From: Bacteroidaceae bacterium | GTDB taxonomy: Bacteria; Bacteroidota; Bacteroidia; Bacteroidales; Bacteroidaceae | Assembly: GCA_017547165.1 (NCBI GenBank) | Contig: JAFYQK010000022.1 | Span: 1 to 64,000, forward strand | Direction: 5' to 3' | DNA: 64,000 nt | In this document: positions 1-64,000 of the stretch, in pieces | Numbering within the stretch: position 1 is the stretch's first letter | Layout: each line of letters starts with the position of its first letter | Notes under the pieces: model-generated | The model's input: only the letters and a program-made list of their open reading frames with translations | Told to the model about the DNA's origin: nothing | Databases searched by the model: none | Made by a program: the position numbers and the translations under genes

Positions 1-30
1 AGCAGGATTTCATTCCTATGAAATCCTGCT
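1..30. terminator. Hairpin at window edge
   Basis: A perfect 12-bp stem (AGCAGGATTTCA with TGAAATCCTGCT) encloses a 6-nt loop. It lies 91 nt downstream of the prs stop codon on the minus strand, so it is probably the prs terminator or a shared terminator with the gene beyond the window. No clean T-run is visible inside the window on the minus side, so its direction is uncertain. Confidence 0.5.
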
Positions 31-121
31 CATTTATTATTATATTATATTATATATAATTGGTTTTTAGAGCTACCTTTATTATATTATAATAATATAT
101 CTTTACTAAAGGGTCAGTAAA

Positions 122-1060
122 TTATATTAAATATTGGTTGCTGATGCTTTCGTTATCTTGAACGCTACGAATAGTGTTAGCTATCAGTTCAGCAATAGAG
201 AGTTGCTTAACTTTTTGACTGCTTCCAGTGTAGGGGATAGAGTCGGTGAAAATCATCTCTTCCAGTGCGCAACTATCAACGCGCTCGTTGGCTGGACCGC
301 TCATAATGCAATGGCTAGCAAGTGCGCGAACGCTGCGTGCACCCTTTTCCTTGAGTAAGTCGGCAGCTTTGGTGATTGTGCCAGCTGTGTCAACCATGTC
401 GTCAATAAGTACAACATCAGCTCCTTCAACATCACCAATAACGTCCATGTGGGCAACCTCGTTTGCCTTTTTACGAGTCTTGTTGCACATCACCATTGGG
501 CAATTGAAGTATTTTGCGTATGAAGAGGCGCGCTTGCTGCCACCAACATCAGGACTTGCAATAACAAGGTTTTCCAATTTCAATGACTCAATGTAGGGGA
601 GCAACACACTGCTGGCATAGAGATGGTCAACAGGAACGTTGAAGAAACCTTGTTCCTGATCGGCATGGAGATCCATGGTGATCATGCGGTCAATGCCGGC
701 AACGGTAAACATGTCAGCCACTAACTTTGCGGCTATGCTCACGCGTGGCTTGCTCTTGCGGTCTTGGCGGGCCCAACCGAAGTAGGGTACTACTGCATTT
801 ACTGTGCGGGCAGAAGCACGTTTGGCAGCATCAATCATCAAAAGCAACTCCATCAGATTGTCTGCGTTGGGGAATGTGCTTTGAATCAAATACACATCCT
901 TGCCACGAATACTTTCTTCGAAACATACCTCAAATTCACCATCGGCGAAACGTGTAACTGTCATGTTGCCAAGTTCACAACCGAGACTTGCACAAATCTT
1001 CTCGGACAGATAACGTGTTGCTGTGCCAGAGAATACCTTGAATGACTTGTTCTGAATCAT
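122..1060 (-). CDS. prs: Ribose-phosphate pyrophosphokinase (PRPP synthetase)
   Basis: Makes 5-phosphoribosyl-1-pyrophosphate from ribose 5-phosphate and ATP in the cytosol, feeding purine, pyrimidine, histidine, tryptophan and NAD synthesis. The 312 residues match the usual family length. The region around residues 128-140 carries the MDLHADQEQGFF signature, and the PRPP-binding loop DVVLIDDMVDTAGTIT starts near residue 215. The start is an ATG. A hairpin lies 91 nt downstream. The neighbour on the same strand is a ThiE-like gene whose stop is 82 nt upstream of this start, so co-transcription is possible but not shown. Confidence 0.97.
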   Translation of the reverse strand: MIQNKSFKVFSGTATRYLSEKICASLGCELGNMTVTRFADGEFEVCFEESIRGKDVYLIQSTFPNADNLMELLLMIDAAKRASARTVNAVVPYFGWARQDRKSKPRVSIAAKLVADMFTVAGIDRMITMDLHADQEQGFFNVPVDHLYASSVLLPYIESLKLENLVIASPDVGGSKRASSYAKYFNCPMVMCNKTRKKANEVAHMDVIGDVEGADVVLIDDMVDTAGTITKAADLLKEKGARSVRALASHCIMSGPANERVDSCALEEMIFTDSIPYTGSSQKVKQLSIAELIANTIRSVQDNESISNQYLI

Positions 1061-1142
1061 TTTGTGGAAAAATATAAAAGGGTTCTTATTTTCTGTATAT
1101 ATAATTAAGGTAATCTTATCGTACGGGTATGTGAAGCAGAAG

Positions 1143-1745
1143 TTATTCTGCTGCCTTCCTTAATTTATGGAAATGTTTTATGATATCCTTAAAATCAAGT
1201 CCATTGTGTATGTTGAAACGGTTCCATATGTCGCTACACACTACAGCGCCTCCGAATCCTAAATCCTGCACTTTGCTAATATTATCATGTGTGATGCCTG
1301 TTTGGGCCATTACATATTTGTCGATGAGGCCTTTGCGCCTAGCTTCGTACAGCTGTTCAAGAGAATAGGGTGGGTTGGGGTTAGATGCACTCTCAAAGAC
1401 ATTTTTCAAGATTACATATTTGCTATGCTTTTTTATTTCAGCCAAATCATCCAAACTGTAGCATGAACGGGTGATAATACCTTTATAACCATTAGGTATC
1501 TCTGGATTTCTACGAGATAGGTGTATACCTTTCAGATCAAACTCCTCTTTAAGATAAAAATGGTCGTTGGTTATAATGTTTTTGTGGTGCGTTTGTGGCA
1601 GGAGAGTAAGAAGACGTTCGCAATACACTGGTTCTGAATCAGGTTTTCGCAAATGCAAAATGTCTAAACCTTCATCAAACAGAGCGGTTAAAATCTTGTC
1701 TTCTTCAACAAAAAAGTTTGGACTGCTAAGTAGTAATAATTTCAT
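1143..1745 (-). CDS. Thiamine phosphate synthase-like (ThiE/TenI family) protein
   Basis: A 200-residue TIM-barrel protein of the ThiE/TenI family. It opens with a beta strand (MKLLLLSS), followed by DILHLRKP, a GIHLSRRN strand and the conserved VMAQTGIT phosphate-binding turn. ThiE joins HMP-PP and thiazole phosphate; TenI relatives aromatise the thiazole. No other thi genes or TPP riboswitch are nearby, so the exact reaction is unproven and a stand-alone paralogue is likely. The start at 1745 is preferred over an upstream in-frame start at 1802 because a near-perfect promoter (1772-1803) sits between them. Confidence 0.8.
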   Translation of the reverse strand: MKLLLLSSPNFFVEEDKILTALFDEGLDILHLRKPDSEPVYCERLLTLLPQTHHKNIITNDHFYLKEEFDLKGIHLSRRNPEIPNGYKGIITRSCYSLDDLAEIKKHSKYVILKNVFESASNPNPPYSLEQLYEARRKGLIDKYVMAQTGITHDNISKVQDLGFGGAVVCSDIWNRFNIHNGLDFKDIIKHFHKLRKAAE

Positions 1746-1771
1746 AACTCTTATTGCAGATGATATCGATG

Positions 1772-1803
1772 CAAAGATACGAATAAATGAGAGAAATGCC
1801 AAA
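1772..1803 (-). promoter_or_regulatory. Bacteroidota sigma-ABfr promoter for ThiE-like gene
   Basis: On the minus strand, TTTG (1800-1803), a 20-nt spacer, then TATCTTTG (1772-1779). This matches the TTTG / TAnnTTTG primary promoter consensus exactly. It lies 27 nt upstream of the chosen start codon and therefore also decides the start. Confidence 0.8.
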
Positions 1804-1905
1804 TTTATTTGGATATTTCCGAATTCGAGTATCTTGAGGATATGTTTATCTAAGTGTTAGTTGTAGTTTATGCTCAGAATACGGGAGTAATTTGGGATGA
1901 TATAC

Positions 1906-1940
1906 AAAAAGGAAAGGACCTTGCTTCACAGCAAAGTCCT
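1906..1940 (-). terminator. rpsP rho-independent terminator
   Basis: On the minus strand an 11-bp stem (AGGACTTTGCT / AGCAAGGTCCT, one mismatch) with loop GTGA is followed by a T-rich tail. It lies 55 nt past the rpsP stop. Confidence 0.75.
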
Positions 1941-1994
1941 CTATATGTTTGTTTGGAATTTGTTTTTTGGAAAATGTGTTTTGAACTTGTTTGA

Positions 1995-2531
1995 TTATGC
2001 CTCTGCAGCAGCCTCTGTGGTTTCTGTTTCAGCAGTCTCTGCGGCCTCAGCCTCAGCCTTTGCGGCAGCCTCGGCAGCCTTCTTGTCAGCTACCTTCTGA
2101 GCGATTGCCTCTGCGGTTTTCTTCTCAGCCTCTAATTTTGCAGCAGCAATTTGCTTCTTCTCTGCAGCTTGCTTAGCAGCAAATGCCTCAAGACCCTTCT
2201 GCTTGTCAGCCTTCCATGCCTCGAACTTTGCCTGTGCAGCAGCCTCGTCAAATGCACCCTTCTTTACACCACCACGGAGGTGCTTCATGAGATACACGCC
2301 TTCATCAGAGAGAATGTTGCGTACTGTGTCGGTGGGTTGTGCACCGTTTTCTACCCAATAGAGGGCGCGATCGAATTTCAAATCTACAGTGGCAGGATTG
2401 GTGTTTGGGTTGTAAGTACCAATCTTTTCTGTAAACTTACCATCACGTGGTGCTCTTACATCAGCGATCACGATGCTGTAGAAAGCATAGCTCTTGCGAC
2501 CGTGGCGCTGTAAACGAATTTTTGTTGCCAT
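1995..2531 (-). CDS. rpsP: 30S ribosomal protein S16 with long Ala/Lys/Glu tail
   Basis: Small-subunit ribosomal protein bS16, needed for 30S assembly. The N-terminal ~85 residues (starting [20 protein letters not shown]) are the S16 core. The remaining ~90 residues form an Ala, Lys and Glu rich, probably helical tail ending in TEAAAEA. Enterobacterial S16 is near 82 residues; long tails are usual in Bacteroidota, so this is not a fusion artefact. A TAACTTTG -7 element lies about 60 nt upstream and a strong terminator follows, so the gene is probably monocistronic. Confidence 0.97.
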
Positions 2532-2592
2532 AATTTTTTAATTAATGGTTTTATAGGTTTGAAATAATACAATTAACTCGTAATTGCGGGTG

Positions 2593-2600
2593 CAAAGTTA
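2593..2600 (-). promoter_or_regulatory. -7 promoter element upstream of rpsP
   Basis: TAACTTTG on the minus strand matches TAnnTTTG, 61 nt upstream of the rpsP ATG. No clear TTTG is seen 20 nt further upstream. Confidence 0.5.
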
Positions 2601-2714
2601 CATATTTTTAATGAAAACGTAATGCTTTTTGTAAATAAAATATAGAAATTAGAACTATTTGGTGTGTTTTGTTCACATAAAAGCAATGCGTTTTCTTTCT
2701 GTTGGGCGTTATTT

Positions 2715-3005
2715 TCAATAAAATGTAACATCCTGGATGATTTGGGCCTGAACATAATTGTTCATCTTTTTAGCGATTTCTGTTCGCATCATCATTAGGT
2801 TCTGTCGTAGTGCAGGACTCTTTATCTTTACCCTTAAAGTGTTTCCGTAAATATTTATCTCACCAGTATATTTGGCTATTGCTTCTCCCATAACAATTGG
2901 CCATCCTACTATCATGCGATGTTGCAGGAGTGGTGTTTCTAATCCTTCCTGGCGCAGCCAAATGTCCAGAATGGAGTTTATCGGGGTGCTTTTGTGTCTT
3001 TCCAT
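2715..3005 (-). CDS. DUF721 (DciA-like) protein
   Basis: A 96-residue DUF721 protein. The core is recognisable from LLQHRMIVGWPIVMGEAIAKYT, a GNTLRVKI strand and a closing LRQNLMMMRTEIAKKMN helix. DciA, the studied member of this family, loads the replicative helicase in bacteria that lack DnaC. The start lies 1 nt after the recF stop on the same strand, so the two are translationally linked; pairing of DUF721 with recF occurs in several phyla. A role with the DNA replication machinery is inferred from family and context. Confidence 0.88.
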   Translation of the reverse strand: MERHKSTPINSILDIWLRQEGLETPLLQHRMIVGWPIVMGEAIAKYTGEINIYGNTLRVKIKSPALRQNLMMMRTEIAKKMNNYVQAQIIQDVTFY

Positions 3006-3006
3006 C

Positions 3007-4116
3007 TTAAATTTGTCCTAATTCGGAAAAGGAACCTGATTCACAGTAAAAAAGCTTGTATTCTTGTGAGGTGATACTTAAAATCTTATCCAGATGTTCT
3101 CTGTTTGTATCAGTAATGAATGTCTGTCCGAATGCATTGCCACTGACCAGTGATACTATACGTTCAACTCTTTGTGCATCAAGTCTGTCAAAAATATCGT
3201 CGAGCAGTAAAATTGGGCAAGTGCCACTTCCTGTTCGGCGAAGGAAATCAAATTGAGCCAATTTCAAAGCCACAAGCATGGTTTTGTTCTGTCCCTGACT
3301 ACCTTCTCGTTTAATGGGGTAACCATTGATAAGTAACTCTAAATCATCTCGATGGATGCCGTGCAAGGAGTAACCTACTGCGATATCCTTGTGGCGGTCG
3401 CGCTGTATCGTTTCTATCAGGGGGCCACGTTGGCAATGACTGGTGTATGTTATGGATACCTGCTCGTGGTCTTGGGCGATGATATTGTAGTAATGCTGGA
3501 ATATGGGAATGAAGTCGTTGACGTATTCCTGTCGTTTTTTGTAGATAAGTTCTCCTTCTTTCGCCATCAGTTCCTCCCAAATCGAGATTGTTTCCACGTC
3601 GCATTCCGTTTCGAGTTTCAGTAAGGCATTTCGTTGTGATAGAGCCTTGTTGTATCTTGCAAGACTCTCTATGTAGGATTTGTCTTTTTGTGAGATTACA
3701 ATGTCGATGAATTTGCGTCGCTCCTCGCTTCCTCCTGCAATCAGCATATTGTCGGCAGGTGAAACCAAGACTATAGGAATCAAACCGATGTGTTCGGTAA
3801 GTCGTTTGTATGGCTTACCTTGCCTGCGTATTGTTTTTTTTTGACCTCGTTTAAGGGAGCAATGTATTTCCTCAATGGTATAATCCTCGTGTTCGTAGGA
3901 ACCCTTTAAAACAAAGTAGTCTTCTCCGTGCTTAATACAAAGAGAGTCTTGGGTAACACCTAAACTTTTGCACAGTGAAAGAAATCTTATACTGTCTAAA
4001 AGATTGGTCTTGCCCTCTCCGTTGTGTCCAATTATACAATTGAGACCAGGAGAAAAATCCAATTCTGCCTCGGAAATGTTCTTGTAATTACTAATCTGTA
4101 GGTGTTTCAATATCAT
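3007..4116 (-). CDS. recF: DNA replication and repair protein RecF
   Basis: SMC-like ATPase that helps load RecA at single-strand gaps. The Walker A motif GHNGEGKT is at residues 30-37. The signature region reads REGSQGQNKTM and the Walker B region PILLLDDIFDRLD is near residue 300. The 369 residues are the normal length. A promoter with TTTG, 19 nt and TAATTTTG lies just upstream (4125-4155). RecF is the first gene of a two-gene unit with DUF721, and it diverges from the TPR-ribH pair. Confidence 0.96.
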   Translation of the reverse strand: MILKHLQISNYKNISEAELDFSPGLNCIIGHNGEGKTNLLDSIRFLSLCKSLGVTQDSLCIKHGEDYFVLKGSYEHEDYTIEEIHCSLKRGQKKTIRRQGKPYKRLTEHIGLIPIVLVSPADNMLIAGGSEERRKFIDIVISQKDKSYIESLARYNKALSQRNALLKLETECDVETISIWEELMAKEGELIYKKRQEYVNDFIPIFQHYYNIIAQDHEQVSITYTSHCQRGPLIETIQRDRHKDIAVGYSLHGIHRDDLELLINGYPIKREGSQGQNKTMLVALKLAQFDFLRRTGSGTCPILLLDDIFDRLDAQRVERIVSLVSGNAFGQTFITDTNREHLDKILSITSQEYKLFYCESGSFSELGQI

Positions 4117-4124
4117 AACATTCG

Positions 4125-4155
4125 CAAAATTAGAGAAAAATGAATTATCGCCAAA
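4125..4155 (-). promoter_or_regulatory. Promoter for recF-DUF721
   Basis: On the minus strand TTTG (4152-4155), a 19-nt spacer and TAATTTTG (4125-4132), 8 nt upstream of the recF ATG. The very short leader implies a near-leaderless transcript if this site is used. Confidence 0.6.
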
Positions 4156-4195
4156 ATAATTGATATTGAAATTTCTTTATGTTAAGAAAAAAGTC

Positions 4196-4203
4196 TATCT
4201 TTG
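4196..4203 (+). promoter_or_regulatory. -7 promoter element for TPR-ribH
   Basis: TATCTTTG matches TAnnTTTG exactly, 41 nt upstream of the TPR gene. The -33 partner is not obvious. Confidence 0.55.
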
Positions 4204-4244
4204 CACGTTGAATCAAATCTTGAAAAAATAAAATATATTATAAC

Positions 4245-4922
4245 ATGACAAAAAAAGTAAAAAATGCTCCTGTCAATGAGATTGACGAGACAATTGCAGC
4301 AAGTGCTGGTTTTATCGAGAAGAATATTAAGGCAATCTCTATTGCTGTAGTAGGTGTTCTGCTTGCTGTTGTTCTTTCTCTTTGCATTCATCAGTATTAC
4401 ATCGTTCCACGTAAAGCTGAAGTTGCTGATAAAATTGCTGTTTCACAGCAGTTGTTCAACACCGGTCAATATGAGACAGCTCTTCATGGTAATGGTGTTG
4501 ACGCAGGTTTCCTGGAGATTGTTGAAAAGTATGGTTCTACGCCAAGCGGTAATTTGGCTAGTCTTTATGCAGGTTTGTGCTATGTGCATACCGAAAATTA
4601 TGATGAGGCAGTCAAGTATCTTGAGAAGTATGATGAATGTGATGATTTGTTGATCAGCAATGCAGCAATTGCTGCGTTGGGTAACTGCTATGCACAGTTA
4701 GACCAAAATGACAAGGCTGCTGCTACTTTGGTTAAGGCTGCCAAGCGTGCTGACAATGCAACTCTCTCACCTTTGTTCTATCTTCAGGCAGGTCAGATTT
4801 TCGAAGAGTTGGGACAGAAGGACAAGGCTTTGGATTGTTTTGAAACAATTAAGAACAACTATCCACAAAGCCAGCTTGTTCAGTCAGGCGAGGTTATGAA
4901 GTATATCGAGCGTCTGAAATAA
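4245..4922 (+). CDS. Membrane-anchored tetratricopeptide repeat protein
   Basis: 225 residues: a short cytosolic N-terminus, one transmembrane helix at about residues 31-49 (ISIAVVGVLLAVVLSLCI), then an extracytoplasmic region with TPR-like helical pairs such as SLYAGLCYVHTENYDEAVKYL and FEELGQKDKALDCFETI. The architecture resembles YfgM, a periplasmic TPR partner of the Sec translocon in Proteobacteria, but equivalence is not established. It lies 12 nt before ribH and diverges from recF, an arrangement that recurs in Bacteroidales. The precise role is unknown. Confidence 0.85.
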   Translation: MTKKVKNAPVNEIDETIAASAGFIEKNIKAISIAVVGVLLAVVLSLCIHQYYIVPRKAEVADKIAVSQQLFNTGQYETALHGNGVDAGFLEIVEKYGSTPSGNLASLYAGLCYVHTENYDEAVKYLEKYDECDDLLISNAAIAALGNCYAQLDQNDKAAATLVKAAKRADNATLSPLFYLQAGQIFEELGQKDKALDCFETIKNNYPQSQLVQSGEVMKYIERLK

Positions 4923-4934
4923 TTAAGTAGTTAT

Positions 4935-5423
4935 ATGGCAAGCGCATTGCACAACTTAAGCAGTTATGATCCAACCACCGTTCCATGTGGTAAAGGGTGG
5001 CAGATTGGCATTGTTGTCAGTGAATGGAATGATGAGGTCACCGGTACTCTATTAGAAGGTGCATACAACACTCTGTTGCGTCATGGAGTGGAGAATGATG
5101 ATATTATTGTAAAGACCGTTCCTGGCAGTTTTGAACTCGTTTATGGAGCTGCGGCAATGATAGAAGACACATCGGTTGATGCTGTGATTGCTATTGGTTG
5201 TGTTATTCGTGGCGATACTCCACACTTTGATTACATTTGCCAGGGAACAACTCAAGGGTTGGCTGAGTTGAATAGTAAAGCCGAGGTGCCTGTTATATAT
5301 GGATTGCTTACTTGTAATACTATGCAGCAGGCTTTGGACAGGTGTGGCGGTTCGTTAGGAAACAAAGGTGATGAGTGTGCAATAACTGCTCTAAAGATGA
5401 TTCAGTTTAGAGAAAGTTTGTAA
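4935..5423 (+). CDS. ribH: 6,7-dimethyl-8-ribityllumazine synthase
   Basis: Penultimate enzyme of riboflavin synthesis: condenses 5-amino-6-ribitylaminouracil with 3,4-dihydroxy-2-butanone 4-phosphate. The 162-residue length is typical. Motifs include [10 protein letters not shown] near the N-terminus, [15 protein letters not shown], and [17 protein letters not shown] with the catalytic His in TPHFD. No FMN riboswitch is seen upstream; the gene is probably read from the TPR promoter. A strong terminator begins 31 nt after the stop. Confidence 0.97.
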
Positions 5424-5454
5424 CTATTGAGTCAAATTGTAGTATATGAAGGAA

Positions 5455-5487
5455 GGTGCATGTCCAATGCGGATATGCACCTTTTTT
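5455..5487 (+). terminator. ribH rho-independent terminator
   Basis: GGTGCATGTCC / GGATATGCACC form an 11-bp stem with one G-U pair, an AATGC loop and six T residues. Confidence 0.92.
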
Positions 5488-5503
5488 ATAATAGCCAAAA
5501 TAG

Positions 5504-6048
5504 GTGTTCACTTCCGATAACGCTCCACATATCGAGGGAGGTGCCTCCAATAAACGTCAATAGTAATGGCGGTTGGCAGAGTGCCAAGCGTCAAACTCAC
5601 GAAGATAGTGTACACGTTCCGTTCATAGTAAAGGGGCTTGCTGGCATGGCAAACTGTCACCAATTGGCTTTCTTTGATATCATATCCACGCTTTTGGGCT
5701 ATGCTGGCGAAGAAGTTAGCAAGTACAGCTTTGAGCCAAGTACCTGCGAGCGTTGTAACGATGGCATCTCGTTCTATAATACCCTCATCGGTAATGACAA
5801 GGAGCAACCGAAGCATGAAGTATCTCTATTGGGAGTTTCACGAGACTAGTCTGGTGTGCTTGCGCATGGATAACAGGAAATTGGTGGCAAAGTGGAGGGT
5901 TGCTTTTTACTACCTTTCAAAAGAACTGCACTAGGTTAACAATGTGACAGACCAATATCCAGAGATCTTGCGTAAAATGATAAATGTCATTCATGAGTAA
6001 CACATAGAGAGTGGAATGTTCTGTGTTGCTATTCCTGAGATACTGTAA
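5504..6048 (+). pseudogene. Sulfatase C-terminal remnant (frameshifted, truncated)
   Basis: Three successive reading frames together spell the C-terminal third of a formylglycine-type arylsulfatase. Frame one from 5504 reads VFTSDNAPHIEGGA, the family motif FTSDNGPHxEGGA. After a shift near 5550 the next frame reads NSNGGWQSAKR, VHVPFIVK, HQLAFFDIISTLLGYAGE and DGISFYNTLIGNDKEQPKHE. After a second shift near 5818 the third frame reads YLYWEFHET and RMDNRKLVAK. It continues past stops at 5932 and 5998 with DQYPEILRKMINVIHE and ends at 6048. The N-terminal catalytic Cys/Ser-x-Pro-x-Arg region is absent, because the remnant begins just after the ribH terminator. Clearly non-functional. Intact homologues remove sulfate from host or plant glycans. 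Confidence 0.85.
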
Positions 6049-6137
6049 ACGATGTCTTATATGTGAGAGGGCGCTCTTGGATGTATTTCGCTTTATGTCG
6101 AACGCTACGTATGGTGTTATGAGAGGTTGGAAAACGA

Positions 6138-6172
6138 AAGTAGGAAGAAAACAACTCGTTTTCATCCTACTT
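6138..6172 (-). terminator. Candidate flavodiiron gene terminator
   Basis: A stem of 14 pairs with one internal A-A mismatch (AAGTAGGA, A, GAAAAC against GTTTTC, A, TCCTACTT) encloses an AACTC loop. It lies 50 nt past the stop of the flavodiiron gene. The minus-strand tail is only moderately T-rich. Bases 6049-6137 hold nothing recognisable. Confidence 0.55.
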
Positions 6173-6221
6173 GATTCCCCGGCCTCATTATCTAGGGATG
6201 TGAACGTATATGATATTATGC

Positions 6222-7394
6222 TTAATCTTTCAATACCGCTTCTGCCAATGCCTCAAGTGCGGGAAGATCAGAGGTTTTGAGTTTTCCCCATATTGTCATA
6301 CTTGGCTCAACTATTTCGCATTGCTTCATGCTTTCTATCATGTGACGCATGATCTTGGCTGCTGTTGGAGCCCACGATCCATTTTCAATCAGGGCAAAGC
6401 GACGGCGCTGGAAGTTCTTTATCTGCAGATGGTGGAGGAAATCGTGCATCGGGGGAAACACTCCTGCATCGTATGACGAAGCACAGCAGATGATCTTGGG
6501 GTAGCGGAATGCATCCTCTATGGTTTCTGCCATGTCGTCACGACTTAAATCACTGACAGCAACCTTGGTGGCACCCTTTTGACGAAGTATTTCTGCCAAA
6601 CGGTGAGCTGCCTGTGCTGTGTTGCCGTGAATGCTTGCGTAGGCAATGAGGATTCCATTGGTTTCAGGTTCGTAGTGACTCCAGAGTTCGTAAAGATGTA
6701 TAGCCTCGGCAAGCTCCTCGCCCTGCAATATGGGACCATGCAATGGCATGATGGTTTGTATGTCGAGGGTCGCCGCCTTTTTAAGAACATTCTGCACCTG
6801 CACGCCATACTTTCCACAGATGTTGAAATAGTAGCGGCGAGCTTCGCATGCCCACTCACCTGTTTCATTGCAAAGTGCTCCGAATTTACCAAAGCCGTCA
6901 GCTGCAAAGAGTATCTTTTCGGTGGATTCGTATGTCATCATCACTTCTGGCCAGTGTACCATAGGTGCGGCAATGAAGTGTAGTGTGTGTGTACCCAAAG
7001 ATAGTGTGTCGCCCTCCTTGACTACAAGAATGCGGTCGGCAAAAGATGCGTGATCGAAATAATGACCGAGCATTTTTACTGTCTGTGCAGTGCACACAAG
7101 GGTAAGTGTGGGGTATTGCATCATAGTTTTGCCAACAAGTGCAGAGTGATCAGGCTCCATGTGTTGGCACACCAGATAGTCGGGTGTGCATCCATTGAGA
7201 GCCTGTGCCAAATTATGGGTCCACTCCGCCTCTTTGCGTGCGTCGGCAGTGTCCATTATTGCAATTTTCTCGTCAAGAATAACCCAACTGTTATAGCTCA
7301 TGCCTTCAGGGACAATATACTGGCTTTCGAAAAGATCTATGTCGATGTCGTCGACACCAATGTAGAGAATGTCTTTGGAAACTTCGTTTGTCAT
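6222..7394 (-). CDS. Flavodiiron protein (FprA family A-type flavoprotein)
   Basis: Cytosolic enzyme that reduces O2 to water or NO to N2O, protecting anaerobes. The N-terminal beta-lactamase-like di-iron domain carries HMEPDH (residues 78-83), a further His in VHWPE, an Asp in ADGFG and a His in MPLHGP, which together match the full canonical ligand set. The C-terminal flavodoxin domain starts near residue 252 with the FMN loop YASIHGNTAQAAH. The 390 residues are the two-domain core length, with no rubredoxin domain attached. A consensus promoter is centred 50 nt upstream. The electron donor is not encoded nearby. Confidence 0.95.
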   Translation of the reverse strand: MTNEVSKDILYIGVDDIDIDLFESQYIVPEGMSYNSWVILDEKIAIMDTADARKEAEWTHNLAQALNGCTPDYLVCQHMEPDHSALVGKTMMQYPTLTLVCTAQTVKMLGHYFDHASFADRILVVKEGDTLSLGTHTLHFIAAPMVHWPEVMMTYESTEKILFAADGFGKFGALCNETGEWACEARRYYFNICGKYGVQVQNVLKKAATLDIQTIMPLHGPILQGEELAEAIHLYELWSHYEPETNGILIAYASIHGNTAQAAHRLAEILRQKGATKVAVSDLSRDDMAETIEDAFRYPKIICCASSYDAGVFPPMHDFLHHLQIKNFQRRRFALIENGSWAPTAAKIMRHMIESMKQCEIVEPSMTIWGKLKTSDLPALEALAEAVLKD

Positions 7395-7427
7395 TATATG
7401 TTTTAATTTGTCGTTTACATATCAAAG

Positions 7428-7459
7428 CAAATTTATTCCTTTTTTGTCATATTACCAAA
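7428..7459 (-). promoter_or_regulatory. Promoter for flavodiiron gene
   Basis: On the minus strand TTTG (7456-7459), a 20-nt spacer and TAAATTTG (7428-7435). Exact consensus and spacing, 33 nt upstream of the ATG. Confidence 0.75.
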
Positions 7460-7516
7460 AATATGAATAAAAAATTATTGTCGAGCACAGAAATACTGAC
7501 CCAGCAAAATTGTTTA

Positions 7517-8746
7517 CTATGGTATGGAGGATTTTAAATTAAACCATGTTTCGGCAGAAATAATGTTATTTTGTGGTCCGTTGTATTTGCTTGCCAGTTC
7601 TTTTATATACAATGCCCTTTTCTCGCTATTAGGGTGAGTGCTTAAGAACTCAGTGAATTTGGAACTCTCCATCCGATCAAGAAAATCACTCATACCAGAT
7701 GGATTCATCTGGGCGTTGATGAGATATTGGACAGATTGTTTGTCGGCCTCTGCCTCGTTCTCGCGAATAAAATAATTGCTCAGTATCAAGGTTGCCAATC
7801 TTGATATGCTGTTCCCCTTTTGTGCATCGCTTCCACCGGTCAGCAACACTTCGGCAATCATAATGCATAGTTGTATTTGGGTGTTTTGCCTAATGTGGCC
7901 ACATTGTATATGGGCCAGTTCGTGGGCAATGACTCCTGCCAATTCGTGCTGTGTTTTGCAACTATTAATGAGTCCGGTGTTTATCAAAACATGTCTGCCA
8001 GCCATGGCAAAGGCATTGACTTCGGAAGTTTTGCATAGATGAAGTTTTACACTGGCGGTGTCAATATTGTTGGACAGACATAGATGTGTGAAGATGCTGT
8101 CGACTGGAGCAACTATCTCTGGTGTATTGGTTTCGTTTATTTGATATGAAGTTATTTTCCAAAGGATATTCTCGGTGGTAGTTCTCACAGAGTCTGACTT
8201 CACCCCACAGATACGCATCCAATCGGCTAAATTCATCAGGAAAAGCGAACTGATGAAGATGAAAAGAGAGATGATCGAGTGAAGAATAAACTTTTTTGTA
8301 TTCTGCTCTTTTTGCTCGATGGTCATGCTCTTTCGGTTTAGAAGCATGTCGGTGAGAGGTCCATACATAAACCATCTATAGGTGATACCCTTTCGTGCCT
8401 TTATGGCAGATATTGCTGTAGCGTAGAAGTCTGCAATATTATACAGATTAACCAAAATGAAGTAGGCAATGAAAATAGCACTTAGTGGCGTGTCCACAAA
8501 CAATATGCGAACGGTCCACCAAAATAGTATGTTGTTAAGTACAAATAGGGGAACTTGCGATACCAAAGCCTGGGTGGTGTGCCATTTTACAAATGGTGAA
8601 CTCTTGCGCGAAATAAAATAAAAAATGCCCGTGGCAATGAGGTTGATGATGGGCATAGGTAGTCCAATTACAACGGCAATGAGAGACATGAGGTAGGCAT
8701 TGGATGCTTTTTCCTGATCTTCTATGAATATTTGATTATGTTCCAT
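7517..8746 (-). CDS. DUF4870-like membrane domain fused to M48 metalloprotease
   Basis: About 409 residues from the ATG at 8746; a TTG two codons earlier is less likely. Residues ~15-120 form a polytopic region resembling DUF4870 (NLIATGIFYFISRKSS, VKWHTTQAL). One more membrane helix lies near 155-175. The C-terminal half is an M48 (Ste24/HtpX-like) protease with zinc motif HELAH at ~275-279 followed by IQCGH, and the third ligand in ENEAEAD. Such proteases cut membrane or periplasmic substrates; the target here is unknown. The gene overlaps the end of the DUF2752 gene by 25 nt, so the three-gene TM2, DUF2752 and M48 unit is translationally coupled. Confidence 0.88.
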   Translation of the reverse strand: MEHNQIFIEDQEKASNAYLMSLIAVVIGLPMPIINLIATGIFYFISRKSSPFVKWHTTQALVSQVPLFVLNNILFWWTVRILFVDTPLSAIFIAYFILVNLYNIADFYATAISAIKARKGITYRWFMYGPLTDMLLNRKSMTIEQKEQNTKKFILHSIISLFIFISSLFLMNLADWMRICGVKSDSVRTTTENILWKITSYQINETNTPEIVAPVDSIFTHLCLSNNIDTASVKLHLCKTSEVNAFAMAGRHVLINTGLINSCKTQHELAGVIAHELAHIQCGHIRQNTQIQLCIMIAEVLLTGGSDAQKGNSISRLATLILSNYFIRENEAEADKQSVQYLINAQMNPSGMSDFLDRMESSKFTEFLSTHPNSEKRALYIKELASKYNGPQNNIISAETWFNLKSSIP

Positions 8747-9129
8747 ATCCAATTGAGAATAACCAATATGATAAGTGGTATATAGGTGTGCTTTTTCTTT
8801 ATATGAGCAAGTGTTGTGTTGTAGGCAACGAAGAGACTGTCCTTACGTGTAATACAATCAAAGGTAATCCACAGTGGAATAGCCGCCAAACCTATTCCTG
8901 CCAAGTAGCCAATCGGATTGATAAGCAGTGCAGAGAGAAGGTCACCATTGAGGATGGCAATAACGGAACGTGTTGTACCGCAAGACGGACAAGGGATATG
9001 TAGGAATTGTTTGGATAAACATCCTTGCCATAAACCTTGTCCGTCGTTTTTGTTCATGCTAAAGGCAAGCCATACATAACCGCAAAGACTTAAAGTTATA
9101 AGCAATGTGTATAGTTTGCCTTTTTGCAT
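8722..9129 (-). CDS. DUF2752 membrane protein
   Basis: 135 residues with three predicted membrane helices (about 7-24, 68-90, 113-131). The family hallmark CPSCGTTR is at residues 47-54 and is followed by the amphipathic segment NGDLLSALLINPIGY. The biochemical function of DUF2752 is not known. It is the middle gene of a minus-strand operon, 33 nt after the TM2 gene and overlapping the protease gene by 25 nt. DUF2752 genes are often found next to TM2 genes in Bacteroidota, so a joint membrane role is plausible but unproven. Confidence 0.88.
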   Translation of the reverse strand: MQKGKLYTLLITLSLCGYVWLAFSMNKNDGQGLWQGCLSKQFLHIPCPSCGTTRSVIAILNGDLLSALLINPIGYLAGIGLAAIPLWITFDCITRKDSLFVAYNTTLAHIKKKHTYIPLIILVILNWIWNIIKYS

Positions 9130-9162
9130 ATGAAAGTTTTATGCTAAAGAAGAAAGGCTTGT

Positions 9163-9498
9163 TTAGATAATGCTCATCAAGCGGTTGAAGTTCTTCTCGC
9201 GGGTAGTACCCATTATAATGAACCAGTCAATGATTGCCCAAATACCACAGCCACCACATGTGAGCAACTTCAATATGCCGGCACCGGTGTCACCGATGTA
9301 GAAACGATCGATACCATAACCGCCAAGGAACAAACTGATGATTAAGGCAGTCATAGGATCCTTGAACTGCATGGACATAATCATCATTGCCTTGCTCTCG
9401 TCCATAGCAAGGAGTCTTTCTCGAACGAACATAACTTTCTCCTCTGGAAAAAACTTTCCGTTGGTCATAATAAACATGTCAACTTTCTGTTGGTCCAT
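9163..9498 (-). CDS. TM2 domain-containing protein
   Basis: 111 residues. A soluble N-terminal ~45 residues (WITH no signal peptide; starts MDQQKVDMFIM) precede a TM2 domain: two membrane helices joined by the DRF-type turn GYGIDRFYIGDTGAGILK, then CGGCGIWAIIDWFII. TM2 domain function in bacteria is unknown. First gene of the operon: an exact consensus promoter sits 53 nt upstream. The two genes downstream encode other small-module membrane proteins. Confidence 0.92.
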   Translation of the reverse strand: MDQQKVDMFIMTNGKFFPEEKVMFVRERLLAMDESKAMMIMSMQFKDPMTALIISLFLGGYGIDRFYIGDTGAGILKLLTCGGCGIWAIIDWFIIMGTTREKNFNRLMSII

Positions 9499-9550
9499 TG
9501 TATTTATTCTTTAGTGTTAATAATTATTGATGTTTTTTATGATTATTTGA

Positions 9551-9582
9551 CAAAGGTATAAATATTTACCAATAAATACAAA
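9551..9582 (-). promoter_or_regulatory. Promoter for TM2-DUF2752-M48 operon
   Basis: On the minus strand TTTG (9579-9582), a 20-nt spacer and TACCTTTG (9551-9558). Exact consensus and spacing. Confidence 0.78.
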
Positions 9583-10674
9583 TTATTGTTTATTATTTTT
9601 AGAATCCTTTTTGCTCGGTGATAACATAATCTTAAGTGTTGCTATGCTATCGGCTTGGGCTATGCTGTCTTGTATTATTGCAAATTCTATAGCTTCAGCG
9701 TGGCTATGTCCATATACCTCTTTTTTCCCGTAAAATGAAAGATGTCCATTTCTACCCATACCTTTATAAGCGTTAGGTATGTTATTGGGACCGATGTAGA
9801 TCTCCCTGTTGATAGGACGATTAGGGTCGGTGAGCTTGTGCGAGAATAGCCACTCGTATGTTTCTTGCATATAGAAGAGTTTTGCCGGAGCACTATGGCT
9901 ATAACCTTTCAGGCGTGAGTATATCAACCGCTGAGGTGTGGTCTTGCGCTTCATGGCAGCAACAACTCGGTCGCTACAACTTATAGGCACCAGAGCATCA
10001 GCTGTGCCGTGCAAAATCCAAATAGGCACATTGTTCAGATTGTCAATATCTCTGGCGGTAGAACCTCCGCATATCGACATTGAGGCGGCTATGCGGTTGG
10101 GGTAGGCGGCAGGCAAATCAAGTGCCCCATATCCTCCCAGACTCATACCTAGGACATAGATTCGGGTGGTGTCTATGGTAGGATGTGTGCGCGTGGCCCA
10201 TTCTACCAAACTTATCAGTTTGTCGGGGTTCCATGCTCCACCTGGATTCTGTGGTGCTATGACAAAAGCGTTCAGTTTGAGACCTCGGTCCAATGCGTCG
10301 ATGGTGCCATACCGAAGAACCTTTTTCAAATCGTTTCCGCACAGACTTGCTCCGTGCAGAAAGATGACAAGGGGCTTCAGTTGTTGCTTACGCATATTCT
10401 CCTCTTTCTTGCGCCAGTTCCTCCACTCATAGTTTTGTACATGGAAATCCATTGCCAGTTGCATTCTTTGCCTGAACTCTGTGTCTTCTGGTAGCATAGG
10501 TGCAATTTTAGGCTCTGGCGGTTCTGGCGAATACAACCAAAAGTGATATCCTTTGGCGGCAAGGTTCTTATATGAATGAAGTTGCTGACCAGCAACTTGT
10601 GTGTTGGTGGTCAGCAACATCGTCCATATAAACACTAGTAAAAAATACGGTTTTACGCAACAACTGTTCTTCAT
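9583..10674 (-). CDS. Secreted alpha/beta-hydrolase esterase or peptidase
   Basis: 363 residues with a signal peptide (residues 1 to about 29, ending VAGQ). The hydrolase fold shows VIFLHGASLCG (oxyanion strand), the nucleophile elbow GMSLGGYGA near residue 187, the Asp region WILHGTADALVP and a catalytic His in GYSHSAPAK. It resembles the predicted peptidase or carboxylesterase group near the prolyl oligopeptidase fold. The charged C-terminus (SPSKKDSKNNKQ) is not a sorting domain. It follows the TonB-dependent receptor by 61 nt on the same strand and may be co-transcribed with it. The substrate is unknown. Confidence 0.82.
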   Translation of the reverse strand: MKNSCCVKPYFLLVFIWTMLLTTNTQVAGQQLHSYKNLAAKGYHFWLYSPEPPEPKIAPMLPEDTEFRQRMQLAMDFHVQNYEWRNWRKKEENMRKQQLKPLVIFLHGASLCGNDLKKVLRYGTIDALDRGLKLNAFVIAPQNPGGAWNPDKLISLVEWATRTHPTIDTTRIYVLGMSLGGYGALDLPAAYPNRIAASMSICGGSTARDIDNLNNVPIWILHGTADALVPISCSDRVVAAMKRKTTPQRLIYSRLKGYSHSAPAKLFYMQETYEWLFSHKLTDPNRPINREIYIGPNNIPNAYKGMGRNGHLSFYGKKEVYGHSHAEAIEFAIIQDSIAQADSIATLKIMLSPSKKDSKNNKQ

Positions 10675-10735
10675 GTTTTTTCTGGTTTATCGCTAATGCC
10701 TGTTATATAGGGTGGAGGGCATTGCGCGCCGATGT

Positions 10736-13015
10736 TTAATGTGCGTGTTTGTGATGATGCGGGAGATTGAATCTCAAACCAGCATAAATCATCCATCCGT
10801 CTATAGGTCCCCAAGTCATTGATGGATCGAAATTATCTCCCCAAGGTTTATCTGCAGCAATGATTGGGTTCTTTTGGGTGAAGTTTGTTAGGTTCTCTCC
10901 ACCTACATATAACGAGAAATTCTTCTTGATATTGTATGTCACCTGTGCATTCAACTGGGGGAATGCCTTGTATTCGTTTTCCCAGGACATTGTACCATCG
11001 GCTAATTTGTAAGGGTCGGGCATTCTTCCAGGACCATTAAGGGCAATGGTAGCATCAAATTGGAACATGTTCTTTGGAGTTTTATATTGCAAAGAACAAA
11101 GAGCCTTGTAGCGTGAAGTCAATGGGCGCTCGCGAAGCGACTTCATACCATTGACATCGATAAAAGTAGTCTTGGAGTCGGTGTAACGGTAGGCAATGGT
11201 GGCATTGAAACCCTTGAAGAATGGGTATGAAGCCTCTAACTGGAATACATGCGAGCGACTCTTTCCGTCTAACTGATAGATATGCACCTCGTGAGGATTG
11301 CGGTCCATGTCAATAACCGCCTGCTTTTGGAAATCAGTGTAGTAATACTCTGCTGTGAAGTTTAGCTCTTGTCCGAAGATTGTGGGCTTGAACATCACCG
11401 AAGCACCAATATTCCAATCCTCCTCGCGTTGAGTCTCGCTATCCATATAGACCTTTCTTGAACTTGAGAGCAGGAAGTTGTTCTCATCGAGAGTGAATGA
11501 TGTGCGATACCCCTTACCAGCAGAAGCTCTTACATTAACCCACTCGGTGGGAGTCCAACGCATATGCAAACGAGGAGTGACAAAGGTTCCCCAGAGATTG
11601 CTGTAGTCCACACGGATACCTGGTTGGATGAGGAATTTGCCCTCGTGCCCGTGGTCGTCGAAGAGGGTGAAGGTGTATTGTGCATAAGCACCACCAGTTG
11701 TCTCATGACAAAAATCGTGCAACATATTGGTGTTCTGTATCGTCTGCGAAAGAGTGTTCATGTGCTGACGCTTGTAACCGTCGTAGTTCATAGAAAGTCC
11801 CACAGAAAGTTTGTGGCTCTTTGTCCACTGACCCTCATATATCAGCGACGCATAAGCAGTACTTTGGTCCACATCGTAATGCTTTTTGCCAAACCAGTTG
11901 TTCTGACAATGGTAAGAACCGGAAAGGATAAGCGCCAGGCTGCTTTCGTGCGCATCGTTCCACATAAAGCCATTTTTCATAAAACCCTCCACGCGGTTGG
12001 TGTTCAAGTCAATGAGATATGGATTAAGGGTTTGTGATTGGAGTTGTCCGCCATGACGCACCTCGTTAAGATAGCGAGCGCCAATCTGAAACTCATAAGT
12101 GTCCGATAGGAAGGTCCAGCGGTTCATTACGTTCACCTGTTCGGTTTTAGGCATATCCTGAAAACCATCGTGGTTCTCATCGTGGGTAGTGAGGTCCTTG
12201 TCATAGTGAACTAATAGGGTAGTACCCCAGCGGGTGTCTTTCATCTTGAAGGTGGCGTCGGCATTACCCTCGATGCGCCCCTTGCTGTTACCATAGACGT
12301 TCAGGTTTATCCAATTGACCTCGGGCATCTGGGGTTTACGGTATTCGATATTTATCTGTCCTGTCATTGCTTCGTAGCCCTGTTTGACACTGGTGATACC
12401 CTTGCTCACCTGTATGGACTGCATCCAGGGACCAGGTACATAACCCAAGCCGAATGGGGCTGCTACGGTGCGGAAGTTGGGGATATTCTCTGTAAGCATC
12501 TGTACATATGTGCCGCTCAATCCCAGCAACTTAATCTGCTTGGCACCAGTTGAAGCATCGGTGTAGTTTACATCTACAGCTGCAGTGCTCACAAAACTCT
12601 CACCAAGGTTGCAACATGCTGCATGTTTCAAACCGGCTGCTGTTATCAGTTCGCTATGCTCAGCTGAACTCCACATCTTCAAACTTGTTTGCTGCCGTCC
12701 CAGCACCTCAGCCTCGTGCATTTCGTGTGCTATCTCGCGCAATCGGATGGTGAGGAATTTGGCACTATGAGAACAGGTGGTATCGTTTCTGTATCCCATC
12801 ATGCTTGTCACCACCTCGTGCAGATGACCATTCTTCTCAAGTCGGAATTTACCGTTTGCATCAGTAGTTGTGCCCACATTGGTTCCCTCCCAACGCACGG
12901 TGGCACCAGCAATGGGTTCGCCATGTTCGTCAATCACTTTTCCCTCTGCTTGGGCCGAGGCGTTCAGCGTCGAAGCAAATAGACCCAATATGCAGGCAAT
13001 TTTCAATACATTCAT
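10736..13015 (-). CDS. TonB-dependent outer membrane receptor with His-rich C-terminus
   Basis: About 759 residues from the ATG at 13015. An upstream in-frame start at 13087 would place 24 residues before the signal peptide and is rejected. Signal peptide 1-21 (ending NASAQ), then a carboxypeptidase-regulatory-like beta domain (GKVIDEHGEPIAGATV), a plug domain with QIKLLGLSGTYVQML, and a 22-strand-type barrel. It ends in PHHHKHAH, so five of the last seven residues are His. It lacks SusC-type size (~1000 residues) and has no SusD partner, so a siderophore or metal substrate is more likely than a glycan. This is an inference. Confidence 0.9.
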   Translation of the reverse strand: MNVLKIACILGLFASTLNASAQAEGKVIDEHGEPIAGATVRWEGTNVGTTTDANGKFRLEKNGHLHEVVTSMMGYRNDTTCSHSAKFLTIRLREIAHEMHEAEVLGRQQTSLKMWSSAEHSELITAAGLKHAACCNLGESFVSTAAVDVNYTDASTGAKQIKLLGLSGTYVQMLTENIPNFRTVAAPFGLGYVPGPWMQSIQVSKGITSVKQGYEAMTGQINIEYRKPQMPEVNWINLNVYGNSKGRIEGNADATFKMKDTRWGTTLLVHYDKDLTTHDENHDGFQDMPKTEQVNVMNRWTFLSDTYEFQIGARYLNEVRHGGQLQSQTLNPYLIDLNTNRVEGFMKNGFMWNDAHESSLALILSGSYHCQNNWFGKKHYDVDQSTAYASLIYEGQWTKSHKLSVGLSMNYDGYKRQHMNTLSQTIQNTNMLHDFCHETTGGAYAQYTFTLFDDHGHEGKFLIQPGIRVDYSNLWGTFVTPRLHMRWTPTEWVNVRASAGKGYRTSFTLDENNFLLSSSRKVYMDSETQREEDWNIGASVMFKPTIFGQELNFTAEYYYTDFQKQAVIDMDRNPHEVHIYQLDGKSRSHVFQLEASYPFFKGFNATIAYRYTDSKTTFIDVNGMKSLRERPLTSRYKALCSLQYKTPKNMFQFDATIALNGPGRMPDPYKLADGTMSWENEYKAFPQLNAQVTYNIKKNFSLYVGGENLTNFTQKNPIIAADKPWGDNFDPSMTWGPIDGWMIYAGLRFNLPHHHKHAH

Positions 13016-13051
13016 ATAATATATTAGGTGTTTTTTGTGTTTTATCGGTCG

Positions 13052-13059
13052 CAAATTTA
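13052..13059 (-). promoter_or_regulatory. -7 promoter element for TonB receptor gene
   Basis: TAAATTTG on the minus strand matches TAnnTTTG, 37 nt upstream of the chosen ATG. The -33 element is poor. Its position supports the start at 13015. Confidence 0.5.
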
Positions 13060-13255
13060 AAAACTTCTTTTTGCAAGTGAAAGGCAAATGGGTGAAAAAC
13101 GCTTTAACATAAGCAGATTTTCAAATAAACTGTCCATGGTTATGCTTGAGTAGTTTTCTTCTTGTGTAATATGCCTCAATTACTATTGATATTTACATAG
13201 TATACTGTTATGAAAAAATAATATCTACAGATTTTATAAAAAGAATGAATAAAAG

Positions 13256-13287
13256 TTTCATCAATCCAGAAAAAAGTCGTAATTTTG
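13256..13287 (+). promoter_or_regulatory. Promoter for carB leader transcript
   Basis: TTTC (13256-13259), a 20-nt spacer and TAATTTTG (13280-13287), one base off the TTTG / TAnnTTTG consensus. The predicted start near 13293 would give a leader of about 190 nt before carB. Confidence 0.65.
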
Positions 13288-13297
13288 TTCGCGATAA

Positions 13298-13418
13298 ACA
13301 GGAGGATACATGCATAAGTATCGACAGAAGCAAATATACTTCCTCTGTGAAGAGGATAATGAATAGCATAGGTAAGCCATTCTATCCGGTGATTCACCGC
13401 CGGTTAGAGTGGCTTTTT
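13298..13418 (+). promoter_or_regulatory. Attenuator-like carB leader with competing hairpins
   Basis: Directly visible: (a) a terminator of 14 pairs with one mismatch and one G-U, arms 13376-13389 and 13400-13413, followed by five T; (b) an alternative helix pairing 13354-13364 with 13379-13387, which consumes the terminator's 5' arm; (c) an early helix 13298-13306 with 13341-13348 that competes with the local hairpin 13341-13345/13352-13356. The helices are mutually exclusive, as in an attenuator. An 18-codon ORF spans this region. The leader lies between a consensus-like promoter and carB, whose ATG is at 13487. The controlling signal is not known. Confidence 0.6.
13310..13366 (+). CDS. 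Putative 18-residue leader peptide upstream of carB
   Basis: ATG at 13310 is preceded by a perfect AGGAGG (13300-13305), striking in a phylum where Shine-Dalgarno motifs are rarely used. The ORF reads MHKYRQKQIYFLCEEDNE and stops at 13364-13366, ten nt before the terminator hairpin. There is one Arg codon and two Gln codons but no run of any single amino acid, so classical amino-acid stalling is not obvious. Translation through the stop would cover one arm of the alternative helix. The purine-rich motif might instead be only part of the RNA structure. Confidence 0.4.
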   Translation: MHKYRQKQIYFLCEEDNE

Positions 13419-13486
13419 CTTTGAAACTTTTACTACACTGCAAACTTCTGTTTTTTAAGGAAAAGAAAAATAATTTACATACAACG

Positions 13487-16400
13487 ATGAAAAAGCAACT
13501 AAAGAAAGTTCTCGTATTGGGAAGTGGCGCTTTGAAGATTGGTCAGGCGGGCGAGTTTGACTATAGTGGTTCACAGGCATTGAAGGCTCTACGCGAGGAG
13601 GGCATCTATTCTGTGCTCATCAACCCCAATGTGGCTACAATCCAGACCAGTGAGGGTATTGCCGACAAGGTATATTTCCAACCCGTTGATGCACACTTCG
13701 TTACCGAGGTTATCAAGAAGGAACGCCCCGATGGCATCCTGCTCGCCTTCGGTGGTCAGACTGCCCTGAACTGCGGTACTGAGCTCTATCTGAACGGCAC
13801 TCTTCAGGAGTACGGCGTGGAGGTTCTTGGCACCAGCGTGGAGGCCATTATGAACACCGAGGACCGCGACCTTTTCGTTAAGGAGCTGAACAAGATAAAC
13901 ATGAAGTCTCCCGTTAGCCAGGCTTGCAACAACATCGAGGATGCCATTGCCACAGCTCGACGCATCGGTTATCCCGTGATGATTCGTAGCGCCTATGCCC
14001 TGGGTGGTTTGGGTAGCGGTGTCTGCAAGGACGAGGAGATGTTCAAGGAGATTGCCGAGAGCGCATTCACCTTCGCACCCCAGGTTCTCGTTGAGGAGAG
14101 TTTGAAGGGCTGGAAGGAGATTGAGTTCGAGGTTATCCGCGATGCCAACGACCACTGCTTCACCGTGGCTGGCATGGAGAACTTCGACCCTCTGGGCATC
14201 CACACCGGCGAGAGCATCGTTGTGGCATCTACCTGCACTCTGCGCGAGGATCAGGTTGCCATGCTTCAGGACATCGCTGTTAAGTGCGTACGCCACCTCA
14301 ACATCGTGGGTGAGTGTAACATCCAGTATGCTTTCAATGCCGAGACCAACGACTATCGTATCATCGAGATCAACGCACGTCTGAGCCGTTCTTCTGCCCT
14401 TGCTTCAAAGGCTACAGGTTATCCCTTGGCTTTCGTTGCTGCCAAGATTGCTCTGGGCTACACTCTCGACCAGATTGGCGAGATGGGTACCACAAATAGT
14501 GCATATGTTGCTCCCCAGCTGGACTACATCATTGCCAAGATTCCTCGTTGGGACCTCACCAAGTTTGCCGGTGTTAGCCGCAAGATTGGTTCCAGCATGA
14601 AGTCGGTAGGCGAGATTATGAGTATCGGTCGCTCTTTCGAGGAAATCATCCAGAAGGGTCTCCGCATGATTGGTCAGGGCATGCACGGTTTCGTATGCAA
14701 CGATCAGGTGCATTTCGACGATCTCGACGAGGAGTTGGCAAACCCTACCGACATGCGCATCTTCGCCATTGCACAGGCTTTGGAGGAAGGCTACTCCATT
14801 GAGCGCATCGAGGAACTGACAAAGATTGATCCCTGGTTCCTCTCTCGTTTGAAGAATATCGTTGATATGAAGCATCAGCTTCAGACCTACGACGGCATCG
14901 AGGTAGTACCTGCCGATGTGCTCCGTCAGGCCAAGGTGATGGGCTTCAGCGACTTCCAGATAGCACGTTGCGTATTCACTGCCGGCGCTGGCAATATGGA
15001 GCGCCAGAACCTTATGGTTCGTGAGTACCGCAAGAAGTTGGGCATCCTGCCTGCCGTTAAGCGTATCCCCACCGTGGCAAGCGAGCATCCCGACCTCACC
15101 AACTACCTCTATATGACCTATGCTGTAGAGGGATATGATGTAAACTATTACCAGAACTCAAAGAGCGTAATTGTGCTTGGTTCAGGTGCTTACCGTATCG
15201 GTTCAAGTGTTGAGTTCGACTGGTGTTCGGTTAATGCCATCCAGACAGCACGCAAGTTGGGCTACAAGAGCATCATGATCAACTACAACCCCGAGACCGT
15301 GTCAACCGACTACGATATGTGCGACCGTCTCTACTTCGACGAGTTGAGCTTTGAGCGCGTTCTCGATGTCATCGACCTTGAGAGCCCCAGCGGTGTCATT
15401 GTCAGCGTGGGCGGACAGATTCCCAACAACCTGGCCATGAAGCTCTTCCGTCAGGCAGTTCCCGTACTTGGCACCAACCCCGTCAGCATCGACCGTGCCG
15501 AGAACCGTGGCAAGTTCAGCGCCATGCTCGACCAGCTTGGCATCGACCAGCCCCGTTGGAGCGCACTCACCAGTATGGAAGACGTTAATAAGTTCATCGA
15601 CGAGGTAGGCTATCCTGTACTCGTTCGTCCCTCTTATGTCCTCTCTGGTGCTGCCATGAACGTATGTCACAACGACGAGGAACTCGAGCGCTTCCTTGCC
15701 GAGGCAAGTCAGGTGAGCAAGGAGTATCCCGTGGTTATCTCCGAGTTCATGACCGAGACCAACGAGATAGAGTTCGACGGTGTTGCACAGAACGGTGAGA
15801 TTGTAGAGTATGCCATCTCCGAGCATGTAGAGTTTGCCGGTGTACACAGTGGTGATGCCACCATGTGCTTCCCTGCCCAGCAGATTTCTTTCGCCACCAC
15901 ACGTCAGATCAAGCGCATCTCTCGTGCCATTGCCAAGGAGTTGAACATCTCTGGTCCATTCAACATCCAGTATCTGGCCAAGGGGCGCGACGTAAAGGTT
16001 ATCGAGTGTAACCTCCGCGCCAGCCGTTCATTCCCCTTCGTCAGCAAGGTGCTCAAGCGCAACTTTATAGAGACAGCTACACGCATCATGCTCGATGCTC
16101 CATATACCAAGCCCGATAGCAGTGTGTTCGACATCGACCATATCGGCGTTAAGGCCAGCCAGTTCTCGTTCAACCGTCTTGCACCTGCCGACCCCATCTT
16201 GGGTGTCGACATGAGCTCTACCGGTGAGGTAGGTTGCTTGGGCGACAGCTTCGAGGAGGCACTCCTTAACTCTATGATTTCTACCGGCTACAAGATTCCT
16301 TCAAAGGACAAGGGCGTTATGCTCTCAAGCGGTGGCACCAAGGAGAAGGCTTCTCTGCTCGATGCTGCACAGGCTCTCTGCAAGGCTGGTTACACCATTT

Positions 16401-16720
16401 ATGCCACCGAGGGTACCGCACGCTTCCTCAATGAGAACAATGCCAAGGCCATCCCCGTATGCTATCCCGACGAGGTGGGTACAAAGACCGATGTTCTCAA
16501 TATCATGGACATGATTTCTCAGCACAAGGTGGACCTCATCGTCAACGTGCCCAAGGATCACACCAAGCGCGAGAAGACCAACGGTTACCGCATCCGACGT
16601 GGTGCCATCGACCACAACATCCCCCTCATCACCAACGCACGTCTGGCAAGCGCCTTCATCGAGGCCTTCTGCCGCATGCCTCTCGAGGATGTTCAACTCA
16701 AGTCTTGGCAGGAGTATTGA
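13487..16720 (+). CDS. carB: Carbamoyl-phosphate synthase large subunit
   Basis: Forms carbamoyl phosphate from bicarbonate, ammonia (from glutamine via CarA) and two ATP, for pyrimidines and arginine. The 1077 residues from the ATG at 13487 start MKKQLKKVLVLGSGALKIGQ, matching family starts; an upstream in-frame start at 13409 would lie inside the terminator hairpin and is rejected. Two homologous ATP-grasp halves are visible, the second beginning at SVIVLGSGAYRIGSSVEFDW. The C-terminal methylglyoxal-synthase-like regulatory domain includes LIVNVPKD. carA is not adjacent in this window. Codon use is strongly biased to C/G-ending codons compared with recF or lysC, as expected for high expression. 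Confidence 0.97.
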   Translation: MKKQLKKVLVLGSGALKIGQAGEFDYSGSQALKALREEGIYSVLINPNVATIQTSEGIADKVYFQPVDAHFVTEVIKKERPDGILLAFGGQTALNCGTELYLNGTLQEYGVEVLGTSVEAIMNTEDRDLFVKELNKINMKSPVSQACNNIEDAIATARRIGYPVMIRSAYALGGLGSGVCKDEEMFKEIAESAFTFAPQVLVEESLKGWKEIEFEVIRDANDHCFTVAGMENFDPLGIHTGESIVVASTCTLREDQVAMLQDIAVKCVRHLNIVGECNIQYAFNAETNDYRIIEINARLSRSSALASKATGYPLAFVAAKIALGYTLDQIGEMGTTNSAYVAPQLDYIIAKIPRWDLTKFAGVSRKIGSSMKSVGEIMSIGRSFEEIIQKGLRMIGQGMHGFVCNDQVHFDDLDEELANPTDMRIFAIAQALEEGYSIERIEELTKIDPWFLSRLKNIVDMKHQLQTYDGIEVVPADVLRQAKVMGFSDFQIARCVFTAGAGNMERQNLMVREYRKKLGILPAVKRIPTVASEHPDLTNYLYMTYAVEGYDVNYYQNSKSVIVLGSGAYRIGSSVEFDWCSVNAIQTARKLGYKSIMINYNPETVSTDYDMCDRLYFDELSFERVLDVIDLESPSGVIVSVGGQIPNNLAMKLFRQAVPVLGTNPVSIDRAENRGKFSAMLDQLGIDQPRWSALTSMEDVNKFIDEVGYPVLVRPSYVLSGAAMNVCHNDEELERFLAEASQVSKEYPVVISEFMTETNEIEFDGVAQNGEIVEYAISEHVEFAGVHSGDATMCFPAQQISFATTRQIKRISRAIAKELNISGPFNIQYLAKGRDVKVIECNLRASRSFPFVSKVLKRNFIETATRIMLDAPYTKPDSSVFDIDHIGVKASQFSFNRLAPADPILGVDMSSTGEVGCLGDSFEEALLNSMISTGYKIPSKDKGVMLSSGGTKEKASLLDAAQALCKAGYTIYATEGTARFLNENNAKAIPVCYPDEVGTKTDVLNIMDMISQHKVDLIVNVPKDHTKREKTNGYRIRRGAIDHNIPLITNARLASAFIEAFCRMPLEDVQLKSWQEY

Positions 16721-16752
16721 TTAAAAATGTACATTAAATAATCATGTTACTT

Positions 16753-16782
16753 GAAAGGCTCGAGGTATTGCTCGGGCCTTTC
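16753..16782 (+). terminator. carB terminator hairpin
   Basis: A 12-bp stem (GAAAGGCTCGAG / CTCGGGCCTTTC with one G-U) and a GTATTG loop lie 32 nt after the carB stop. The 3' flank is only weakly T-rich. Confidence 0.6.
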
Positions 16783-16808
16783 GCATTTAAGGTTTTATCA
16801 ATAGTCCC

Positions 16809-17924
16809 ATGCAGCAAGTTAACAAACGAATAGAGTCGTTGGATATACTTCGAGGTTTCGACCTCTTTCTTTTAGTTTTCTTACAACCCATACTTATGCA
16901 GGTGTGTGGTAGGTATGATACTTATTTGACAGACAAATTAATCATTTGGTTCTCGCATGCAGAATGGGAGGGATTGCATCTGTGGGACATGGTGATGCCT
17001 TTGTTCCTTTTTATGGCTGGAGCGTCTATGCCCTTTGCCTTCTCCAAATATAAGACGGCAGAGAGCAAATGGCCCATATATAGGAAGATACTGAAAAGAT
17101 TCGTTATCCTTTTCGTTCTTGGTATGGTGGTGCAGGGCAATCTCTTGGGATTGGATCCAGAGATGTTCCGTTTCTATAGCAACACGCTTCAGGCCATTGC
17201 TTCGGGCTATCTGATAGCCTCCATGCTGATACTCCATCTGGGACGGAGGGCACAGATTATAGCCACCTGTGTGCTGATGCTGATATACTGGATGCCAATG
17301 CATTTTTGTGGCGACTATACTGCCGATGGCAACTTTGCAGAGATGGTGGACAGGGCTGTATTGGGTAGTCATCGCGATGGTGTATATTGGGATGAGCAGG
17401 GAGAGTGGCACTTTGCTCCATGGTATCACTACACTTGGATATGGAGCAGCCTTACTTTCGGTGTGACCGTGATGCTTGGCGCTTTTGCCGGGCAGGTTAT
17501 CAAGGCGGGCAGTGCATATCGCCGGCATACGGCCCTGCGCCTTGCCGTAATTGCGGTTGTCTTGCTTCTCCTTGGCTATGTACATAGTATGCATACCCCA
17601 GTCAACAAGCACCTGTGGACAACTAGCATGACCCTTATATCTGGTGGTTGGTGCTGGGCACTGATGGCGCTCTTCTACTGGCTGGTGGATGTGAAAGGAT
17701 GGAGTAGGGGATTGCAGTGGCTGAAGATATATGGCTCCAACTCCATTGTGGCATATATGCTTGGCGAGGTGGTGAATTTCCGTAGTGTGGTACAATCCGT
17801 CAGTTACGGTTTGCAACCCTATTTGGGCGAGTGGTACAATGTGTGGATTACCTTTGGCAATTACTTTATTATATTCCTTATCCTTAGGGCTATGTACAAG
17901 ACTCGTGTGTTTGTTAAAATCTGA
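16809..17924 (+). CDS. DUF5009 / HGSNAT-like membrane acyltransferase
   Basis: 371-residue polytopic membrane protein, about ten helices. The N-terminal signature RIESLDILRGFDLFLLV followed by HLWDMVMPLFLFMAGASMPF identifies the DUF5009 family, related to heparan-alpha-glucosaminide N-acetyltransferase and YeiB. These proteins are thought to move acetyl groups across the membrane onto sugars, but the bacterial substrates are largely unknown. The TGA stop overlaps the ATG of the following hydrolase gene (ATGA-type coupling), so the two products are made together. Confidence 0.88.
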   Translation: MQQVNKRIESLDILRGFDLFLLVFLQPILMQVCGRYDTYLTDKLIIWFSHAEWEGLHLWDMVMPLFLFMAGASMPFAFSKYKTAESKWPIYRKILKRFVILFVLGMVVQGNLLGLDPEMFRFYSNTLQAIASGYLIASMLILHLGRRAQIIATCVLMLIYWMPMHFCGDYTADGNFAEMVDRAVLGSHRDGVYWDEQGEWHFAPWYHYTWIWSSLTFGVTVMLGAFAGQVIKAGSAYRRHTALRLAVIAVVLLLLGYVHSMHTPVNKHLWTTSMTLISGGWCWALMALFYWLVDVKGWSRGLQWLKIYGSNSIVAYMLGEVVNFRSVVQSVSYGLQPYLGEWYNVWITFGNYFIIFLILRAMYKTRVFVKI

Positions 17925-18871
17925 TGAAGAAGATATTTATATATGGCTCAATATGCCTCTGCCTGTTGGTGGCGTTACTGATAGGTGCATCGTTCTATAT
18001 GGTTGACTATGCCTTGGCGCGCAGACACACCAAATGGACGGAGAACAACGCGTGGGAACGCGTGGAGAACTACTATCCTTGGACTATGGAGTGGATGGAT
18101 TCCATCCGTGCCGATGGAGTGCTGCAGGATACCTTCATCCAGACTGAGGACGGGCGTAGGTTGCATGGCTATTATCTGCCTCGTCATCCTAAGCACGATA
18201 GTGTTAGCGTGGCGCGCACAGCAATGTTGATACATGGCTATCGCAATTGTGCCATAGACATGATGCACTTGGGCTATATGTATCATCACTCCATGGGTTA
18301 CAACATTTTCTTGCCCGACCTTCATGCACACGGACAGAGCGATGGCGAGAGCATACAGATGGGCTGGAAGGACCGCTTGGATGCTTTGCGGTGGTGCGAG
18401 GTGGCAGAATCTGTTTTTCACACTCCTATGGTGGTGCACGGCATCTCTATGGGTGCTGCCACCACGATGATGCTTTCGGGTGAGGAGAATCTGCCCTTGA
18501 CTATAACCCACTTTGTTGAGGATTGTGGTTACACCTGTGCATGGGATGAATTTAAGGGAGAACTCTCCAGTCAGTTCTCGCTCCCAGCCTTCCCCTTATT
18601 GCATGTCACCTCACTACTGTGCGATGCTATGTATGGATGGAACTTTACCGAGGCAAGTGCCCTTGAACAGGTGAAAAAGTGCACCAATCCTATGCTCTTC
18701 ATCCATGGCGATGCCGACGACTTTGTGCCTACATGGATGGTGCATCCTCTGTACGAGGCGCATAGGGGAGAGAAGCAACTATGGATTACTGAGGGTGTGG
18801 AGCATGCCTTCTCTTACCGCTATTATCCTGAAGAGTATACCGAGAGGGTGAGACAATTCTTGATTCGCTAA
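17924..18871 (+). CDS. Membrane-anchored alpha/beta hydrolase
   Basis: 315 residues with an N-terminal membrane anchor (residues ~5-24) and the active site outside the cytosol. The fold shows TAMLIHGYRN, the nucleophile elbow HGISMGAATTMM, an Asp in FIHGDADDFVP and the catalytic His in GVEHAFSY. The arrangement matches the cinnamoyl esterase or BD-FAE-like hydrolase group common in Bacteroidales. Translationally coupled to the DUF5009 gene, which suggests the pair adds and removes acyl groups on a surface or nutrient glycan; this is inference from context. Confidence 0.88.
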   Translation: MKKIFIYGSICLCLLVALLIGASFYMVDYALARRHTKWTENNAWERVENYYPWTMEWMDSIRADGVLQDTFIQTEDGRRLHGYYLPRHPKHDSVSVARTAMLIHGYRNCAIDMMHLGYMYHHSMGYNIFLPDLHAHGQSDGESIQMGWKDRLDALRWCEVAESVFHTPMVVHGISMGAATTMMLSGEENLPLTITHFVEDCGYTCAWDEFKGELSSQFSLPAFPLLHVTSLLCDAMYGWNFTEASALEQVKKCTNPMLFIHGDADDFVPTWMVHPLYEAHRGEKQLWITEGVEHAFSYRYYPEEYTERVRQFLIR

Positions 18872-18910
18872 AAATAGAGAAGAACTATCCAGCAGTTTTT
18901 CCTATAAGTT

Positions 18911-19603
18911 TTATTTTACTTTCTTTGCTGATAGTGCAAGCAGTACACCCAAGGCTATGCCCAGTAGGGCGGCAAAGAGCACGCGTTGCTCTAATGGTAG
19001 CATAAAGGTGATGGTGTGTGCCGGATACCAGAAGAAGGGGATGGTTTTCTTGAACACGAATCCCCATTGAGCCTCCCAGTTAATGCCGGCAAAGCGTTGT
19101 GCCATGGGTATGGGGGTGACAAGCGCTCTGAGACTACCGCCATTGGCGGCGATATGTGCGTCGGTAATCTTGTGCAGGGTCATGAACACAGGTGCAAAGA
19201 TGGTGTTCATTGCCACGGACACAGCCAGTGCAACCCACAGTTTGTCCATGGAGAAACCCTCTGCAGTAAAACTATTTGCTGCATCTGCCATGCCCATGTA
19301 TTCCATGAACATAGGTGTACCTTTGGAGAATATTATCATGGTCATGTTTATTCCCATACCAAGAAATCCCCACACAACCATGCGTGGAATCACTCCAAAG
19401 GTTGGAGTAACGTATTTTCCTGTGGAAATTCTGCATCCCAGCATCTCGCCCATGGTGGATAGTAAGGCGAACTTCAGAAAGCTCATCACCATCCCATGTG
19501 CAGCGTTGAAATCCTTGTACCACTCATATAAAGGTGTGAATATGGCAAAGGGCAGGAATATGAGAATCAAGGCCAGTGCAAAGTATGCGTCGGTTCGTTT
19601 CAT
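18911..19603 (-). CDS. Uncharacterised multi-pass membrane protein
   Basis: 230 residues with about five hydrophobic helices (near 8-27, 38-55, 75-95, 125-145 and 205-225), including KMW-rich turns such as RMVVWGFLGMGINMTMII and FFWYPAHTITFMLP. I do not recognise the family with certainty; the W/YPAHT segment and layout faintly recall Mpv17-type proteins, but I would not assign it. It stands alone between two convergent or unrelated units, with a TACATTTG -7-like element 33 nt upstream. Confidence 0.75.
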   Translation of the reverse strand: MKRTDAYFALALILIFLPFAIFTPLYEWYKDFNAAHGMVMSFLKFALLSTMGEMLGCRISTGKYVTPTFGVIPRMVVWGFLGMGINMTMIIFSKGTPMFMEYMGMADAANSFTAEGFSMDKLWVALAVSVAMNTIFAPVFMTLHKITDAHIAANGGSLRALVTPIPMAQRFAGINWEAQWGFVFKKTIPFFWYPAHTITFMLPLEQRVLFAALLGIALGVLLALSAKKVK

Positions 19604-19635
19604 TGTGTGTGTATATTAAACAAGGTTTTTCATTG

Positions 19636-19643
19636 CAAATGTA
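19636..19643 (-). promoter_or_regulatory. -7 promoter element for membrane protein gene
   Basis: TACATTTG on the minus strand matches TAnnTTTG, 33 nt upstream of the ATG. No -33 element is clear. Confidence 0.45.
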
Positions 19644-19703
19644 CGATATTATTCTGAAAGTATAGCGCTTGCCTTTGTGAATAATAATGTTCATATGCAT
19701 ATA

Positions 19704-19740
19704 GTTCGGCAACCGTTGACTAAAATTGCGGTTGCCGAAC
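19704..19740. terminator. 12-bp perfect hairpin downstream of PspC gene
   Basis: GTTCGGCAACCG pairs perfectly with CGGTTGCCGAAC around a 13-nt loop, 28 nt past the PspC gene stop. Neither side has a long T-run, so termination strength is uncertain. Confidence 0.55.
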
Positions 19741-19767
19741 TTTAGAATATAAGAACAGAAATTATTT

Positions 19768-21489
19768 TTAGTTAGTTTTCTTCAGTACGAAATCAGTGGC
19801 AGAAACCCACTCACATTCAGGTCGTTTGCCAACGATATCGCATTTTGTGGTGATACCATATTTAACATGTTCTCCTTTCTTCACTTTTATGCCACGGATA
19901 GTAATCACTTGCCAACCAAATCCTTGATTGTCGTTGGCAAAAGCTATTTTTCTGCGTATTGAGTCGGTGTACATCTCAGGATAGAATTCCTTTATTTCGG
20001 GTAATGTACTATTGCCGCATGCCCATTTCCAAAGGTTGCCGCCCTTGTTGCCATTTGCTGGGATACAAGTCATGTTCTCTGTGTATTGCCCGTTTTGTCC
20101 CACTTTTATATATAGGTAGGCGCCTTCGTCCTCAGCCCTTACTAATGCTGTCAGGGTATATATGCCAGGGACAACGGTATCTGTGTTTTCTGCAGTAAAA
20201 TCTAGAAAATTATAATCGCATGCATCAAGATATCGCCTTTCTGCATCGCCAGTAGGGTAGTCACCTGCCCATGTGCAACGGTTGCAGGTGTTGGTAATGA
20301 TGGTGAATCCAGTCTTGTCCAGATATGGTATGTCCAGATGTGGTTGAGGATCAAATGTGTGATTGTTTTTGTTATTGTATGTTCGTGTAATAGGGAATTC
20401 ATTTATGCCTTGTGCTATTTCAAAACACTGTGTTATTGAGCGCGAAATAGAGAATACACCCCAAATCAGGCATCCCATCATCAGCAGAGCAATGACTGTC
20501 TTTAGCCAACTTGACATTGGTTTGCCAGAACCGAAAATCCATCTCAGTAACAAGATGAACAGAACTGCCAAAATTATCAACACACAGACAATACCTGATA
20601 AGAACAATGTTCCTGTAGAGTCAGTTATAGTGCTTAATAAACGTGCCTCTGTGTTGGAGAGCATTATACTGCCCATACCTCCTATTACACCAAACCAACC
20701 AGTGATTAGTGCTATAGTTGCCAAAATGAAGAAGGCCAAGGGGCCGAGAATAAATAGGGCGAACAAAACCTTTAAGCAACGGGAACCATTGCTACGGCTG
20801 TTAGATCCACAATATGTTGCTTGTGCACTATGATCCTGGATGATTTGTTCGTTAATATTGTTAGGAGTCAGTTGCTTACCCTTCATCATGAGTTTGTCTT
20901 CAGGTGTACGTGCCAGGGGAATTATTATCCAAAGAATCAGGTAAGTTATAAGGCCAACTCCTTCTACGAAGAATAGTGCCAACAGAAGAATACGCCATAG
21001 GATAGGGTCGCCAAATCCGATGTAATTGGCTATACCAGAGCATACACCTCCCAGCAAGGTGTTGTCGGGATCACGGAAGAGACGTCTGTTTTTGAAGTGA
21101 TGTCTTATACGCTCCCATAGTGATGCTGTGTCAGAGTTAAAATTGTCTGCTTCGGTGTATGTGGCACCATTGTTTGTTTCCTCATCTTCGTTTCCTGTTT
21201 TTTGTTCTCCGTTTTCTGTTGTTTCCTCTCCGGCAATCTCTTCGGCATTGCCTATTTTGCCTATGATTTCTTTTATAATCTCTATGCTGATAGCATCTAA
21301 ACCTTGCTCCTTCTTTTCCCACAGAAGTTCTGCAACACGGTGTTCTATATCATCTGCTATATCCTCACCATCGTCCTTGGTGCTGAAGTAGCGCTTCATG
21401 CTCTGCAGATAGTTATCCAGCAACTGGTATGCATCCTCGTCTATATTATATAAGGTGCCGAATAGGTTTATGGTAATGTTCTTTTTCAT
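19768..21489 (-). CDS. PspC domain membrane protein
   Basis: 573 residues. The N-terminal ~90 residues form a small soluble domain (VEHRVAELLWEKKEQ-like region; starts MKKNITINLFGTLYNIDEDAYQLL). An acidic linker follows, then a PspC domain at about 137-200 (LLGGVCSGIANYIGFGDPILWRI). Three to four further membrane helices lie near 245-370. The ~190-residue C-terminal part is probably extracytoplasmic, with several Cys residues and NTCNRCTWAGDY. PspC proteins sense or respond to envelope stress. The gene follows the PadR regulator by 43 nt, a typical Bacteroidales pairing that suggests PadR controls both. Confidence 0.9.
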   Translation of the reverse strand: MKKNITINLFGTLYNIDEDAYQLLDNYLQSMKRYFSTKDDGEDIADDIEHRVAELLWEKKEQGLDAISIEIIKEIIGKIGNAEEIAGEETTENGEQKTGNEDEETNNGATYTEADNFNSDTASLWERIRHHFKNRRLFRDPDNTLLGGVCSGIANYIGFGDPILWRILLLALFFVEGVGLITYLILWIIIPLARTPEDKLMMKGKQLTPNNINEQIIQDHSAQATYCGSNSRSNGSRCLKVLFALFILGPLAFFILATIALITGWFGVIGGMGSIMLSNTEARLLSTITDSTGTLFLSGIVCVLIILAVLFILLLRWIFGSGKPMSSWLKTVIALLMMGCLIWGVFSISRSITQCFEIAQGINEFPITRTYNNKNNHTFDPQPHLDIPYLDKTGFTIITNTCNRCTWAGDYPTGDAERRYLDACDYNFLDFTAENTDTVVPGIYTLTALVRAEDEGAYLYIKVGQNGQYTENMTCIPANGNKGGNLWKWACGNSTLPEIKEFYPEMYTDSIRRKIAFANDNQGFGWQVITIRGIKVKKGEHVKYGITTKCDIVGKRPECEWVSATDFVLKKTN

Positions 21490-21532
21490 TGTTGTAAGTT
21501 TTGCAGGTTATTGAATATTTTTGCTTTACGGA

Positions 21533-21859
21533 TTATTGATCGTTCAGTTTCGCCACGGTACCGGACAGCTCGTTCCAACTCTGGTTCAGTTGCTTAAGAA
21601 CCTCCTCTCCGTCCATTGTTAGGGAATAGTATTTTCTGGGTGGTCCCTGGGTGCTCTCTTGCCATTCGTACTTCAGAATTTTGTCCTTCAGCAGACGGTT
21701 CAGTAGGGGATACAATGTGCCTTCCACCACTATCATATCTGCATCCTTCAGTTGCGAAATGATGTCGTTGGCATAACATGGCCTGTTCCTCAGCAGTAGC
21801 ATGATGCAATATTCCAGCATGCCTTTGCGCATTTGTGCCTTTGTGTTTTCTACGTTCAT
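21533..21859 (-). CDS. PadR family transcriptional regulator
   Basis: 108-residue winged-helix regulator. The domain reads LEYCIMLLLRNRPCYANDI, then VVEGTLYPLLNRLLKDKIL (recognition helix) and PPRKYYSLTMDGEEVLKQL (wing), with a short C-terminal dimerisation helix, as in PadR subfamily 2. It is first in a two-gene unit with the PspC gene and probably represses its own promoter at 21984-22015. The ligand is unknown. Confidence 0.93.
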   Translation of the reverse strand: MNVENTKAQMRKGMLEYCIMLLLRNRPCYANDIISQLKDADMIVVEGTLYPLLNRLLKDKILKYEWQESTQGPPRKYYSLTMDGEEVLKQLNQSWNELSGTVAKLNDQ

Positions 21860-21983
21860 ACTGTGGTTATTTTAGTATTATACAAATCCTTTTATATTTG
21901 ATTTTATACAATCTTTTCGTTGTGATGGCAGACTTTAAGCAGGCTCGAGTTGCTCTAACATCTTAACAGAAAGGTTTTCGATG

Positions 21984-22015
21984 CAAATGTATGTATAATA
22001 TTAGTACTATGCAAT
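21984..22015 (-). promoter_or_regulatory. Promoter for PadR-PspC unit
   Basis: On the minus strand ATTG (22012-22015), a 20-nt spacer and TACATTTG (21984-21991), leaving a leader of about 120 nt. The 362-nt gap 21860-22221 otherwise holds only the divergent DUF456 promoter. Confidence 0.6.
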
Positions 22016-22055
22016 ACAAGGTACTATAATTAACATAATTTTAACACACTAGCTC

Positions 22056-22087
22056 TTGTTCCTGAGTGCTAAATTCAGTATCTTTGC
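22056..22087 (+). promoter_or_regulatory. Promoter for DUF456 gene
   Basis: CTTG (22056-22059), a 20-nt spacer and TATCTTTG (22080-22087). The predicted leader is about 130 nt. The site lies back to back with the PadR promoter, 40 nt away. Confidence 0.7.
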
Positions 22088-22221
22088 AATAGAATCCGAG
22101 GATAATCATGCACCAGGATGCCTAAAATAAATTTAGGTTTCCGTTAGTTAAATTATACCTTTTCAATAGAATTTGAGTACACTAATATATACTCACTTAT
22201 GCTTTATCATTATTAAAAAGA

Positions 22222-22701
22222 ATGGTTATGGAATATGTATGGCTTGGTTTCGCTATTATTGCTGCCCTGATAGGCTTGGCTGGTGCCTTGTTGCCCATGT
22301 TGCCTGGTCCTCCAGTCAGTTACGTGGCATTGTGGATGATGTGGTTGTACGACGGGAACTGCGTCTCCTCAATCACCCTATGGGTGATGGGCGCACTGAT
22401 GTTGATACTTACCGTGATTGATTATCTTGCCCCCATTTGGTTGACAAAAATAGGTGGCGGTTCCAAGCACGCTATGCGAGGTGCAACGATAGGTCTGCTC
22501 GTAGGCATGTTATATGCACCGATAGGATTGATTGTCGGACCTTTTTTAGGAGCTTTGATAGGAGAGTTACTTACTAAATCTCCATTTCTTAAATCCCTTA
22601 AAGTTGCAGCTTTGTCCTTCCTTGCATTTATACTTACTACAGGATTGAAGTTTTTCTATGGGATAGGGGTGATATGTATATTGGTTGCTGCTTTGCTTTA
22701 G
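22222..22701 (+). CDS. DUF456 membrane protein
   Basis: 159 residues with four predicted membrane helices. The family pattern is clear: GLAGALLPMLPGPPVSYVALW at the N-terminus, DYLAPIWLTKIGGGSKHAMRGATIG in the middle and a Gly-rich IGLIVGPFLGALIGELL helix. DUF456 proteins are small inner-membrane proteins of unknown function. An alternative ATG two codons downstream (22228) is possible. It diverges from the PadR-PspC unit and may share regulation. Confidence 0.9.
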   Translation: MVMEYVWLGFAIIAALIGLAGALLPMLPGPPVSYVALWMMWLYDGNCVSSITLWVMGALMLILTVIDYLAPIWLTKIGGGSKHAMRGATIGLLVGMLYAPIGLIVGPFLGALIGELLTKSPFLKSLKVAALSFLAFILTTGLKFFYGIGVICILVAALL

Positions 22702-22953
22702 TAGCTTTGATGTTAATGCCCAATGTTCCTTTTCATTATTATTTGGTGTCAGTATATTTCAATGTTGTACAAGCAGAGGTTAAACATGTTGGAAATATAG
22801 TTTTAAGAGACAAATAACTCGAAACTATTTCTGTCTTATCGTTTCGCTTTTTTATTTGCTGTATATGTATAATGTTGTAATTCAGTGAGATAGTTCTGTG
22901 TATGCTGAGTTTTGCTGATTCGTTTTTCCTTTTGAAACAATGTATGAAAAGAT

Positions 22954-23059
22954 GCGCCCTAATCTTCGGCTTCACACAAAGCATTCTTAGAGGCGAAAGA
23001 TTGTAATCTTATGGCCATAAGAAAGCATTCTTTGGGGCTGAAGATTAGGGCGCGTTTTT
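22954..23059. repeat. Nested inverted-repeat element (~100 nt)
   Basis: Outer arms GCGCCCTAATCTTC (22954-22967) and GAAGATTAGGGCGC (23040-23053) are perfect inverted repeats and extend further inward with G-U pairs. Inside are a perfect 16-bp palindrome TCTTATGGCCATAAGA (23007-23022) and two direct copies of AAAGCATTCTT (22978-22988, 23022-23032). A run of T follows on the plus side (23055-23059) and AAAA precedes, so it could act as a bidirectional terminator between DUF456 and the efflux operon, or be a small structured mobile repeat. No gene is seen in 22702-22953. Confidence 0.65.
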
Positions 23060-23142
23060 AATACTTAAGCTATGTGTTTTGATTGTAATAATATTTCTGT
23101 AAATACTACGTCAGTAAGTGCATTATAACATCCATATATAAG

Positions 23143-23174
23143 AAAAGATGCGTTCATGAGTGAACGCATCTTTT
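23143..23174 (-). terminator. Efflux operon terminator
   Basis: A perfect 14-bp stem, AAAAGATGCGTTCA against TGAACGCATCTTTT, with a TGAG loop, 46 nt past the stop of the outer-membrane factor gene. T-rich on both strands. Confidence 0.9.
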
Positions 23175-23220
23175 GGGTATTTGCGGAATCTACTATATCC
23201 CTGACTTGGGGGTGTCGCTA

Positions 23221-24621
23221 TTAGTTTTCAGCACCACCACCGAGTGCAAGATAGAGCTCTATGGTTGCATTTATGATATCCATACGGTTGCCAATCTGTG
23301 TCATCTGTGCCTGTATAAGATTGTTGTGAGCGGTGATGACATTTAGATAGTTGGCACTGCTGCCGGCAAAAAGTTTGCGGGTTGCATTGTATGCTCTTTC
23401 TTGTGCCTGAACCTGGTTGTCAATGAATATGCTTTCGTCCTTGGCTGACTGAACCAACTTCATTGCAAGATTTACCTCATTGCCAGCAGAGATAACAGTG
23501 TTGGTGAAGTCGTTGGCAGCCTTTTCCATTTCTGCCTTGCTAACTTTGAGTGTAGCTACCAGACGTCCGTTCTGGAAGATTGGCTGTGCCAATCCTGCCA
23601 AGGCCTGTCCGATGAATGCGCCTGGATTGATATTGGCTGCATTACCGTTTGTAAATGAACCTGTGGCACTAAGTGTTAGCGAGGGATAGAACGCTGATTT
23701 AGCAGCATTTACGTCGTAGAATGCAGAAGCCAGCTTCATTTCAGACATACGCACATCGGGACGTCTTGACAAGATGCTGATAGGTGCACCGGTTGTAACA
23801 ATGGCAGGTGCCTTGAAGCTTGCCAAGGATGTGCGCTCAATTTTCTGAGACGGTTCTACAAGTAGGGTAGAGAGCTGATTCTCGACGATGATGATGTTGT
23901 CCTCCACAGCATCAATGCTCTGGCATATGCTCCAATATGTAGCCTCGATGCTTGCAACGGCTGCTTCGTTAGCCTGTCCTGCCTCCATCAAGAGCTTCTG
24001 CATTCTCAAATACTCTGCCCAGTTTGCCTTTGTCTGCTTTAGAAGTATCAGTTGCTCGTCAAGTTGCAAAAGAGTATAATATAGGATAGCAGTATTGGAA
24101 ACGAGCGATGCCTGTACCGCCTGCTTGGCAGAACGTGCCTGCTCAAGGCTCATTTCTGTACTCTTCTGCTGATTGCGCAATTGCAAGAGATTTACCTGCT
24201 GCCATCCCATTGTCATTCCAATGGCGTAAGGCTTGCTGCTTGGAGTATTTGAATAGTCACTTCTGCTATAGGGATCCCACATCTTGCTGACAGAACCATT
24301 TGCAGACAAGCTGATGCTTGGAGCATATGCCCATTTTGCAGCCTTGAGTGCATAGTTGACTTGCTGGATAGAAAGGTCGGCATTCTTTATGTTTGTGTTT
24401 TGTGCCAATACTTTCTCTATAAGTGACTGAAGTACGGGGTCAGTGAAAAGCTCGCGCCATTTCAGGTCGCCTAATCCCAATGAATCACCGCTGAGTTCGT
24501 CACCATAAATCTTTTCCACATCAATGGGTTGAGCCACCTTCTCGCGGTTGTAGTTTTTCAGTACCCCGCAGCCTGTCATTGACAGGGCTGCAAGGCATAG
24601 TATAATGATGTTTTTCTTCAT
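23221..24621 (-). CDS. RND efflux outer-membrane lipoprotein (TolC/OprM-like)
   Basis: 466-residue outer-membrane factor. A lipoprotein signal peptide ends in the lipobox SMTGC (Cys near residue 18). The body has the duplicated OEP helical hairpins (KNADLSIQQVNYALKAAKWAYAPSISLSAN and later SRRPDVRMSEMKLASAFYDVNAAKSAFYPSLTL). It forms the exit duct for the RND pump encoded immediately upstream. Last gene of a three-gene minus-strand operon (adaptor, pump, duct); the gap to the pump is 49 nt. Confidence 0.95.
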   Translation of the reverse strand: MKKNIIILCLAALSMTGCGVLKNYNREKVAQPIDVEKIYGDELSGDSLGLGDLKWRELFTDPVLQSLIEKVLAQNTNIKNADLSIQQVNYALKAAKWAYAPSISLSANGSVSKMWDPYSRSDYSNTPSSKPYAIGMTMGWQQVNLLQLRNQQKSTEMSLEQARSAKQAVQASLVSNTAILYYTLLQLDEQLILLKQTKANWAEYLRMQKLLMEAGQANEAAVASIEATYWSICQSIDAVEDNIIIVENQLSTLLVEPSQKIERTSLASFKAPAIVTTGAPISILSRRPDVRMSEMKLASAFYDVNAAKSAFYPSLTLSATGSFTNGNAANINPGAFIGQALAGLAQPIFQNGRLVATLKVSKAEMEKAANDFTNTVISAGNEVNLAMKLVQSAKDESIFIDNQVQAQERAYNATRKLFAGSSANYLNVITAHNNLIQAQMTQIGNRMDIINATIELYLALGGGAEN

Positions 24622-24670
24622 CTTATGTATTCTTATTGTATTACATTAGATATACTATCAATCACATGGA

Positions 24671-27600
24671 TCAATACTTTGGTTTGTGATGACTCTCGCG
24701 TTCGGCTCTTTCCTGGCGAATGCGCTCACGCTCCTGCAAGACTTGCTCGTCGGGTTCTTCAACCATTACTGGACGAATCTTCTCCTGAACCCATTCAAAG
24801 AAAATGAAGAACACTGGAACGGTAAGCAGAATAGCCAATGTACCAATAAGCAAACCACCGATAACGGCAATACCGATGGTACGGTTACCATTGGCACCAG
24901 CACCTGTCATGATTACAAGAGGAATCATACCAATAATCATTGTTGCTACGGTCATGATGATGGGGCGCAGACGGGCTTCGGCTGCAGCATATGCAGCCTC
25001 GACTATACCAAGTCCTTTACGACGACGCTCGAGAGCGTACTCGGTGATAAGGATAGCTGTCTTGGCCAACAAACCGATAAGCATGATAACGGCAGTTTGC
25101 ATATAGATGTTATTCTCGATCTTGCCAAGGAAGATAATGGGCAATGCAGCATATCCTTGATTCCACAACCAAGCAAAACCATAGGCACCCATCAAACCTG
25201 CGGGTACAGAAAGAAGTACCGCCCAGGGAATTAGGAAGCTCTCGTAAAGCATGCTCAGGATAAGGAAGATGAGAACACAACATACCGCATAGATGAGATA
25301 TGATGCAATGCTACCCATCTGCTCGTACTCCTCACGGCTCATACCACCATATTCGTATGCATAACCTGCGGGGAAGATTTTAGAGAACTCTTCTTCGACA
25401 GCAGCCATAACATCGGTGCTGGCATAACCTACATTGGGTGTGAGGTTACACATGATAGAGCTGAACAGGTTGAAGCGGGTATCAATCTCAGGACCGAGAA
25501 CTGGTGTCAACTTGATGAACTGTGACAATGGAGCCATCTGTGCACCATTGCGGATGAACATATTGCCAAGATCTTCTTGTGTAAGACGAGCTTGTTCGTT
25601 GGCTGCCATCATTACGCGATACACCTTTCCGAACTGGTTCATGTTGCTAACATATGCACCACCGCAATAACTTCCTAATGCGCTTAAAACATCGGAGGGA
25701 GAAACTCCGGCACGCTTGCATTGAGCAGCATCTACCTCAACTTGAATTTGAGGGAAATTACGTGCATAAGATGTCATGGCGCGAGCTATCTCGGGGCGTG
25801 AACTGAGAGAGTTAAGAAGTTGTTGAGTATAGTCAAAGAAAATGCCTTTGTCACCACCAGTCTTGTCCTGAAGGTTCAACTCAATAGAACCTGTACCATA
25901 ACCAGGAATCATACCTGGCTCGAAGGCAAAGCATTGTGCTTCTGGTATCTCCTGCATCATGCGAAGGTTTAACTTTGCATTAGCAACCATGGTACTTGTA
26001 GACAAGAAGTTCTGGACTGGACTAAGTGCGCCATAATTACGCTCGCTCCAATGCTTAAGACGGATGATGGCCATACCGTATGACACACCCTGACCGGCCA
26101 TAAAGCTGTAACCATTTACACGGATGTAGTCCTTGATTTCTGGTGTTTCCTTCATGATCTTCTCTACCTTGTCCATTGTTTTGCTTGCTGTGCCAAGGTT
26201 AGTGCCTGGAGGTGTGTTCATCACCATCATCACTGTACCCTGGTCCTCAGCAGGAACAAGACCAACAGAGATGTTGGACGCAAAGAATGCCATACCAGCA
26301 AAGGCGATGATGATGCTTGTGGGAGCAATCCAACGATTCTTGGCACGAATGAGAGCTGCCAGAATGTTGCTATACTTGCGAAGCATGGCATTGTATGAGG
26401 CCTCATAAGCTCTTTTGGTATGGTAATTGATGCTACCGAAGAAACCCTTGCGACGCTCGTTAGAGGCTGGTTTCATTAGCATAGCACATAGTGCAGGACA
26501 GAGGGTGAGGGCGCATACGCAACTCAAACCTACTGATGTTGCCAGAGTAACACCGAACTGTGTGTAGAACATACCTGATGTACCTGGCATGAAACTTACA
26601 GGAATAAATACCGCCATGAAGACGAAGGTACATGAGATAACGGCCATGGTAACGTCGCTCAATGCATCCTTTGTAGCTTCGTATGGACTCTTATAACCTG
26701 CATCAAACTTTGCCTGGACGGCCTCAACCACAACGATAGCATCGTCCACAACAGTACCGATGGCAAGCACCAACGCAAACAGGGTAAGAAGGTTTAGTGA
26801 GAAACCAGCAACCGCCATACATGCAAATGTACCAACCAAGGATACAATAATAGAGATGGCGGGAATGAAGGTGGCCTTGAAGTCTTGCAGGAAGAAGTAT
26901 ACCACAAGAATAACCAACAAAATGGCTATTACCAAAGTCTCCTCCACGTTGTAGATTGATGCATTAAGGAAGTCGTTGGATGACATTACATTAACGAATT
27001 CCAAACCTGCAGGAAGATTCTTGCTCAACTCTGCTAACTTGGCATCAATGGCATCATTGGCTTCTTTAGAGTTTGTGCCTGCCATCTGGAAAACGATAAA
27101 TGTTGTTGCAGGATTACCATTACAGGTACCAAAGAAACCATAACTGTTTGAACCCAACTCAATGTCAGCCACATCGCTCAAGCGCAGGATGTTACCGTCA
27201 GGAAGTGCCTTCAATACAATGTTCTCAAACTGAGAAATTTCCTGCAAACGGCCAGTGTATTTGAGAGTGTATTGATATACATTTTCAATGCCTTCACCGC
27301 GACCACCGGTTATTGGGCGTTCACCCAACTGACCGGCTGGAGACTCGAGGTTCTGTTCAGCCAAAGCATAAGTGATGTCGCTGGGAACAAGATTATGTTG
27401 GGCCATCAATTCTGGCTTCAACCATATACGAAGTGAGTACTGACCACCCATCATCATAACGTCACCCACACCCTTGGTACGTTTGATCTCAGGTATGATG
27501 TTGATGTCTAGGTAGTTGGAAATGAAATCCTGGTTATACTCTCCGTTTGTACAAGCTAAGGCTGTAGCCTGAAGGAATGAGGTCTGGCGCTTCTGTGTGG

Positions 27601-27985
27601 TGACACCAATCTTGGTAACCTCCTGAGGCAGAAGTCCCTGAGCCTTTGATACACGGTTCTGCACATTTACGGCAGCCATGTCAGGGTCGGTGCCTTGCTT
27701 GAAGTACACGGTAATGGTAGCAACACCCGAGTTTGTAGAGGTTGATGTCATATACATCATGTTTTCCACACCATTGATACTTTCTTCCAGAGGCTGGATT
27801 ACAGCCTTTGTAACAGCATCGGCGTTAGCACCGGTATACTGTGCGTTTACGGAAATTGTAGGAGGTGCGATGTCGGGATACTGCTCCATTGGCAGTGTAA
27901 AGAAACTGATGGCACCCACTATCAGAATCATGATGGAGATGGACATCGCCATCACGGGTCTTTTAATGAATATATTTCCTTTCAT
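24671..27985 (-). CDS. RND multidrug efflux transporter (AcrB-like, HAE1)
   Basis: 1104-residue inner-membrane proton/drug antiporter with 12 helices and two large periplasmic loops. It starts MKGNIFIKRPVMAMSISIMI. The proton-relay Asp pair is in GTVVDDAIVVVEAV in TM4, and the partner Lys is in GLLAKTAILITEYALERRRKG in TM10. Family motifs PGTSGMFYTQFGVT and PPGTNLGTASK are present. The C-terminal ~60 residues are charged and cytosolic. It sits between its periplasmic adaptor and outer-membrane duct genes. No local regulator gene is present. Confidence 0.96.
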   Translation of the reverse strand: MKGNIFIKRPVMAMSISIMILIVGAISFFTLPMEQYPDIAPPTISVNAQYTGANADAVTKAVIQPLEESINGVENMMYMTSTSTNSGVATITVYFKQGTDPDMAAVNVQNRVSKAQGLLPQEVTKIGVTTQKRQTSFLQATALACTNGEYNQDFISNYLDINIIPEIKRTKGVGDVMMMGGQYSLRIWLKPELMAQHNLVPSDITYALAEQNLESPAGQLGERPITGGRGEGIENVYQYTLKYTGRLQEISQFENIVLKALPDGNILRLSDVADIELGSNSYGFFGTCNGNPATTFIVFQMAGTNSKEANDAIDAKLAELSKNLPAGLEFVNVMSSNDFLNASIYNVEETLVIAILLVILVVYFFLQDFKATFIPAISIIVSLVGTFACMAVAGFSLNLLTLFALVLAIGTVVDDAIVVVEAVQAKFDAGYKSPYEATKDALSDVTMAVISCTFVFMAVFIPVSFMPGTSGMFYTQFGVTLATSVGLSCVCALTLCPALCAMLMKPASNERRKGFFGSINYHTKRAYEASYNAMLRKYSNILAALIRAKNRWIAPTSIIIAFAGMAFFASNISVGLVPAEDQGTVMMVMNTPPGTNLGTASKTMDKVEKIMKETPEIKDYIRVNGYSFMAGQGVSYGMAIIRLKHWSERNYGALSPVQNFLSTSTMVANAKLNLRMMQEIPEAQCFAFEPGMIPGYGTGSIELNLQDKTGGDKGIFFDYTQQLLNSLSSRPEIARAMTSYARNFPQIQVEVDAAQCKRAGVSPSDVLSALGSYCGGAYVSNMNQFGKVYRVMMAANEQARLTQEDLGNMFIRNGAQMAPLSQFIKLTPVLGPEIDTRFNLFSSIMCNLTPNVGYASTDVMAAVEEEFSKIFPAGYAYEYGGMSREEYEQMGSIASYLIYAVCCVLIFLILSMLYESFLIPWAVLLSVPAGLMGAYGFAWLWNQGYAALPIIFLGKIENNIYMQTAVIMLIGLLAKTAILITEYALERRRKGLGIVEAAYAAAEARLRPIIMTVATMIIGMIPLVIMTGAGANGNRTIGIAVIGGLLIGTLAILLTVPVFFIFFEWVQEKIRPVMVEEPDEQVLQERERIRQERAERESHHKPKY

Positions 27986-28050
27986 TGTTATATGCTTGTT
28001 TATTTTTTCAAGTTAAATTTCGGCAAATGAAATCTGTATGTTTGGGCCAA

Positions 28051-29151
28051 TTACTTAACCTTTTGGCCTTCTTTAACCATACCTGCGCCTTCAGCAACGA
28101 TTTCCTCGCCACCTTCCAAACCTTCGGTAACAATGAAAACGTTTCCTGACTTTTGCTCGTTGACGCTGATTACCTTACCATGGGCAATGCTATCTGAACC
28201 AACGATGAATACACGGAAACGGTCTTGAGTCTGAACAGCTGCTGTAGCAGGAACAACCAGAACATTCTCATGAATGGTGGGGATGATTACATTGCCAGTG
28301 CTACCGCTGTGAAGAATACCATTTTCGTTGTCAAATACGGCACGGAGTTGTACGCTACCTGTTGAGGAATTAACCACACCGCTTACACTTTCAACACGGC
28401 CGGTCTTGTCGTATTTGCTGCCGTCGATGAGGGTAAGTGTAACCTCGGGCATATTCTTGATTGCCTCGCTGAGAGAACCACTCTTACGTACAAGTGACAG
28501 GAGATCGCGCTCGGAGATGCTGAAGTAAACCCACATCTGACTGTTGTCGCTCACGGTGGTCAGAGGCTGTTGCATCTGTGCGCTTACCAATGCGCCTTGG
28601 CGATAGGGGAGTGTACCAACAACGCCATTTGTAGGAGCGGTAACAACTGTGTAAGACAAACTATTGCGTGCGTTTGTTACCTGTGCTTCTGCCTGTGCCA
28701 CTTGTGCCTTGGCTGTAAGCAGTGTGTTGTAGGTCGCTTGAAGGTCAAAGTCAGAGATAACTTTCTCTGCAAAGAGCTTCTTCTTGCTCTCATAGTTCAT
28801 TGCTGCTGTTGCCTCGCTTGCCTGAGCAGCCTTCAACGCTGCCTGTGCAGTGTTTAGTGCAGCCTGATATGGAACCTGGTCAATTATGAACAATGTTTGG
28901 CCTTTGCGTACCTGCTGACCTTCGGTAACACAAATCTGTTTCAAAGTTCCTCCAACCTGAGGGTAGATGTCAACATCCTGACGACCACGAATTGTGGCGC
29001 TATACTTAGTCTCCAGGGTAACATCCTGACGACCAACCTTCATAGTTTTGAAGGTTGCACTGGGAACTTGCTGCTGTTTCTTACCACAAGAAACCAGCAT
29101 TGCAGAAGCGATAATTGCTAAAGCAAATACAATTTTTCCGTTTACTTTCAT
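28051..29151 (-). CDS. RND efflux periplasmic adaptor (AcrA-like lipoprotein)
   Basis: 366 residues. A lipoprotein signal with lipobox MLVSCG (Cys near residue 22), a lipoyl half-motif (VDIYPQVGGTLKQICVTEGQQVRKGQTLFIID), a helical hairpin (about residues 95-165), the second lipoyl half (VVTAPTNGVVGTLPYRQGALV), and beta-barrel and membrane-proximal domains. It bridges the RND pump and the TolC-like duct. First gene of the operon; a TAACTTTG promoter element is 137 nt upstream. Confidence 0.95.
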   Translation of the reverse strand: MKVNGKIVFALAIIASAMLVSCGKKQQQVPSATFKTMKVGRQDVTLETKYSATIRGRQDVDIYPQVGGTLKQICVTEGQQVRKGQTLFIIDQVPYQAALNTAQAALKAAQASEATAAMNYESKKKLFAEKVISDFDLQATYNTLLTAKAQVAQAEAQVTNARNSLSYTVVTAPTNGVVGTLPYRQGALVSAQMQQPLTTVSDNSQMWVYFSISERDLLSLVRKSGSLSEAIKNMPEVTLTLIDGSKYDKTGRVESVSGVVNSSTGSVQLRAVFDNENGILHSGSTGNVIIPTIHENVLVVPATAAVQTQDRFRVFIVGSDSIAHGKVISVNEQKSGNVFIVTEGLEGGEEIVAEGAGMVKEGQKVK

Positions 29152-29287
29152 TGTTTTTTGTGATTTGTGAGTTTATTGTTATTGTTTATTTTTTCATAGT
29201 TCTAAGAATTGCTTTGATTTATATTCCGCCCTCCCTAATAATAATTACTAGGGTGCGCGCATAATGCGCATGTATATATAATCTGTG

Positions 29288-29319
29288 CAAAGTTACATTT
29301 TTTTCTTATATTATAGAAA
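29288..29319 (-). promoter_or_regulatory. Promoter for RND efflux operon
   Basis: On the minus strand TTTC (29316-29319), a 20-nt spacer and TAACTTTG (29288-29295). The -33 element overlaps the terminator hairpin of the upstream gene. The leader is about 130 nt. Confidence 0.55.
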
Positions 29320-29356
29320 AAAACAGGCAAAAGAGAACTCTCTTCTGCCTGTTTTT
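29317..29356. terminator. Ribonuclease G terminator (bidirectional)
   Basis: Stem AAAACAGGCA / TGCCTGTTTT, with an inner AGAG/CTCT stem, is flanked by A/T runs on both sides, 55 nt past the rng stop. Confidence 0.8.
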
Positions 29357-29410
29357 AAACATAGGTTAATAATCATTAACTAAAAAGGACCGGTAGTGCC
29401 GGTTATGATA

Positions 29411-30985
29411 TTAACGAATTTCTATCTCTTCCTTAACATCGATTTCTTGCCCGTTCTGATCGTAAAATTCGTATTGCAACATGCCCAATTTCTGGCTTGG
29501 AATAATTTTTATGCCAAATCCGTAGCGCCATTGCCACTTCATTTTAAGGCTACATATTCCTTGGCAGATGTAGGCATAGACATAGGGGTGGACATGTAAG
29601 GTGAAGTTTTTGATTCCAAGATGGTTTTGCATCATTTGGATCTTTCCTTCAAGTACTTTTGTAAACAGCAAACTGCTCTTGATGTTTCCGGTGCCATGGC
29701 ATGTGGGACAGACTTCCTCTACCTTTACATCAGTTTCGGGTCTGACTCTCTGACGTGTAATCTGCATCAGACCAAATTTTGTCAGAGGCAGGATGTTGTG
29801 GCGTGTGCGGTCTTGCTTCATATTTTCCACCATACGCTCATACAACGTCTGCTTAGATTCGGCCTGTTTCATGTCGATGAAATCAACAATAATAATACCG
29901 CCCATATCTCTTAATCGAAGTTGTCGGGCGATTTCGTCAGCAGCGCCAAGATTTACTTCCAATGCGTTAACTTCCTGTGAATCTTCTTTTTTTGTCCTGT
30001 TGCCACTGTTTACGTCGATGACATGCAATGCCTCGGTGTGTTCGATAATCAGATAGGCTCCTCCCTTGTAGGTAACAGTGGTGCCAAAGCCTGATTTTAT
30101 CTGTCTGGTGATATCGAAGTTGTCAAAAATAGGCAGACTGCCACGGTACATTTTGACGCAGTCGGTTCTTTCTGGAGCAATAAGACTTACATAGTCCTTA
30201 ATCTCCTGGAAGACATCCTCACGGTTTACATAAATTCCTTCATATGAGGGATTAAATAAGTCGCGTAACAATCCGACGGCTCTGCTGCTTTCTTCGTAGA
30301 CAAGAGTTGGCATTTCTTTTGCCTTCTGAGCTTTCTTTAAGGTGTTGGTCCATCTTTGGCTCAGTATTTTCATTTCATTGTCCAATTCGCTTGCCTTTTT
30401 GCCCTCTGCCACTGTGCGCACTATAATGCCACATCCTTGTGGTTTGATACTTTCGATTACTTGCTTTAGTCGGGCACGTTCGGTAGGATTCTTGATTTTT
30501 GCAGATACATTTACCTTGTCTTCGAACGGGATAAGGACAAGGAATCTGCCGGCGAAAGACAATTCGCAAGTCAGTCGGGGACCTTTGGTAGAGATTGGTT
30601 CTTTCACAATCTGTACCAACAGCTCCTGGCCTTGCTGAAGATAATGTTGAATTGATCCATCCTTAGGACACAACAGCTCTTCGTTCTTTTTGTCTGGGGC
30701 GGGCAAATTTTTGCGGTCGGACATCAACCGCCTCATGTATTTTGCGTATGTGTTGAATTTGGGGCCGAGGTCGAGATAGTGTAGAAATGCGTCTTTATCA
30801 TAACCAACATTGACAAAACATGAGTTTAAACCTGGCATGATCTTTTTGACCTTAGCCAGATAGATGTTGCCCACCTGGAAGCTTGCCTCTTGGCTCTCTT
30901 CCTGATATTCCATCAATCGCTTGTCCTCGGTAAGGGCGAGAGATATCTTTTTGGGCTGTACGTCAATAAATAATTCGCTGGTCAT
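29411..30985 (-). CDS. rng: Ribonuclease G (Rne/Rng family)
   Basis: 524-residue endoribonuclease that processes rRNA 5' ends and turns over mRNA. An S1-type RNA-binding domain lies near residues 38-130. Catalytic Asp residues are in HVIDVNSGNRTKK and GGIIIVDFIDM. The zinc-link CPTCHGTG joins protomers. It starts MTSELFIDVQPKKISLAL. The length is that of RNase G rather than RNase E (no long scaffold tail). It is preceded on the same strand by the COX24-like small gene and a terminator-like hairpin (31000-31053) that may set read-through. Confidence 0.95.
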   Translation of the reverse strand: MTSELFIDVQPKKISLALTEDKRLMEYQEESQEASFQVGNIYLAKVKKIMPGLNSCFVNVGYDKDAFLHYLDLGPKFNTYAKYMRRLMSDRKNLPAPDKKNEELLCPKDGSIQHYLQQGQELLVQIVKEPISTKGPRLTCELSFAGRFLVLIPFEDKVNVSAKIKNPTERARLKQVIESIKPQGCGIIVRTVAEGKKASELDNEMKILSQRWTNTLKKAQKAKEMPTLVYEESSRAVGLLRDLFNPSYEGIYVNREDVFQEIKDYVSLIAPERTDCVKMYRGSLPIFDNFDITRQIKSGFGTTVTYKGGAYLIIEHTEALHVIDVNSGNRTKKEDSQEVNALEVNLGAADEIARQLRLRDMGGIIIVDFIDMKQAESKQTLYERMVENMKQDRTRHNILPLTKFGLMQITRQRVRPETDVKVEEVCPTCHGTGNIKSSLLFTKVLEGKIQMMQNHLGIKNFTLHVHPYVYAYICQGICSLKMKWQWRYGFGIKIIPSQKLGMLQYEFYDQNGQEIDVKEEIEIR

Positions 30986-30999
30986 AATATTTTTATAAT

Positions 31000-31053
31000 A
31001 AAAAATCCGGTACCTGCACCTTATATATTATATAGGCCGCTCGGCTACCGGAT
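31000..31053 (-). terminator. Terminator or attenuator between COX24-like gene and rng
   Basis: On the minus strand ATCCGGTA pairs with TACCGGAT around a 33-nt loop that can fold internally (CCT..TATATA), followed by six T. It lies 42 nt after the small gene and 15 nt before the rng ATG, so it ends the short transcript or tunes read-through into rng. Confidence 0.65.
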
Positions 31054-31094
31054 ATTTCTTTTGCGTATATCAACGCAGTCAGACGGCAAGTGGA

Positions 31095-31184
31095 TTACTT
31101 GCTCTTATGTCTGTTCTTGCGAAGTCTCTTCTTACGCTTGTGAGTAGCCATCTTGTGGCGCTTGTGCTTTTTTCCGTTAGGCAT
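31095..31184 (-). CDS. COX24/AURKAIP1-like small basic ribosomal peptide
   Basis: A 29-residue peptide starting MPNGKKHKRHKMATHKRKK and ending RLRKNRHKSK. It is almost entirely Lys, Arg and His. It matches the AURKAIP1/COX24-domain peptides of Bacteroidota, which are related to mitochondrial ribosomal protein mS38 and are thought to bind 16S rRNA. Too short for ordinary gene callers. A TACCTTTG promoter element lies 42 nt upstream and a terminator-like hairpin follows, so it has its own transcript unit ahead of rng. Confidence 0.82.
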   Translation of the reverse strand: MPNGKKHKRHKMATHKRKKRLRKNRHKSK

Positions 31185-31225
31185 AACTTTACAAATATTT
31201 GTTGTTAATATATTATTTCGGTGTG

Positions 31226-31233
31226 CAAAGGTA
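31226..31233 (-). promoter_or_regulatory. -7 promoter element for COX24-like gene
   Basis: TACCTTTG on the minus strand matches TAnnTTTG, 42 nt upstream of the small gene. The -33 region is A-rich without a clear TTTG. Confidence 0.55.
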
Positions 31234-31286
31234 ATTAAAAAAAAAATAATATAAAAACCTTTTACTTTGTTTTTTGGAAAAAATGT

Positions 31287-32075
31287 CTAAAATCCATGGT
31301 CTGCAATGGTCATTAGTGCGATATCGTATATCAAGGGGTCGCTATCTGACCATTTCCTAAAGATATTTGTCAATTCGGTGCATGCTTTCCAATCTGCCTG
31401 TTTGCGGTGCAGTATGCTCGCGGAAAGTTTGCATACATGCACATCCATAATGGCGTAGAGATTGCTCTGACTTACGTTTTCCCAAAGTCCCAAATCTGGT
31501 TCACCCTTTCGTACCATCCATCTGAGATACATGCATATACGTTTGCATGCAGAAACTCCCGGTTTGCCAAGTTTTGCTGGAGACAGCCATTGGCAGAGGG
31601 AGGCTATTATTTCCTCAACGCTTTTGCCGTGCATTAGAGATTCCAAAGTGAGGTTTTCTTCCTCTATCTTGCTTCTTAATGCGGTGCAGGTTGTGTTTTC
31701 TTGTTTTAATGCGTTATGTAAATTGTCGCACACTTGAATAAATTTCTCCCTGTTAAGTGTGCGGTAAACGCATCCGTTTTTAGTGGTTAGATAACTATGT
31801 AGGTATTCCTTCTTCAGAATGAAATCTGCTGGTTTCCATCGCATTTCGTTTTCTAGCATATGCAAGGCTGCCTTTTTTATGGCTTTTCTGTTACCCCATG
31901 TTATCATTGCAACTAACAGAGCACCCAACTCGATGTCTAATTGTCTGCTGGTGTGTTTTTTTAGTTCGTACACTAATCCACATGGGTCAACTTGCAGGAA
32001 TTTATCCTTGTTGAAATACTTCCAGTATGCCTCTTCCAATAGGTCCTTTGTTATGATTTTCTTTTTTGTTTCCAT
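31287..32075 (-). CDS. TIGR02757 family (DUF2400) protein
   Basis: 262 residues. Family pattern: LLEEAYWKYF, DPCGLVYELKK, DIELGALLVAMITWGNRKAIKKAA, LCQWLSP and KRICMYLRWMVRKG, ending near IADHGF. The helical fold and the KRICMYLRWMVR segment (family NRFLRWMVR) recall HhH-GPD DNA glycosylases, but no activity has been shown for the family to my knowledge. It diverges from ssb, and ssb's promoter faces the other way. A TAAATTTG -7-like element lies 10 nt upstream of its ATG. Confidence 0.87.
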   Translation of the reverse strand: METKKKIITKDLLEEAYWKYFNKDKFLQVDPCGLVYELKKHTSRQLDIELGALLVAMITWGNRKAIKKAALHMLENEMRWKPADFILKKEYLHSYLTTKNGCVYRTLNREKFIQVCDNLHNALKQENTTCTALRSKIEEENLTLESLMHGKSVEEIIASLCQWLSPAKLGKPGVSACKRICMYLRWMVRKGEPDLGLWENVSQSNLYAIMDVHVCKLSASILHRKQADWKACTELTNIFRKWSDSDPLIYDIALMTIADHGF

Positions 32076-32085
32076 AATGACATTG

Positions 32086-32093
32086 CAAATTTA
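32086..32093 (-). promoter_or_regulatory. -7-like element at TIGR02757 gene
   Basis: TAAATTTG on the minus strand, 10 nt upstream of the ATG. No -33 element at the right spacing, so low confidence. Confidence 0.35.
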
Positions 32094-32174
32094 GAAAAAA
32101 CATACAAAAGGGATTTGCTGATTTACTACAAATATTTACACGATTCGGTTAGACTTATATGTTAATATAAAAGT

Positions 32175-32206
32175 TTTGTCGTTTCAAGAATAAATTCTTA
32201 TCTTTG
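32175..32206 (+). promoter_or_regulatory. Promoter for ssb-gldE
   Basis: TTTG (32175-32178), a 20-nt spacer and TATCTTTG (32199-32206): exact consensus. It overlaps the upstream candidate ssb start at 32204, so the ATG at 32234 is the real start. Confidence 0.82.
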
Positions 32207-32233
32207 CATTTGTTATTTAATCCTTTCATATAT

Positions 32234-32599
32234 ATGAATAAAGTAATGCTTATAGGCAACGTTGGTGTTGACCCCGAGATTCGTTATGTGGATGCTGGTG
32301 TAGCTGTGGCAAGTGTCAGGTTGGCAACAACCGAGCGCGGCTATCGTTTGCCTAACGGAACAGAGGTTCCAGATCGCACAGAGTGGCATAATATAGTATT
32401 GTGGCGCCAATTGGCAGAAACTGTTGAAAAATATGTACGTAAAGGAGATAAGTTGTATATCGAGGGTAAACTTCATACACGTTCTTATGATGACCGCTCA
32501 GGACAAAAACGCTATGTTGTAGAAATTTGGGCAGATGCGATGGAGATGCTCACACCGCGTCGTCAGGAGGGCCAGGAAGTTGCTCCCCAGCAGTTGTAG
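32234..32599 (+). CDS. ssb: Single-stranded DNA-binding protein
   Basis: 121-residue SSB. The OB-fold starts MNKVMLIGNVGVDPEIRYVD and contains the ssDNA-binding strands RTEWHNIVLWRQLAETVEKYVRKG and LYIEGKLHTRSYDDRSGQKR. The C-terminal tail is short (RRQEGQEVAPQQL) and lacks the acidic DDxPF tip that recruits partner proteins in most bacteria, so it may be a secondary SSB or a lineage variant. ssb followed by gldE is a recurring Bacteroidota neighbourhood. The start was set by the promoter position. Confidence 0.94.
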   Translation: MNKVMLIGNVGVDPEIRYVDAGVAVASVRLATTERGYRLPNGTEVPDRTEWHNIVLWRQLAETVEKYVRKGDKLYIEGKLHTRSYDDRSGQKRYVVEIWADAMEMLTPRRQEGQEVAPQQL

Positions 32600-32660
32600 T
32601 GCTAAGAAATGGAAATGAGTGATTTTTCATTGCTCATGTATAAACATATTAAGAATTTTG

Positions 32661-33983
32661 ATGTTATCATTATCTGCTTTAGAAAGTTTTTTTAATATTA
32701 CCACCGAGACTCCATCCGTTTGGGCCTGGATTGCCTTAGGAATGAGTGTCATATTGTTGTTGTGTAGTGGTTTGGCATCGGCTAGTGAGATAGCTTTTTT
32801 CAGTCTCACACCTCAGCACTTAGCTGAAGTGAATGAGGAGCGCCGAAGTGCTGATTCATGTATTTTAGAGCTTCGCGAACGCGGCGATCGTCTCTTGGCT
32901 ACTATATTGATAATGAATAATTTAGTAAATGTGGGAGTCATCATGCTGCTGAATTTCTTTTTCATGGATTGGTTGCATTTTGGAGAAGGTACAGAGTGGG
33001 TCGAGTTTATTTTGCTAACAGTGCTGCTCACTTTCTTGTTGCTTCTTTTTGGAGAAATCATGCCAAAGATTTATAGTGCCCAGCATTCCTTGGCTTTTGC
33101 TCGTTTTGCTGCACCGATATTTTGTGTTATAGAGAAAGTGTTTTACCCGATATCATCTGTTTTGATGATGAGCAAGGCTTTCACCGACCGAATTGTCTCA
33201 TACGAGACTGAATCTCTTACTGTTGACGACCTAGAGAAAGCAATGGAGCTTACCGACAAGCGTGAAATTGCGCAAGAGAGTCAGATGCTTCAGGGCATAA
33301 TCAGATTTGGTGGAGAGATGGCAAGTGAGGTGATGACTCCCCGCGTGGATATTGTTGACCTTGATATAAAGACTCCCTTTCCGGAGGTAATAAAGTGTAT
33401 TGTGGAGAATAATTATAGCCGAATTCCTGTATACCAAGGTTCTACGGATAACATACAAGGTGTGTTGTATATCAAGGATCTGTTGCCTCATCTACAAAAA
33501 CCGGCAAACTTCAAATGGCAGAATCTTATCCGACCTCCTTATTTTGTGCCAGAAACAAAGATGATAGACGATCTTTTGCGTGATTTCCAGCAGAACAAGG
33601 TGCATATCGCCATTGTTGTTGACGAGTTTGGAGGTACTTCCGGCATTGTCACCATGGAGGATATCATTGAGGAGATTGTGGGAGAGATAGATGATGAGTA
33701 TGATGATGAGGAGAAAACATACCATCGTCTCAACCAAAATACCTATGTCTTCCAGGCTAAAACTCTGCTGACTGATTTTTATCGTATAACTGGGTTGGAT
33801 GATGAGTTCTTTGCTGATGTTGAGGGAGACGCAGACACTCTTGCAGGTCTCTTGCTTGAATTAAAAGGTGAATTCCCTGCATTGCACGAACGCATAACCT
33901 ACGGCAACCTCACATTTGAGGTTATGGAGATGGACGAACGACGTATAGTATCAATAAAAGTAATTAATAGTAAGAGCAAGTGA
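32661..33983 (+). CDS. gldE: GldE-like CNNM/CorC hemolysin-family protein
   Basis: About 440 residues from the ATG at 32661; a GTG 42 nt upstream is less likely. Domains in order: a DUF21 (CNNM) membrane domain with about four helices ([25 protein letters not shown] and [14 protein letters not shown]), paired CBS domains (about 200-325, [13 protein letters not shown] and [30 protein letters not shown]) and a CorC_HlyC C-terminal domain. GldE is linked to gliding and type IX secretion in Flavobacterium; in non-gliding Bacteroidales it is a likely Mg2+/cation transporter-like protein. It follows ssb by 61 nt. Confidence 0.9.
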
Positions 33984-34037
33984 TTTTTCAGTCTCTTTTT
34001 GTTATATAAAAATAAAATAACCTTAAATTTATCACTT

Positions 34038-34682
34038 ATGAACAAGAAATTAGAAATTATTCCAACTATTTTAGATGGTGTTCAGATTGGACTAAAAAAT
34101 TTCCCATCGTTGATTGTGGCATCTGTGCTGTATGTGCTGACCCTCTGGATTCCATACATTAATGTAGGCACAACTATTGCCATGCAAACAGTTCCTGGCC
34201 GTTTGGCAAAGGGTGAGATTATATCACCAGTTTTTATTTTTGATTCTACCTACCGTGAGGATTTCAGTGCTTACTTCCTACTTGGTGGCTTTATGTATAT
34301 ATCAATACTTATGGGCCTGTTTTTTGGTATCATCCCAGGTATTGTAATTGCCATATCCCTGCAATTTTCAACAATGATTCTCATTGACGATAAAACTACA
34401 CCGCTTGAAGCTATGAGATTAAGTAATATGGCAACCAAAGGTAACAAATGGACAATCTTCTTTACAATGTTATTGTTTATTGTTGTTTTTTACGTTGGCT
34501 TTGGCATAATAACCTGGGTTACAAGTATTTTTGATTCGGGCGTATTTACTTTTATTGTGCTTATGTTATGCAGTTCTCTGCTGATTCCATTTTCTCTTGG
34601 CATAAATGCGGTGATCTATCGCGAATTGTACCTTAACAATAAAGAGAATTTGACTAAAATCAGACTAGTTAAATATACCTAA
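34038..34682 (+). CDS. Uncharacterised multi-pass membrane protein
   Basis: About 214 residues from the ATG at 34038, starting MNKKLEIIPTILDGVQIGLK. Six predicted helices; the central GLFFGIIPGIVIAISLQFS followed by TTPLEAMRLS resembles the membrane modules of YciC/DUF975-type proteins, but I do not assign a family. It lies 54 nt after gldE with no promoter seen and may be the third gene of that unit. The gene ends 84 nt before a strong bidirectional terminator shared with dedA. Confidence 0.72.
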   Translation: MNKKLEIIPTILDGVQIGLKNFPSLIVASVLYVLTLWIPYINVGTTIAMQTVPGRLAKGEIISPVFIFDSTYREDFSAYFLLGGFMYISILMGLFFGIIPGIVIAISLQFSTMILIDDKTTPLEAMRLSNMATKGNKWTIFFTMLLFIVVFYVGFGIITWVTSIFDSGVFTFIVLMLCSSLLIPFSLGINAVIYRELYLNNKENLTKIRLVKYT

Positions 34683-34766
34683 TATTAGATTTGTAAAGAT
34701 TTTTGTCTGACTGCAATAATTTTTAAATGTCTTAAAAGGGATTTATGAGTTAGAATGGTGTTTAAG

Positions 34767-34798
34767 AAAAAAGGAAGAACAATTGTTCTTCCTTTTTT
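34767..34798. terminator. Shared bidirectional terminator
   Basis: A perfect 32-nt palindrome: AAAAAAGGAAGAACAA followed by its exact complement TTGTTCTTCCTTTTTT. It ends the converging 34038-34682 (+) and dedA-family (-) genes. Confidence 0.93.
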
Positions 34799-34802
34799 GT
34801 TG

Positions 34803-35663
34803 TTATTTGTTCTTTTTCCCTCCTTTGCAACCTTTGTAGATGAGGAATCCTATTATGAACGCGGCGAGGGTTACGAAGGCATAACCGATGATGGAACTGT
34901 GTTGCTTCACAGCATTCATTACAGTTTCTTCGCTGTCCATGCCAGGAATCTTTGACATCCAATAGCCCAGGATTGCCAGGATGATGTTCCAAGCACCAGC
35001 ACCAAGGGTGGTGAAAAGGAGGAAGCGGCTCAAACTCATGCGGGCGAGACCAGCTGGAATGGAGATGAGTTGGCGAACAGCTGGTACCAGTCGACCGATT
35101 ATGGTAGAAATAGCTCCGTGTTTGTCGAAATATTCTTCTGCATATTTTACTTTATCTTCATCAATTAGACACATATGTCCCAAACGGCTGTTTGCAAATT
35201 TGTATACAATAGGACGGCCGAACCAAAGGGCAAGAAAGTAATTAAACAAGGCACCGATAATAGCGCCTAATGTTGCGAAAAGGACAACAAGAAGGATATT
35301 CATTTCTCCTGTGACAGTTGCTTTCCATGCAGCAGGTGGTACAACTGCTTCAGAGGGAAAGGGAATAAACGAACTTTCTATAGCCATGAAAAGTGTTACC
35401 GTACCATAGTTGAGGTGTTCGAGACAGAATTGGGTGAGTTTCTCTATTGTGCTGGCCTCTTCTGTTTTCTCTTCCTGTTGTGATAAGGCCAGATTGTTTG
35501 CTTCTGTTATAGTAGAATCAATGTAATCTCCTAATAATTCTTCATTTGATGTGGAGATTTCTGTTGCTGGCACTAATCTGGTTGCAGAAATAGTATCTTG
35601 TGCCACCATTGGCACTATGGTTAACGTGAGAGCCAATAGTGTAGTGTAGATGGTTTTCTTCAT
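34803..35663 (-). CDS. DedA family membrane protein
   Basis: 286 residues: a signal-like N-terminus (1-21, ending VAQD), an extracytoplasmic stretch rich in Glu/Thr (22-~75), then a DedA/SNARE-associated core with ESSFIPFPSEAVVPPAAW, the re-entrant signature GRLVPAVRQLISIPAGLARM and GAGAWNIILAILGYWM. The C-terminus KGGKKNK is cytosolic. DedA proteins flip lipids such as undecaprenyl phosphate or phosphatidylethanolamine. The N-terminal extension beyond the usual ~200-220 residues is unusual but shared by some Bacteroidales members. Confidence 0.9.
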   Translation of the reverse strand: MKKTIYTTLLALTLTIVPMVAQDTISATRLVPATEISTSNEELLGDYIDSTITEANNLALSQQEEKTEEASTIEKLTQFCLEHLNYGTVTLFMAIESSFIPFPSEAVVPPAAWKATVTGEMNILLVVLFATLGAIIGALFNYFLALWFGRPIVYKFANSRLGHMCLIDEDKVKYAEEYFDKHGAISTIIGRLVPAVRQLISIPAGLARMSLSRFLLFTTLGAGAWNIILAILGYWMSKIPGMDSEETVMNAVKQHSSIIGYAFVTLAAFIIGFLIYKGCKGGKKNK

Positions 35664-35708
35664 ATTTGTATGTTTGAAGTTTATTGATATGCTTTTTTTT
35701 AACGTGAT

Positions 35709-36560
35709 TCAATAGTGTTTTTTCATGAATGTTTTTTTACGGGTAAACCTCCACCTGATATAGTCGTGCAAGTCTATTAAGGTATATAAGATTGACCCAA
35801 AATGAATTGTGCAAATGCAATGTGTTAGATATGTCAGGTGACGTTTGAATTGGTTTGGCAGATGCTTACGTGTCTCAACATCAAACAAGCGCATTTGTTT
35901 CCAATTGTATAGGTTTTCTATAGGACTTTCAAATGGAAACAGTTTCTTTTCGTAGATAAGTGTAGTGTTTTGACTCGTGGCTGTAATGGCCGTAAATATG
36001 TCAAGGGTTCCCGTTTTTAGGGCTAAATGTTCAAATGGAGAAATATGGGTTAGAAATTTATTTTTATTGAGCCCAATAACATTACTGTCAACGCTATACA
36101 ACTGATGCTTGTGTGCTTGTTGAAGGTGTAATTTCTTACGCCAAGCTTCGTGTCGGGTGTATAACGAGTTAAGAAATCCTTTAGTTTTTTCTCTAATTAC
36201 AGGTATAAGAATGATATCGCTATCGGGACGCCATCGTTTTTCTATATCTGCTATCCACTCATTGTTTGGCACAATCATTCCAGCACCGATTATTATTACG
36301 CGATCAGTGTTGGCTGTACGTACTCCGAGGTGTAGGGCTAAACGTTCGCGACTGATGTCTTTAGCACTTTTAGGCAATGAAATATGTCTTAAATGTCGGT
36401 GCTCCGCTTCTAGTGCATTTAGAATTTCAATTGTGTTGTCCTCGCTGTTCATATCTACAACAACTACTTCATAATCCGTGCATTGTTGTGATAACAAAAA
36501 CGGAAGGTTACGCGATAGCTTTTCTTCTTCTTCGTGTGCGATAATAAGTATTGTGACCAT
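35709..36560 (-). CDS. GT2-fold glycosyltransferase-like protein lacking DxD
   Basis: 283 residues with a GT-A (family 2) start: MVTILIIAHEEEEKLSRNLPFLLSQQ, then YEVVVVDMNSEDNT. At the position of the metal-binding DxD the sequence reads IIIGAGMIVPNNEW, so both Asp are replaced by Gly. A hydrophobic or amphipathic stretch near residues 245-270 may bind the membrane. It could be a non-catalytic or metal-independent transferase. It is the last gene of the minus-strand lysC-lysA run, 47 nt after lysA, with no glycan cluster nearby. Confidence 0.8.
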   Translation of the reverse strand: MVTILIIAHEEEEKLSRNLPFLLSQQCTDYEVVVVDMNSEDNTIEILNALEAEHRHLRHISLPKSAKDISRERLALHLGVRTANTDRVIIIGAGMIVPNNEWIADIEKRWRPDSDIILIPVIREKTKGFLNSLYTRHEAWRKKLHLQQAHKHQLYSVDSNVIGLNKNKFLTHISPFEHLALKTGTLDIFTAITATSQNTTLIYEKKLFPFESPIENLYNWKQMRLFDVETRKHLPNQFKRHLTYLTHCICTIHFGSILYTLIDLHDYIRWRFTRKKTFMKKHY

Positions 36561-36607
36561 GAACAGAGACCTTTTCTGTGATTGCTTTGTCAGTTATTTC
36601 AATAGAT

Positions 36608-37771
36608 TTATAGTAAATCTTCTGTTGTATAACCATGTGGTAATCTACGACAATTGTAGCACGACGCCATAATTTCTCCATAGGCTCCTGCAGAGCGGAA
36701 GGCTATCATGTCGCCTCGTTTAGTACGCGGCATGCCATAGTTCTTAATGAAGACATCACTGCTTTCGCAAATTGGTCCCACAACATCGTATGTGACAAAG
36801 TCAGTGGTGTTCTCTGCCGTTAGATTGTCAATCTGATGGTAGGCACCATAGAGGGCAGGACGGATGAGATCAGTCATTCCGGCATCCACAATGCAGAAGT
36901 TCTTAATGGGGTTACTCTTTATATATAAAACGCGCGAGAGAAGTGTTCCGCATTGTGCCATAATAGCACGTCCAAGCTCAAAGTGCAACTGTTGACCTGG
37001 GCGGAGTTTAAGGTGTTTGCGGTAGGTGTTGAAATATGAATGGAAATCCGGTATGGGATTGGCGTCTGGCTGCTCATAGTCAATACCAAGACCACCACCC
37101 ACGTTGATGTCGCTGGCAATTGGAAAACCCTGCGAATCCAACCGGTCCTGAATATCGTTGATGCGTCGCGAGAGTGCAACGAAATCGTCCATTTCAAGGA
37201 TTTGACTGCCTATGTGGAAATGAAGGCCAATAAATTTAACACCTTTCATTTCTGATGCGAGTTTGATGATATGTTCCATATCCTGCATGTCTATACCGAA
37301 TTTGTTCTCGGCCAATCCAGTTGTAATATTGGCATGTGTGTGTGCACCAACATTGGGATTGATTCTTAGGGCTATGCGGGCAGTTTTTCCATTCTCGACA
37401 GCAAGTTGGTTAATGATCTCCAGTTCTGGAATGCTTTCTACATTGAAGGCAAAAATGTTGTTTTTCAAACCTAACATAATCTCGGAGTCACTTTTGCCCA
37501 CACCTGCATAAACTATCTTTTTTGCAGGAAATCCAGCGGACAATGCAGCTTCGATTTCACCTCCGCTTACACAATCCGCACCAAATCCTTCTTGTGCAAT
37601 TATGGAGAGAATTTTTGGATTGGCGCATGCTTTTACAGCATAGTGTACATGCATATTTTCTGAAATACTCTCACGGATACATTTAAGAGTCTCTCTCAAG
37701 AGTTTTGTGTCATAATAGTAGAATGGGGTGGATAGTTTTTGAAACTTATCTAAAGGGAACATATTAAACAT
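36608..37771 (-). CDS. lysA: Diaminopimelate decarboxylase
   Basis: PLP-dependent last step of lysine synthesis (meso-DAP to L-lysine and CO2). About 387 residues from the ATG at 37771 (MFNMFPLDKFQKLSTPFYYYDT); a TTG at 37804 and an ATG at 37762 are alternatives. The PLP Lys is in HVHYAVKACANP. GFGADCVSGGEIEAAL, GGGLGIDYEQP, the phosphate loop, and ICESSDVF with the substrate-binding Cys-Glu-Ser are visible. It lies 95 nt downstream of lysC in the same direction, so aspartate-pathway entry and exit are paired. Confidence 0.95.
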   Translation of the reverse strand: MFNMFPLDKFQKLSTPFYYYDTKLLRETLKCIRESISENMHVHYAVKACANPKILSIIAQEGFGADCVSGGEIEAALSAGFPAKKIVYAGVGKSDSEIMLGLKNNIFAFNVESIPELEIINQLAVENGKTARIALRINPNVGAHTHANITTGLAENKFGIDMQDMEHIIKLASEMKGVKFIGLHFHIGSQILEMDDFVALSRRINDIQDRLDSQGFPIASDINVGGGLGIDYEQPDANPIPDFHSYFNTYRKHLKLRPGQQLHFELGRAIMAQCGTLLSRVLYIKSNPIKNFCIVDAGMTDLIRPALYGAYHQIDNLTAENTTDFVTYDVVGPICESSDVFIKNYGMPRTKRGDMIAFRSAGAYGEIMASCYNCRRLPHGYTTEDLL

Positions 37772-37866
37772 TTGTTCAAGGTGTGCAACAATTGCTTTTG
37801 TCAATTGGTTATAAATATCGGCGCCACAATCATTATATGTATAATGTGTGCCACCGAATGATATAT

Positions 37867-39183
37867 TTATCCGAATAGAGTTTTTTGAAGGGCCTGAAGT
37901 GTGCGTTGTTTATCTTCTGCTTTAACAAGGAATGAAATGTTGTGGTTGCTTCCTCCATACGAAATCATTCGTACTGGTATTTCGCGCAAAGCATCGCATG
38001 CAATACTCTCAAAACCACAGTTTTCAGGGCGAAGATCTCCGACAACACAAATAATGCACATGTTCTCTTCAACCGAAACTGTACCGTACTTTTTCAACTC
38101 AGAGATAATGTCTGCTAAATGAGAAGTATTGTCAATTGTAAGACTCACTCCAACTTCGCTGGTGCATATCATGTCAATACTTGTGCGATAGGTTTCGAAA
38201 ATTTCGAACACTTTGCGAAGGAAACCATAGGCAAGAAGCATGCGTGAGGAGTTTATACGGATGCAGGTGTTACCGTCACGTGCGGCAACGGCCTTGATTT
38301 TGCCTTCGAAGAAATCATTGTTGATAAGTGTGCCTGGTGCTTGAGGATCCATAGTGTTAAGTAATCTTACAGGTACGCCAGAGAATTTAGCGGGTTGAAT
38401 GCAAGTGGGGTGCAATATTTTTGCGCCAAAATATGCCAATTCTGCAGCCTCAGCAAAATGTAACTGATGTACAGGTTGTGTTCCTTCAACATAACGAGGG
38501 TCATTGTTGTGCATGCCATCAATATCAGTCCAAATCTGTATCTCATCAGCTTGGAGAGCTGCACCTATGAGGCATGCTGTATAGTCAGAACCACCGCGAA
38601 GAAGATTGTCTACCTCGCCATATGCGTTTCGGCAGATAAATCCTTGTGTGATGTAAATCTGATAACCACTATTTTCAGTCATGTAATTGTTACACTTTTC
38701 TGTGATATAGTGAAAATCAGGTTCCGCATTCTTATCGGTGCGAATCATTTCAAGCGCAGGCAGAAGAATTGTGTTGATACCACATTCAAGTAGATAGTTG
38801 GTGACCATATTTGTGGACATGATCTCACCTTCTGCAAGGATTACCTTTTCTTCAAATGAAGTAAAGTGAATCTTAGTGAAACTTCTTAAATAGCGGAATT
38901 GCTCCTTTAGGAATGTTCGTGTTTTTTCGCGCCACTCCTCTGTTTGATAGAGTTCTTCAATATGAGCCATATATTTGCGCTCCAGTTGGTTGATGATGGT
39001 GCTTGCACCTTCGGGGTTCTTCTTGTAGAGATAATCAGAAATTTCTACCAGCGAATTTGTTGTTCCGCTCATTGCAGAGAGTACGACGATTTTTTGTTCC
39101 TTGTCTGCAGTGATAAGGCTACATACACTTTTCATTCTTTCTGGTGAACCAACACTTGTTCCACCGAATTTTAGTACTTTCAT
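37867..39183 (-). CDS. lysC: Aspartate kinase (monofunctional, ACT domains)
   Basis: 438 residues. Phosphorylates aspartate, the committed step to lysine, DAP, threonine and methionine. The N-terminal kinase starts MKVLKFGGTSVGSPERM and includes VVLSAMSGTTNSL, LLRGGSDYTA, and EIQIWTDIDGMHNNDPR. Two C-terminal ACT domains (about 300-438, with ICTSEVGVSLTIDN) provide lysine feedback. No fused homoserine dehydrogenase. It is read with the FtsE-like gene upstream (82 nt) and lysA downstream. Confidence 0.95.
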   Translation of the reverse strand: MKVLKFGGTSVGSPERMKSVCSLITADKEQKIVVLSAMSGTTNSLVEISDYLYKKNPEGASTIINQLERKYMAHIEELYQTEEWREKTRTFLKEQFRYLRSFTKIHFTSFEEKVILAEGEIMSTNMVTNYLLECGINTILLPALEMIRTDKNAEPDFHYITEKCNNYMTENSGYQIYITQGFICRNAYGEVDNLLRGGSDYTACLIGAALQADEIQIWTDIDGMHNNDPRYVEGTQPVHQLHFAEAAELAYFGAKILHPTCIQPAKFSGVPVRLLNTMDPQAPGTLINNDFFEGKIKAVAARDGNTCIRINSSRMLLAYGFLRKVFEIFETYRTSIDMICTSEVGVSLTIDNTSHLADIISELKKYGTVSVEENMCIICVVGDLRPENCGFESIACDALREIPVRMISYGGSNHNISFLVKAEDKQRTLQALQKTLFG

Positions 39184-39265
39184 GTCTGTTATATTTATTA
39201 GTTATTATTTGCGATATTTAAAGATAAGTGTTTTTCTTTTATCCACACAATTATGAATTATCCTC

Positions 39266-40006
39266 TTAGCTAATGAGAGATTCTGGATTAATTTCACCAT
39301 TGGCATCTAATTGTATATCAATATCAATGGGGGCTATGATAGAATGTTTCTTAGTTATAGTCTCATTTTCGCATACATATATGGTGCCGGGGAAAATTTC
39401 TGGCCAATGTGTGTTGTGTGTTGATGTAATAACAGCACAACCAGTTCGTTCTCTCAAGTCGTTTAGCAATGTCATTACATGCTGGCCACTTTCGTTATCT
39501 AATTGTCCCGTTGGTTCATCTGCAAGAATAAGTTCGGGATGATTGAGAACAGCCCTGGCAATACAGATACATTGTTTTTGACCACCTGAAAGTTCGTGGG
39601 GATAACAGTTTTTCTTGTCATTTAGTTTTACCCACTCCAACACTTCGTTAATACGTTCTTTTCGTAAATCCTTTTTATCCCAATCTGTTGCTCTGAGTAC
39701 AAAATCAAGATTGTCATATATTGTGCGATCTGGAAGAAGTCGTAGTTCTTGGTGCACAATCCCAATACGGCGACGAAGATATTGTAAACGATTATTATTT
39801 ATGCGTTTGATATCTTTGTCAAGAACTATTGCTTTTCCATTGTAGATAGGTGTATTACCGTAAAGACTCGAGAGCAATGTGCTTTTGCCACTTCCAACCA
39901 GACCTGTAAGATATACCATTTCACCTGCATGTATCTGCATATTTATGTTTGATAAAATGGTACGATCATCATGTTTCAGATGTACATTTGTATAGTTGAC
40001 AAGCAT
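39266..40006 (-). CDS. FtsE-like ABC ATPase
   Basis: 246 residues. Walker A TGLVGSGKST (about residues 35-44), Q-loop RIGIVHQELRLLPDRT, signature ELSGGQKQC, Walker B LILADEPTGQLDN and His switch STHNTHW. The RRxGxVxQxxxLLPxxTVYDN segment and overall size match FtsE, the cell-division ATPase that with FtsX activates peptidoglycan hydrolases. No ftsX is adjacent, so the membrane partner must be elsewhere. A LolD-like role is possible. It is embedded between hisIE (31 nt upstream) and lysC. Confidence 0.85.
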   Translation of the reverse strand: MLVNYTNVHLKHDDRTILSNINMQIHAGEMVYLTGLVGSGKSTLLSSLYGNTPIYNGKAIVLDKDIKRINNNRLQYLRRRIGIVHQELRLLPDRTIYDNLDFVLRATDWDKKDLRKERINEVLEWVKLNDKKNCYPHELSGGQKQCICIARAVLNHPELILADEPTGQLDNESGQHVMTLLNDLRERTGCAVITSTHNTHWPEIFPGTIYVCENETITKKHSIIAPIDIDIQLDANGEINPESLIS

Positions 40007-40037
40007 ATTAAGTTCGTATTTGAATATTTAGGGGAAG

Positions 40038-40688
40038 TTAGTGTTTTTTCCAATTGGGGTTGTGTCTTGTGGCCAATTCCTCTGCCATCTGTTCTATTCG
40101 CAGACCCTTGCTGGTCATGAGCACGATAAGGTGATAGAGCATGTCGGAACCTTCATAAATCATACGTTCGTCGGTACCGTTTATCGCTTCAATAACCAGT
40201 TCCAGAGCTTCTTCGCCAACCTTCTGTGCCATACGGTTTAGACCGTCCTTGAAGAGCGATGTGGTATACGAACCTTCGGGCATTAGACGGTGGCGCTCCT
40301 CGATGAAGTCCTGCAACTGGCTCAGGAATAGCAGAGGGTTACCTTCGTTAGAAGAACCATTGTCAGATGCTTCGGGTATCTCGTTATTCTCACCCCAGCA
40401 TGTTTCGGTGCCCGTATGGCAAACTGGTCCTACGGGGTGCACACGGATGAGCAGGGTATCCTGATCGCAATCGTTCTTGATGTCAACTACATTAAGAAAG
40501 TTTCCGCTTGTCTCGCCTTTTGTCCATATGGTCTGGCGAGAACGGCTCCAAAAGGTCACCTTGCCAGTCTGTACGGTGATGTCGTAGGCCTCCTTGTTCA
40601 TATAGCCGAGCATCAGCACCTGTCGTGTGTCGGCATCCTGTATGATGGCGGGGATAAGCCCGTTCATCTTGTCGAAATTTATATCCAT
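40038..40688 (-). CDS. hisIE: Bifunctional phosphoribosyl-AMP cyclohydrolase / phosphoribosyl-ATP pyrophosphatase
   Basis: 216 residues catalysing steps two and three of histidine synthesis. The N-terminal HisI domain (about 1-115) shows VLMLGYMNKEAYDIT, FWSRSRQTIWTKGETSGN, the D-x-D-x-D metal cluster DIKNDCDQDTLL and CHTGTETCW. The C-terminal HisE domain (about 120-216) shows LQDFIEERHRLMPEGSYTTSLF and KVGEEALELVIEA. Fourth his gene of the hisH-hisA-hisF-hisIE unit; 63 nt after hisF. Confidence 0.96.
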   Translation of the reverse strand: MDINFDKMNGLIPAIIQDADTRQVLMLGYMNKEAYDITVQTGKVTFWSRSRQTIWTKGETSGNFLNVVDIKNDCDQDTLLIRVHPVGPVCHTGTETCWGENNEIPEASDNGSSNEGNPLLFLSQLQDFIEERHRLMPEGSYTTSLFKDGLNRMAQKVGEEALELVIEAINGTDERMIYEGSDMLYHLIVLMTSKGLRIEQMAEELATRHNPNWKKH

Positions 40689-40751
40689 TGGTATTTAGTT
40701 TTTCCGGTAATGGTTGGTATAATTAGATTAAATGCTATAATTTTTAGGTCA

Positions 40752-41507
40752 TCATATCCTGATGGAGATGTTCTCGTCCTTCAGGTATTGTTTAAGTTCG
40801 GGTATGCCTATCTCGCCAAAGTGGAACACGCTGGCCGCCAATGCTGCATCGGCATGTCCCTGGGTAAAGGCTTCGCGGAAGTGAGTCATCTTGCCAGCTC
40901 CTCCGCTTGCTATGATGGGAATTGACAGATGATCGGCCAGTTGTGCTAATGCCTCGTTGGCAAAGCCCAGCTTCACACCGTCGTGGTCCATCGAGGTGAA
41001 TAGTATCTCACCAGCGCCACGCTCCTGTGCTTCGTGAGCCCAATCGAAAAGTCCCAACTCCTGGCGCTGGCGACCGCCTTTGGTGTAGCAATGCCATCCG
41101 TCTGCATCATTGCGTGCATCGATAGCGCATACTATCACCTGCGAACCAAAATGCATGGCAATCTCATCTATCAGCGATGGGTTGTATATGGCAGCCGAGT
41201 TGATGCTTACTTTATCGGCTCCGGCACTAAGCAGACGTTCCACATCATGAATTTCTTGTATACCGCCTCCCACGGTGAAGGGTATGTTTATCTCCGCGGC
41301 CACACGACTCACCATGTCGGTGAAGGTCTTGCGCCCCTCGAAACTGGCCGTGATGTCCAAGAAGCACAACTCGTCGGCACCGTTCTCGCTATATGCCTTA
41401 CCCAATTCTACTGGATCACCGGCAGTGCGCAGGTTGACGAAGTTTGTGCCCTTTACTGTCATTCCGTCCTTGACATCAAGGCAAGGGATAATTCTTTTGG
41501 CTAACAT
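40752..41507 (-). CDS. hisF: Imidazole glycerol phosphate synthase subunit HisF
   Basis: 251-residue TIM barrel that cyclises PRFAR with ammonia channelled from HisH, giving IGP and AICAR. Catalytic Asp residues are in [11 protein letters not shown] (near residue 11) and CAIDARND (near 130). Phosphate-binding GGGI and [13 protein letters not shown] are present. It starts seven bases before the hisA stop on the minus strand, so translation is coupled. Confidence 0.97.
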
Positions 41508-42211
41508 AATTCGTTTATATCAATTCGACCTTCGTAGTATGCTTTGCCGAAGATTACTGCAGGGATACCATTGTTGTCCAGTTGTTTTATATCCTCGTTG
41601 CATGACACACCTCCTGATGCAATCAGGTGTAGGGTGGGGTATTGTGTCATCACTTTGGTGTATAGTTCTGTAGCAGGGCCTTGTAGTGTGCCATCCTTAC
41701 TTATCTCTGTGCAGAGGACGTTGCTGACGCCAGCCTTGACATATTTCTCAAGGAAAGGTAGAAGTTCTTCTGTAGAATCCTCCTTCCATCCGTTGATGCT
41801 CACCATTCCATTCCTGACATCTGCACCAAGGATGATGCGTTCAGCACCATATTTTTTCAGCCACGCGAGGAACATCTCAGGATGTGTCACCGCCACGCTG
41901 CCTATGGTCACCATGTGCGCACCTGCCGCAAAAGCCTTTTCGATATCTTTTTCCGACTTGATGCCTCCGCCAAAGTCCACGATGAGGTTGGTCTCCTGTG
42001 TGATGGCCCTCAGCACTGTGTCGTTAACAATGTGTTTGCTTTTGGCTCCGTCGAGATCCACTATGTGCAGACGTTTGAAACCGAGACGCTCAAATTCCTT
42101 AGCTTGGAGCACAGGGTCTTCGTTGTAGATGGTTTTCTGGTCGTAGTCACCTTTTGTGAGTCGTACGCACTTTCCATCGATGAGATCAATAGCAGGTATG
42201 AGTTCTATCAT
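41501..42211 (-). CDS. hisA: Phosphoribosylformimino-5-aminoimidazole carboxamide ribotide isomerase
   Basis: 236-residue TIM barrel; Amadori isomerisation of ProFAR to [24 protein letters not shown] carries the catalytic Asp, [10 protein letters not shown] and the phosphate loop GGGI are present, and a second Asp is at [20 protein letters not shown] closes the barrel. It overlaps hisH by 4 nt upstream and hisF by 7 nt downstream, a tightly coupled unit. Confidence 0.97.
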
Positions 42212-42801
42212 AATTCAAGAAAGTTTCTGAGTATCTGTTCTCCCACACTACCGCTCTTCTCAGGGTGGAACTGAGTGGCGTAGAAGTTGTCCTTGTTGAG
42301 CGCGGCAGAGTAGGGTCGTATGTAGTCACATGTGGCAATGGTAAACTCGCTGTTGTGTGGCACATAAAAACTATGTACATTGTAGATGAAATCACCTTCG
42401 CACACACTGGTAAACAATGGAGTTTTAAGGTCGTGAATGCTATTCCATCCCATTTGTGGCACTTTGTCGCAATGATGTTCAGGCACGAAGCGTTTGACCT
42501 TGAGGGGGAAGATGCCCAGACAATCTGTGTTGCCCTCTTCGCTATGTTGGCACATGAGTTGCTGTCCGATGCAGATACCAAGTACAGGTTGTTTAAGATT
42601 GCATATCACCTTGTCCAACTGATGGTCTTTAAGATATGCCATCGCTGTGCTTGCCTCGCCTTGTCCGGGAAAGAGCACACGATCGGCCTTTGCCAACAAT
42701 TCGGCATCATCCGTCAGTGTTGGCGTGATACCCAAACGCTTCAAGGCATTCACCACCGAGTAGATGTTGCCAGCGTTGTATTTAACAATTGCTACTTCCA
42801 T
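42208..42801 (-). CDS. hisH: Imidazole glycerol phosphate synthase subunit HisH
   Basis: 197-residue class I glutamine amidotransferase that supplies ammonia to HisF. The nucleophile Cys is in VLGICIGQQLMC (near residue 78), and the catalytic His and Glu are in ATQFHPEKSG. The N-terminus is EVAIVKYNAGNIYSVVNAL. First of four contiguous his genes. hisG, hisD, hisC and hisB are not in this window, so the pathway is split here or continues elsewhere. Confidence 0.97.
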   Translation of the reverse strand: MEVAIVKYNAGNIYSVVNALKRLGITPTLTDDAELLAKADRVLFPGQGEASTAMAYLKDHQLDKVICNLKQPVLGICIGQQLMCQHSEEGNTDCLGIFPLKVKRFVPEHHCDKVPQMGWNSIHDLKTPLFTSVCEGDFIYNVHSFYVPHNSEFTIATCDYIRPYSAALNKDNFYATQFHPEKSGSVGEQILRNFLEL

Positions 42802-42846
42802 ACAACTTATAATGGGACTTATAAACTCCTAATTAGTTTGACGGGA

Positions 42847-43326
42847 TTATTTTTTCTTGGTTTCTGCAAGTGCTTCCACCCAATTGGTGTTTAAACTAAA
42901 TGGTGTGAATCCGCCCTTATCGTCAACAAAAGATTCTGCTTCACTTTTGTCTACGTTTTTAAACAACGCATGATTAGCGCTGGCATTGCAATATCGCATA
43001 ATGATTTGCATACGGTTTTTTTCTGAAGCATGACTGTTTTTTGCCAATTCTATGAAGTAGTTTGTGACAAATTCGTTCAACGCTAAAGCCTGTTCGTCTA
43101 ACCAAGTGCTGCTTATACTACCTTCTTGCAAAATTATGTTCTTTCGAAAATAACGCATTGCAGTAAATTTGAATTGTGCGACTTTTAAATCAAAGTCCTT
43201 GCTATTAGGATCGTTGATAACTAATTCGGCTTTGTCTAAAAGATAGTCATACACTTCCTGGGCCTTTATCTCTTGAACAGAGGCAACCGCAAGCATGATG
43301 ACCGCAAAAAGAATTGATTTTTTCAT
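42847..43326 (-). CDS. Small secreted protein of unknown function
   Basis: About 159 residues from the ATG at 43326 (MKKSILFAVIMLAVASVQEIKAQ), with a signal peptide cut near AQ-EV. The mature part is helical and charged: VYDYLLDKAELVINDPNSKDFDLKVAQ, FKFTAMRYF and MQIIMRYCNASANHALF. I do not recognise a named family, though similar secreted ~150-residue proteins occur in Bacteroidales. It lies 45 nt upstream of hisH and 35 nt after the double-ABC gene on the same strand. Confidence 0.75.
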   Translation of the reverse strand: MKKSILFAVIMLAVASVQEIKAQEVYDYLLDKAELVINDPNSKDFDLKVAQFKFTAMRYFRKNIILQEGSISSTWLDEQALALNEFVTNYFIELAKNSHASEKNRMQIIMRYCNASANHALFKNVDKSEAESFVDDKGGFTPFSLNTNWVEALAETKKK

Positions 43327-43361
43327 ATCTGTGTGTGTTGTTTGAATATATGTTGTGTGAG

Positions 43362-44861
43362 TCACATGTTCTTTTTCAATGTGATGTTATGTGTTATGCC
43401 CTCTGGAAGTTCCTCCTGATAGTGGGTGACCATGACAAGAGTCTTATGATTACGTTGGCAAAATGTTTTTATCACCTCTCTCACTCGTTGGCGGTTGATT
43501 AGATCCAGTCCGTGTAATGGTTCGTCCAAAATGAGCAACTCTGGGTCCTTGACAAAGGCTCTTGCCAAGAGGCATAGGCGTTGTTCGCCACTTGAGAGTT
43601 TCAGGAAGGTCCTGTCCTTCAGGTGCTCAATGCCGAAGACTTTCATCCACTCTTGGCAGATGTTTCTCTGCTCGGGACGGGGACGAGTATACAGACCAAC
43701 GCTGTCCGACAAACCACTTGCCACGATGTCTATGGCAGGAAGGTCGCGCAGATATGCACGATGCATTTCAGGAGAGACATAACCAATGTGTTTCTTTATC
43801 TGCCAAATGCTCTCTCCTGTGCCACGACGGTGACCGAAGAGACTGATATTGCAAGCATAACTCTGTGGATTGTCTGCGCACACCAATGAGAGCAGCGTGC
43901 TCTTTCCTGCACCGTTTTCGCCCTGTAGAGTCCATCTCTCTCCCTCGCACACCGTCCAGTTGATATTCTTCAGGATTGTACGATTGCCATAGTGTATGTT
44001 GACATCTTGGAAATTCAATATCTCTCCTCCGTCTTGAGGATAGAAACTGATGGATGTAATGTCCTTTTGGGGCAGATTGACAATCCATTGTGCCAGATTT
44101 TGTGGAAGAACTTCGGTTGGGGTATGTATGGATTTAAAGAACTCGTTGCGTGTCAGCTTCTTCTTTACCACGAGTTGCTCCACATGCACCACATGCGTGA
44201 TAAATTCGGGAATGTCGTCGTATTTCGAAAGCACCAGTATCACGGTGAGCTCAGTGGTTTGTGTCAACTTCTCCAAAAGTTCTTTGAGCAAATTGCGTGT
44301 AGTATTGTCCAATCCGATGAATGGATTGTCCAGAATCAGCACGCGAGGAGCCGAGAGCAATGTGCGGGTCAGCTGGAACTTGCGCAACTCGCCACTTGAC
44401 AAAGATATGATGTACTTGTCGAGCACGGGACCGAGGGCAAACATGTCATAGAGTTTTTCGCGGAGTCCCTTGTGGTATTCTTCCACCTTTTCCAGAAGGT
44501 AACCCACGGTTGGAGTGTTCTCGTCTATGTCGTGCTGGTTCCATCGTTGCTGGTAGTAGTATGTTCCATCCTGGTCGCCATATGAGTCGCGGAATGATAT
44601 GAAACGCAGTTGTTCGCTGATGAGGCGCTTCTGTGTGGGAGTGCCTGCTTCCACTCCTGAATTGTCAAAACCATAATGCACCTCGTTCTGAAGCAGTGGG
44701 TAGTGGCCTGTGAGAATCTCCACCAAACGACTCTTTCCTGCGGCATTGTCACCACAGATGGCAATCTGTTCGCCTGGCAATATTTCCAGGTTTACAGGTT
44801 CTGCCATACGCCAATCGGGGTGGCGCGTAATGCCGTTGTTGATACTTATTATTGGTGTCAT
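43362..44861 (-). CDS. Double-ABC ATPase (ModF/PhrA-like)
   Basis: 499 residues with two ABC domains and no membrane segment. Domain 1: Walker A CGDNAAGKSR, signature LSSGELRKFQ, Walker B VLILDNPFIGLD. Domain 2 (from about 280): GENGAGKST, LSSGEQRLCLLAR, LLILDEPLHGLD and switch His VTHYQEE. The layout matches ModF (PhrA), linked to molybdate or photorepair in E. coli but of unproven function. Note the Asp-Asn at the end of domain 1 Walker B (LDN instead of LDE), a likely catalytically weaker site. Confidence 0.88.
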   Translation of the reverse strand: MTPIISINNGITRHPDWRMAEPVNLEILPGEQIAICGDNAAGKSRLVEILTGHYPLLQNEVHYGFDNSGVEAGTPTQKRLISEQLRFISFRDSYGDQDGTYYYQQRWNQHDIDENTPTVGYLLEKVEEYHKGLREKLYDMFALGPVLDKYIISLSSGELRKFQLTRTLLSAPRVLILDNPFIGLDNTTRNLLKELLEKLTQTTELTVILVLSKYDDIPEFITHVVHVEQLVVKKKLTRNEFFKSIHTPTEVLPQNLAQWIVNLPQKDITSISFYPQDGGEILNFQDVNIHYGNRTILKNINWTVCEGERWTLQGENGAGKSTLLSLVCADNPQSYACNISLFGHRRGTGESIWQIKKHIGYVSPEMHRAYLRDLPAIDIVASGLSDSVGLYTRPRPEQRNICQEWMKVFGIEHLKDRTFLKLSSGEQRLCLLARAFVKDPELLILDEPLHGLDLINRQRVREVIKTFCQRNHKTLVMVTHYQEELPEGITHNITLKKNM

Positions 44862-45009
44862 TGGTTATACGTAAATCTGCGAGTAAGTGAGTGCAGGATT
44901 AAACTGAAAACTTAAATGTGAGTTACTTTAGCTTGATGTGCTTGCGAAAGAATCTGTTTCGCTTTTGAGTATGGTCTTTAAAGTTTTTAGGGACTTTGTC
45001 GCTTACCTC

Positions 45010-45600
45010 TTATCCTCCTTCTTTTGAGAGTGGTTGTGTGGAGGCCAGACGTTCCTTATTCTTGCTCACGAAGTCTTTCCACGACGAGTATTTCTTGTCG
45101 CTTTCGGGGCGTCCTATCTGCAGGAAGTGGCAATATGCCGCCGCCAGAGCATCGGTGGCGTCGAGGAACTTGCCCATCTCGTCCTTATCCAGATGCAACA
45201 TACGACGAAGCATGTCGGACACCTGCTCCTTTGATGCCGTACCTATACCGGTTATGGCCATCTTTATCTTCGTGGGAGCGTATTCCGTAATGGGCACTTG
45301 GCGCTGTATTGCCGCCGCCATTGCCACACCCTGTGCTCTGCCCAGTTTTAACATTGATTGCACGTTCTTGCCGAAGAAGGGTGCCTCTATAGCCATCTCG
45401 TCGGGTAGATACGAATCGATGATGCTTGTGATGCGGTCGAAGATGTGACCCAGTTTCATGTAGTGGTCGCCAAACTTTCTTAAGTCTATCACACCCAGAG
45501 CCACCATCTCGGCCTTCTTGCCGCAAACGCGTATCACACCGTAACCCATCACGTTGGTGCCGGGATCAATGCCGAGTATTATTTTTTCTGGAGTAAGCAT
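45010..45600 (-). CDS. ruvC: Crossover junction endodeoxyribonuclease RuvC
   Basis: 196-residue Holliday junction resolvase. Catalytic carboxylates: Asp in [14 protein letters not shown] (near residue 11), Glu in [11 protein letters not shown] (near 71), and the Asp pair in [14 protein letters not shown] (near 146-149). The family length is ~170-190. It lies 148 nt upstream, in transcription order, of the double-ABC gene; no ruvA or ruvB is adjacent. Confidence 0.96.
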
Positions 45601-45818
45601 TGTTAAGCGGAGGCCCCCTATTCCCCTAGAGTTGACACTGACAAATGTTTTTTGTAGCGGAGGCGAATAATTCTATTTTGCTTTAGAGTAGGGTATTTTA
45701 AGTATTTAGTGACTTTCAACTAAACGCTATGTCTGCGGAAGCGGACTGGATGATAGTCAATCGCTAAACGCTCATCCTAATCGTTCATCTCTCATCGTTT
45801 AGAACGAGGGGGAGACTT

Positions 45819-46256
45819 TTACTTTGTCATCTCGCCCTCGATTATCAGGCGTACTATTCTGTTCTTCGCGTTGGAGCGTACGGTAATAGTTTTGGAGAAA
45901 CGGCCTGTCATCAGTCCCTTGCCGTTGTAGCTTACATTGATGCTGCCCTTCTCGCCTGGTTTGATGGGGTCTTTTGTGAAGGTGGGCACTGTGCATCCGC
46001 AAGAGGCGAAAGCTTGGTTGATTATCAGTGGAGCTGTACCAATGTTGGTGAAGGCAAAGCTGCACTTTCTTTCCGAGTCTGCCTCGGGGAAGATTCCTAG
46101 ATTGATACGCATGGTGTCGAACTTTATCTCCGCATAGTTCTCGGCCTTGGTTTCGCCGGTGGGACGCACCTCACTTCTTACAGATTTCTGAGATTGTGCG
46201 TTGGTAGCAAAGGATATGCTCATAAGCAAGGTGACCAGTAGCAATAACTTTTTCAT
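45819..46256 (-). CDS. Secreted DUF1573 protein
   Basis: About 145 residues from the ATG at 46256 (an ATG at 46265 adds three). Signal peptide to about residue 21 (ending TNAQS). The mature part is the DUF1573 Ig-like beta sandwich: FDTMRINLGIFPEADSERKCSFAFTNIGTAPLIINQAFASCGCT, then PIKPGEKGSINVSYNGKG, ending in LIIEGEMTK. The conserved SCGCT is kept. Function unknown; common in Bacteroidota envelopes. The 218-nt gap to ruvC (45601-45818) has no gene, only AT/TC-rich semi-repeats such as CGTTCATCTCTCATCG. Confidence 0.9.
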   Translation of the reverse strand: MKKLLLLVTLLMSISFATNAQSQKSVRSEVRPTGETKAENYAEIKFDTMRINLGIFPEADSERKCSFAFTNIGTAPLIINQAFASCGCTVPTFTKDPIKPGEKGSINVSYNGKGLMTGRFSKTITVRSNAKNRIVRLIIEGEMTK

Positions 46257-46295
46257 AGTGTTCATTGGTATTTATTTCTATATAATTTTTGCGCA

Positions 46296-46303
46296 CAAAG
46301 TTA
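46296..46303 (-). promoter_or_regulatory. -7 promoter element for DUF1573 gene
   Basis: TAACTTTG on the minus strand matches TAnnTTTG, 39 nt upstream of the ATG. No -33 at 20 nt. The rest of the 46266-46568 gap holds only the nadE hairpin. Confidence 0.5.
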
Positions 46304-46494
46304 CATAAAAATATCGGAAATATGTGTGATTAAGTATTTTCTTTAATATATGGGTGAAAAAATAACAACTTACACCGTTTTATTGACAACTTTAGAGGCG
46401 TAAAAAGCGCCCCCAAAATGGAGTATATTATCACTATATATTCAAGAATATTGTTATTCATCCTCATTTATGCGTTATAGGGTCTATGAAATAA

Positions 46495-46531
46495 CTGCCG
46501 GACCTCTATTTTTTCGATAGGAATCCGGCAG
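46495..46531 (-). terminator. nadE terminator hairpin
   Basis: CTGCCGGA / TCCGGCAG 8-bp outer stem with an inner CCTCTAT/ATAGG stem, 37 nt past the nadE stop. The T-run is weak (TTATTTC). Confidence 0.55.
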
Positions 46532-46568
46532 ATGTGTGTGTTAGTTTGTTGTATTTGCAAGGTGGTAT

Positions 46569-48500
46569 TCAGAGTGATTCGCACTCCTTTAACCAACTGC
46601 CTGATACGGCATCGCTGGGCATGTTCCAATCGCCTCGTGGCGACAGACCACAAGTGCCTACCTTGGGGCCATCGGGCAAACAAGAACGCTTGAATTGTTG
46701 GTTGAAGAAACGGCGGTAGAAGTTTGTTAACCACTTCTTTATGGTATCATCGTCGTATTGACTTGAAGCAAAGGCATGACGAGCCATTAGATAAATCTTG
46801 CTGGGACGGAAACCATATTGTAGAATATGGAACAGGAAGAAATCATGCAACTCGTACGGACCCACCAAATCCTCCGTCTTTTGTTTTATTTCGCCATTTT
46901 CGTTTGCAGGGATTAGTTCGGGGGAAATGGGGGTGTCTATGATGTCGTCAAGCACCCTTTGCACCACGGCATTCTTCTGCGAACGGGCATACCATTCCAC
47001 CACCAAACGCACTACTGTTTTAGGCACCGAACCATTGACGCTATACATCGACATGTGGTCGCCGTTATATGTCGCCCAACCTAGTGCCAGCTCCGATAGG
47101 TCGCCAGTTCCGATGACCATTCCGCCAACCTGATTTGCCAAGTCCATCAATATCTGTGTGCGCTCTCGAGCTTGCGAATTCTCGTATGTGATATCGTGTT
47201 TAGCAGGATTGTGGCCAATATCGCTAAAATGTTGCAAACAAGCATCTTTAATGCTTACTTCACGCAAGGTGATGCCAAGATGTTCCATAAGCGATAGCGC
47301 ATTTTGGTATGTGCGGTCTGTAGTACCAAAACCAGGCATTGTGACACCAACAATACCCTTGCGGTCAAGTCCTAAACGGTCAAATGTACCCACACATACC
47401 AATAGTGCCAAAGTGCTATCCAAACCGCCACTGATGCCCACTACCACCGTCTTGCAATTGGTGTGCTTTAGTCTTTTGGCCAATCCCATTGTTTGTATGG
47501 TATAGATTTCTTCCATCTGCGCATCCCTTTCTGTGGGATTGTTGCTATAGAAAGGATGAGTACTGAAGATTCTGTTAAATTGCAGATCCTGTTTCACCAT
47601 CATATCTGTTCCAATGGTTGTGAAAGGTGTGCCCGATATGGTTCTTGCCGAGGTGCAGAACGACCTGTTGGCTCTACGGTTGCTTCGTAGTTTCTCAATA
47701 TCTATCTCGCTGAATATCAGTTGCGGTTCTGTTGCGAATAATTCGCCCTCATTAAGTATTGTGCCATTCTCGCAGATTAGGGCCTGACCACCAAAAACCA
47801 GGTCTGTCGAGCTTTCGCCAAAACCGGCTCCGGCATATACATATCCGCCTATGCACCTTGCGCTCTGATTGGAAACCTGACTCCTAATATACGCACTTTT
47901 GCCCACCAATGCATAATCAGCAGAGGGGTTCAGCACAATATCTGCCCCCAGTAGCGACAGGGTGGTGGAGGGTGGTGTTGGAACCTGCAAATCTTGGCCT
48001 ATCTCGATGGCAAATGTACACGATGGGGTGCTGAATAGTTGATGCTGTATTATTTCCGGCTGATCGCCGCACAACCATACCTTAGCATTGCGTGCGTCCA
48101 GTGACGAGCGGAACCATCTGCCTCCAAGTTCTCCCTTTTGTCCATCCAGATATGTCTTGGCCACAACGCCCTGAATCTTGCCTTTTTGTAGCACCACAGA
48201 ACAGTTCAGTAGGCCATTCTGCCACGTGACGGGCATGCCCACTACTATTATCATATCCATAGAACGGGTGAAGTCCATCAACTTCATCAATGCCACCTCT
48301 GCCTCGTCTATGAGTGTCTGTTGGAAGAAAAGATCTTGGCATGTGCTTCCAGTGATACTGAGTTCGGGTGTGAGTAGTATCTCCACATTTTGTGCCTGTG
48401 CCTTGAGTACAAGTTTCTCAATTTCTTCTACATTGAACTGAGGGTCGGCAACTTTGACTTCAGGGATGCCGATACCCACTCTTACGAATCCGTGTTTCAT
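46569..48500 (-). CDS. nadE: NAD+ synthetase with apparently inactive glutaminase domain
   Basis: 643 residues. Makes NAD+ from nicotinic acid adenine dinucleotide, ATP and ammonia. The N-terminal nitrilase-like glutaminase (about 1-290) keeps the Glu (LLTPELS, E46) and the Lys (VVAKTYL, K115). At the nucleophile position, where homologues read EICEDLW, this protein reads EIGQDLQVPTPPS: residue 168 is Gly (codon GGC at 47997-47999), and the neighbouring Glu and Trp are Gln. The PNYxEFYE segment after the Lys is also replaced (DGQKGELGG). The C-terminal synthetase domain is intact (GISGGLDST, GTGDLSELALGW). It probably uses free ammonia. Confidence 0.92.
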   Translation of the reverse strand: MKHGFVRVGIGIPEVKVADPQFNVEEIEKLVLKAQAQNVEILLTPELSITGSTCQDLFFQQTLIDEAEVALMKLMDFTRSMDMIIVVGMPVTWQNGLLNCSVVLQKGKIQGVVAKTYLDGQKGELGGRWFRSSLDARNAKVWLCGDQPEIIQHQLFSTPSCTFAIEIGQDLQVPTPPSTTLSLLGADIVLNPSADYALVGKSAYIRSQVSNQSARCIGGYVYAGAGFGESSTDLVFGGQALICENGTILNEGELFATEPQLIFSEIDIEKLRSNRRANRSFCTSARTISGTPFTTIGTDMMVKQDLQFNRIFSTHPFYSNNPTERDAQMEEIYTIQTMGLAKRLKHTNCKTVVVGISGGLDSTLALLVCVGTFDRLGLDRKGIVGVTMPGFGTTDRTYQNALSLMEHLGITLREVSIKDACLQHFSDIGHNPAKHDITYENSQARERTQILMDLANQVGGMVIGTGDLSELALGWATYNGDHMSMYSVNGSVPKTVVRLVVEWYARSQKNAVVQRVLDDIIDTPISPELIPANENGEIKQKTEDLVGPYELHDFFLFHILQYGFRPSKIYLMARHAFASSQYDDDTIKKWLTNFYRRFFNQQFKRSCLPDGPKVGTCGLSPRGDWNMPSDAVSGSWLKECESL

Positions 48501-48525
48501 AACAATCTTCGTTTTTTATCCAACA

Positions 48526-48557
48526 CAAAGGTACGAATAAGCGAGTGATTTAGCAAA
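48526..48557 (-). promoter_or_regulatory. Promoter for nadE
   Basis: On the minus strand TTTG (48554-48557), a 20-nt spacer and TACCTTTG (48526-48533): exact consensus, 25 nt upstream of the ATG. Confidence 0.8.
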
Positions 48558-48661
48558 TTTATTTGCATAAAACCGAGTGAGAGTACCTTCGGCCTCAATC
48601 CTAAGGTGCCATTTTTTCTGTATCGCAACGATACCACTTTTATTTTTGTATTGCGATGCAT

Positions 48662-48695
48662 AAAAAAGGAGCCGCCGCTTAGTTGCGACGACTCC
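48662..48695 (-). terminator. htpG rho-independent terminator
   Basis: On the minus strand GGAGTCGTCGC pairs with GCGGCGGCTCC (two G-U pairs), loop AACTAA, then six T. 58 nt past the htpG stop. Confidence 0.9.
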
Positions 48696-48753
48696 CGTTA
48701 TTGATTAAAAGTTTTAAAGTTAAGAGATATTGGTCTCTCTTACGCTCAAACCT

Positions 48754-50610
48754 TTACTTTATCATGCCAACAGAGCGCTTTACGAACTTGGTCAGTGCTT
48801 CGCCAGAGAGCATGCCGTTCTGCAAGAGGGCAAGGTCGATGAGCTGGCTGATGCGCTCGTTGTTTTCTGTTTCAAGCAGTTCCTTAACGAGAGGAGAGTC
48901 GGTGTTGAGCACCATGTTGTACATGTCGGGCATCTCGCCATAGAACTGCATGCCGGGTTGCAGGCGTGCCATGTCCTTCATACGGCGCATATACTCGCTC
49001 TGGGTGATGATAACGGGCAACTGCTCTTCGCCCATGGCCTGAGTCTGCAGGGTGAACTCCACCTTGTTCATCTTGGGAAGGAGTTCCTTGAACTGGTTCT
49101 GAAGCTTTTCTGCCTGCTCCTTGTCCAGCTGCTCCTTCTCGGTGTCGTCGCGCTTGATGAGGTTGTTCACGGTGTCGGCATCCACGCGGGTGAAGTTGGT
49201 CTTCTTCAACTTCTGCTCCAGCATGTTGATGAGGGGAGTATCCAACTGGCCGTTCATCATCAGCACGCTATATCCCTTCTGCTTGGCTGCCTCGATGTAG
49301 GTGTACTGGCTCTGTGCATCCTGGGCATAGAGATAGATGAGCTGACCGTCCTTGTCGGTCTGACTGCTCTCAATGAGAGTATTGTACTCCTCCAGGGTGA
49401 ATAACTTGCCGTCGGTGTCCTTCAGGAGGAAGAACTGCTTGGCCTTGTCGTAGAATTGCTCCTCGCTGAGCATACCATAGTCGATGAAGATGCTTATGTC
49501 GTCCCACTTCTCCTCAAACTCCTTCCGGTCGTTCTTGAAGATGCTGCTCAGACGGTCTGCCACCTTCTTGGTGATGTACTGGCTGATCTTCTTCACATTC
49601 TGGTCGCTCTGCAGATAGCTGCGGCTCACGTTCAAGGGAATGTCGGGAGAGTCGATGACACCATGCAGGAGGGTCAGGAACTCGGGAACGATGCCTTCCA
49701 CCTGGTCGGTGACGAACACCTGATTGCAATAGAGCTGGATCTTGTTGCGCTGGATGTCGAGCTGGTTCTTTATCTTGGGGAAGTAGAGTGTGCCGGTGAG
49801 GTTGAAGGGATAGTCCACATTGAGGTGAATCCAGAAGAGGGGCTCGTCTGCCATAGGATAGAGTTTGCGGTAGAACTCCTTGTAGTCCTCGTCCTTCAGT
49901 TCGCTGGGTTTGCGTGTCCAGAGGGGAAGGGTGTCGTTGATGATGTTGTCCTCCTCGGTTTCCTGCATCTCCTTCTTCTCCTCGTTCCACTCGCTCTTCT
50001 TGCCGAAGGCAATGGCAACGGGCAGGAAGTGGCAGTATTTCTTGAGCAGAGACTCCACCTTGTGCTTCTCGAGGAACTCCTCGCAATCCTCGCTGATGTG
50101 CATCACGATGTCTGTGCCGCGACCATCCTTCTCTACCTCCTCGAGGGTAAACTCGGGACTACCGTCGCACGACCATTTCTGGGCAGGTTCACCATCCTTG
50201 TAGCTCTTGGTGATGATGTCCACGCGGTCGCTCACCATGAAGCTGGAGTAGAAGCCAAGACCGAAGTGGCCGATGATCTGTGGAGCATCGTCCTTGTACT
50301 TGTCAAGGAAGTCGTTGGCACCTGAGAAAGCAATCTGGTTGATGTACTTCTCAATCTCCTCGGCGGTCATACCGATACCGTTGTCGCTCACGGTGATGGT
50401 TTTTGCCTCCTTGTCCACGCTCACGCTTACCTTCAGTTCTCCCATCTCGCCCTGGAGCTCACCCTTGCCGGCAAGAGCCTTCAGTTTCTGTGTGGCATCA
50501 ACGGCATTGCTGACTATCTCGCGAAGGAAAATTTCGTGGTCGCTATAGAGAAACTTTTTGATTACGGGGAAGATGTTCTCTGTTGTAACCCCAATGTTGC
50601 CTTGTTTCAT
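48754..50610 (-). CDS. htpG: Molecular chaperone HtpG (Hsp90)
   Basis: 618-residue ATP-dependent chaperone. The N-terminal GHKL ATPase starts MKQGNIGVTTENIFPVIKKFLYS, with FLREIVSNAVDA, ITVSDNGIGM and IGHFGLGFYSSFMV (ATP lid). The middle domain shows LFWIHLNVDYPFNLTG and YCNQVFVTDQ, and the C-terminal dimerisation domain ends KRSVGMIK. It follows clpC by 59 nt on the same strand, with a perfect 26-nt palindrome in the gap, so the two stress genes are likely co-transcribed or co-regulated. Confidence 0.96.
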   Translation of the reverse strand: MKQGNIGVTTENIFPVIKKFLYSDHEIFLREIVSNAVDATQKLKALAGKGELQGEMGELKVSVSVDKEAKTITVSDNGIGMTAEEIEKYINQIAFSGANDFLDKYKDDAPQIIGHFGLGFYSSFMVSDRVDIITKSYKDGEPAQKWSCDGSPEFTLEEVEKDGRGTDIVMHISEDCEEFLEKHKVESLLKKYCHFLPVAIAFGKKSEWNEEKKEMQETEEDNIINDTLPLWTRKPSELKDEDYKEFYRKLYPMADEPLFWIHLNVDYPFNLTGTLYFPKIKNQLDIQRNKIQLYCNQVFVTDQVEGIVPEFLTLLHGVIDSPDIPLNVSRSYLQSDQNVKKISQYITKKVADRLSSIFKNDRKEFEEKWDDISIFIDYGMLSEEQFYDKAKQFFLLKDTDGKLFTLEEYNTLIESSQTDKDGQLIYLYAQDAQSQYTYIEAAKQKGYSVLMMNGQLDTPLINMLEQKLKKTNFTRVDADTVNNLIKRDDTEKEQLDKEQAEKLQNQFKELLPKMNKVEFTLQTQAMGEEQLPVIITQSEYMRRMKDMARLQPGMQFYGEMPDMYNMVLNTDSPLVKELLETENNERISQLIDLALLQNGMLSGEALTKFVKRSVGMIK

Positions 50611-50638
50611 ATCTTGTGTAATGTTTTTTGTTATTTTT

Positions 50639-50664
50639 ATCTAGAGAATTATAATTCTCTAGAT
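50639..50664. repeat. Perfect 26-nt palindrome between clpC and htpG
   Basis: The element ATCTAGAGAATTA and its exact complement TAATTCTCTAGAT abut at 50651/50652. It lies 5 nt past the clpC stop. Flanking bases give no T-run on the minus strand, so it is not a typical terminator; an operator or mRNA processing hairpin is possible. It does not match the CIRCE element. Confidence 0.7.
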
Positions 50665-50669
50665 GTTAT

Positions 50670-53135
50670 TTAAATCCTTATCACCTTGTCCTCGATTCTT
50701 TCCTCTAGGATCATTTCGCATACGGGATCCTCTATGATGCGCTGGATGGCACGGCGCAGGGGGCGGGCACCGTATTGGACATCGTAGCCCTCGGCAACAA
50801 TTTGTTGCTTGGTGCTATCGGAAATCTCCAGTGTATAACCCATTTCGGAGATGCGACGCAAGAGAGGTTTCAGTTCTATGTCGGCAATCTTTTGTATGTC
50901 CTCGCGCGAAAGCTGGTCGAAATAGATTATGTCGTCCAAACGGTTCAGGAACTCGGGAGCGAACTGCTTCTTCAAGGCCTTCTCCACGATGGAGCGTGTC
51001 TGTTGCTTGCACTCCTCGTCGGTGGGTGTGCTTTGGAAACCAATGCCTGTGCCGAAGTCCTTAATCTGTCGGGTGCCAGAGTTGCTCGTCATGATTATGA
51101 TGGTATTGCGGAAGTCAATGGTTGTGCCGTTGCCATCGGTCAGTCGGCCCTCGTCCATCACCTGAAGCAGGATGTTGAACACATCGGGATGGGCCTTCTC
51201 TATCTCGTCGAGCAGAACGATAGAGTAGGGTTTGCGGCGCACACGCTCGGTCAGCTGTCCGCCCTCCTCATAACCAACGTATCCCGGAGGCGCACCCATC
51301 ATACGGCTCACGGTGTGCTTCTCGCCATACTCGCTCATGTCTATGCGTATGAGCGAAGCCTCGCTACCGAACATCTCCACCGCCAAGCGCTTGGTCAGAT
51401 AGGTCTTGCCCACACCCGTAGGACCAACGAAGAGGAAGGTGCCAATGGGGCGGTTGGGGTCTTTCAACCCCACACGGCTACGCTGAATGGCACGCACCAC
51501 CTTGCGCACGGCATCGTCCTGTCCGATGACATTGCCCTGAAGGTTCTTGTCAAGCATGCGAAGGCGCTGATTCTCCTCACTTCCGATGCGGTGAGCCGGT
51601 ATGCTGGTCATTATGCTCACTATCTGAGCCACCGTTTCGCCTGTCACCTCGGTTCGGTTCTGCTCCTGTTGCTCCACCCAAGCCTGTTGGAGTTGTTCCA
51701 ACTGCTCGCTCTTCATCTGCAACTCGTCGCGAAGGTCGGCAGCCGCCTCATAGTTCTGTGCCTTGATGGCCATATTCTTGCGCTCCTCTATGCTGCGCAA
51801 TTCCTCCTCCAGCTTGTCCATCTCGGTGCTTGTGGGGATATTGGAGATATGCATGCGTGCACCGCTCTCGTCCATGGCATCTATAGCCTTGTCGGGGAAG
51901 GCACGGTCGCTGATGTAGCGTTGTGTGAGCTGTACGCAAGCCTCCAGAGCCTCATCGGTGTAGTGCACCTTGTGGTGCTTCTCGTAGGCAGGCTTCAGGC
52001 GATGCAAAATTTGCAAAGTCTCCTCGGCCGTGGTGGGAGCCACCATTATCTTCTGGAAACGGCGGTCAAGAGCGCCATCCTTCTCTATGGTCTTGCGGAA
52101 CTCGTCTATCGTGGTGGCACCGATGCACTGCATCTGTCCGCGTGCAAGGGCAGGTTTCAGCATATTGGCGGCATCCATGCTGCCTTGCGAACCTCCGGCA
52201 CCGATGATGGTGTGTATCTCGTCTATATATATAATAATGTCGGGATTCTTCTCCAATTCCATGAGCAGATTGCGCACACGCTCCTCGAACTGACCACGGA
52301 ACTTTGTACCTGCCACCAGGGCAGCCATGTCCAATGTGAGCACACGCTTGCCCCAGAGTTGGCGAGCCACCTTGCGCTCAATGATGCGCTGGGCCAGTCC
52401 CTCCACAATGGCACTCTTGCCCACACCGGGTTCGCCGATGAGGATGGGGTTATTCTTCTTGCGGCGTGAGAGAATCTGCGCCACACGCTCCATCTCCTTG
52501 TCACGACCAACCACAGGGTCCAACTCACCCTTGCGAGCTTTCTCTGTCAGGTCGGTGCAGAAGTTGTCCAGCACAGGAGTACCTGTCTTTGAAGTCTTCT
52601 TCTTTGTCAGGGTGGGAGAGTCGCCCGAAGCATCGTCGTTACTCATCTCATATTCTCTGTCAGCAGGTTCGTCATCCTCGTCGTTATCGCTGGTTTGACT
52701 ATATCCGTTCTGAACCTCGCCATATATATTTTCGCGAGTCAGTCCATGCTCCTGTAAAACTTTCTGTATAGGGCTACCCTGATCCTTGAGCATAGCCTTC
52801 AGCAGATGTTCCGTGTCCACCTCATCAGCATGCTGTGCTCTGGCTTCCAGAATGCTCAGACGCATCAGGCGTGTTGCCTCACGATTCAGTTCCATAGAGT
52901 TCTTGTCGGGCACCACCTCCACCTTTCTTTCGCCCACCATCTTCTCCAGATGACGTTTCAGCGAAAGCAGGTCGGGTTGTACCCTGTGCATCATGCGTGT
53001 AGCATTACTGACATTTTGTCTCAGCATGCCAAGCAACAGATGTTCGGGTGACACATTGTCACATTCGGTGCGTTCAGCCTCTTCTCTTGAGAAGTTGAAA
53101 ACCGATGCCATATCGTTTGAGAACTTGTTGTTCAT
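50670..53135 (-). CDS. clpC: ATP-dependent Clp protease ATP-binding subunit (ClpC-type)
   Basis: About 821 residues from the ATG at 53135 ([20 protein letters not shown]); an upstream in-frame ATG at 53183 is not needed. Order: paired Clp-N repeats (1-~140), an acidic linker ([16 protein letters not shown]), AAA-1 with Walker A GEPGVGKS, a UVR/coiled linker ([16 protein letters not shown]), AAA-2 with GPTGVGKT, and a C-terminal D2-small domain ([11 protein letters not shown]). The ClpP-binding IGF-type loop is not obvious from reading alone. It unfolds substrates for ClpP. It lies upstream of htpG on the same strand. Confidence 0.94.
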
Positions 53136-53250
53136 AGTGTGAATCTGTGATATGTTGCCATTTTTAGTGTTTATATGCAACATAGTTACATACTATATTT
53201 TACAAGAATCGTGCCAAAAATCCCCCAAAGCAAAAATATTTTTCCATTTC

Positions 53251-53282
53251 TTTGGTAATTATTCCGAATCTTTATACCTTTG
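53251..53282 (+). promoter_or_regulatory. Promoter for tRNA-Arg
   Basis: TTTG (53251-53254), a 20-nt spacer and TACCTTTG (53275-53282): exact consensus. The predicted start is near 53289, about 45 nt before the mature tRNA 5' end. Confidence 0.8.
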
Positions 53283-53334
53283 CACTCGCAAACAAAGGAA
53301 CTTGCCTTGCTTTGTGTTGCAAAAATAAAAGGAT

Positions 53335-53409
53335 GGTTCGGTAGCTCAGTTGGATTAGAGCAGCAGCCTTCTAAGCTGCGGGTCAAGGGTTCGAGCCCCT
53401 TCCGAATCA
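53335..53409 (+). tRNA. tRNA-Arg (anticodon TCT)
   Basis: A 75-nt cloverleaf. Acceptor GGTTCGG pairs with CCGAATC (one G-U), the D-arm stem is GCTC/GAGC, the anticodon stem GCAGC/GCTGC has loop CTTCTAA (anticodon TCT, reading AGA/AGG), the variable loop is GGGTC, and the T-arm is AAGGG/CCCTT with loop TTCGAGC. Discriminator A; the CCA end is not encoded. It has its own promoter and terminator. Confidence 0.97.
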
Positions 53410-53433
53410 CCTAAGTAGTTAAAAAAGTGTTTT

Positions 53434-53463
53434 AGAGGACTCTGAAAATGGGTCCTCTTTTTT
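53434..53463 (+). terminator. tRNA-Arg terminator
   Basis: AGAGGAC / GTCCTCT 7-bp stem, 11-nt loop, then five T. The remainder of 53464-53662 shows no gene. Confidence 0.85.
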
Positions 53464-53662
53464 GTTTCTGTAACTACTTGATGCTTTAAATATTAATGCT
53501 ATATTCAGAGAGAATTTTAAACTTTGGCGTGATATGTTAGTTCTCTGCTAAATATTAACACAAAAAGGACTCCTTGTGTGTATTGAAATGAGTATATATT
53601 TCAAGTCCGATTTGTCTTTGGATTGATGTCTCCTAAACTTTCGGATACTGACATGGGAATTG

Positions 53663-53699
53663 AAAAAGCCTTGCTCCACTTACAGGAACAAGACTTTTA
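53663..53699 (-). terminator. Carboxyltransferase gene terminator
   Basis: On the minus strand AGTCTTGTTCC pairs with GGAGCAAGGCT (two G-U), loop TGTAAGT, followed by TTTTTC. 24 nt past the stop. Confidence 0.88.
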
Positions 53700-53722
53700 T
53701 AATTTTTAAGGAGACGAGACGC

Positions 53723-55501
53723 TTAGGAGCGGGTTCTGTCGATATATGCTATCACATCACCCTTCATGACGTGCGAACCTTGTTTTGCAATGATGTCCAC
53801 AAGAACACCACCCAATGCTGCTGGGAGTTCAATAATTTGTCCATAATCGTTTTCTATATAGCATAGGAATTCGCCCTCCTTATACTTCTTGCCAATATAT
53901 GGTTCTATGCTTTTTACGCATTCACATCCACCGCCTATTTCCCACATAATGGTACCCTTCTCGGGTGCTACTATGGCATCTGCCTTGGCATGTTTGATAG
54001 CACATACCTCTTCATAACTAAGTCCTCCTGCCAGAGCTTTATCCTTTTCCTTCTGCAAGTCGGCAAGAAAACGCTTCTTGGCCGAACCGCTCTTATATTC
54101 GCGATACTGGGCTTCGTGCATGGCAAACTCAAAGAGTTCTTCGTCGTCCTCTCCAAATTCCCAACCATTCTCTTGCATTTCCTTGCGGAAGCGGTCAAGT
54201 TCATCGGGATAGTAACTCTGCGGATCTGCATCGGTGAATTCCAGTCCCTTCTGCTTGGCAAGTTCAACAATCTCTGGTGCCACTTCACCTGGCAACTTGC
54301 CACTCTTGCCCAATATCATGCCCCAAATAGAATTGTCCATCATAGAATATCGTGGATTGCCCTTAGATTCTGCAAACAAGTTCATTAAGGCTATATTCTT
54401 AACATACTGAGAGAAGGGTGTTACCAATGGAGGATAACCCACCTTGGGCCATACATATGCAACCTCGTCAAACAATTTTACCAACAATGCATCTTCTGTG
54501 AATGGAGCCTCACCCTTGGCAACACGATTGTTGTTGATAGCACCCATCATACCTGTGAGGTCGGCCATCATCGATCCCATCATGCCTCCAGGAAGACCGC
54601 ATCCGAGTAGCAGAGAAGACATCAGTTTGTTGTTTGCATTCATGAAATATCCAAGGAAATCGTCAATAAACTCCTGCGTCAGTTTGCGTGCTTCCATATA
54701 TGCCTCCATGTTGATCTCTGGAACATCAAAACCAGCATGTTTCAACATGGATTGCACTGAGATGATATCAGGATGCACCTTACCCCATGAAAGCGGTTCT
54801 ATGGCGGTGTCAATAATATCGGCGCCATTGCGGCATACCTCAAGAATTGAAGCCATAGAAAGTCCGGGGCCGCTGTGTCCGTGATACTGGATAATGACCT
54901 CAGGATGCTTCTCCTTGATCATGCGGGTAAGTTGGCCCAACATTGCAGGTTGACCTATACCGGCCATATCCTTCAAACATATTTCTGGAGCACCTGCCTG
55001 AATAAGTTGCTCAGCTATGTTGGCATAATATTCTGCTGTATGTATTGGAGAATTGGTAATACACAATGTGCCTTGCGGTGTCATGCCAGCTTCCAAAGCA
55101 TACTTGATGGAAGGAATAATATTGCGTACATCGTTCAAACCGCAAAAAATACGGGTGATGTCAGTGCCCTGCGCATGCTTTACCTTATACATCAGTCGGC
55201 GAACATCGGCAGGTACAGGAAACATACGCAAACCATTCAAACCACGATCCAGCATGTGAGTCTTAATGCCTGCTTCCTTGAAAGGTTTGGTGAAAGCGCG
55301 CACTGCATTATTGGGATTTTCGCCATACATGAGATTCACCTGTTCGAAGGCACCGCCATTGGTTTCAACACGACTGAAACATCCCATCTTCACAATGACT
55401 GGAGCTATGCGTTCCAATTGGTCTATCCGAGGCTGGAATTTGCCAGAAGACTGAAACATGTCGCGATAAACGAGACTGAATTGTATTCTGCGTTTCTCCA
55501 T
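53723..55501 (-). CDS. Pyruvate/oxaloacetate carboxyltransferase with degenerate biotinyl domain
   Basis: About 592 residues from the ATG at 55501 (MEKRRIQFSLVYRDMFQSSGKF); an ATG at 55513 adds four. The N-terminal TIM barrel is a carboxyltransferase (PycB/OadA type): metal Asp in RDMFQSS, carboxy-Lys in EICLKDMAGIG and metal His pair in YHGHSGPG. The C-terminal ~80 residues have a biotinyl/lipoyl fold (KYKEGEFLCYIENDYGQIIELPA then GGVLVDIIAKQGSHVMKGD), but the biotin motif EAMKM is ENDYG, with no Lys. Biotin must come from another protein, or the domain is structural. It likely interconverts pyruvate and oxaloacetate or a related acid. Confidence 0.85.
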   Translation of the reverse strand: MEKRRIQFSLVYRDMFQSSGKFQPRIDQLERIAPVIVKMGCFSRVETNGGAFEQVNLMYGENPNNAVRAFTKPFKEAGIKTHMLDRGLNGLRMFPVPADVRRLMYKVKHAQGTDITRIFCGLNDVRNIIPSIKYALEAGMTPQGTLCITNSPIHTAEYYANIAEQLIQAGAPEICLKDMAGIGQPAMLGQLTRMIKEKHPEVIIQYHGHSGPGLSMASILEVCRNGADIIDTAIEPLSWGKVHPDIISVQSMLKHAGFDVPEINMEAYMEARKLTQEFIDDFLGYFMNANNKLMSSLLLGCGLPGGMMGSMMADLTGMMGAINNNRVAKGEAPFTEDALLVKLFDEVAYVWPKVGYPPLVTPFSQYVKNIALMNLFAESKGNPRYSMMDNSIWGMILGKSGKLPGEVAPEIVELAKQKGLEFTDADPQSYYPDELDRFRKEMQENGWEFGEDDEELFEFAMHEAQYREYKSGSAKKRFLADLQKEKDKALAGGLSYEEVCAIKHAKADAIVAPEKGTIMWEIGGGCECVKSIEPYIGKKYKEGEFLCYIENDYGQIIELPAALGGVLVDIIAKQGSHVMKGDVIAYIDRTRS

Positions 55502-55532
55502 AATACGATACATTTAAGGTTAAACTTCAAGG

Positions 55533-55540
55533 CAAAGATA
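55533..55540 (-). promoter_or_regulatory. -7 promoter element for carboxyltransferase gene
   Basis: TATCTTTG on the minus strand matches TAnnTTTG, 31 nt upstream of the chosen ATG. The -33 region carries only CTTG at 22 nt. Confidence 0.55.
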
Positions 55541-55611
55541 ACAAAAAAAGTCAAGATAAAGAGCAAGGGGGAAATACATTTTTTATAAAATCTAGGTTGT
55601 AAGCCACCCGC

Positions 55612-55646
55612 GGTGAGGGGTGAGAGGTGAGGGGTGAGAGGTGAGA
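55612..55646. repeat. GGTGAGR tandem microsatellite
   Basis: Five head-to-tail copies of the 7-mer GGTGAGG/GGTGAGA, followed by decayed copies to about 55675 (GTGGAG, GGATGAG, CGGTGAG, CGTGAG). It lies in an 880-nt gap (55514-56395) that otherwise holds no supportable gene, a G7 run at 56016-56022 and the glyA terminator. Similar TCACCYC repeats are seen between genes in Bacteroidales. Confidence 0.75.
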
Positions 55647-56320
55647 GTGGAGCGGATGAGCGGTGAGCGTGAGTATCTTCGCGATTTCCTGATGCAAAGA
55701 TACGACATCGTTTTAGCGAGGTGAGAGATAGTGAGAAATAGCGTTGCGGACATCGTATTGTTTGGTGGCAAAGAAAATATTCTTTCAGGTGAAACAATGC
55801 GGTGTTTGTTGTGTGATATTATGGTGTGTATGAGGTGGTGGCACCCCTTGAGTGTTTTTCATGCTATGGTTACATCCTGCAGTCAAACAAATCCGTATGG
55901 ATAAGCAAGTGTTAAAAAAACCTAAAAAGAGTCAACCTATTTCAGTACAAGACTCTGTCAGTTTGTTTAAAAGCCAAAATCCGTCATTAGCTGTTATGCG
56001 CTGATTACCGATTTTGGGGGGGACGCAGTATGCATGGATTGCCAAGAAAGGCGAAATATATTTTTTATAATATAGGTAATTATTTATAATAAACCTTCTT
56101 TGGGTAGTGCAACAAGGAGGAAGGCAGTATGCCGTGATTTTAACTGACGACTCCAGTATGCGAGGTATGCTACAGAACCATTGCGCAATAGCTCAAAAAA
56201 TAAATATAGCGAAATGCTTACTTGGTGTCAGCTGATTGTAATTAGATGCGTGCTGACCAGATGAGCGTGATAGAAGAACGGTTTGGGAGAAGCTTGATTG
56301 CACCAGAAATCTTGTAACAG

Positions 56321-56358
56321 AAAAAATCCACACCTGATCCAATTGGATGAGGTGTGGA
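56321..56358 (-). terminator. glyA rho-independent terminator
   Basis: On the minus strand the arms CCACACCTCATCC and GGATCAGGTGTGG form a 13-bp stem with one mismatch around loop AATT; a T6 run (plus-strand A6 at 56321-56326) follows. 37 nt past the glyA stop. Confidence 0.88.
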
Positions 56359-56395
56359 AAAACACTAATCTGGTGAACCTAGGAAATTCATTTAA

Positions 56396-57670
56396 TTACC
56401 ATGCGAAAAGTTTATATCCTTTCATTAGTGTGTTTACTTCGGTGCGAACGGCAGAGATGTTCTCCTCGTTCTCGGGATCATTGAGAACGCGTTCGATTAG
56501 AGATGCTATTGTGCCCATCATATCTTCTTTGACACCACGTGTGGTGATGGCTGGTGTACCAAGACGGATACCAGATGTCTGGAAGGCAGAACGGCTATCA
56601 AAGGGAACCATATTCTTGTTAACGGTGATGTCGGCGGCAACAAGCGCTTTTTCGGCAACCTTACCGGTGAGGTCGGGGTACTTGGTGCGCAGGTCAACGA
56701 GCATGGAATGGTTGTCGGTACCTCCGCTGACGATGAAGAAACCACGATTTTGCAATTCTTCGGCAAGAGCGGCGGCATTCTTCTTCACCTGAAGGGCATA
56801 CTCCTTGAACTTAGGGTCCAATGCTTCACCAAAGGCAACTGCTTTGGCGGCGATGACATGCTCGAGGGGACCTCCTTGTGTGCCAGGGAATACGGCGCTG
56901 TTCAACAATGCAGACATCATTTTCACCTCTCCCTTTGGAGTTGTCTTGCCCCATGGGTTGGGGAAGTCTTTGCCCATGAGGATGATGCCACCGCGAGGAC
57001 CACGGAGGGTCTTGTGGGTGGTTGAGGTGACAATGTGGGCATATTTTACAGGATTGTCGAGCAAGCCTGCTGCTATTAGACCAGCGGGATGTGCCATGTC
57101 GATCATAAGAAGTGCTCCTACTTTGTCTGCAATCTCACGCATGCGCTTATAATCCCACTCGCGGCTATAGGCCGAACCACCGCCAACGATGAGTTTTGGT
57201 TTGTGCTCAAGTGCAAGGCGTTCCATCTCGTCGTAGTCGACACGACCGGTTTCCTTATTGAGATTATAACCAATGGGGTTATAGTTGATACCCGATGTGT
57301 TTACGGCAGAACCATGAGAGAGGTGGCCACCGTGGTCGAGATTAAGTCCCATGAAGGTATCGCCTATATTGAGGCATGCCAAAAAGACGGCAGCATTTGC
57401 CTGTGCTCCAGAGTGGGGCTGTACATTGGCATATTCTGCATCAAAGAGTTTGCATATGCGTTCGATAGCCAAATCCTCTACCTTGTCAACCACCTGGCAA
57501 CCGCCATAATAGCGCTTGCCTGGATAGCCTTCGGCATATTTGTTGGTAAGAACACTGCCCATGGCTTGCATTACCTGATCGGATACGAAATTCTCGCTTG
57601 CGATGAGTTCTATGCCTCGCATTTGGCGAGAATGTTCTTCGTTGATTAAATCAAAGACAAGATTATCCAT
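56396..57670 (-). CDS. glyA: Serine hydroxymethyltransferase
   Basis: 424-residue PLP enzyme converting serine and tetrahydrofolate to glycine and methylene-THF, the main one-carbon source. The PLP-binding Lys is in [16 protein letters not shown] (near residue 227). Other motifs: [32 protein letters not shown] and [21 protein letters not shown]. The start is an ATG at 57670. A TATTTTTG -7-like element is 78 nt upstream. Divergent from pyrB. Confidence 0.97.
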
Positions 57671-57748
57671 ATGATTTGGAGTTTAAATTTTTCTGAATGG
57701 GTTAGATGTATTTGTTATAAGATAATTCAAGACGAATCATATCCGTTG

Positions 57749-57756
57749 CAAAAATA
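57749..57756 (-). promoter_or_regulatory. -7 promoter element for glyA
   Basis: TATTTTTG on the minus strand fits TAnnTTTG, with a leader of about 75 nt. -33 is unclear. Confidence 0.45.
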
Positions 57757-57854
57757 TAGTTTTTTTTTGTCTTAATAAACTAAATAATGTATAATTTTAT
57801 AGTATTTGCCTATTTTTGATATTAAGGACAATAGGATTTGTATTTTAAAAGTTG

Positions 57855-57862
57855 TATCTTTG
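57855..57862 (+). promoter_or_regulatory. -7 promoter element for pyrB operon
   Basis: TATCTTTG exactly matches TAnnTTTG, 29 nt upstream of the pyrB ATG; a TTTG at 57837-57840 has only a 14-nt spacer. It lies inside the longer upstream open frame and so supports the start at 57892. Confidence 0.6.
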
Positions 57863-57891
57863 GCGTGGAAAATAGTGTAAGGTATTGTACC

Positions 57892-58836
57892 ATGAAGAAT
57901 AGAAGTCTTGTGACCCTTGCTGGTCACTCCCGAGAAAAGATTGAGTATCTTATAAAGATGGCTCAGGAGTTTGAAAAGCATCCCAACCGTCGATTGCTTG
58001 CCGGCAGGGTAGTGGCAACCCTGTTTTTTGAGCCATCGACAAGAACACGCCTCAGTTTTGAAACTGCCGCCAACAGATTGGGAGCGCGTGTTATTGGATT
58101 TGCCGACCCCAAGGTGACAAGCGGCACCAAGGGTGAAACGCTCAAGGACACGATAATGATGGTGTCGAGTTATGCTGATGTCATTGTTATGCGCCACTAT
58201 CTTGAGGGTGCTGCCTTGTATGCCAGCGAGGTGGCTCCAGTGCCTATAATGAATGCCGGAGATGGTGCTAACCAGCATCCGTCGCAAACGATGCTCGACC
58301 TATATACTATTTATCAGACACAGGGCACACTTGATAACCTTAATATCTATATGGTTGGCGACCTGAAGTATGGTCGCACCGTTCACTCATTGCTGATGGC
58401 AATGCGTCACTTCAATCCCACTTTCCACTTTATTGCTCCTGACGAATTGGCAATGCCCGGTGTGTATAAGAGGTATTGTGAGGAGTATGGTATTAAATAT
58501 GTTGAGCATAAGGATTTTGATGCCGATACAATAAGTGATGCCGATATACTGTATATGACTCGTGTACAGAAGGAAAGATTTGTGGACCTCGATGAGTATG
58601 AGAGGGTTAAGGACCGCTATTTGCTCAAGAAGGATATGCTTGTAAAGGCACGTGAAAATATGAAGATCTTACACCCGTTGCCACGTGTGAACGAGATAGA
58701 GTACAGCATTGACGATACACCTTATGCATACTATTTCCAGCAGGCTCAAAATGGTTTGTATGCCCGTCAAGCCCTGATCTGTGATGTGTTAGGCATCACT
58801 CTTGAGGATGTGATTAACGACAAGACGATATTGTAA
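57892..58836 (+). CDS. pyrB: Aspartate carbamoyltransferase catalytic subunit
   Basis: 314 residues from the ATG at 57892 ([20 protein letters not shown]). Condenses carbamoyl phosphate and aspartate to carbamoyl aspartate, the committed step of pyrimidine synthesis. The carbamoyl-phosphate signature [37 protein letters not shown] and HPLPRVNEI are all present. It is followed 30 nt later by pyrI, so the two form an allosteric PyrBI holoenzyme like that of enterobacteria. The substrate comes from CarB, encoded at 13487-16720 in this window. Confidence 0.97.
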
Positions 58837-58866
58837 AACACACAAAAATATACACCTCCCTTTTTT

Positions 58867-59325
58867 ATGAACAAGAAGGAAATGATGGTTGCCGCCATAG
58901 AAAACGGTACCGTATTAGACCATATACCAAGTGAAAGACTCTTCGACGTGGTTAGTTTGCTCCATTTGGATAAGATGAGCAATGCCATCACCATAGGATA
59001 TAATCTGAAGAGCGCTGTTATGGGCAGCAAGAGCATTATAAAGATTGCCGACAAATATTTTACGGATGAGGAACTCAACCAACTCTCGGTTGTGGCGCCC
59101 AATATCACAATGTGCGTCATTAAGGACTATGAGATAATTGAAAAGCGCATGGTTGTGATGCCCGAGAACCTTATCGGCATTGTGAAATGCCCCAACCCCA
59201 AGTGTATCACCAACAATGAGCCTATGCTGACACGTTTCAGTGCCGTTGGCGAGGCTAAGGATATTGTTAGATGCAGCTATTGCAACAAGGATGTGGAACT
59301 AAATGATGTATGCATTGTAGAGTGA
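58867..59325 (+). CDS. pyrI: Aspartate carbamoyltransferase regulatory subunit
   Basis: 152 residues. The N-terminal nucleotide-binding domain (VAAIENGTVLDHIPSERLFDV) binds CTP/ATP. The C-terminal zinc domain has four Cys: CPNPKC, then CSYC about 30 residues later, which bridge to PyrB. Provides CTP feedback. It lies 30 nt after pyrB and 41 nt before the PBP1A gene. Confidence 0.96.
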   Translation: MNKKEMMVAAIENGTVLDHIPSERLFDVVSLLHLDKMSNAITIGYNLKSAVMGSKSIIKIADKYFTDEELNQLSVVAPNITMCVIKDYEIIEKRMVVMPENLIGIVKCPNPKCITNNEPMLTRFSAVGEAKDIVRCSYCNKDVELNDVCIVE

Positions 59326-59366
59326 TGCCCTATACATTATTATATAATTGCGCAATAGGATAGCGT

Positions 59367-61715
59367 ATGAGGAAATTTGTCTTTATTGTTTTATGGATAT
59401 TGCTGATTGGCGGAACGGTAACCGTAGGATGGCTGTTTTGGTCAATCAATGAGGGACGTATAGGATATATGCCCGAAATGGAGCAGTTGTCGAACCCGGT
59501 GGATAAGTTTGCCAGTCAGGTGCTGACATACGACGGTAAGTTGTTGGGCACCTACAGTTATGGTGCCACAAACCGTATTTTCACAGAGTACGACTCCATA
59601 TCTCCATACATGATACAAGCCCTCATAGCTACTGAAGATGAGAGGTTCTATGACCATGCCGGCATTGACTTCAAGGCACTGATACGTGCCGTGATAAAGC
59701 GTGGTATCTTGAACCAGAAGAGTGCTGGCGGTGGTTCGACATTGACCCAACAGCTTGCCAAGCAACTCTATAGCGAGAGAGCAGGGAGTGTGATGGAGCG
59801 CTTGTTCCAGAAACCTATAGAGTGGATGATAGCCCTTAAATTGGAGAGATGTTATACAAAGCAGGAGATAATAACCATGTATCTCAATTACTTTGACTTC
59901 CTCTATAACGCAGTAGGCATCAAGACAGCTTCGCGCACCTATTTCAGCAAGGATCCTCATCAGTTGACAATAGAGGAATGTGCCACGCTGGTGGGTATGT
60001 GCAAGAACCCCTCTTATTATAATCCTGTGCGCATGACTAATCGTGCGCTTGAACGCCGAAATGTCGTTATCGGACAGATGCTTCGTTCGGGTTTTATCAC
60101 AAAGATAGAGGCTGATAGCCTAAAGACTCTTCCGCTTAAGTTGAACTTCCAACGTGCCGACCACAAGAGTGGTAGCGGTATGTATGTCAGAGAGCATCTG
60201 CGCCGTGTGCTCATGGCAAAGAAGCCAGAGCGTCGCAACTACGAGGATTGGCAGAAACAGAAATATTACGAGGATTCTGTTGCCTGGGAAACCGATCCAC
60301 TCTATGGATGGTGCAACAAGAATCGTAACCGCGAAGGTCGCAACTATAATATCTATACCGACGGGTTGAAGATTTATAGTACCATTGATAGCAGGATGCA
60401 GAGGTATGCAGAGGAGAGTGTGGTAGAGCATGTAGTAGGATACTTGCAACCTGCTTTTGACAAGGAGCAGGCTAAAAATCCACGCAAACCTTATTATAGG
60501 GGATTGACACAAAAGCGCGTTGATGCAAACATCGAGCGAGCCAAACGACAGAGTGAAAGGTGGGTGGCTATGAAGGCGGCCGGACATAGCGTGGATGAGA
60601 TAGAGGCATCGTTCAAGGAACCTATTGCTATGTCGGTGTATTCGCCAAGTGGTGATATCGACACCATAATGACACCATTGGATTCGTTGAAATACTATAA
60701 GGGATTCCTTCATTCTGGTTTCATGTGTATGGACACGGAGATGGGTGATGTTAAAGCCTATGTAGGTGATGTCAATTTCTCTCACTTCAGGTATGATATG
60801 GTGAGCCAGGGACGTCGTCAGGTTGGTTCTACAATTAAACCCTTCCTGTATGCCCTTGCTATGGAAAGTGGTTATACTCCAACGGACGAGGCCCCCAACG
60901 AGCAAGTTACATATCAGGTAGGAGATAAAGAATGGACACCACGAAATTCTAACAGAAACAGATATGGTGAAATGGTAACCTTAAGATGGGGTTTATCTCA
61001 ATCCAACAATTGGATATCGGCATGGTTGATGAATCAGTTGAGCCCCGAATTATTGGTTAGTTTAATACATGAGTTTGGTGTACAGAACATGGAGATAGAA
61101 CCAGCAATGTCTCTGTGTTTAGGAGCATGTGAAATTAGTGTAAGTGAGATGGTAAGTGCCTATTCGGCTTTCCCGAAAGAGGGCATGCGACGTGCTCCTC
61201 GCTTCGTTACAAGGATAGAAGACGGAGAAGGTAATGTTTTGGCAACATTTGCTCCAAGCATACATCATGTTATCAGCAAGGAAGCTGCCTGGAAGATGGT
61301 TGATTTGATGCAAGGTGTAATGAATGGCGGTACAGGCTCAAGAATGCGTTTCCGTTACAATATCAAGGCTCCGATGGGAGGTAAGACAGGTACTACCAAT
61401 GATAATTCGGACGGTTGGTTCGTGGGTTATACTCCAAGTCTGTCGTTCGGTGCATGGGTAGGAGGTGATGAGCGAGACATTCATTTTTCGTCAATGGCCT
61501 ACGGACAGGGAGCAGCTTCGGCTTTGCCGGTTGTGGCTTTGTTCTTGCAAAAGGTATATGCTAATCCAGACTTAGGCTACGATTCGAATGAGGCGTTTAA
61601 AAAGCCCGATATGCTTTCCGAAAGCGATTGGTATTCAGAATATGATGTAGAAAAAGAAATATCGAGGGACTCTGTTCCTGAAGATATTGCCACAGAGGAC
61701 GATTTTTTTAATTGA
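59367..61715 (+). CDS. Class A penicillin-binding protein 1A
   Basis: 782 residues: bifunctional peptidoglycan glycosyltransferase/transpeptidase. An N-terminal membrane anchor (residues ~4-25). The GT51 domain shows the catalytic Glu in ATEDERFYDHAGID, then GGGSTLTQQLAKQLY and EIITMYLNYFDF. The transpeptidase domain shows SxxK in GSTIKPFLYA (serine nucleophile), SNN in LSQSNNWISAW and KTGTT in GGKTGTTNDNSDGW. The C-terminal tail is acidic. It follows pyrI by 41 nt and is probably read with pyrBI, an odd but seen arrangement in this order. Confidence 0.95.
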   Translation: MRKFVFIVLWILLIGGTVTVGWLFWSINEGRIGYMPEMEQLSNPVDKFASQVLTYDGKLLGTYSYGATNRIFTEYDSISPYMIQALIATEDERFYDHAGIDFKALIRAVIKRGILNQKSAGGGSTLTQQLAKQLYSERAGSVMERLFQKPIEWMIALKLERCYTKQEIITMYLNYFDFLYNAVGIKTASRTYFSKDPHQLTIEECATLVGMCKNPSYYNPVRMTNRALERRNVVIGQMLRSGFITKIEADSLKTLPLKLNFQRADHKSGSGMYVREHLRRVLMAKKPERRNYEDWQKQKYYEDSVAWETDPLYGWCNKNRNREGRNYNIYTDGLKIYSTIDSRMQRYAEESVVEHVVGYLQPAFDKEQAKNPRKPYYRGLTQKRVDANIERAKRQSERWVAMKAAGHSVDEIEASFKEPIAMSVYSPSGDIDTIMTPLDSLKYYKGFLHSGFMCMDTEMGDVKAYVGDVNFSHFRYDMVSQGRRQVGSTIKPFLYALAMESGYTPTDEAPNEQVTYQVGDKEWTPRNSNRNRYGEMVTLRWGLSQSNNWISAWLMNQLSPELLVSLIHEFGVQNMEIEPAMSLCLGACEISVSEMVSAYSAFPKEGMRRAPRFVTRIEDGEGNVLATFAPSIHHVISKEAAWKMVDLMQGVMNGGTGSRMRFRYNIKAPMGGKTGTTNDNSDGWFVGYTPSLSFGAWVGGDERDIHFSSMAYGQGAASALPVVALFLQKVYANPDLGYDSNEAFKKPDMLSESDWYSEYDVEKEISRDSVPEDIATEDDFFN

Positions 61716-61763
61716 GGACTGATTTTGACCCGTGAATATTGAATAAATGTTTAATATACACTT

Positions 61764-61829
61764 AAAATCGCAAAATTGCCATAATTTATAGCAAATTGTA
61801 ATGTTGTTATAGGTTGTGGCGATTTTTTT
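61764..61829 (+). terminator. Candidate PBP1A operon terminator
   Basis: AAAATCGC pairs with GCGATTTT across a 47-nt loop that can partly fold (CCATAA / TTATAGG), followed by T7. 48 nt past the PBP1A stop. Confidence 0.45.
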
Positions 61830-61872
61830 GTCTAAAAAGTCAGTAAAAAATGCTTAAAATAGAAAGAATAGG

Positions 61873-61903
61873 TTGTTTTAAATATTTATTTTTCTTAACT
61901 TTG
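61873..61903 (+). promoter_or_regulatory. Promoter for MORN-repeat gene
   Basis: TTG (61873-61875), a 20-nt spacer and TAACTTTG (61896-61903). The predicted start near 61910 leaves about 20 nt to the TTG start codon and rules out starts farther upstream. Confidence 0.78.
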
Positions 61904-61929
61904 TAAACAAACATATAAAACCAGTCGTT

Positions 61930-62994
61930 TTGATACTAAAAATTAAATCGTTAAGCATATTTTTTATCTCAACCATTTTTTGTTTTATGGTTGCGTCAAA
62001 TGCTTACGCTCAGGAAATACGTATTGGTTCTTATGAATTTTCTGATGGAGCTATATATCAAGGCGAGATTGTTAAGGGAAAGCCACATGGTAAAGGACTC
62101 ACCCGTTTTAAGAATGGTGATTTCTATGAAGGCGATTATGTAAAAGGAAAGCGCCAGGGAAAAGGTACTTATCAGTTTTCAGACGGAGAGAAGTATACGG
62201 GTGATTGGTTCCAGGATCAGCAGCATGGTTATGGCGTTTATTATTTCATGAACAATAATCGCTATGAAGGTCTATGGTTTCGCGACTATCAACATGGTCA
62301 GGGTACCATGTATTACTACAATGGTGATGTTTATGTGGGTAATTGGATACATGATGCACGCGAAGGTACAGGTAAATACACATATAGCAATGGTGCTACT
62401 TATACCGGAGATTGGAAACGGGATATGCGCGATGGTCATGGCGTTTTTGATTGGGGCGATGGCAATGTGTATGACGGCGGTTGGAAAGAGAATCAGAAGT
62501 CGGGCCAAGGAACTTTCACATATTCTTCCGGAGACAAGTATGTTGGTCAGTGGAATATGGATTGTCAAAATGGCAGAGGCATATATTTCTTTGTAGAAGG
62601 TAACAGGTACGAGGGGGCATATGTCAATGGTCAACGCACAGGAGAAGGCATATATACCTTCAAGAATGGTGATAAATACATCGGCAACTTTGTGAATGGA
62701 AACCAGCATGGTTATGGAACCTTCACATGGAGTGGGGGCGCTGTTTATGTTGGTCATTGGCAATATAATCAACGTCATGGCAACGGAAAGTACACCTTTG
62801 CGAATGGAGATGTTTACACAGGCAATTGGGTAAATGGAGTGATGGAGGGAGAAGGTATTTTGCGTCAGGTAGACGGTACCAAGTATAAAGGTCAGTTCAA
62901 GAATGGCCTTAAAGAAGGGCATGGCATCCAGGAAGAAAAGGATGGAGCCAGATTTGAAGGAGAATTTAAAGCCGGAGTTAAAGTTGTCCGATAA
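61930..62994 (+). CDS. Secreted MORN-repeat protein
   Basis: 354 residues, starting at TTG (no in-frame ATG before residue 20). The signal peptide covers residues 1-28 (ending NAYAQ). The rest is about 13 tandem 23-residue MORN repeats of the form YxGxWxxxxxHGxGxYxxxNGDxYxG, from GSYEFSDGAIYQGEIVKGK to the final ARFEGEFKAGVKV. MORN repeats bind lipids or proteins in eukaryotes; bacterial roles are unknown. The promoter is just upstream; glgB starts 49 nt after the stop. Confidence 0.9.
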   Translation: MILKIKSLSIFFISTIFCFMVASNAYAQEIRIGSYEFSDGAIYQGEIVKGKPHGKGLTRFKNGDFYEGDYVKGKRQGKGTYQFSDGEKYTGDWFQDQQHGYGVYYFMNNNRYEGLWFRDYQHGQGTMYYYNGDVYVGNWIHDAREGTGKYTYSNGATYTGDWKRDMRDGHGVFDWGDGNVYDGGWKENQKSGQGTFTYSSGDKYVGQWNMDCQNGRGIYFFVEGNRYEGAYVNGQRTGEGIYTFKNGDKYIGNFVNGNQHGYGTFTWSGGAVYVGHWQYNQRHGNGKYTFANGDVYTGNWVNGVMEGEGILRQVDGTKYKGQFKNGLKEGHGIQEEKDGARFEGEFKAGVKVVR

Positions 62995-63043
62995 TCATAT
63001 AAAACAGAATTTGTCAACCGAAAAACTATAAAATCTAATATAT

Positions 63044-64000
63044 ATGGCAACCAAGAAAGCTGATGCTGCAAAGGCATCCAAGACTACCAAGGGTACAGCA
63101 AAGAAGGCTACCACCAAGAAGACATGTGCTAAAAAGGCAAGTACAAAGAAGGCCGCAGAAGTTGTTGAAGCAGTAGAGAAAGCTCCTGCAATTTTGCGTC
63201 TTATCAAGAATGATAAATATCTTGCTGAATTTAGCGAGGCAATCAATGGTCGTCATCAGTCTGCCCTGAATAAAATAGCGGAATTGACTAATAACGGCGA
63301 GAAAACCCTCTCTGAATTTGCTTCCGGTTACTTGTATTTTGGACTCCATAAGGAGGGTAAGAACTGGGTTGTTCGCGAATGGGCTCCCAATGCCACAGCT
63401 ATTTATCTGATTGGTGATTTCAACGGATGGAAAGAAGATGGACATTATGCCTTTAAGAAGGTTGGTGAAACAGGCAACTGGGAATTGCTTCTGCCGGAAA
63501 AGGCCCTGAAGCATGGCGATTTGTATAAGATGAGCGTGCATTGGGAAGGCGGTCAGGGTGAACGCATTCCAGCATGGGTTCGTCGTGTTGTACAAGACGA
63601 TGAGACAAAGATCTTCTCTGCTCAGGTTTGGGACCCCGAACAAAAATATGAGTGGAAGAACCTTAAGTTCAAGCCTACAACAAACCCCTTGCTTATTTAC
63701 GAGTGTCACATCGGAATGGGTCAGGATGCCGAGAAGGTAGGTTCTTACGAAGAGTTCCGCGTCAACGTGTTACCAAGAGTGCATAAGGCAGGTTATAACT
63801 GCATTCAGATTATGGCCATTCAGGAGCATCCCTACTATGGAAGCTTCGGTTATCATGTTAGCAATTTCTTTGCATCAAGCAGCCGTTTCGGTACACCAGA
63901 AGAGTTGAAGGCCCTAATCGACGAAGCTCATGGTATGGGCATTGCCGTTATCATGGATATTGTTCATAGCCATGCCGTGAAGAATGAGGTTGAGGGTTTA
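63044..64000 (+). CDS. glgB: 1,4-alpha-glucan branching enzyme, partial, with histone H1-like N-tail
   Basis: The first 319 residues of a GH13 glycogen branching enzyme; the gene runs off the window. Residues 1-~47 are a Lys/Ala/Thr-rich tail (MATKKADAAKASKTTKGTAK and continuing) resembling histone H1 C-termini. No downstream ATG precedes the conserved core, so the tail is part of the protein. Then LRLIKNDKYLAEFSEAINGRHQ, the CBM48 domain (NWVVREWAPNATAIYLIGDFNGW) and the start of the barrel (LLIYECHIGMGQ, GYNCIQIMAIQEHPYYGSFGYHV, VIMDIVHSHAVKNE). The eukaryote-type GBE form is implied. It adds alpha-1,6 branches to glycogen. Confidence 0.93.
   Translation, partial: MATKKADAAKASKTTKGTAKKATTKKTCAKKASTKKAAEVVEAVEKAPAILRLIKNDKYLAEFSEAINGRHQSALNKIAELTNNGEKTLSEFASGYLYFGLHKEGKNWVVREWAPNATAIYLIGDFNGWKEDGHYAFKKVGETGNWELLLPEKALKHGDLYKMSVHWEGGQGERIPAWVRRVVQDDETKIFSAQVWDPEQKYEWKNLKFKPTTNPLLIYECHIGMGQDAEKVGSYEEFRVNVLPRVHKAGYNCIQIMAIQEHPYYGSFGYHVSNFFASSSRFGTPEELKALIDEAHGMGIAVIMDIVHSHAVKNEVEGL

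Follow-up and report, generated by a model that had tools for sequence, protein, structure and literature searches.

The window, the whole stretch of 64,000 nucleotides analysed here, comes from a gut Bacteroidota bacterium and carries on its forward strand a promoter, an 18-codon leader open reading frame (ORF), an intrinsic terminator and carB, in that order. The promoter at 13256–13287, assigned from sequence, reads TTTC-19 nt-TAATTTTG, in agreement with the near-consensus promoter of the original prediction, and its TAATTTTG box fits TAnnTTTG, the −7 box of Bacteroidota. The Shine-Dalgarno-like AGGAGG (13300–13305), the leader ORF (13310–13366) and carB downstream also lie where they had been placed. 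The ORF encodes the peptide MHKYRQKQIYFLCEEDNE, and its stop codon precedes the terminator's GCCATTC by 9 nt. The carB gene (13487–16720, ATG at 13487) encodes the CPSase large subunit, with 1404 bits to TIGR01369 (cut-off 1027). The terminator, recognised by fold, conservation and resemblance to purF, had been described with 14 pairs and T5 at 13376–13418; it does exist, with a stem of 17 predicted pairs at 13374–13415 and a U tract with one C reaching 13422 (TTTTTCTTT at 13414–13422). The leader from 13290 to 13422 folds at a z-score of −4.5, mostly through the terminator, and 0 of 200 shuffles folded as well.

Neither carA nor a purF-like gene was matched in the window genome, which is 84.5% complete, and carB there is not beside carA. 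Elsewhere in the window, a pyrB-like gene (57901–58317, PF02729 match) immediately follows a promoter of its own and has no attenuator leader. The window carB (13487–16717) shares 98.2% DNA identity with that of a related locus, L002, compared with 79% in the upstream TonB-receptor region, so a recent exchange of carB is possible.

Leaders of related carB genes

A set of 139 genomes of the genus was searched with CarB, and 136 gave a match. After removal of 13 duplicate loci from the carB set, 39 leaders of this carB type were gathered, as promoter, ORF, terminator and carB in that order, from the genus genomes and from loci among 37 from named contigs; 38 are different, L070 and L121 being identical. 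All 39 genus leaders keep this order, for which they were collected, and because a TAnnTTTG-type box upstream of the leader ORF was a collection criterion, its presence is by construction. The leaders comprise group 1 (n = 10, including the window), group 2 (n = 8) and group 3 (n = 21). The group-2 leader of G128 was left out of the 39, and three loci (L018, L033 and L037) have no readable start. The 56 other carB upstreams include L114, with a terminator at the contig edge, L053, with a terminator and no TAnnTTTG found, and eight named-contig loci. TAnnTTTG occurs within 75 nt of the carB ATG in 31 of these 56, and between terminator and carB in 0 of the 39 leaders.

With start codons chosen by hand in group 1 and by motif in group 2, the ORF reaches the terminator zone in 39 of 39 carB leaders. 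All ten group-1 ORFs have 17–21 codons and stop 2–10 nt before the terminator; all eight group-2 ORFs have 9–10 codons and stop 8–12 nt before it. The group-3 stop codon, TAG, lies inside the terminator in 17 of 21 leaders and at its edge or start in two, and the remaining two ORFs run through it. For L070 and L121, an earlier ATG gives a 13-codon ORF stopping about 7 nt sooner. In dinucleotide shuffles, the ORF–terminator geometry had single-leader probabilities of 0.12–0.67; their products, 5.6e-6 for nine divergent group-1 leaders and 7.7e-5 for eight group-3 leaders if independent, are too small because the leaders share ancestry and are not independent.

The peptide itself is not conserved in group 1. 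Among six gap-free ORFs, differences are spread about evenly over codon positions, and the peptides share 4–13 of 17 residues pairwise. Judged from these alignments, the group-1 peptide is free and the reading frame kept; translation of these ORFs is putative, since no codon-position bias was seen. Peptides do resemble one another within group 2 and, for most members, within group 3. Reading of the peptides revealed no common codon run, as had been stated for the window peptide, and none for an end-product amino acid of the trp type. Furthermore, a U-rich stretch resembling GTTTGTCT was seen, by eye and without a statistic, in most group-3 leaders and in L158, and not in groups 1 and 2.

The terminator is the best-kept part of the group-1 leaders, with a mean identity over eight of them of 81%; third positions of carB average 65% and the ORF 54%. 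In the terminator, 4 of 16 pairs had changed on both sides among nine leaders. To the eye, the 3′ ends of these carB genes look different. A hairpin inside the ORF, predicted at 13341–13345/13352–13356 and drawn here as 13341–13346 with 13351–13356, has moderate support from shuffle z-scores and paired changes. Its mean z-score was −1.48 over the ten group-1 leaders (further means −1.86 and −1.10), and single members were no better than shuffles (e.g. L020, z = +1.19). In six group-1 sequences, double-sided change affected 3 of its 8 pairs, a number that 43 of 500 shuffles also reached, and 85.4% of cells were paired versus at most 64.6% in slid controls.

Two longer-range helices of the original prediction fared less well. 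The antiterminator helix 13354–13364/13379–13387 can be drawn in the window, but the best duplex of the pre-terminator leader with the 5′ arm of the terminator is no better than shuffles (z = −0.86, p = 0.19). The group means in the same assay were z = +0.37 (10 group-1 leaders), +0.75 (8 group-2) and +0.25 (21 group-3), and an antiterminator competing with the terminator was therefore rejected. Sequestration of the Shine-Dalgarno motif through helix 13298–13306/13341–13348 was also rejected: AGGAGG is found in the window only and missing from the other 38 leaders (AGGAG in one more, L116), and the helix cannot be general where its motif is not. That AGGAGG is unusual was borne out, as 0 of the 61 ORFs of 150 codons or more that were called mechanically in the window have it within 18 nt upstream; excerpted text of PMC6847099 describes Bacteroidota mRNAs as naturally without Shine-Dalgarno sequences.

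Model searches indicated how far the element extends. A group-1 model (R1), run over 399 genomes of the family, matched in its own genus only, in 4 genomes. Within the genus, R1 matched five group-2 genomes at E-values of 4e-4 to 1e-2 and additionally gave antisense matches. One match (G124, E = 0.0035) lies before a gene other than carA or carB and equals several group-2 matches, so the bridge between groups 1 and 2 is weak. The same attenuator was found at none of the pyrB or argF' upstreams printed (23 places in 12 genomes, several with badly called ORF starts), suggesting that the element here goes with carbamoyl-phosphate synthesis genes. The leader gave no Rfam match at threshold, and PyrR was above cut-off in 0 of 9 genomes, with weak sub-threshold matches in six, and in 6 of 14 control genomes.

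Eight of the ten group-1 genomes gave no carA match, and G004 and G131 have carA; a lone CarB may use ammonia or some other partner. CarA and CarB also occur fused in the genus, in open frames of about 1450–1567 aa with both matches (e.g. G066:C22 and G121:C9), and frames of about 935–1020 aa hold CarA plus the N-terminal half of CarB.

A terminator-like hairpin inside purF-like genes

The terminator resembles a hairpin and U tract found, in related genera, within the coding sequence of a purF-like gene that precedes carA. A 51-position model, built from carA-leader terminators and from those of group-1 and group-2 carB leaders, matched 66 of the 139 genomes of the genus. In the family it matched 111 of 399 genomes (21 of 30 genera, E 0.05), 56 of them below 1e-6. 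Inspection of 39 matched loci (16 in the genus and 23 outside, weaker matches being left out) placed 30 in purF-like coding sequences; carA leaders accounted for 8 and a carB leader for the remaining one. The motif GHLRYSTTG is present in all 30 coding sequences, which include every one of the 23 loci outside the genus. The protein is named PurF-like because it scores 143 bits to TIGR01134, below the cut-off of 350.

Codon usage in these genes was then compared among the matches listed, in 70 purF-like genes comprising the 30 best matches to a hairpin-bearing genus gene and 40 picked from further down the matches. Among these listed matches, folding surpassed that of synonymous variants (p 0.05) in 22 of the 70 genes and did not in 48, and the terminator stem accounts for 19 of the 22. 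Synonymous-codon identity in 14 hairpin-positive genes among the matches listed was 0.73 in the hairpin versus 0.40 elsewhere, the highest of 138 windows, and in the other 56 it was 0.34 versus 0.43; this comparison is partly circular because the sets were chosen by fold, and the 56 include five genes counted as hairpin-positive for the U-tract codons. Again among the matches listed, the U-tract Leu codon is CTT in 19 of 19 hairpin-positive genes (gene background 0.19) versus 6 of 19 in the rest, and the Ser codon is TCT in 18 of 18 (background 0.08) versus 12 of 40; the stem excludes the entire Ser codon and the last base of the Leu codon. In 27 purF hairpins, chosen as carriers, pairing extends to 97.9% of cells; 7 cells are double-sided (reached by 0 of 500 shuffles), as are 2 pairs (reached by 46 of 500). 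In a set of 30 loci with and without the hairpin, a carA motif lies within 56 nt after purF in all ten hairpin-positive genes; in the 20 hairpin-negative ones it lies within 56 nt in 2, at 69–247 nt in 9 and not within the stretch seen in 9, an association only, since related species share ancestry.

Upstream regions of carA, which is present in 93 of the 139 genus genomes, extend the series. Among 40 such upstreams from 39 genomes, a non-random sample assessed by eye, 10 hold a terminator leader, and the ORF reaches the terminator in all ten. Several are visible purF remnants that retain the hairpin where purF was lost, from which it seems that the intragenic purF terminator became a leader attenuator. 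A purF-only model (R3) recovered 9 of the 10 carA terminator leaders at E 2e-7 or better (L158 at 0.07). Applied to the 38 leader loci other than the window, R3 recovered all eight group-2 carB leaders (E 1.5e-6 to 7.5e-3), listed 3 of the 9 other group-1 loci at E 0.86–4.6 and reached at best 0.33 in group 3. For the window, R3 gave 12.0 bits (E 1.5, rank 2 of 2), which is not significant. In a direct alignment to the purF consensus, the window terminator scored better than 1000 of 1000 shuffles. In this assay, in which the shuffles do not keep pairing and the controls, fixed 60-nt stretches, may cut some terminators, p 0.05 was reached by 10 of 10 group-1, 8 of 8 group-2 and 10 of 21 group-3 leaders and by 0 of 8 control 3′ regions, and p 0.01 by 9 of 10 group-1 and 7 of 21 group-3 leaders. 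By sequence likeness, the carA leaders and those of carB group 2 are thus strongly linked to purF. For the window the link is weaker; its terminator is probably a relative of the intragenic one.

We tentatively suggest, at somewhat less than even odds, that the purF-like gene of many Bacteroidaceae has a selected intrinsic terminator in synonymous codons about 345 nt from its start, which would make transcription of purF-carA-carB dependent on translation, and that after loss of purF or gene moves the element persisted and was remade into a leader attenuator before carA or a lone carB, that of the window included. Our confidence was slightly lowered by the G124 match and by the group-1 loci that R3 missed. 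If true, a regulatory element would have arisen inside a protein gene, been maintained by codon choice and outlived that gene as a leader attenuator, offering a testable case of transcription–translation coupling in Bacteroidota. None of the titles and abstract openings covered, among which subscription papers are thinly represented, reports this system.

Proposed attenuation by leader translation and its alternatives

Beyond the observed anatomy, conserved geometry, terminator conservation and similarity to the purF hairpin, we infer termination in vivo, an effect of the ribosome, pausing and descent. The reading that we prefer, with a probability of roughly 0.6, is that the window leader is a translation-coupled transcription attenuator of a lone carB whose terminator is derived from, or has a common origin with, the terminator-like hairpin in the purF-like gene preceding carA. 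The transcript would start just after 13287, and a ribosome translating 13310–13366 would reach its stop codon beside the terminator (13374–13422) and hinder its folding, so that RNA polymerase reads into carB. When translation lags behind RNA polymerase, the terminator would form and transcription would stop; the ORF hairpin (13341–13356) may set the timing by pausing or synchronising the polymerase. As a first guess, the signal could be pyrimidine (UTP) supply, a suggestion drawn from the target enzyme and the pyrBI precedent only. In E. coli, according to excerpts of PMC4824070, a stop codon 5 bp before a terminator cut termination from about 90% to below 10%, and spacing of more than 27 nt restored it. 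The distances of 2–12 nt, or overlap, found here fit a ribosome that represses the terminator directly in this way, and not alternative helices. A point against this reading is that a ribosome at a stop codon 9–10 nt away would barely reach the stem.

Four other explanations were weighed. In one of them, which we regard as unlikely, the terminator hairpin is a sequence-specific sensor whose bound protein or ligand decides between termination and read-through, with the ORF secondary. The loop and internal loop of the terminator are indeed kept in sequence, the carB 3′ ends look different by eye, and similar elements occur at carA, at carB and inside purF; however, ancestry and pairing explain part of this conservation, every leader counted has an ORF extending to the hairpin, PyrR was above cut-off in none of the nine genomes, and no Rfam family matched. 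The original prediction had left the choice between leader translation and a ligand-bound RNA open; the geometry supports the former, and the latter has no Rfam match. It is also quite unlikely that the leader is debris, whether what remains of a decayed purF or an independent small gene ending in a terminator of its own, and that carB is expressed by constitutive read-through. In carA leaders such as L160 and L161, a likeness to the PurF N terminus and its motif is still visible, and the group-1 peptides are not conserved, but the terminator is the best-kept part of the leader, ORF length and stop position are kept while the sequence drifts, and no consensus promoter follows the terminator.

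A classical amino-acid attenuator with an alternative antiterminator helix, as originally drawn, is very unlikely: both helices can be drawn in the window, yet the antiterminator did not exceed shuffles on average in any group, the peptides have no common codon run, and the stop–terminator distance of 2–12 nt contrasts with the more than 20 bp that amino-acid attenuators are said to keep in excerpts of PMC4824070. Arrest of the nascent peptide while sensing a metabolite seems highly improbable, because the resemblance of group-2 and most group-3 peptides within their groups is not matched in group 1, where the six peptides compared diverge without codon-position bias.

Translation-coupled attenuation has precedents. 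In the E. coli pyrBI operon, translation of the leader is expected to prevent termination. As described in excerpts of PMC4824070, the pyrBI terminator lies within its leader ORF (pyrL), an arrangement like the present one in that a leader ORF overlaps or abuts an intrinsic terminator before a pyrimidine gene. An ORF ending at, in or beyond the terminator, as in the pyrBI type, was found in 39 of 39 carB leaders with the starts chosen. In contrast to pyrBI, the target here is a lone carB in a different phylum, the terminator resembles purF coding sequence, the group-1 ORF is short and ends before the stem, and no U-rich pause tract is evident by eye in groups 1 and 2. PyrR-controlled attenuators likewise act in the pyrimidine pathway through a leader terminator, but PyrR was not detected above cut-off in the nine genomes. 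Bacteroid-trp RNA has a trp leader role. It was described, in excerpts of PMC2864571, as a candidate structured RNA of Bacteroidetes (RF01692); the leader here gave no Rfam match, and the window ORF has no Trp codon. In addition, excerpts of PMC7366714 report long 5′ UTRs of B. thetaiotaomicron with small ORFs reminiscent of attenuation leader peptides, and the words "carbamoyl" and "pyrimidine" do not occur in the main text of that paper. Terminators in coding regions that are repressed by translation, as excerpted from PMC4824070, follow the same physical principle; those were engineered constructs, whereas here the hairpin and U tract are preserved at synonymous sites in some purF-like genes.
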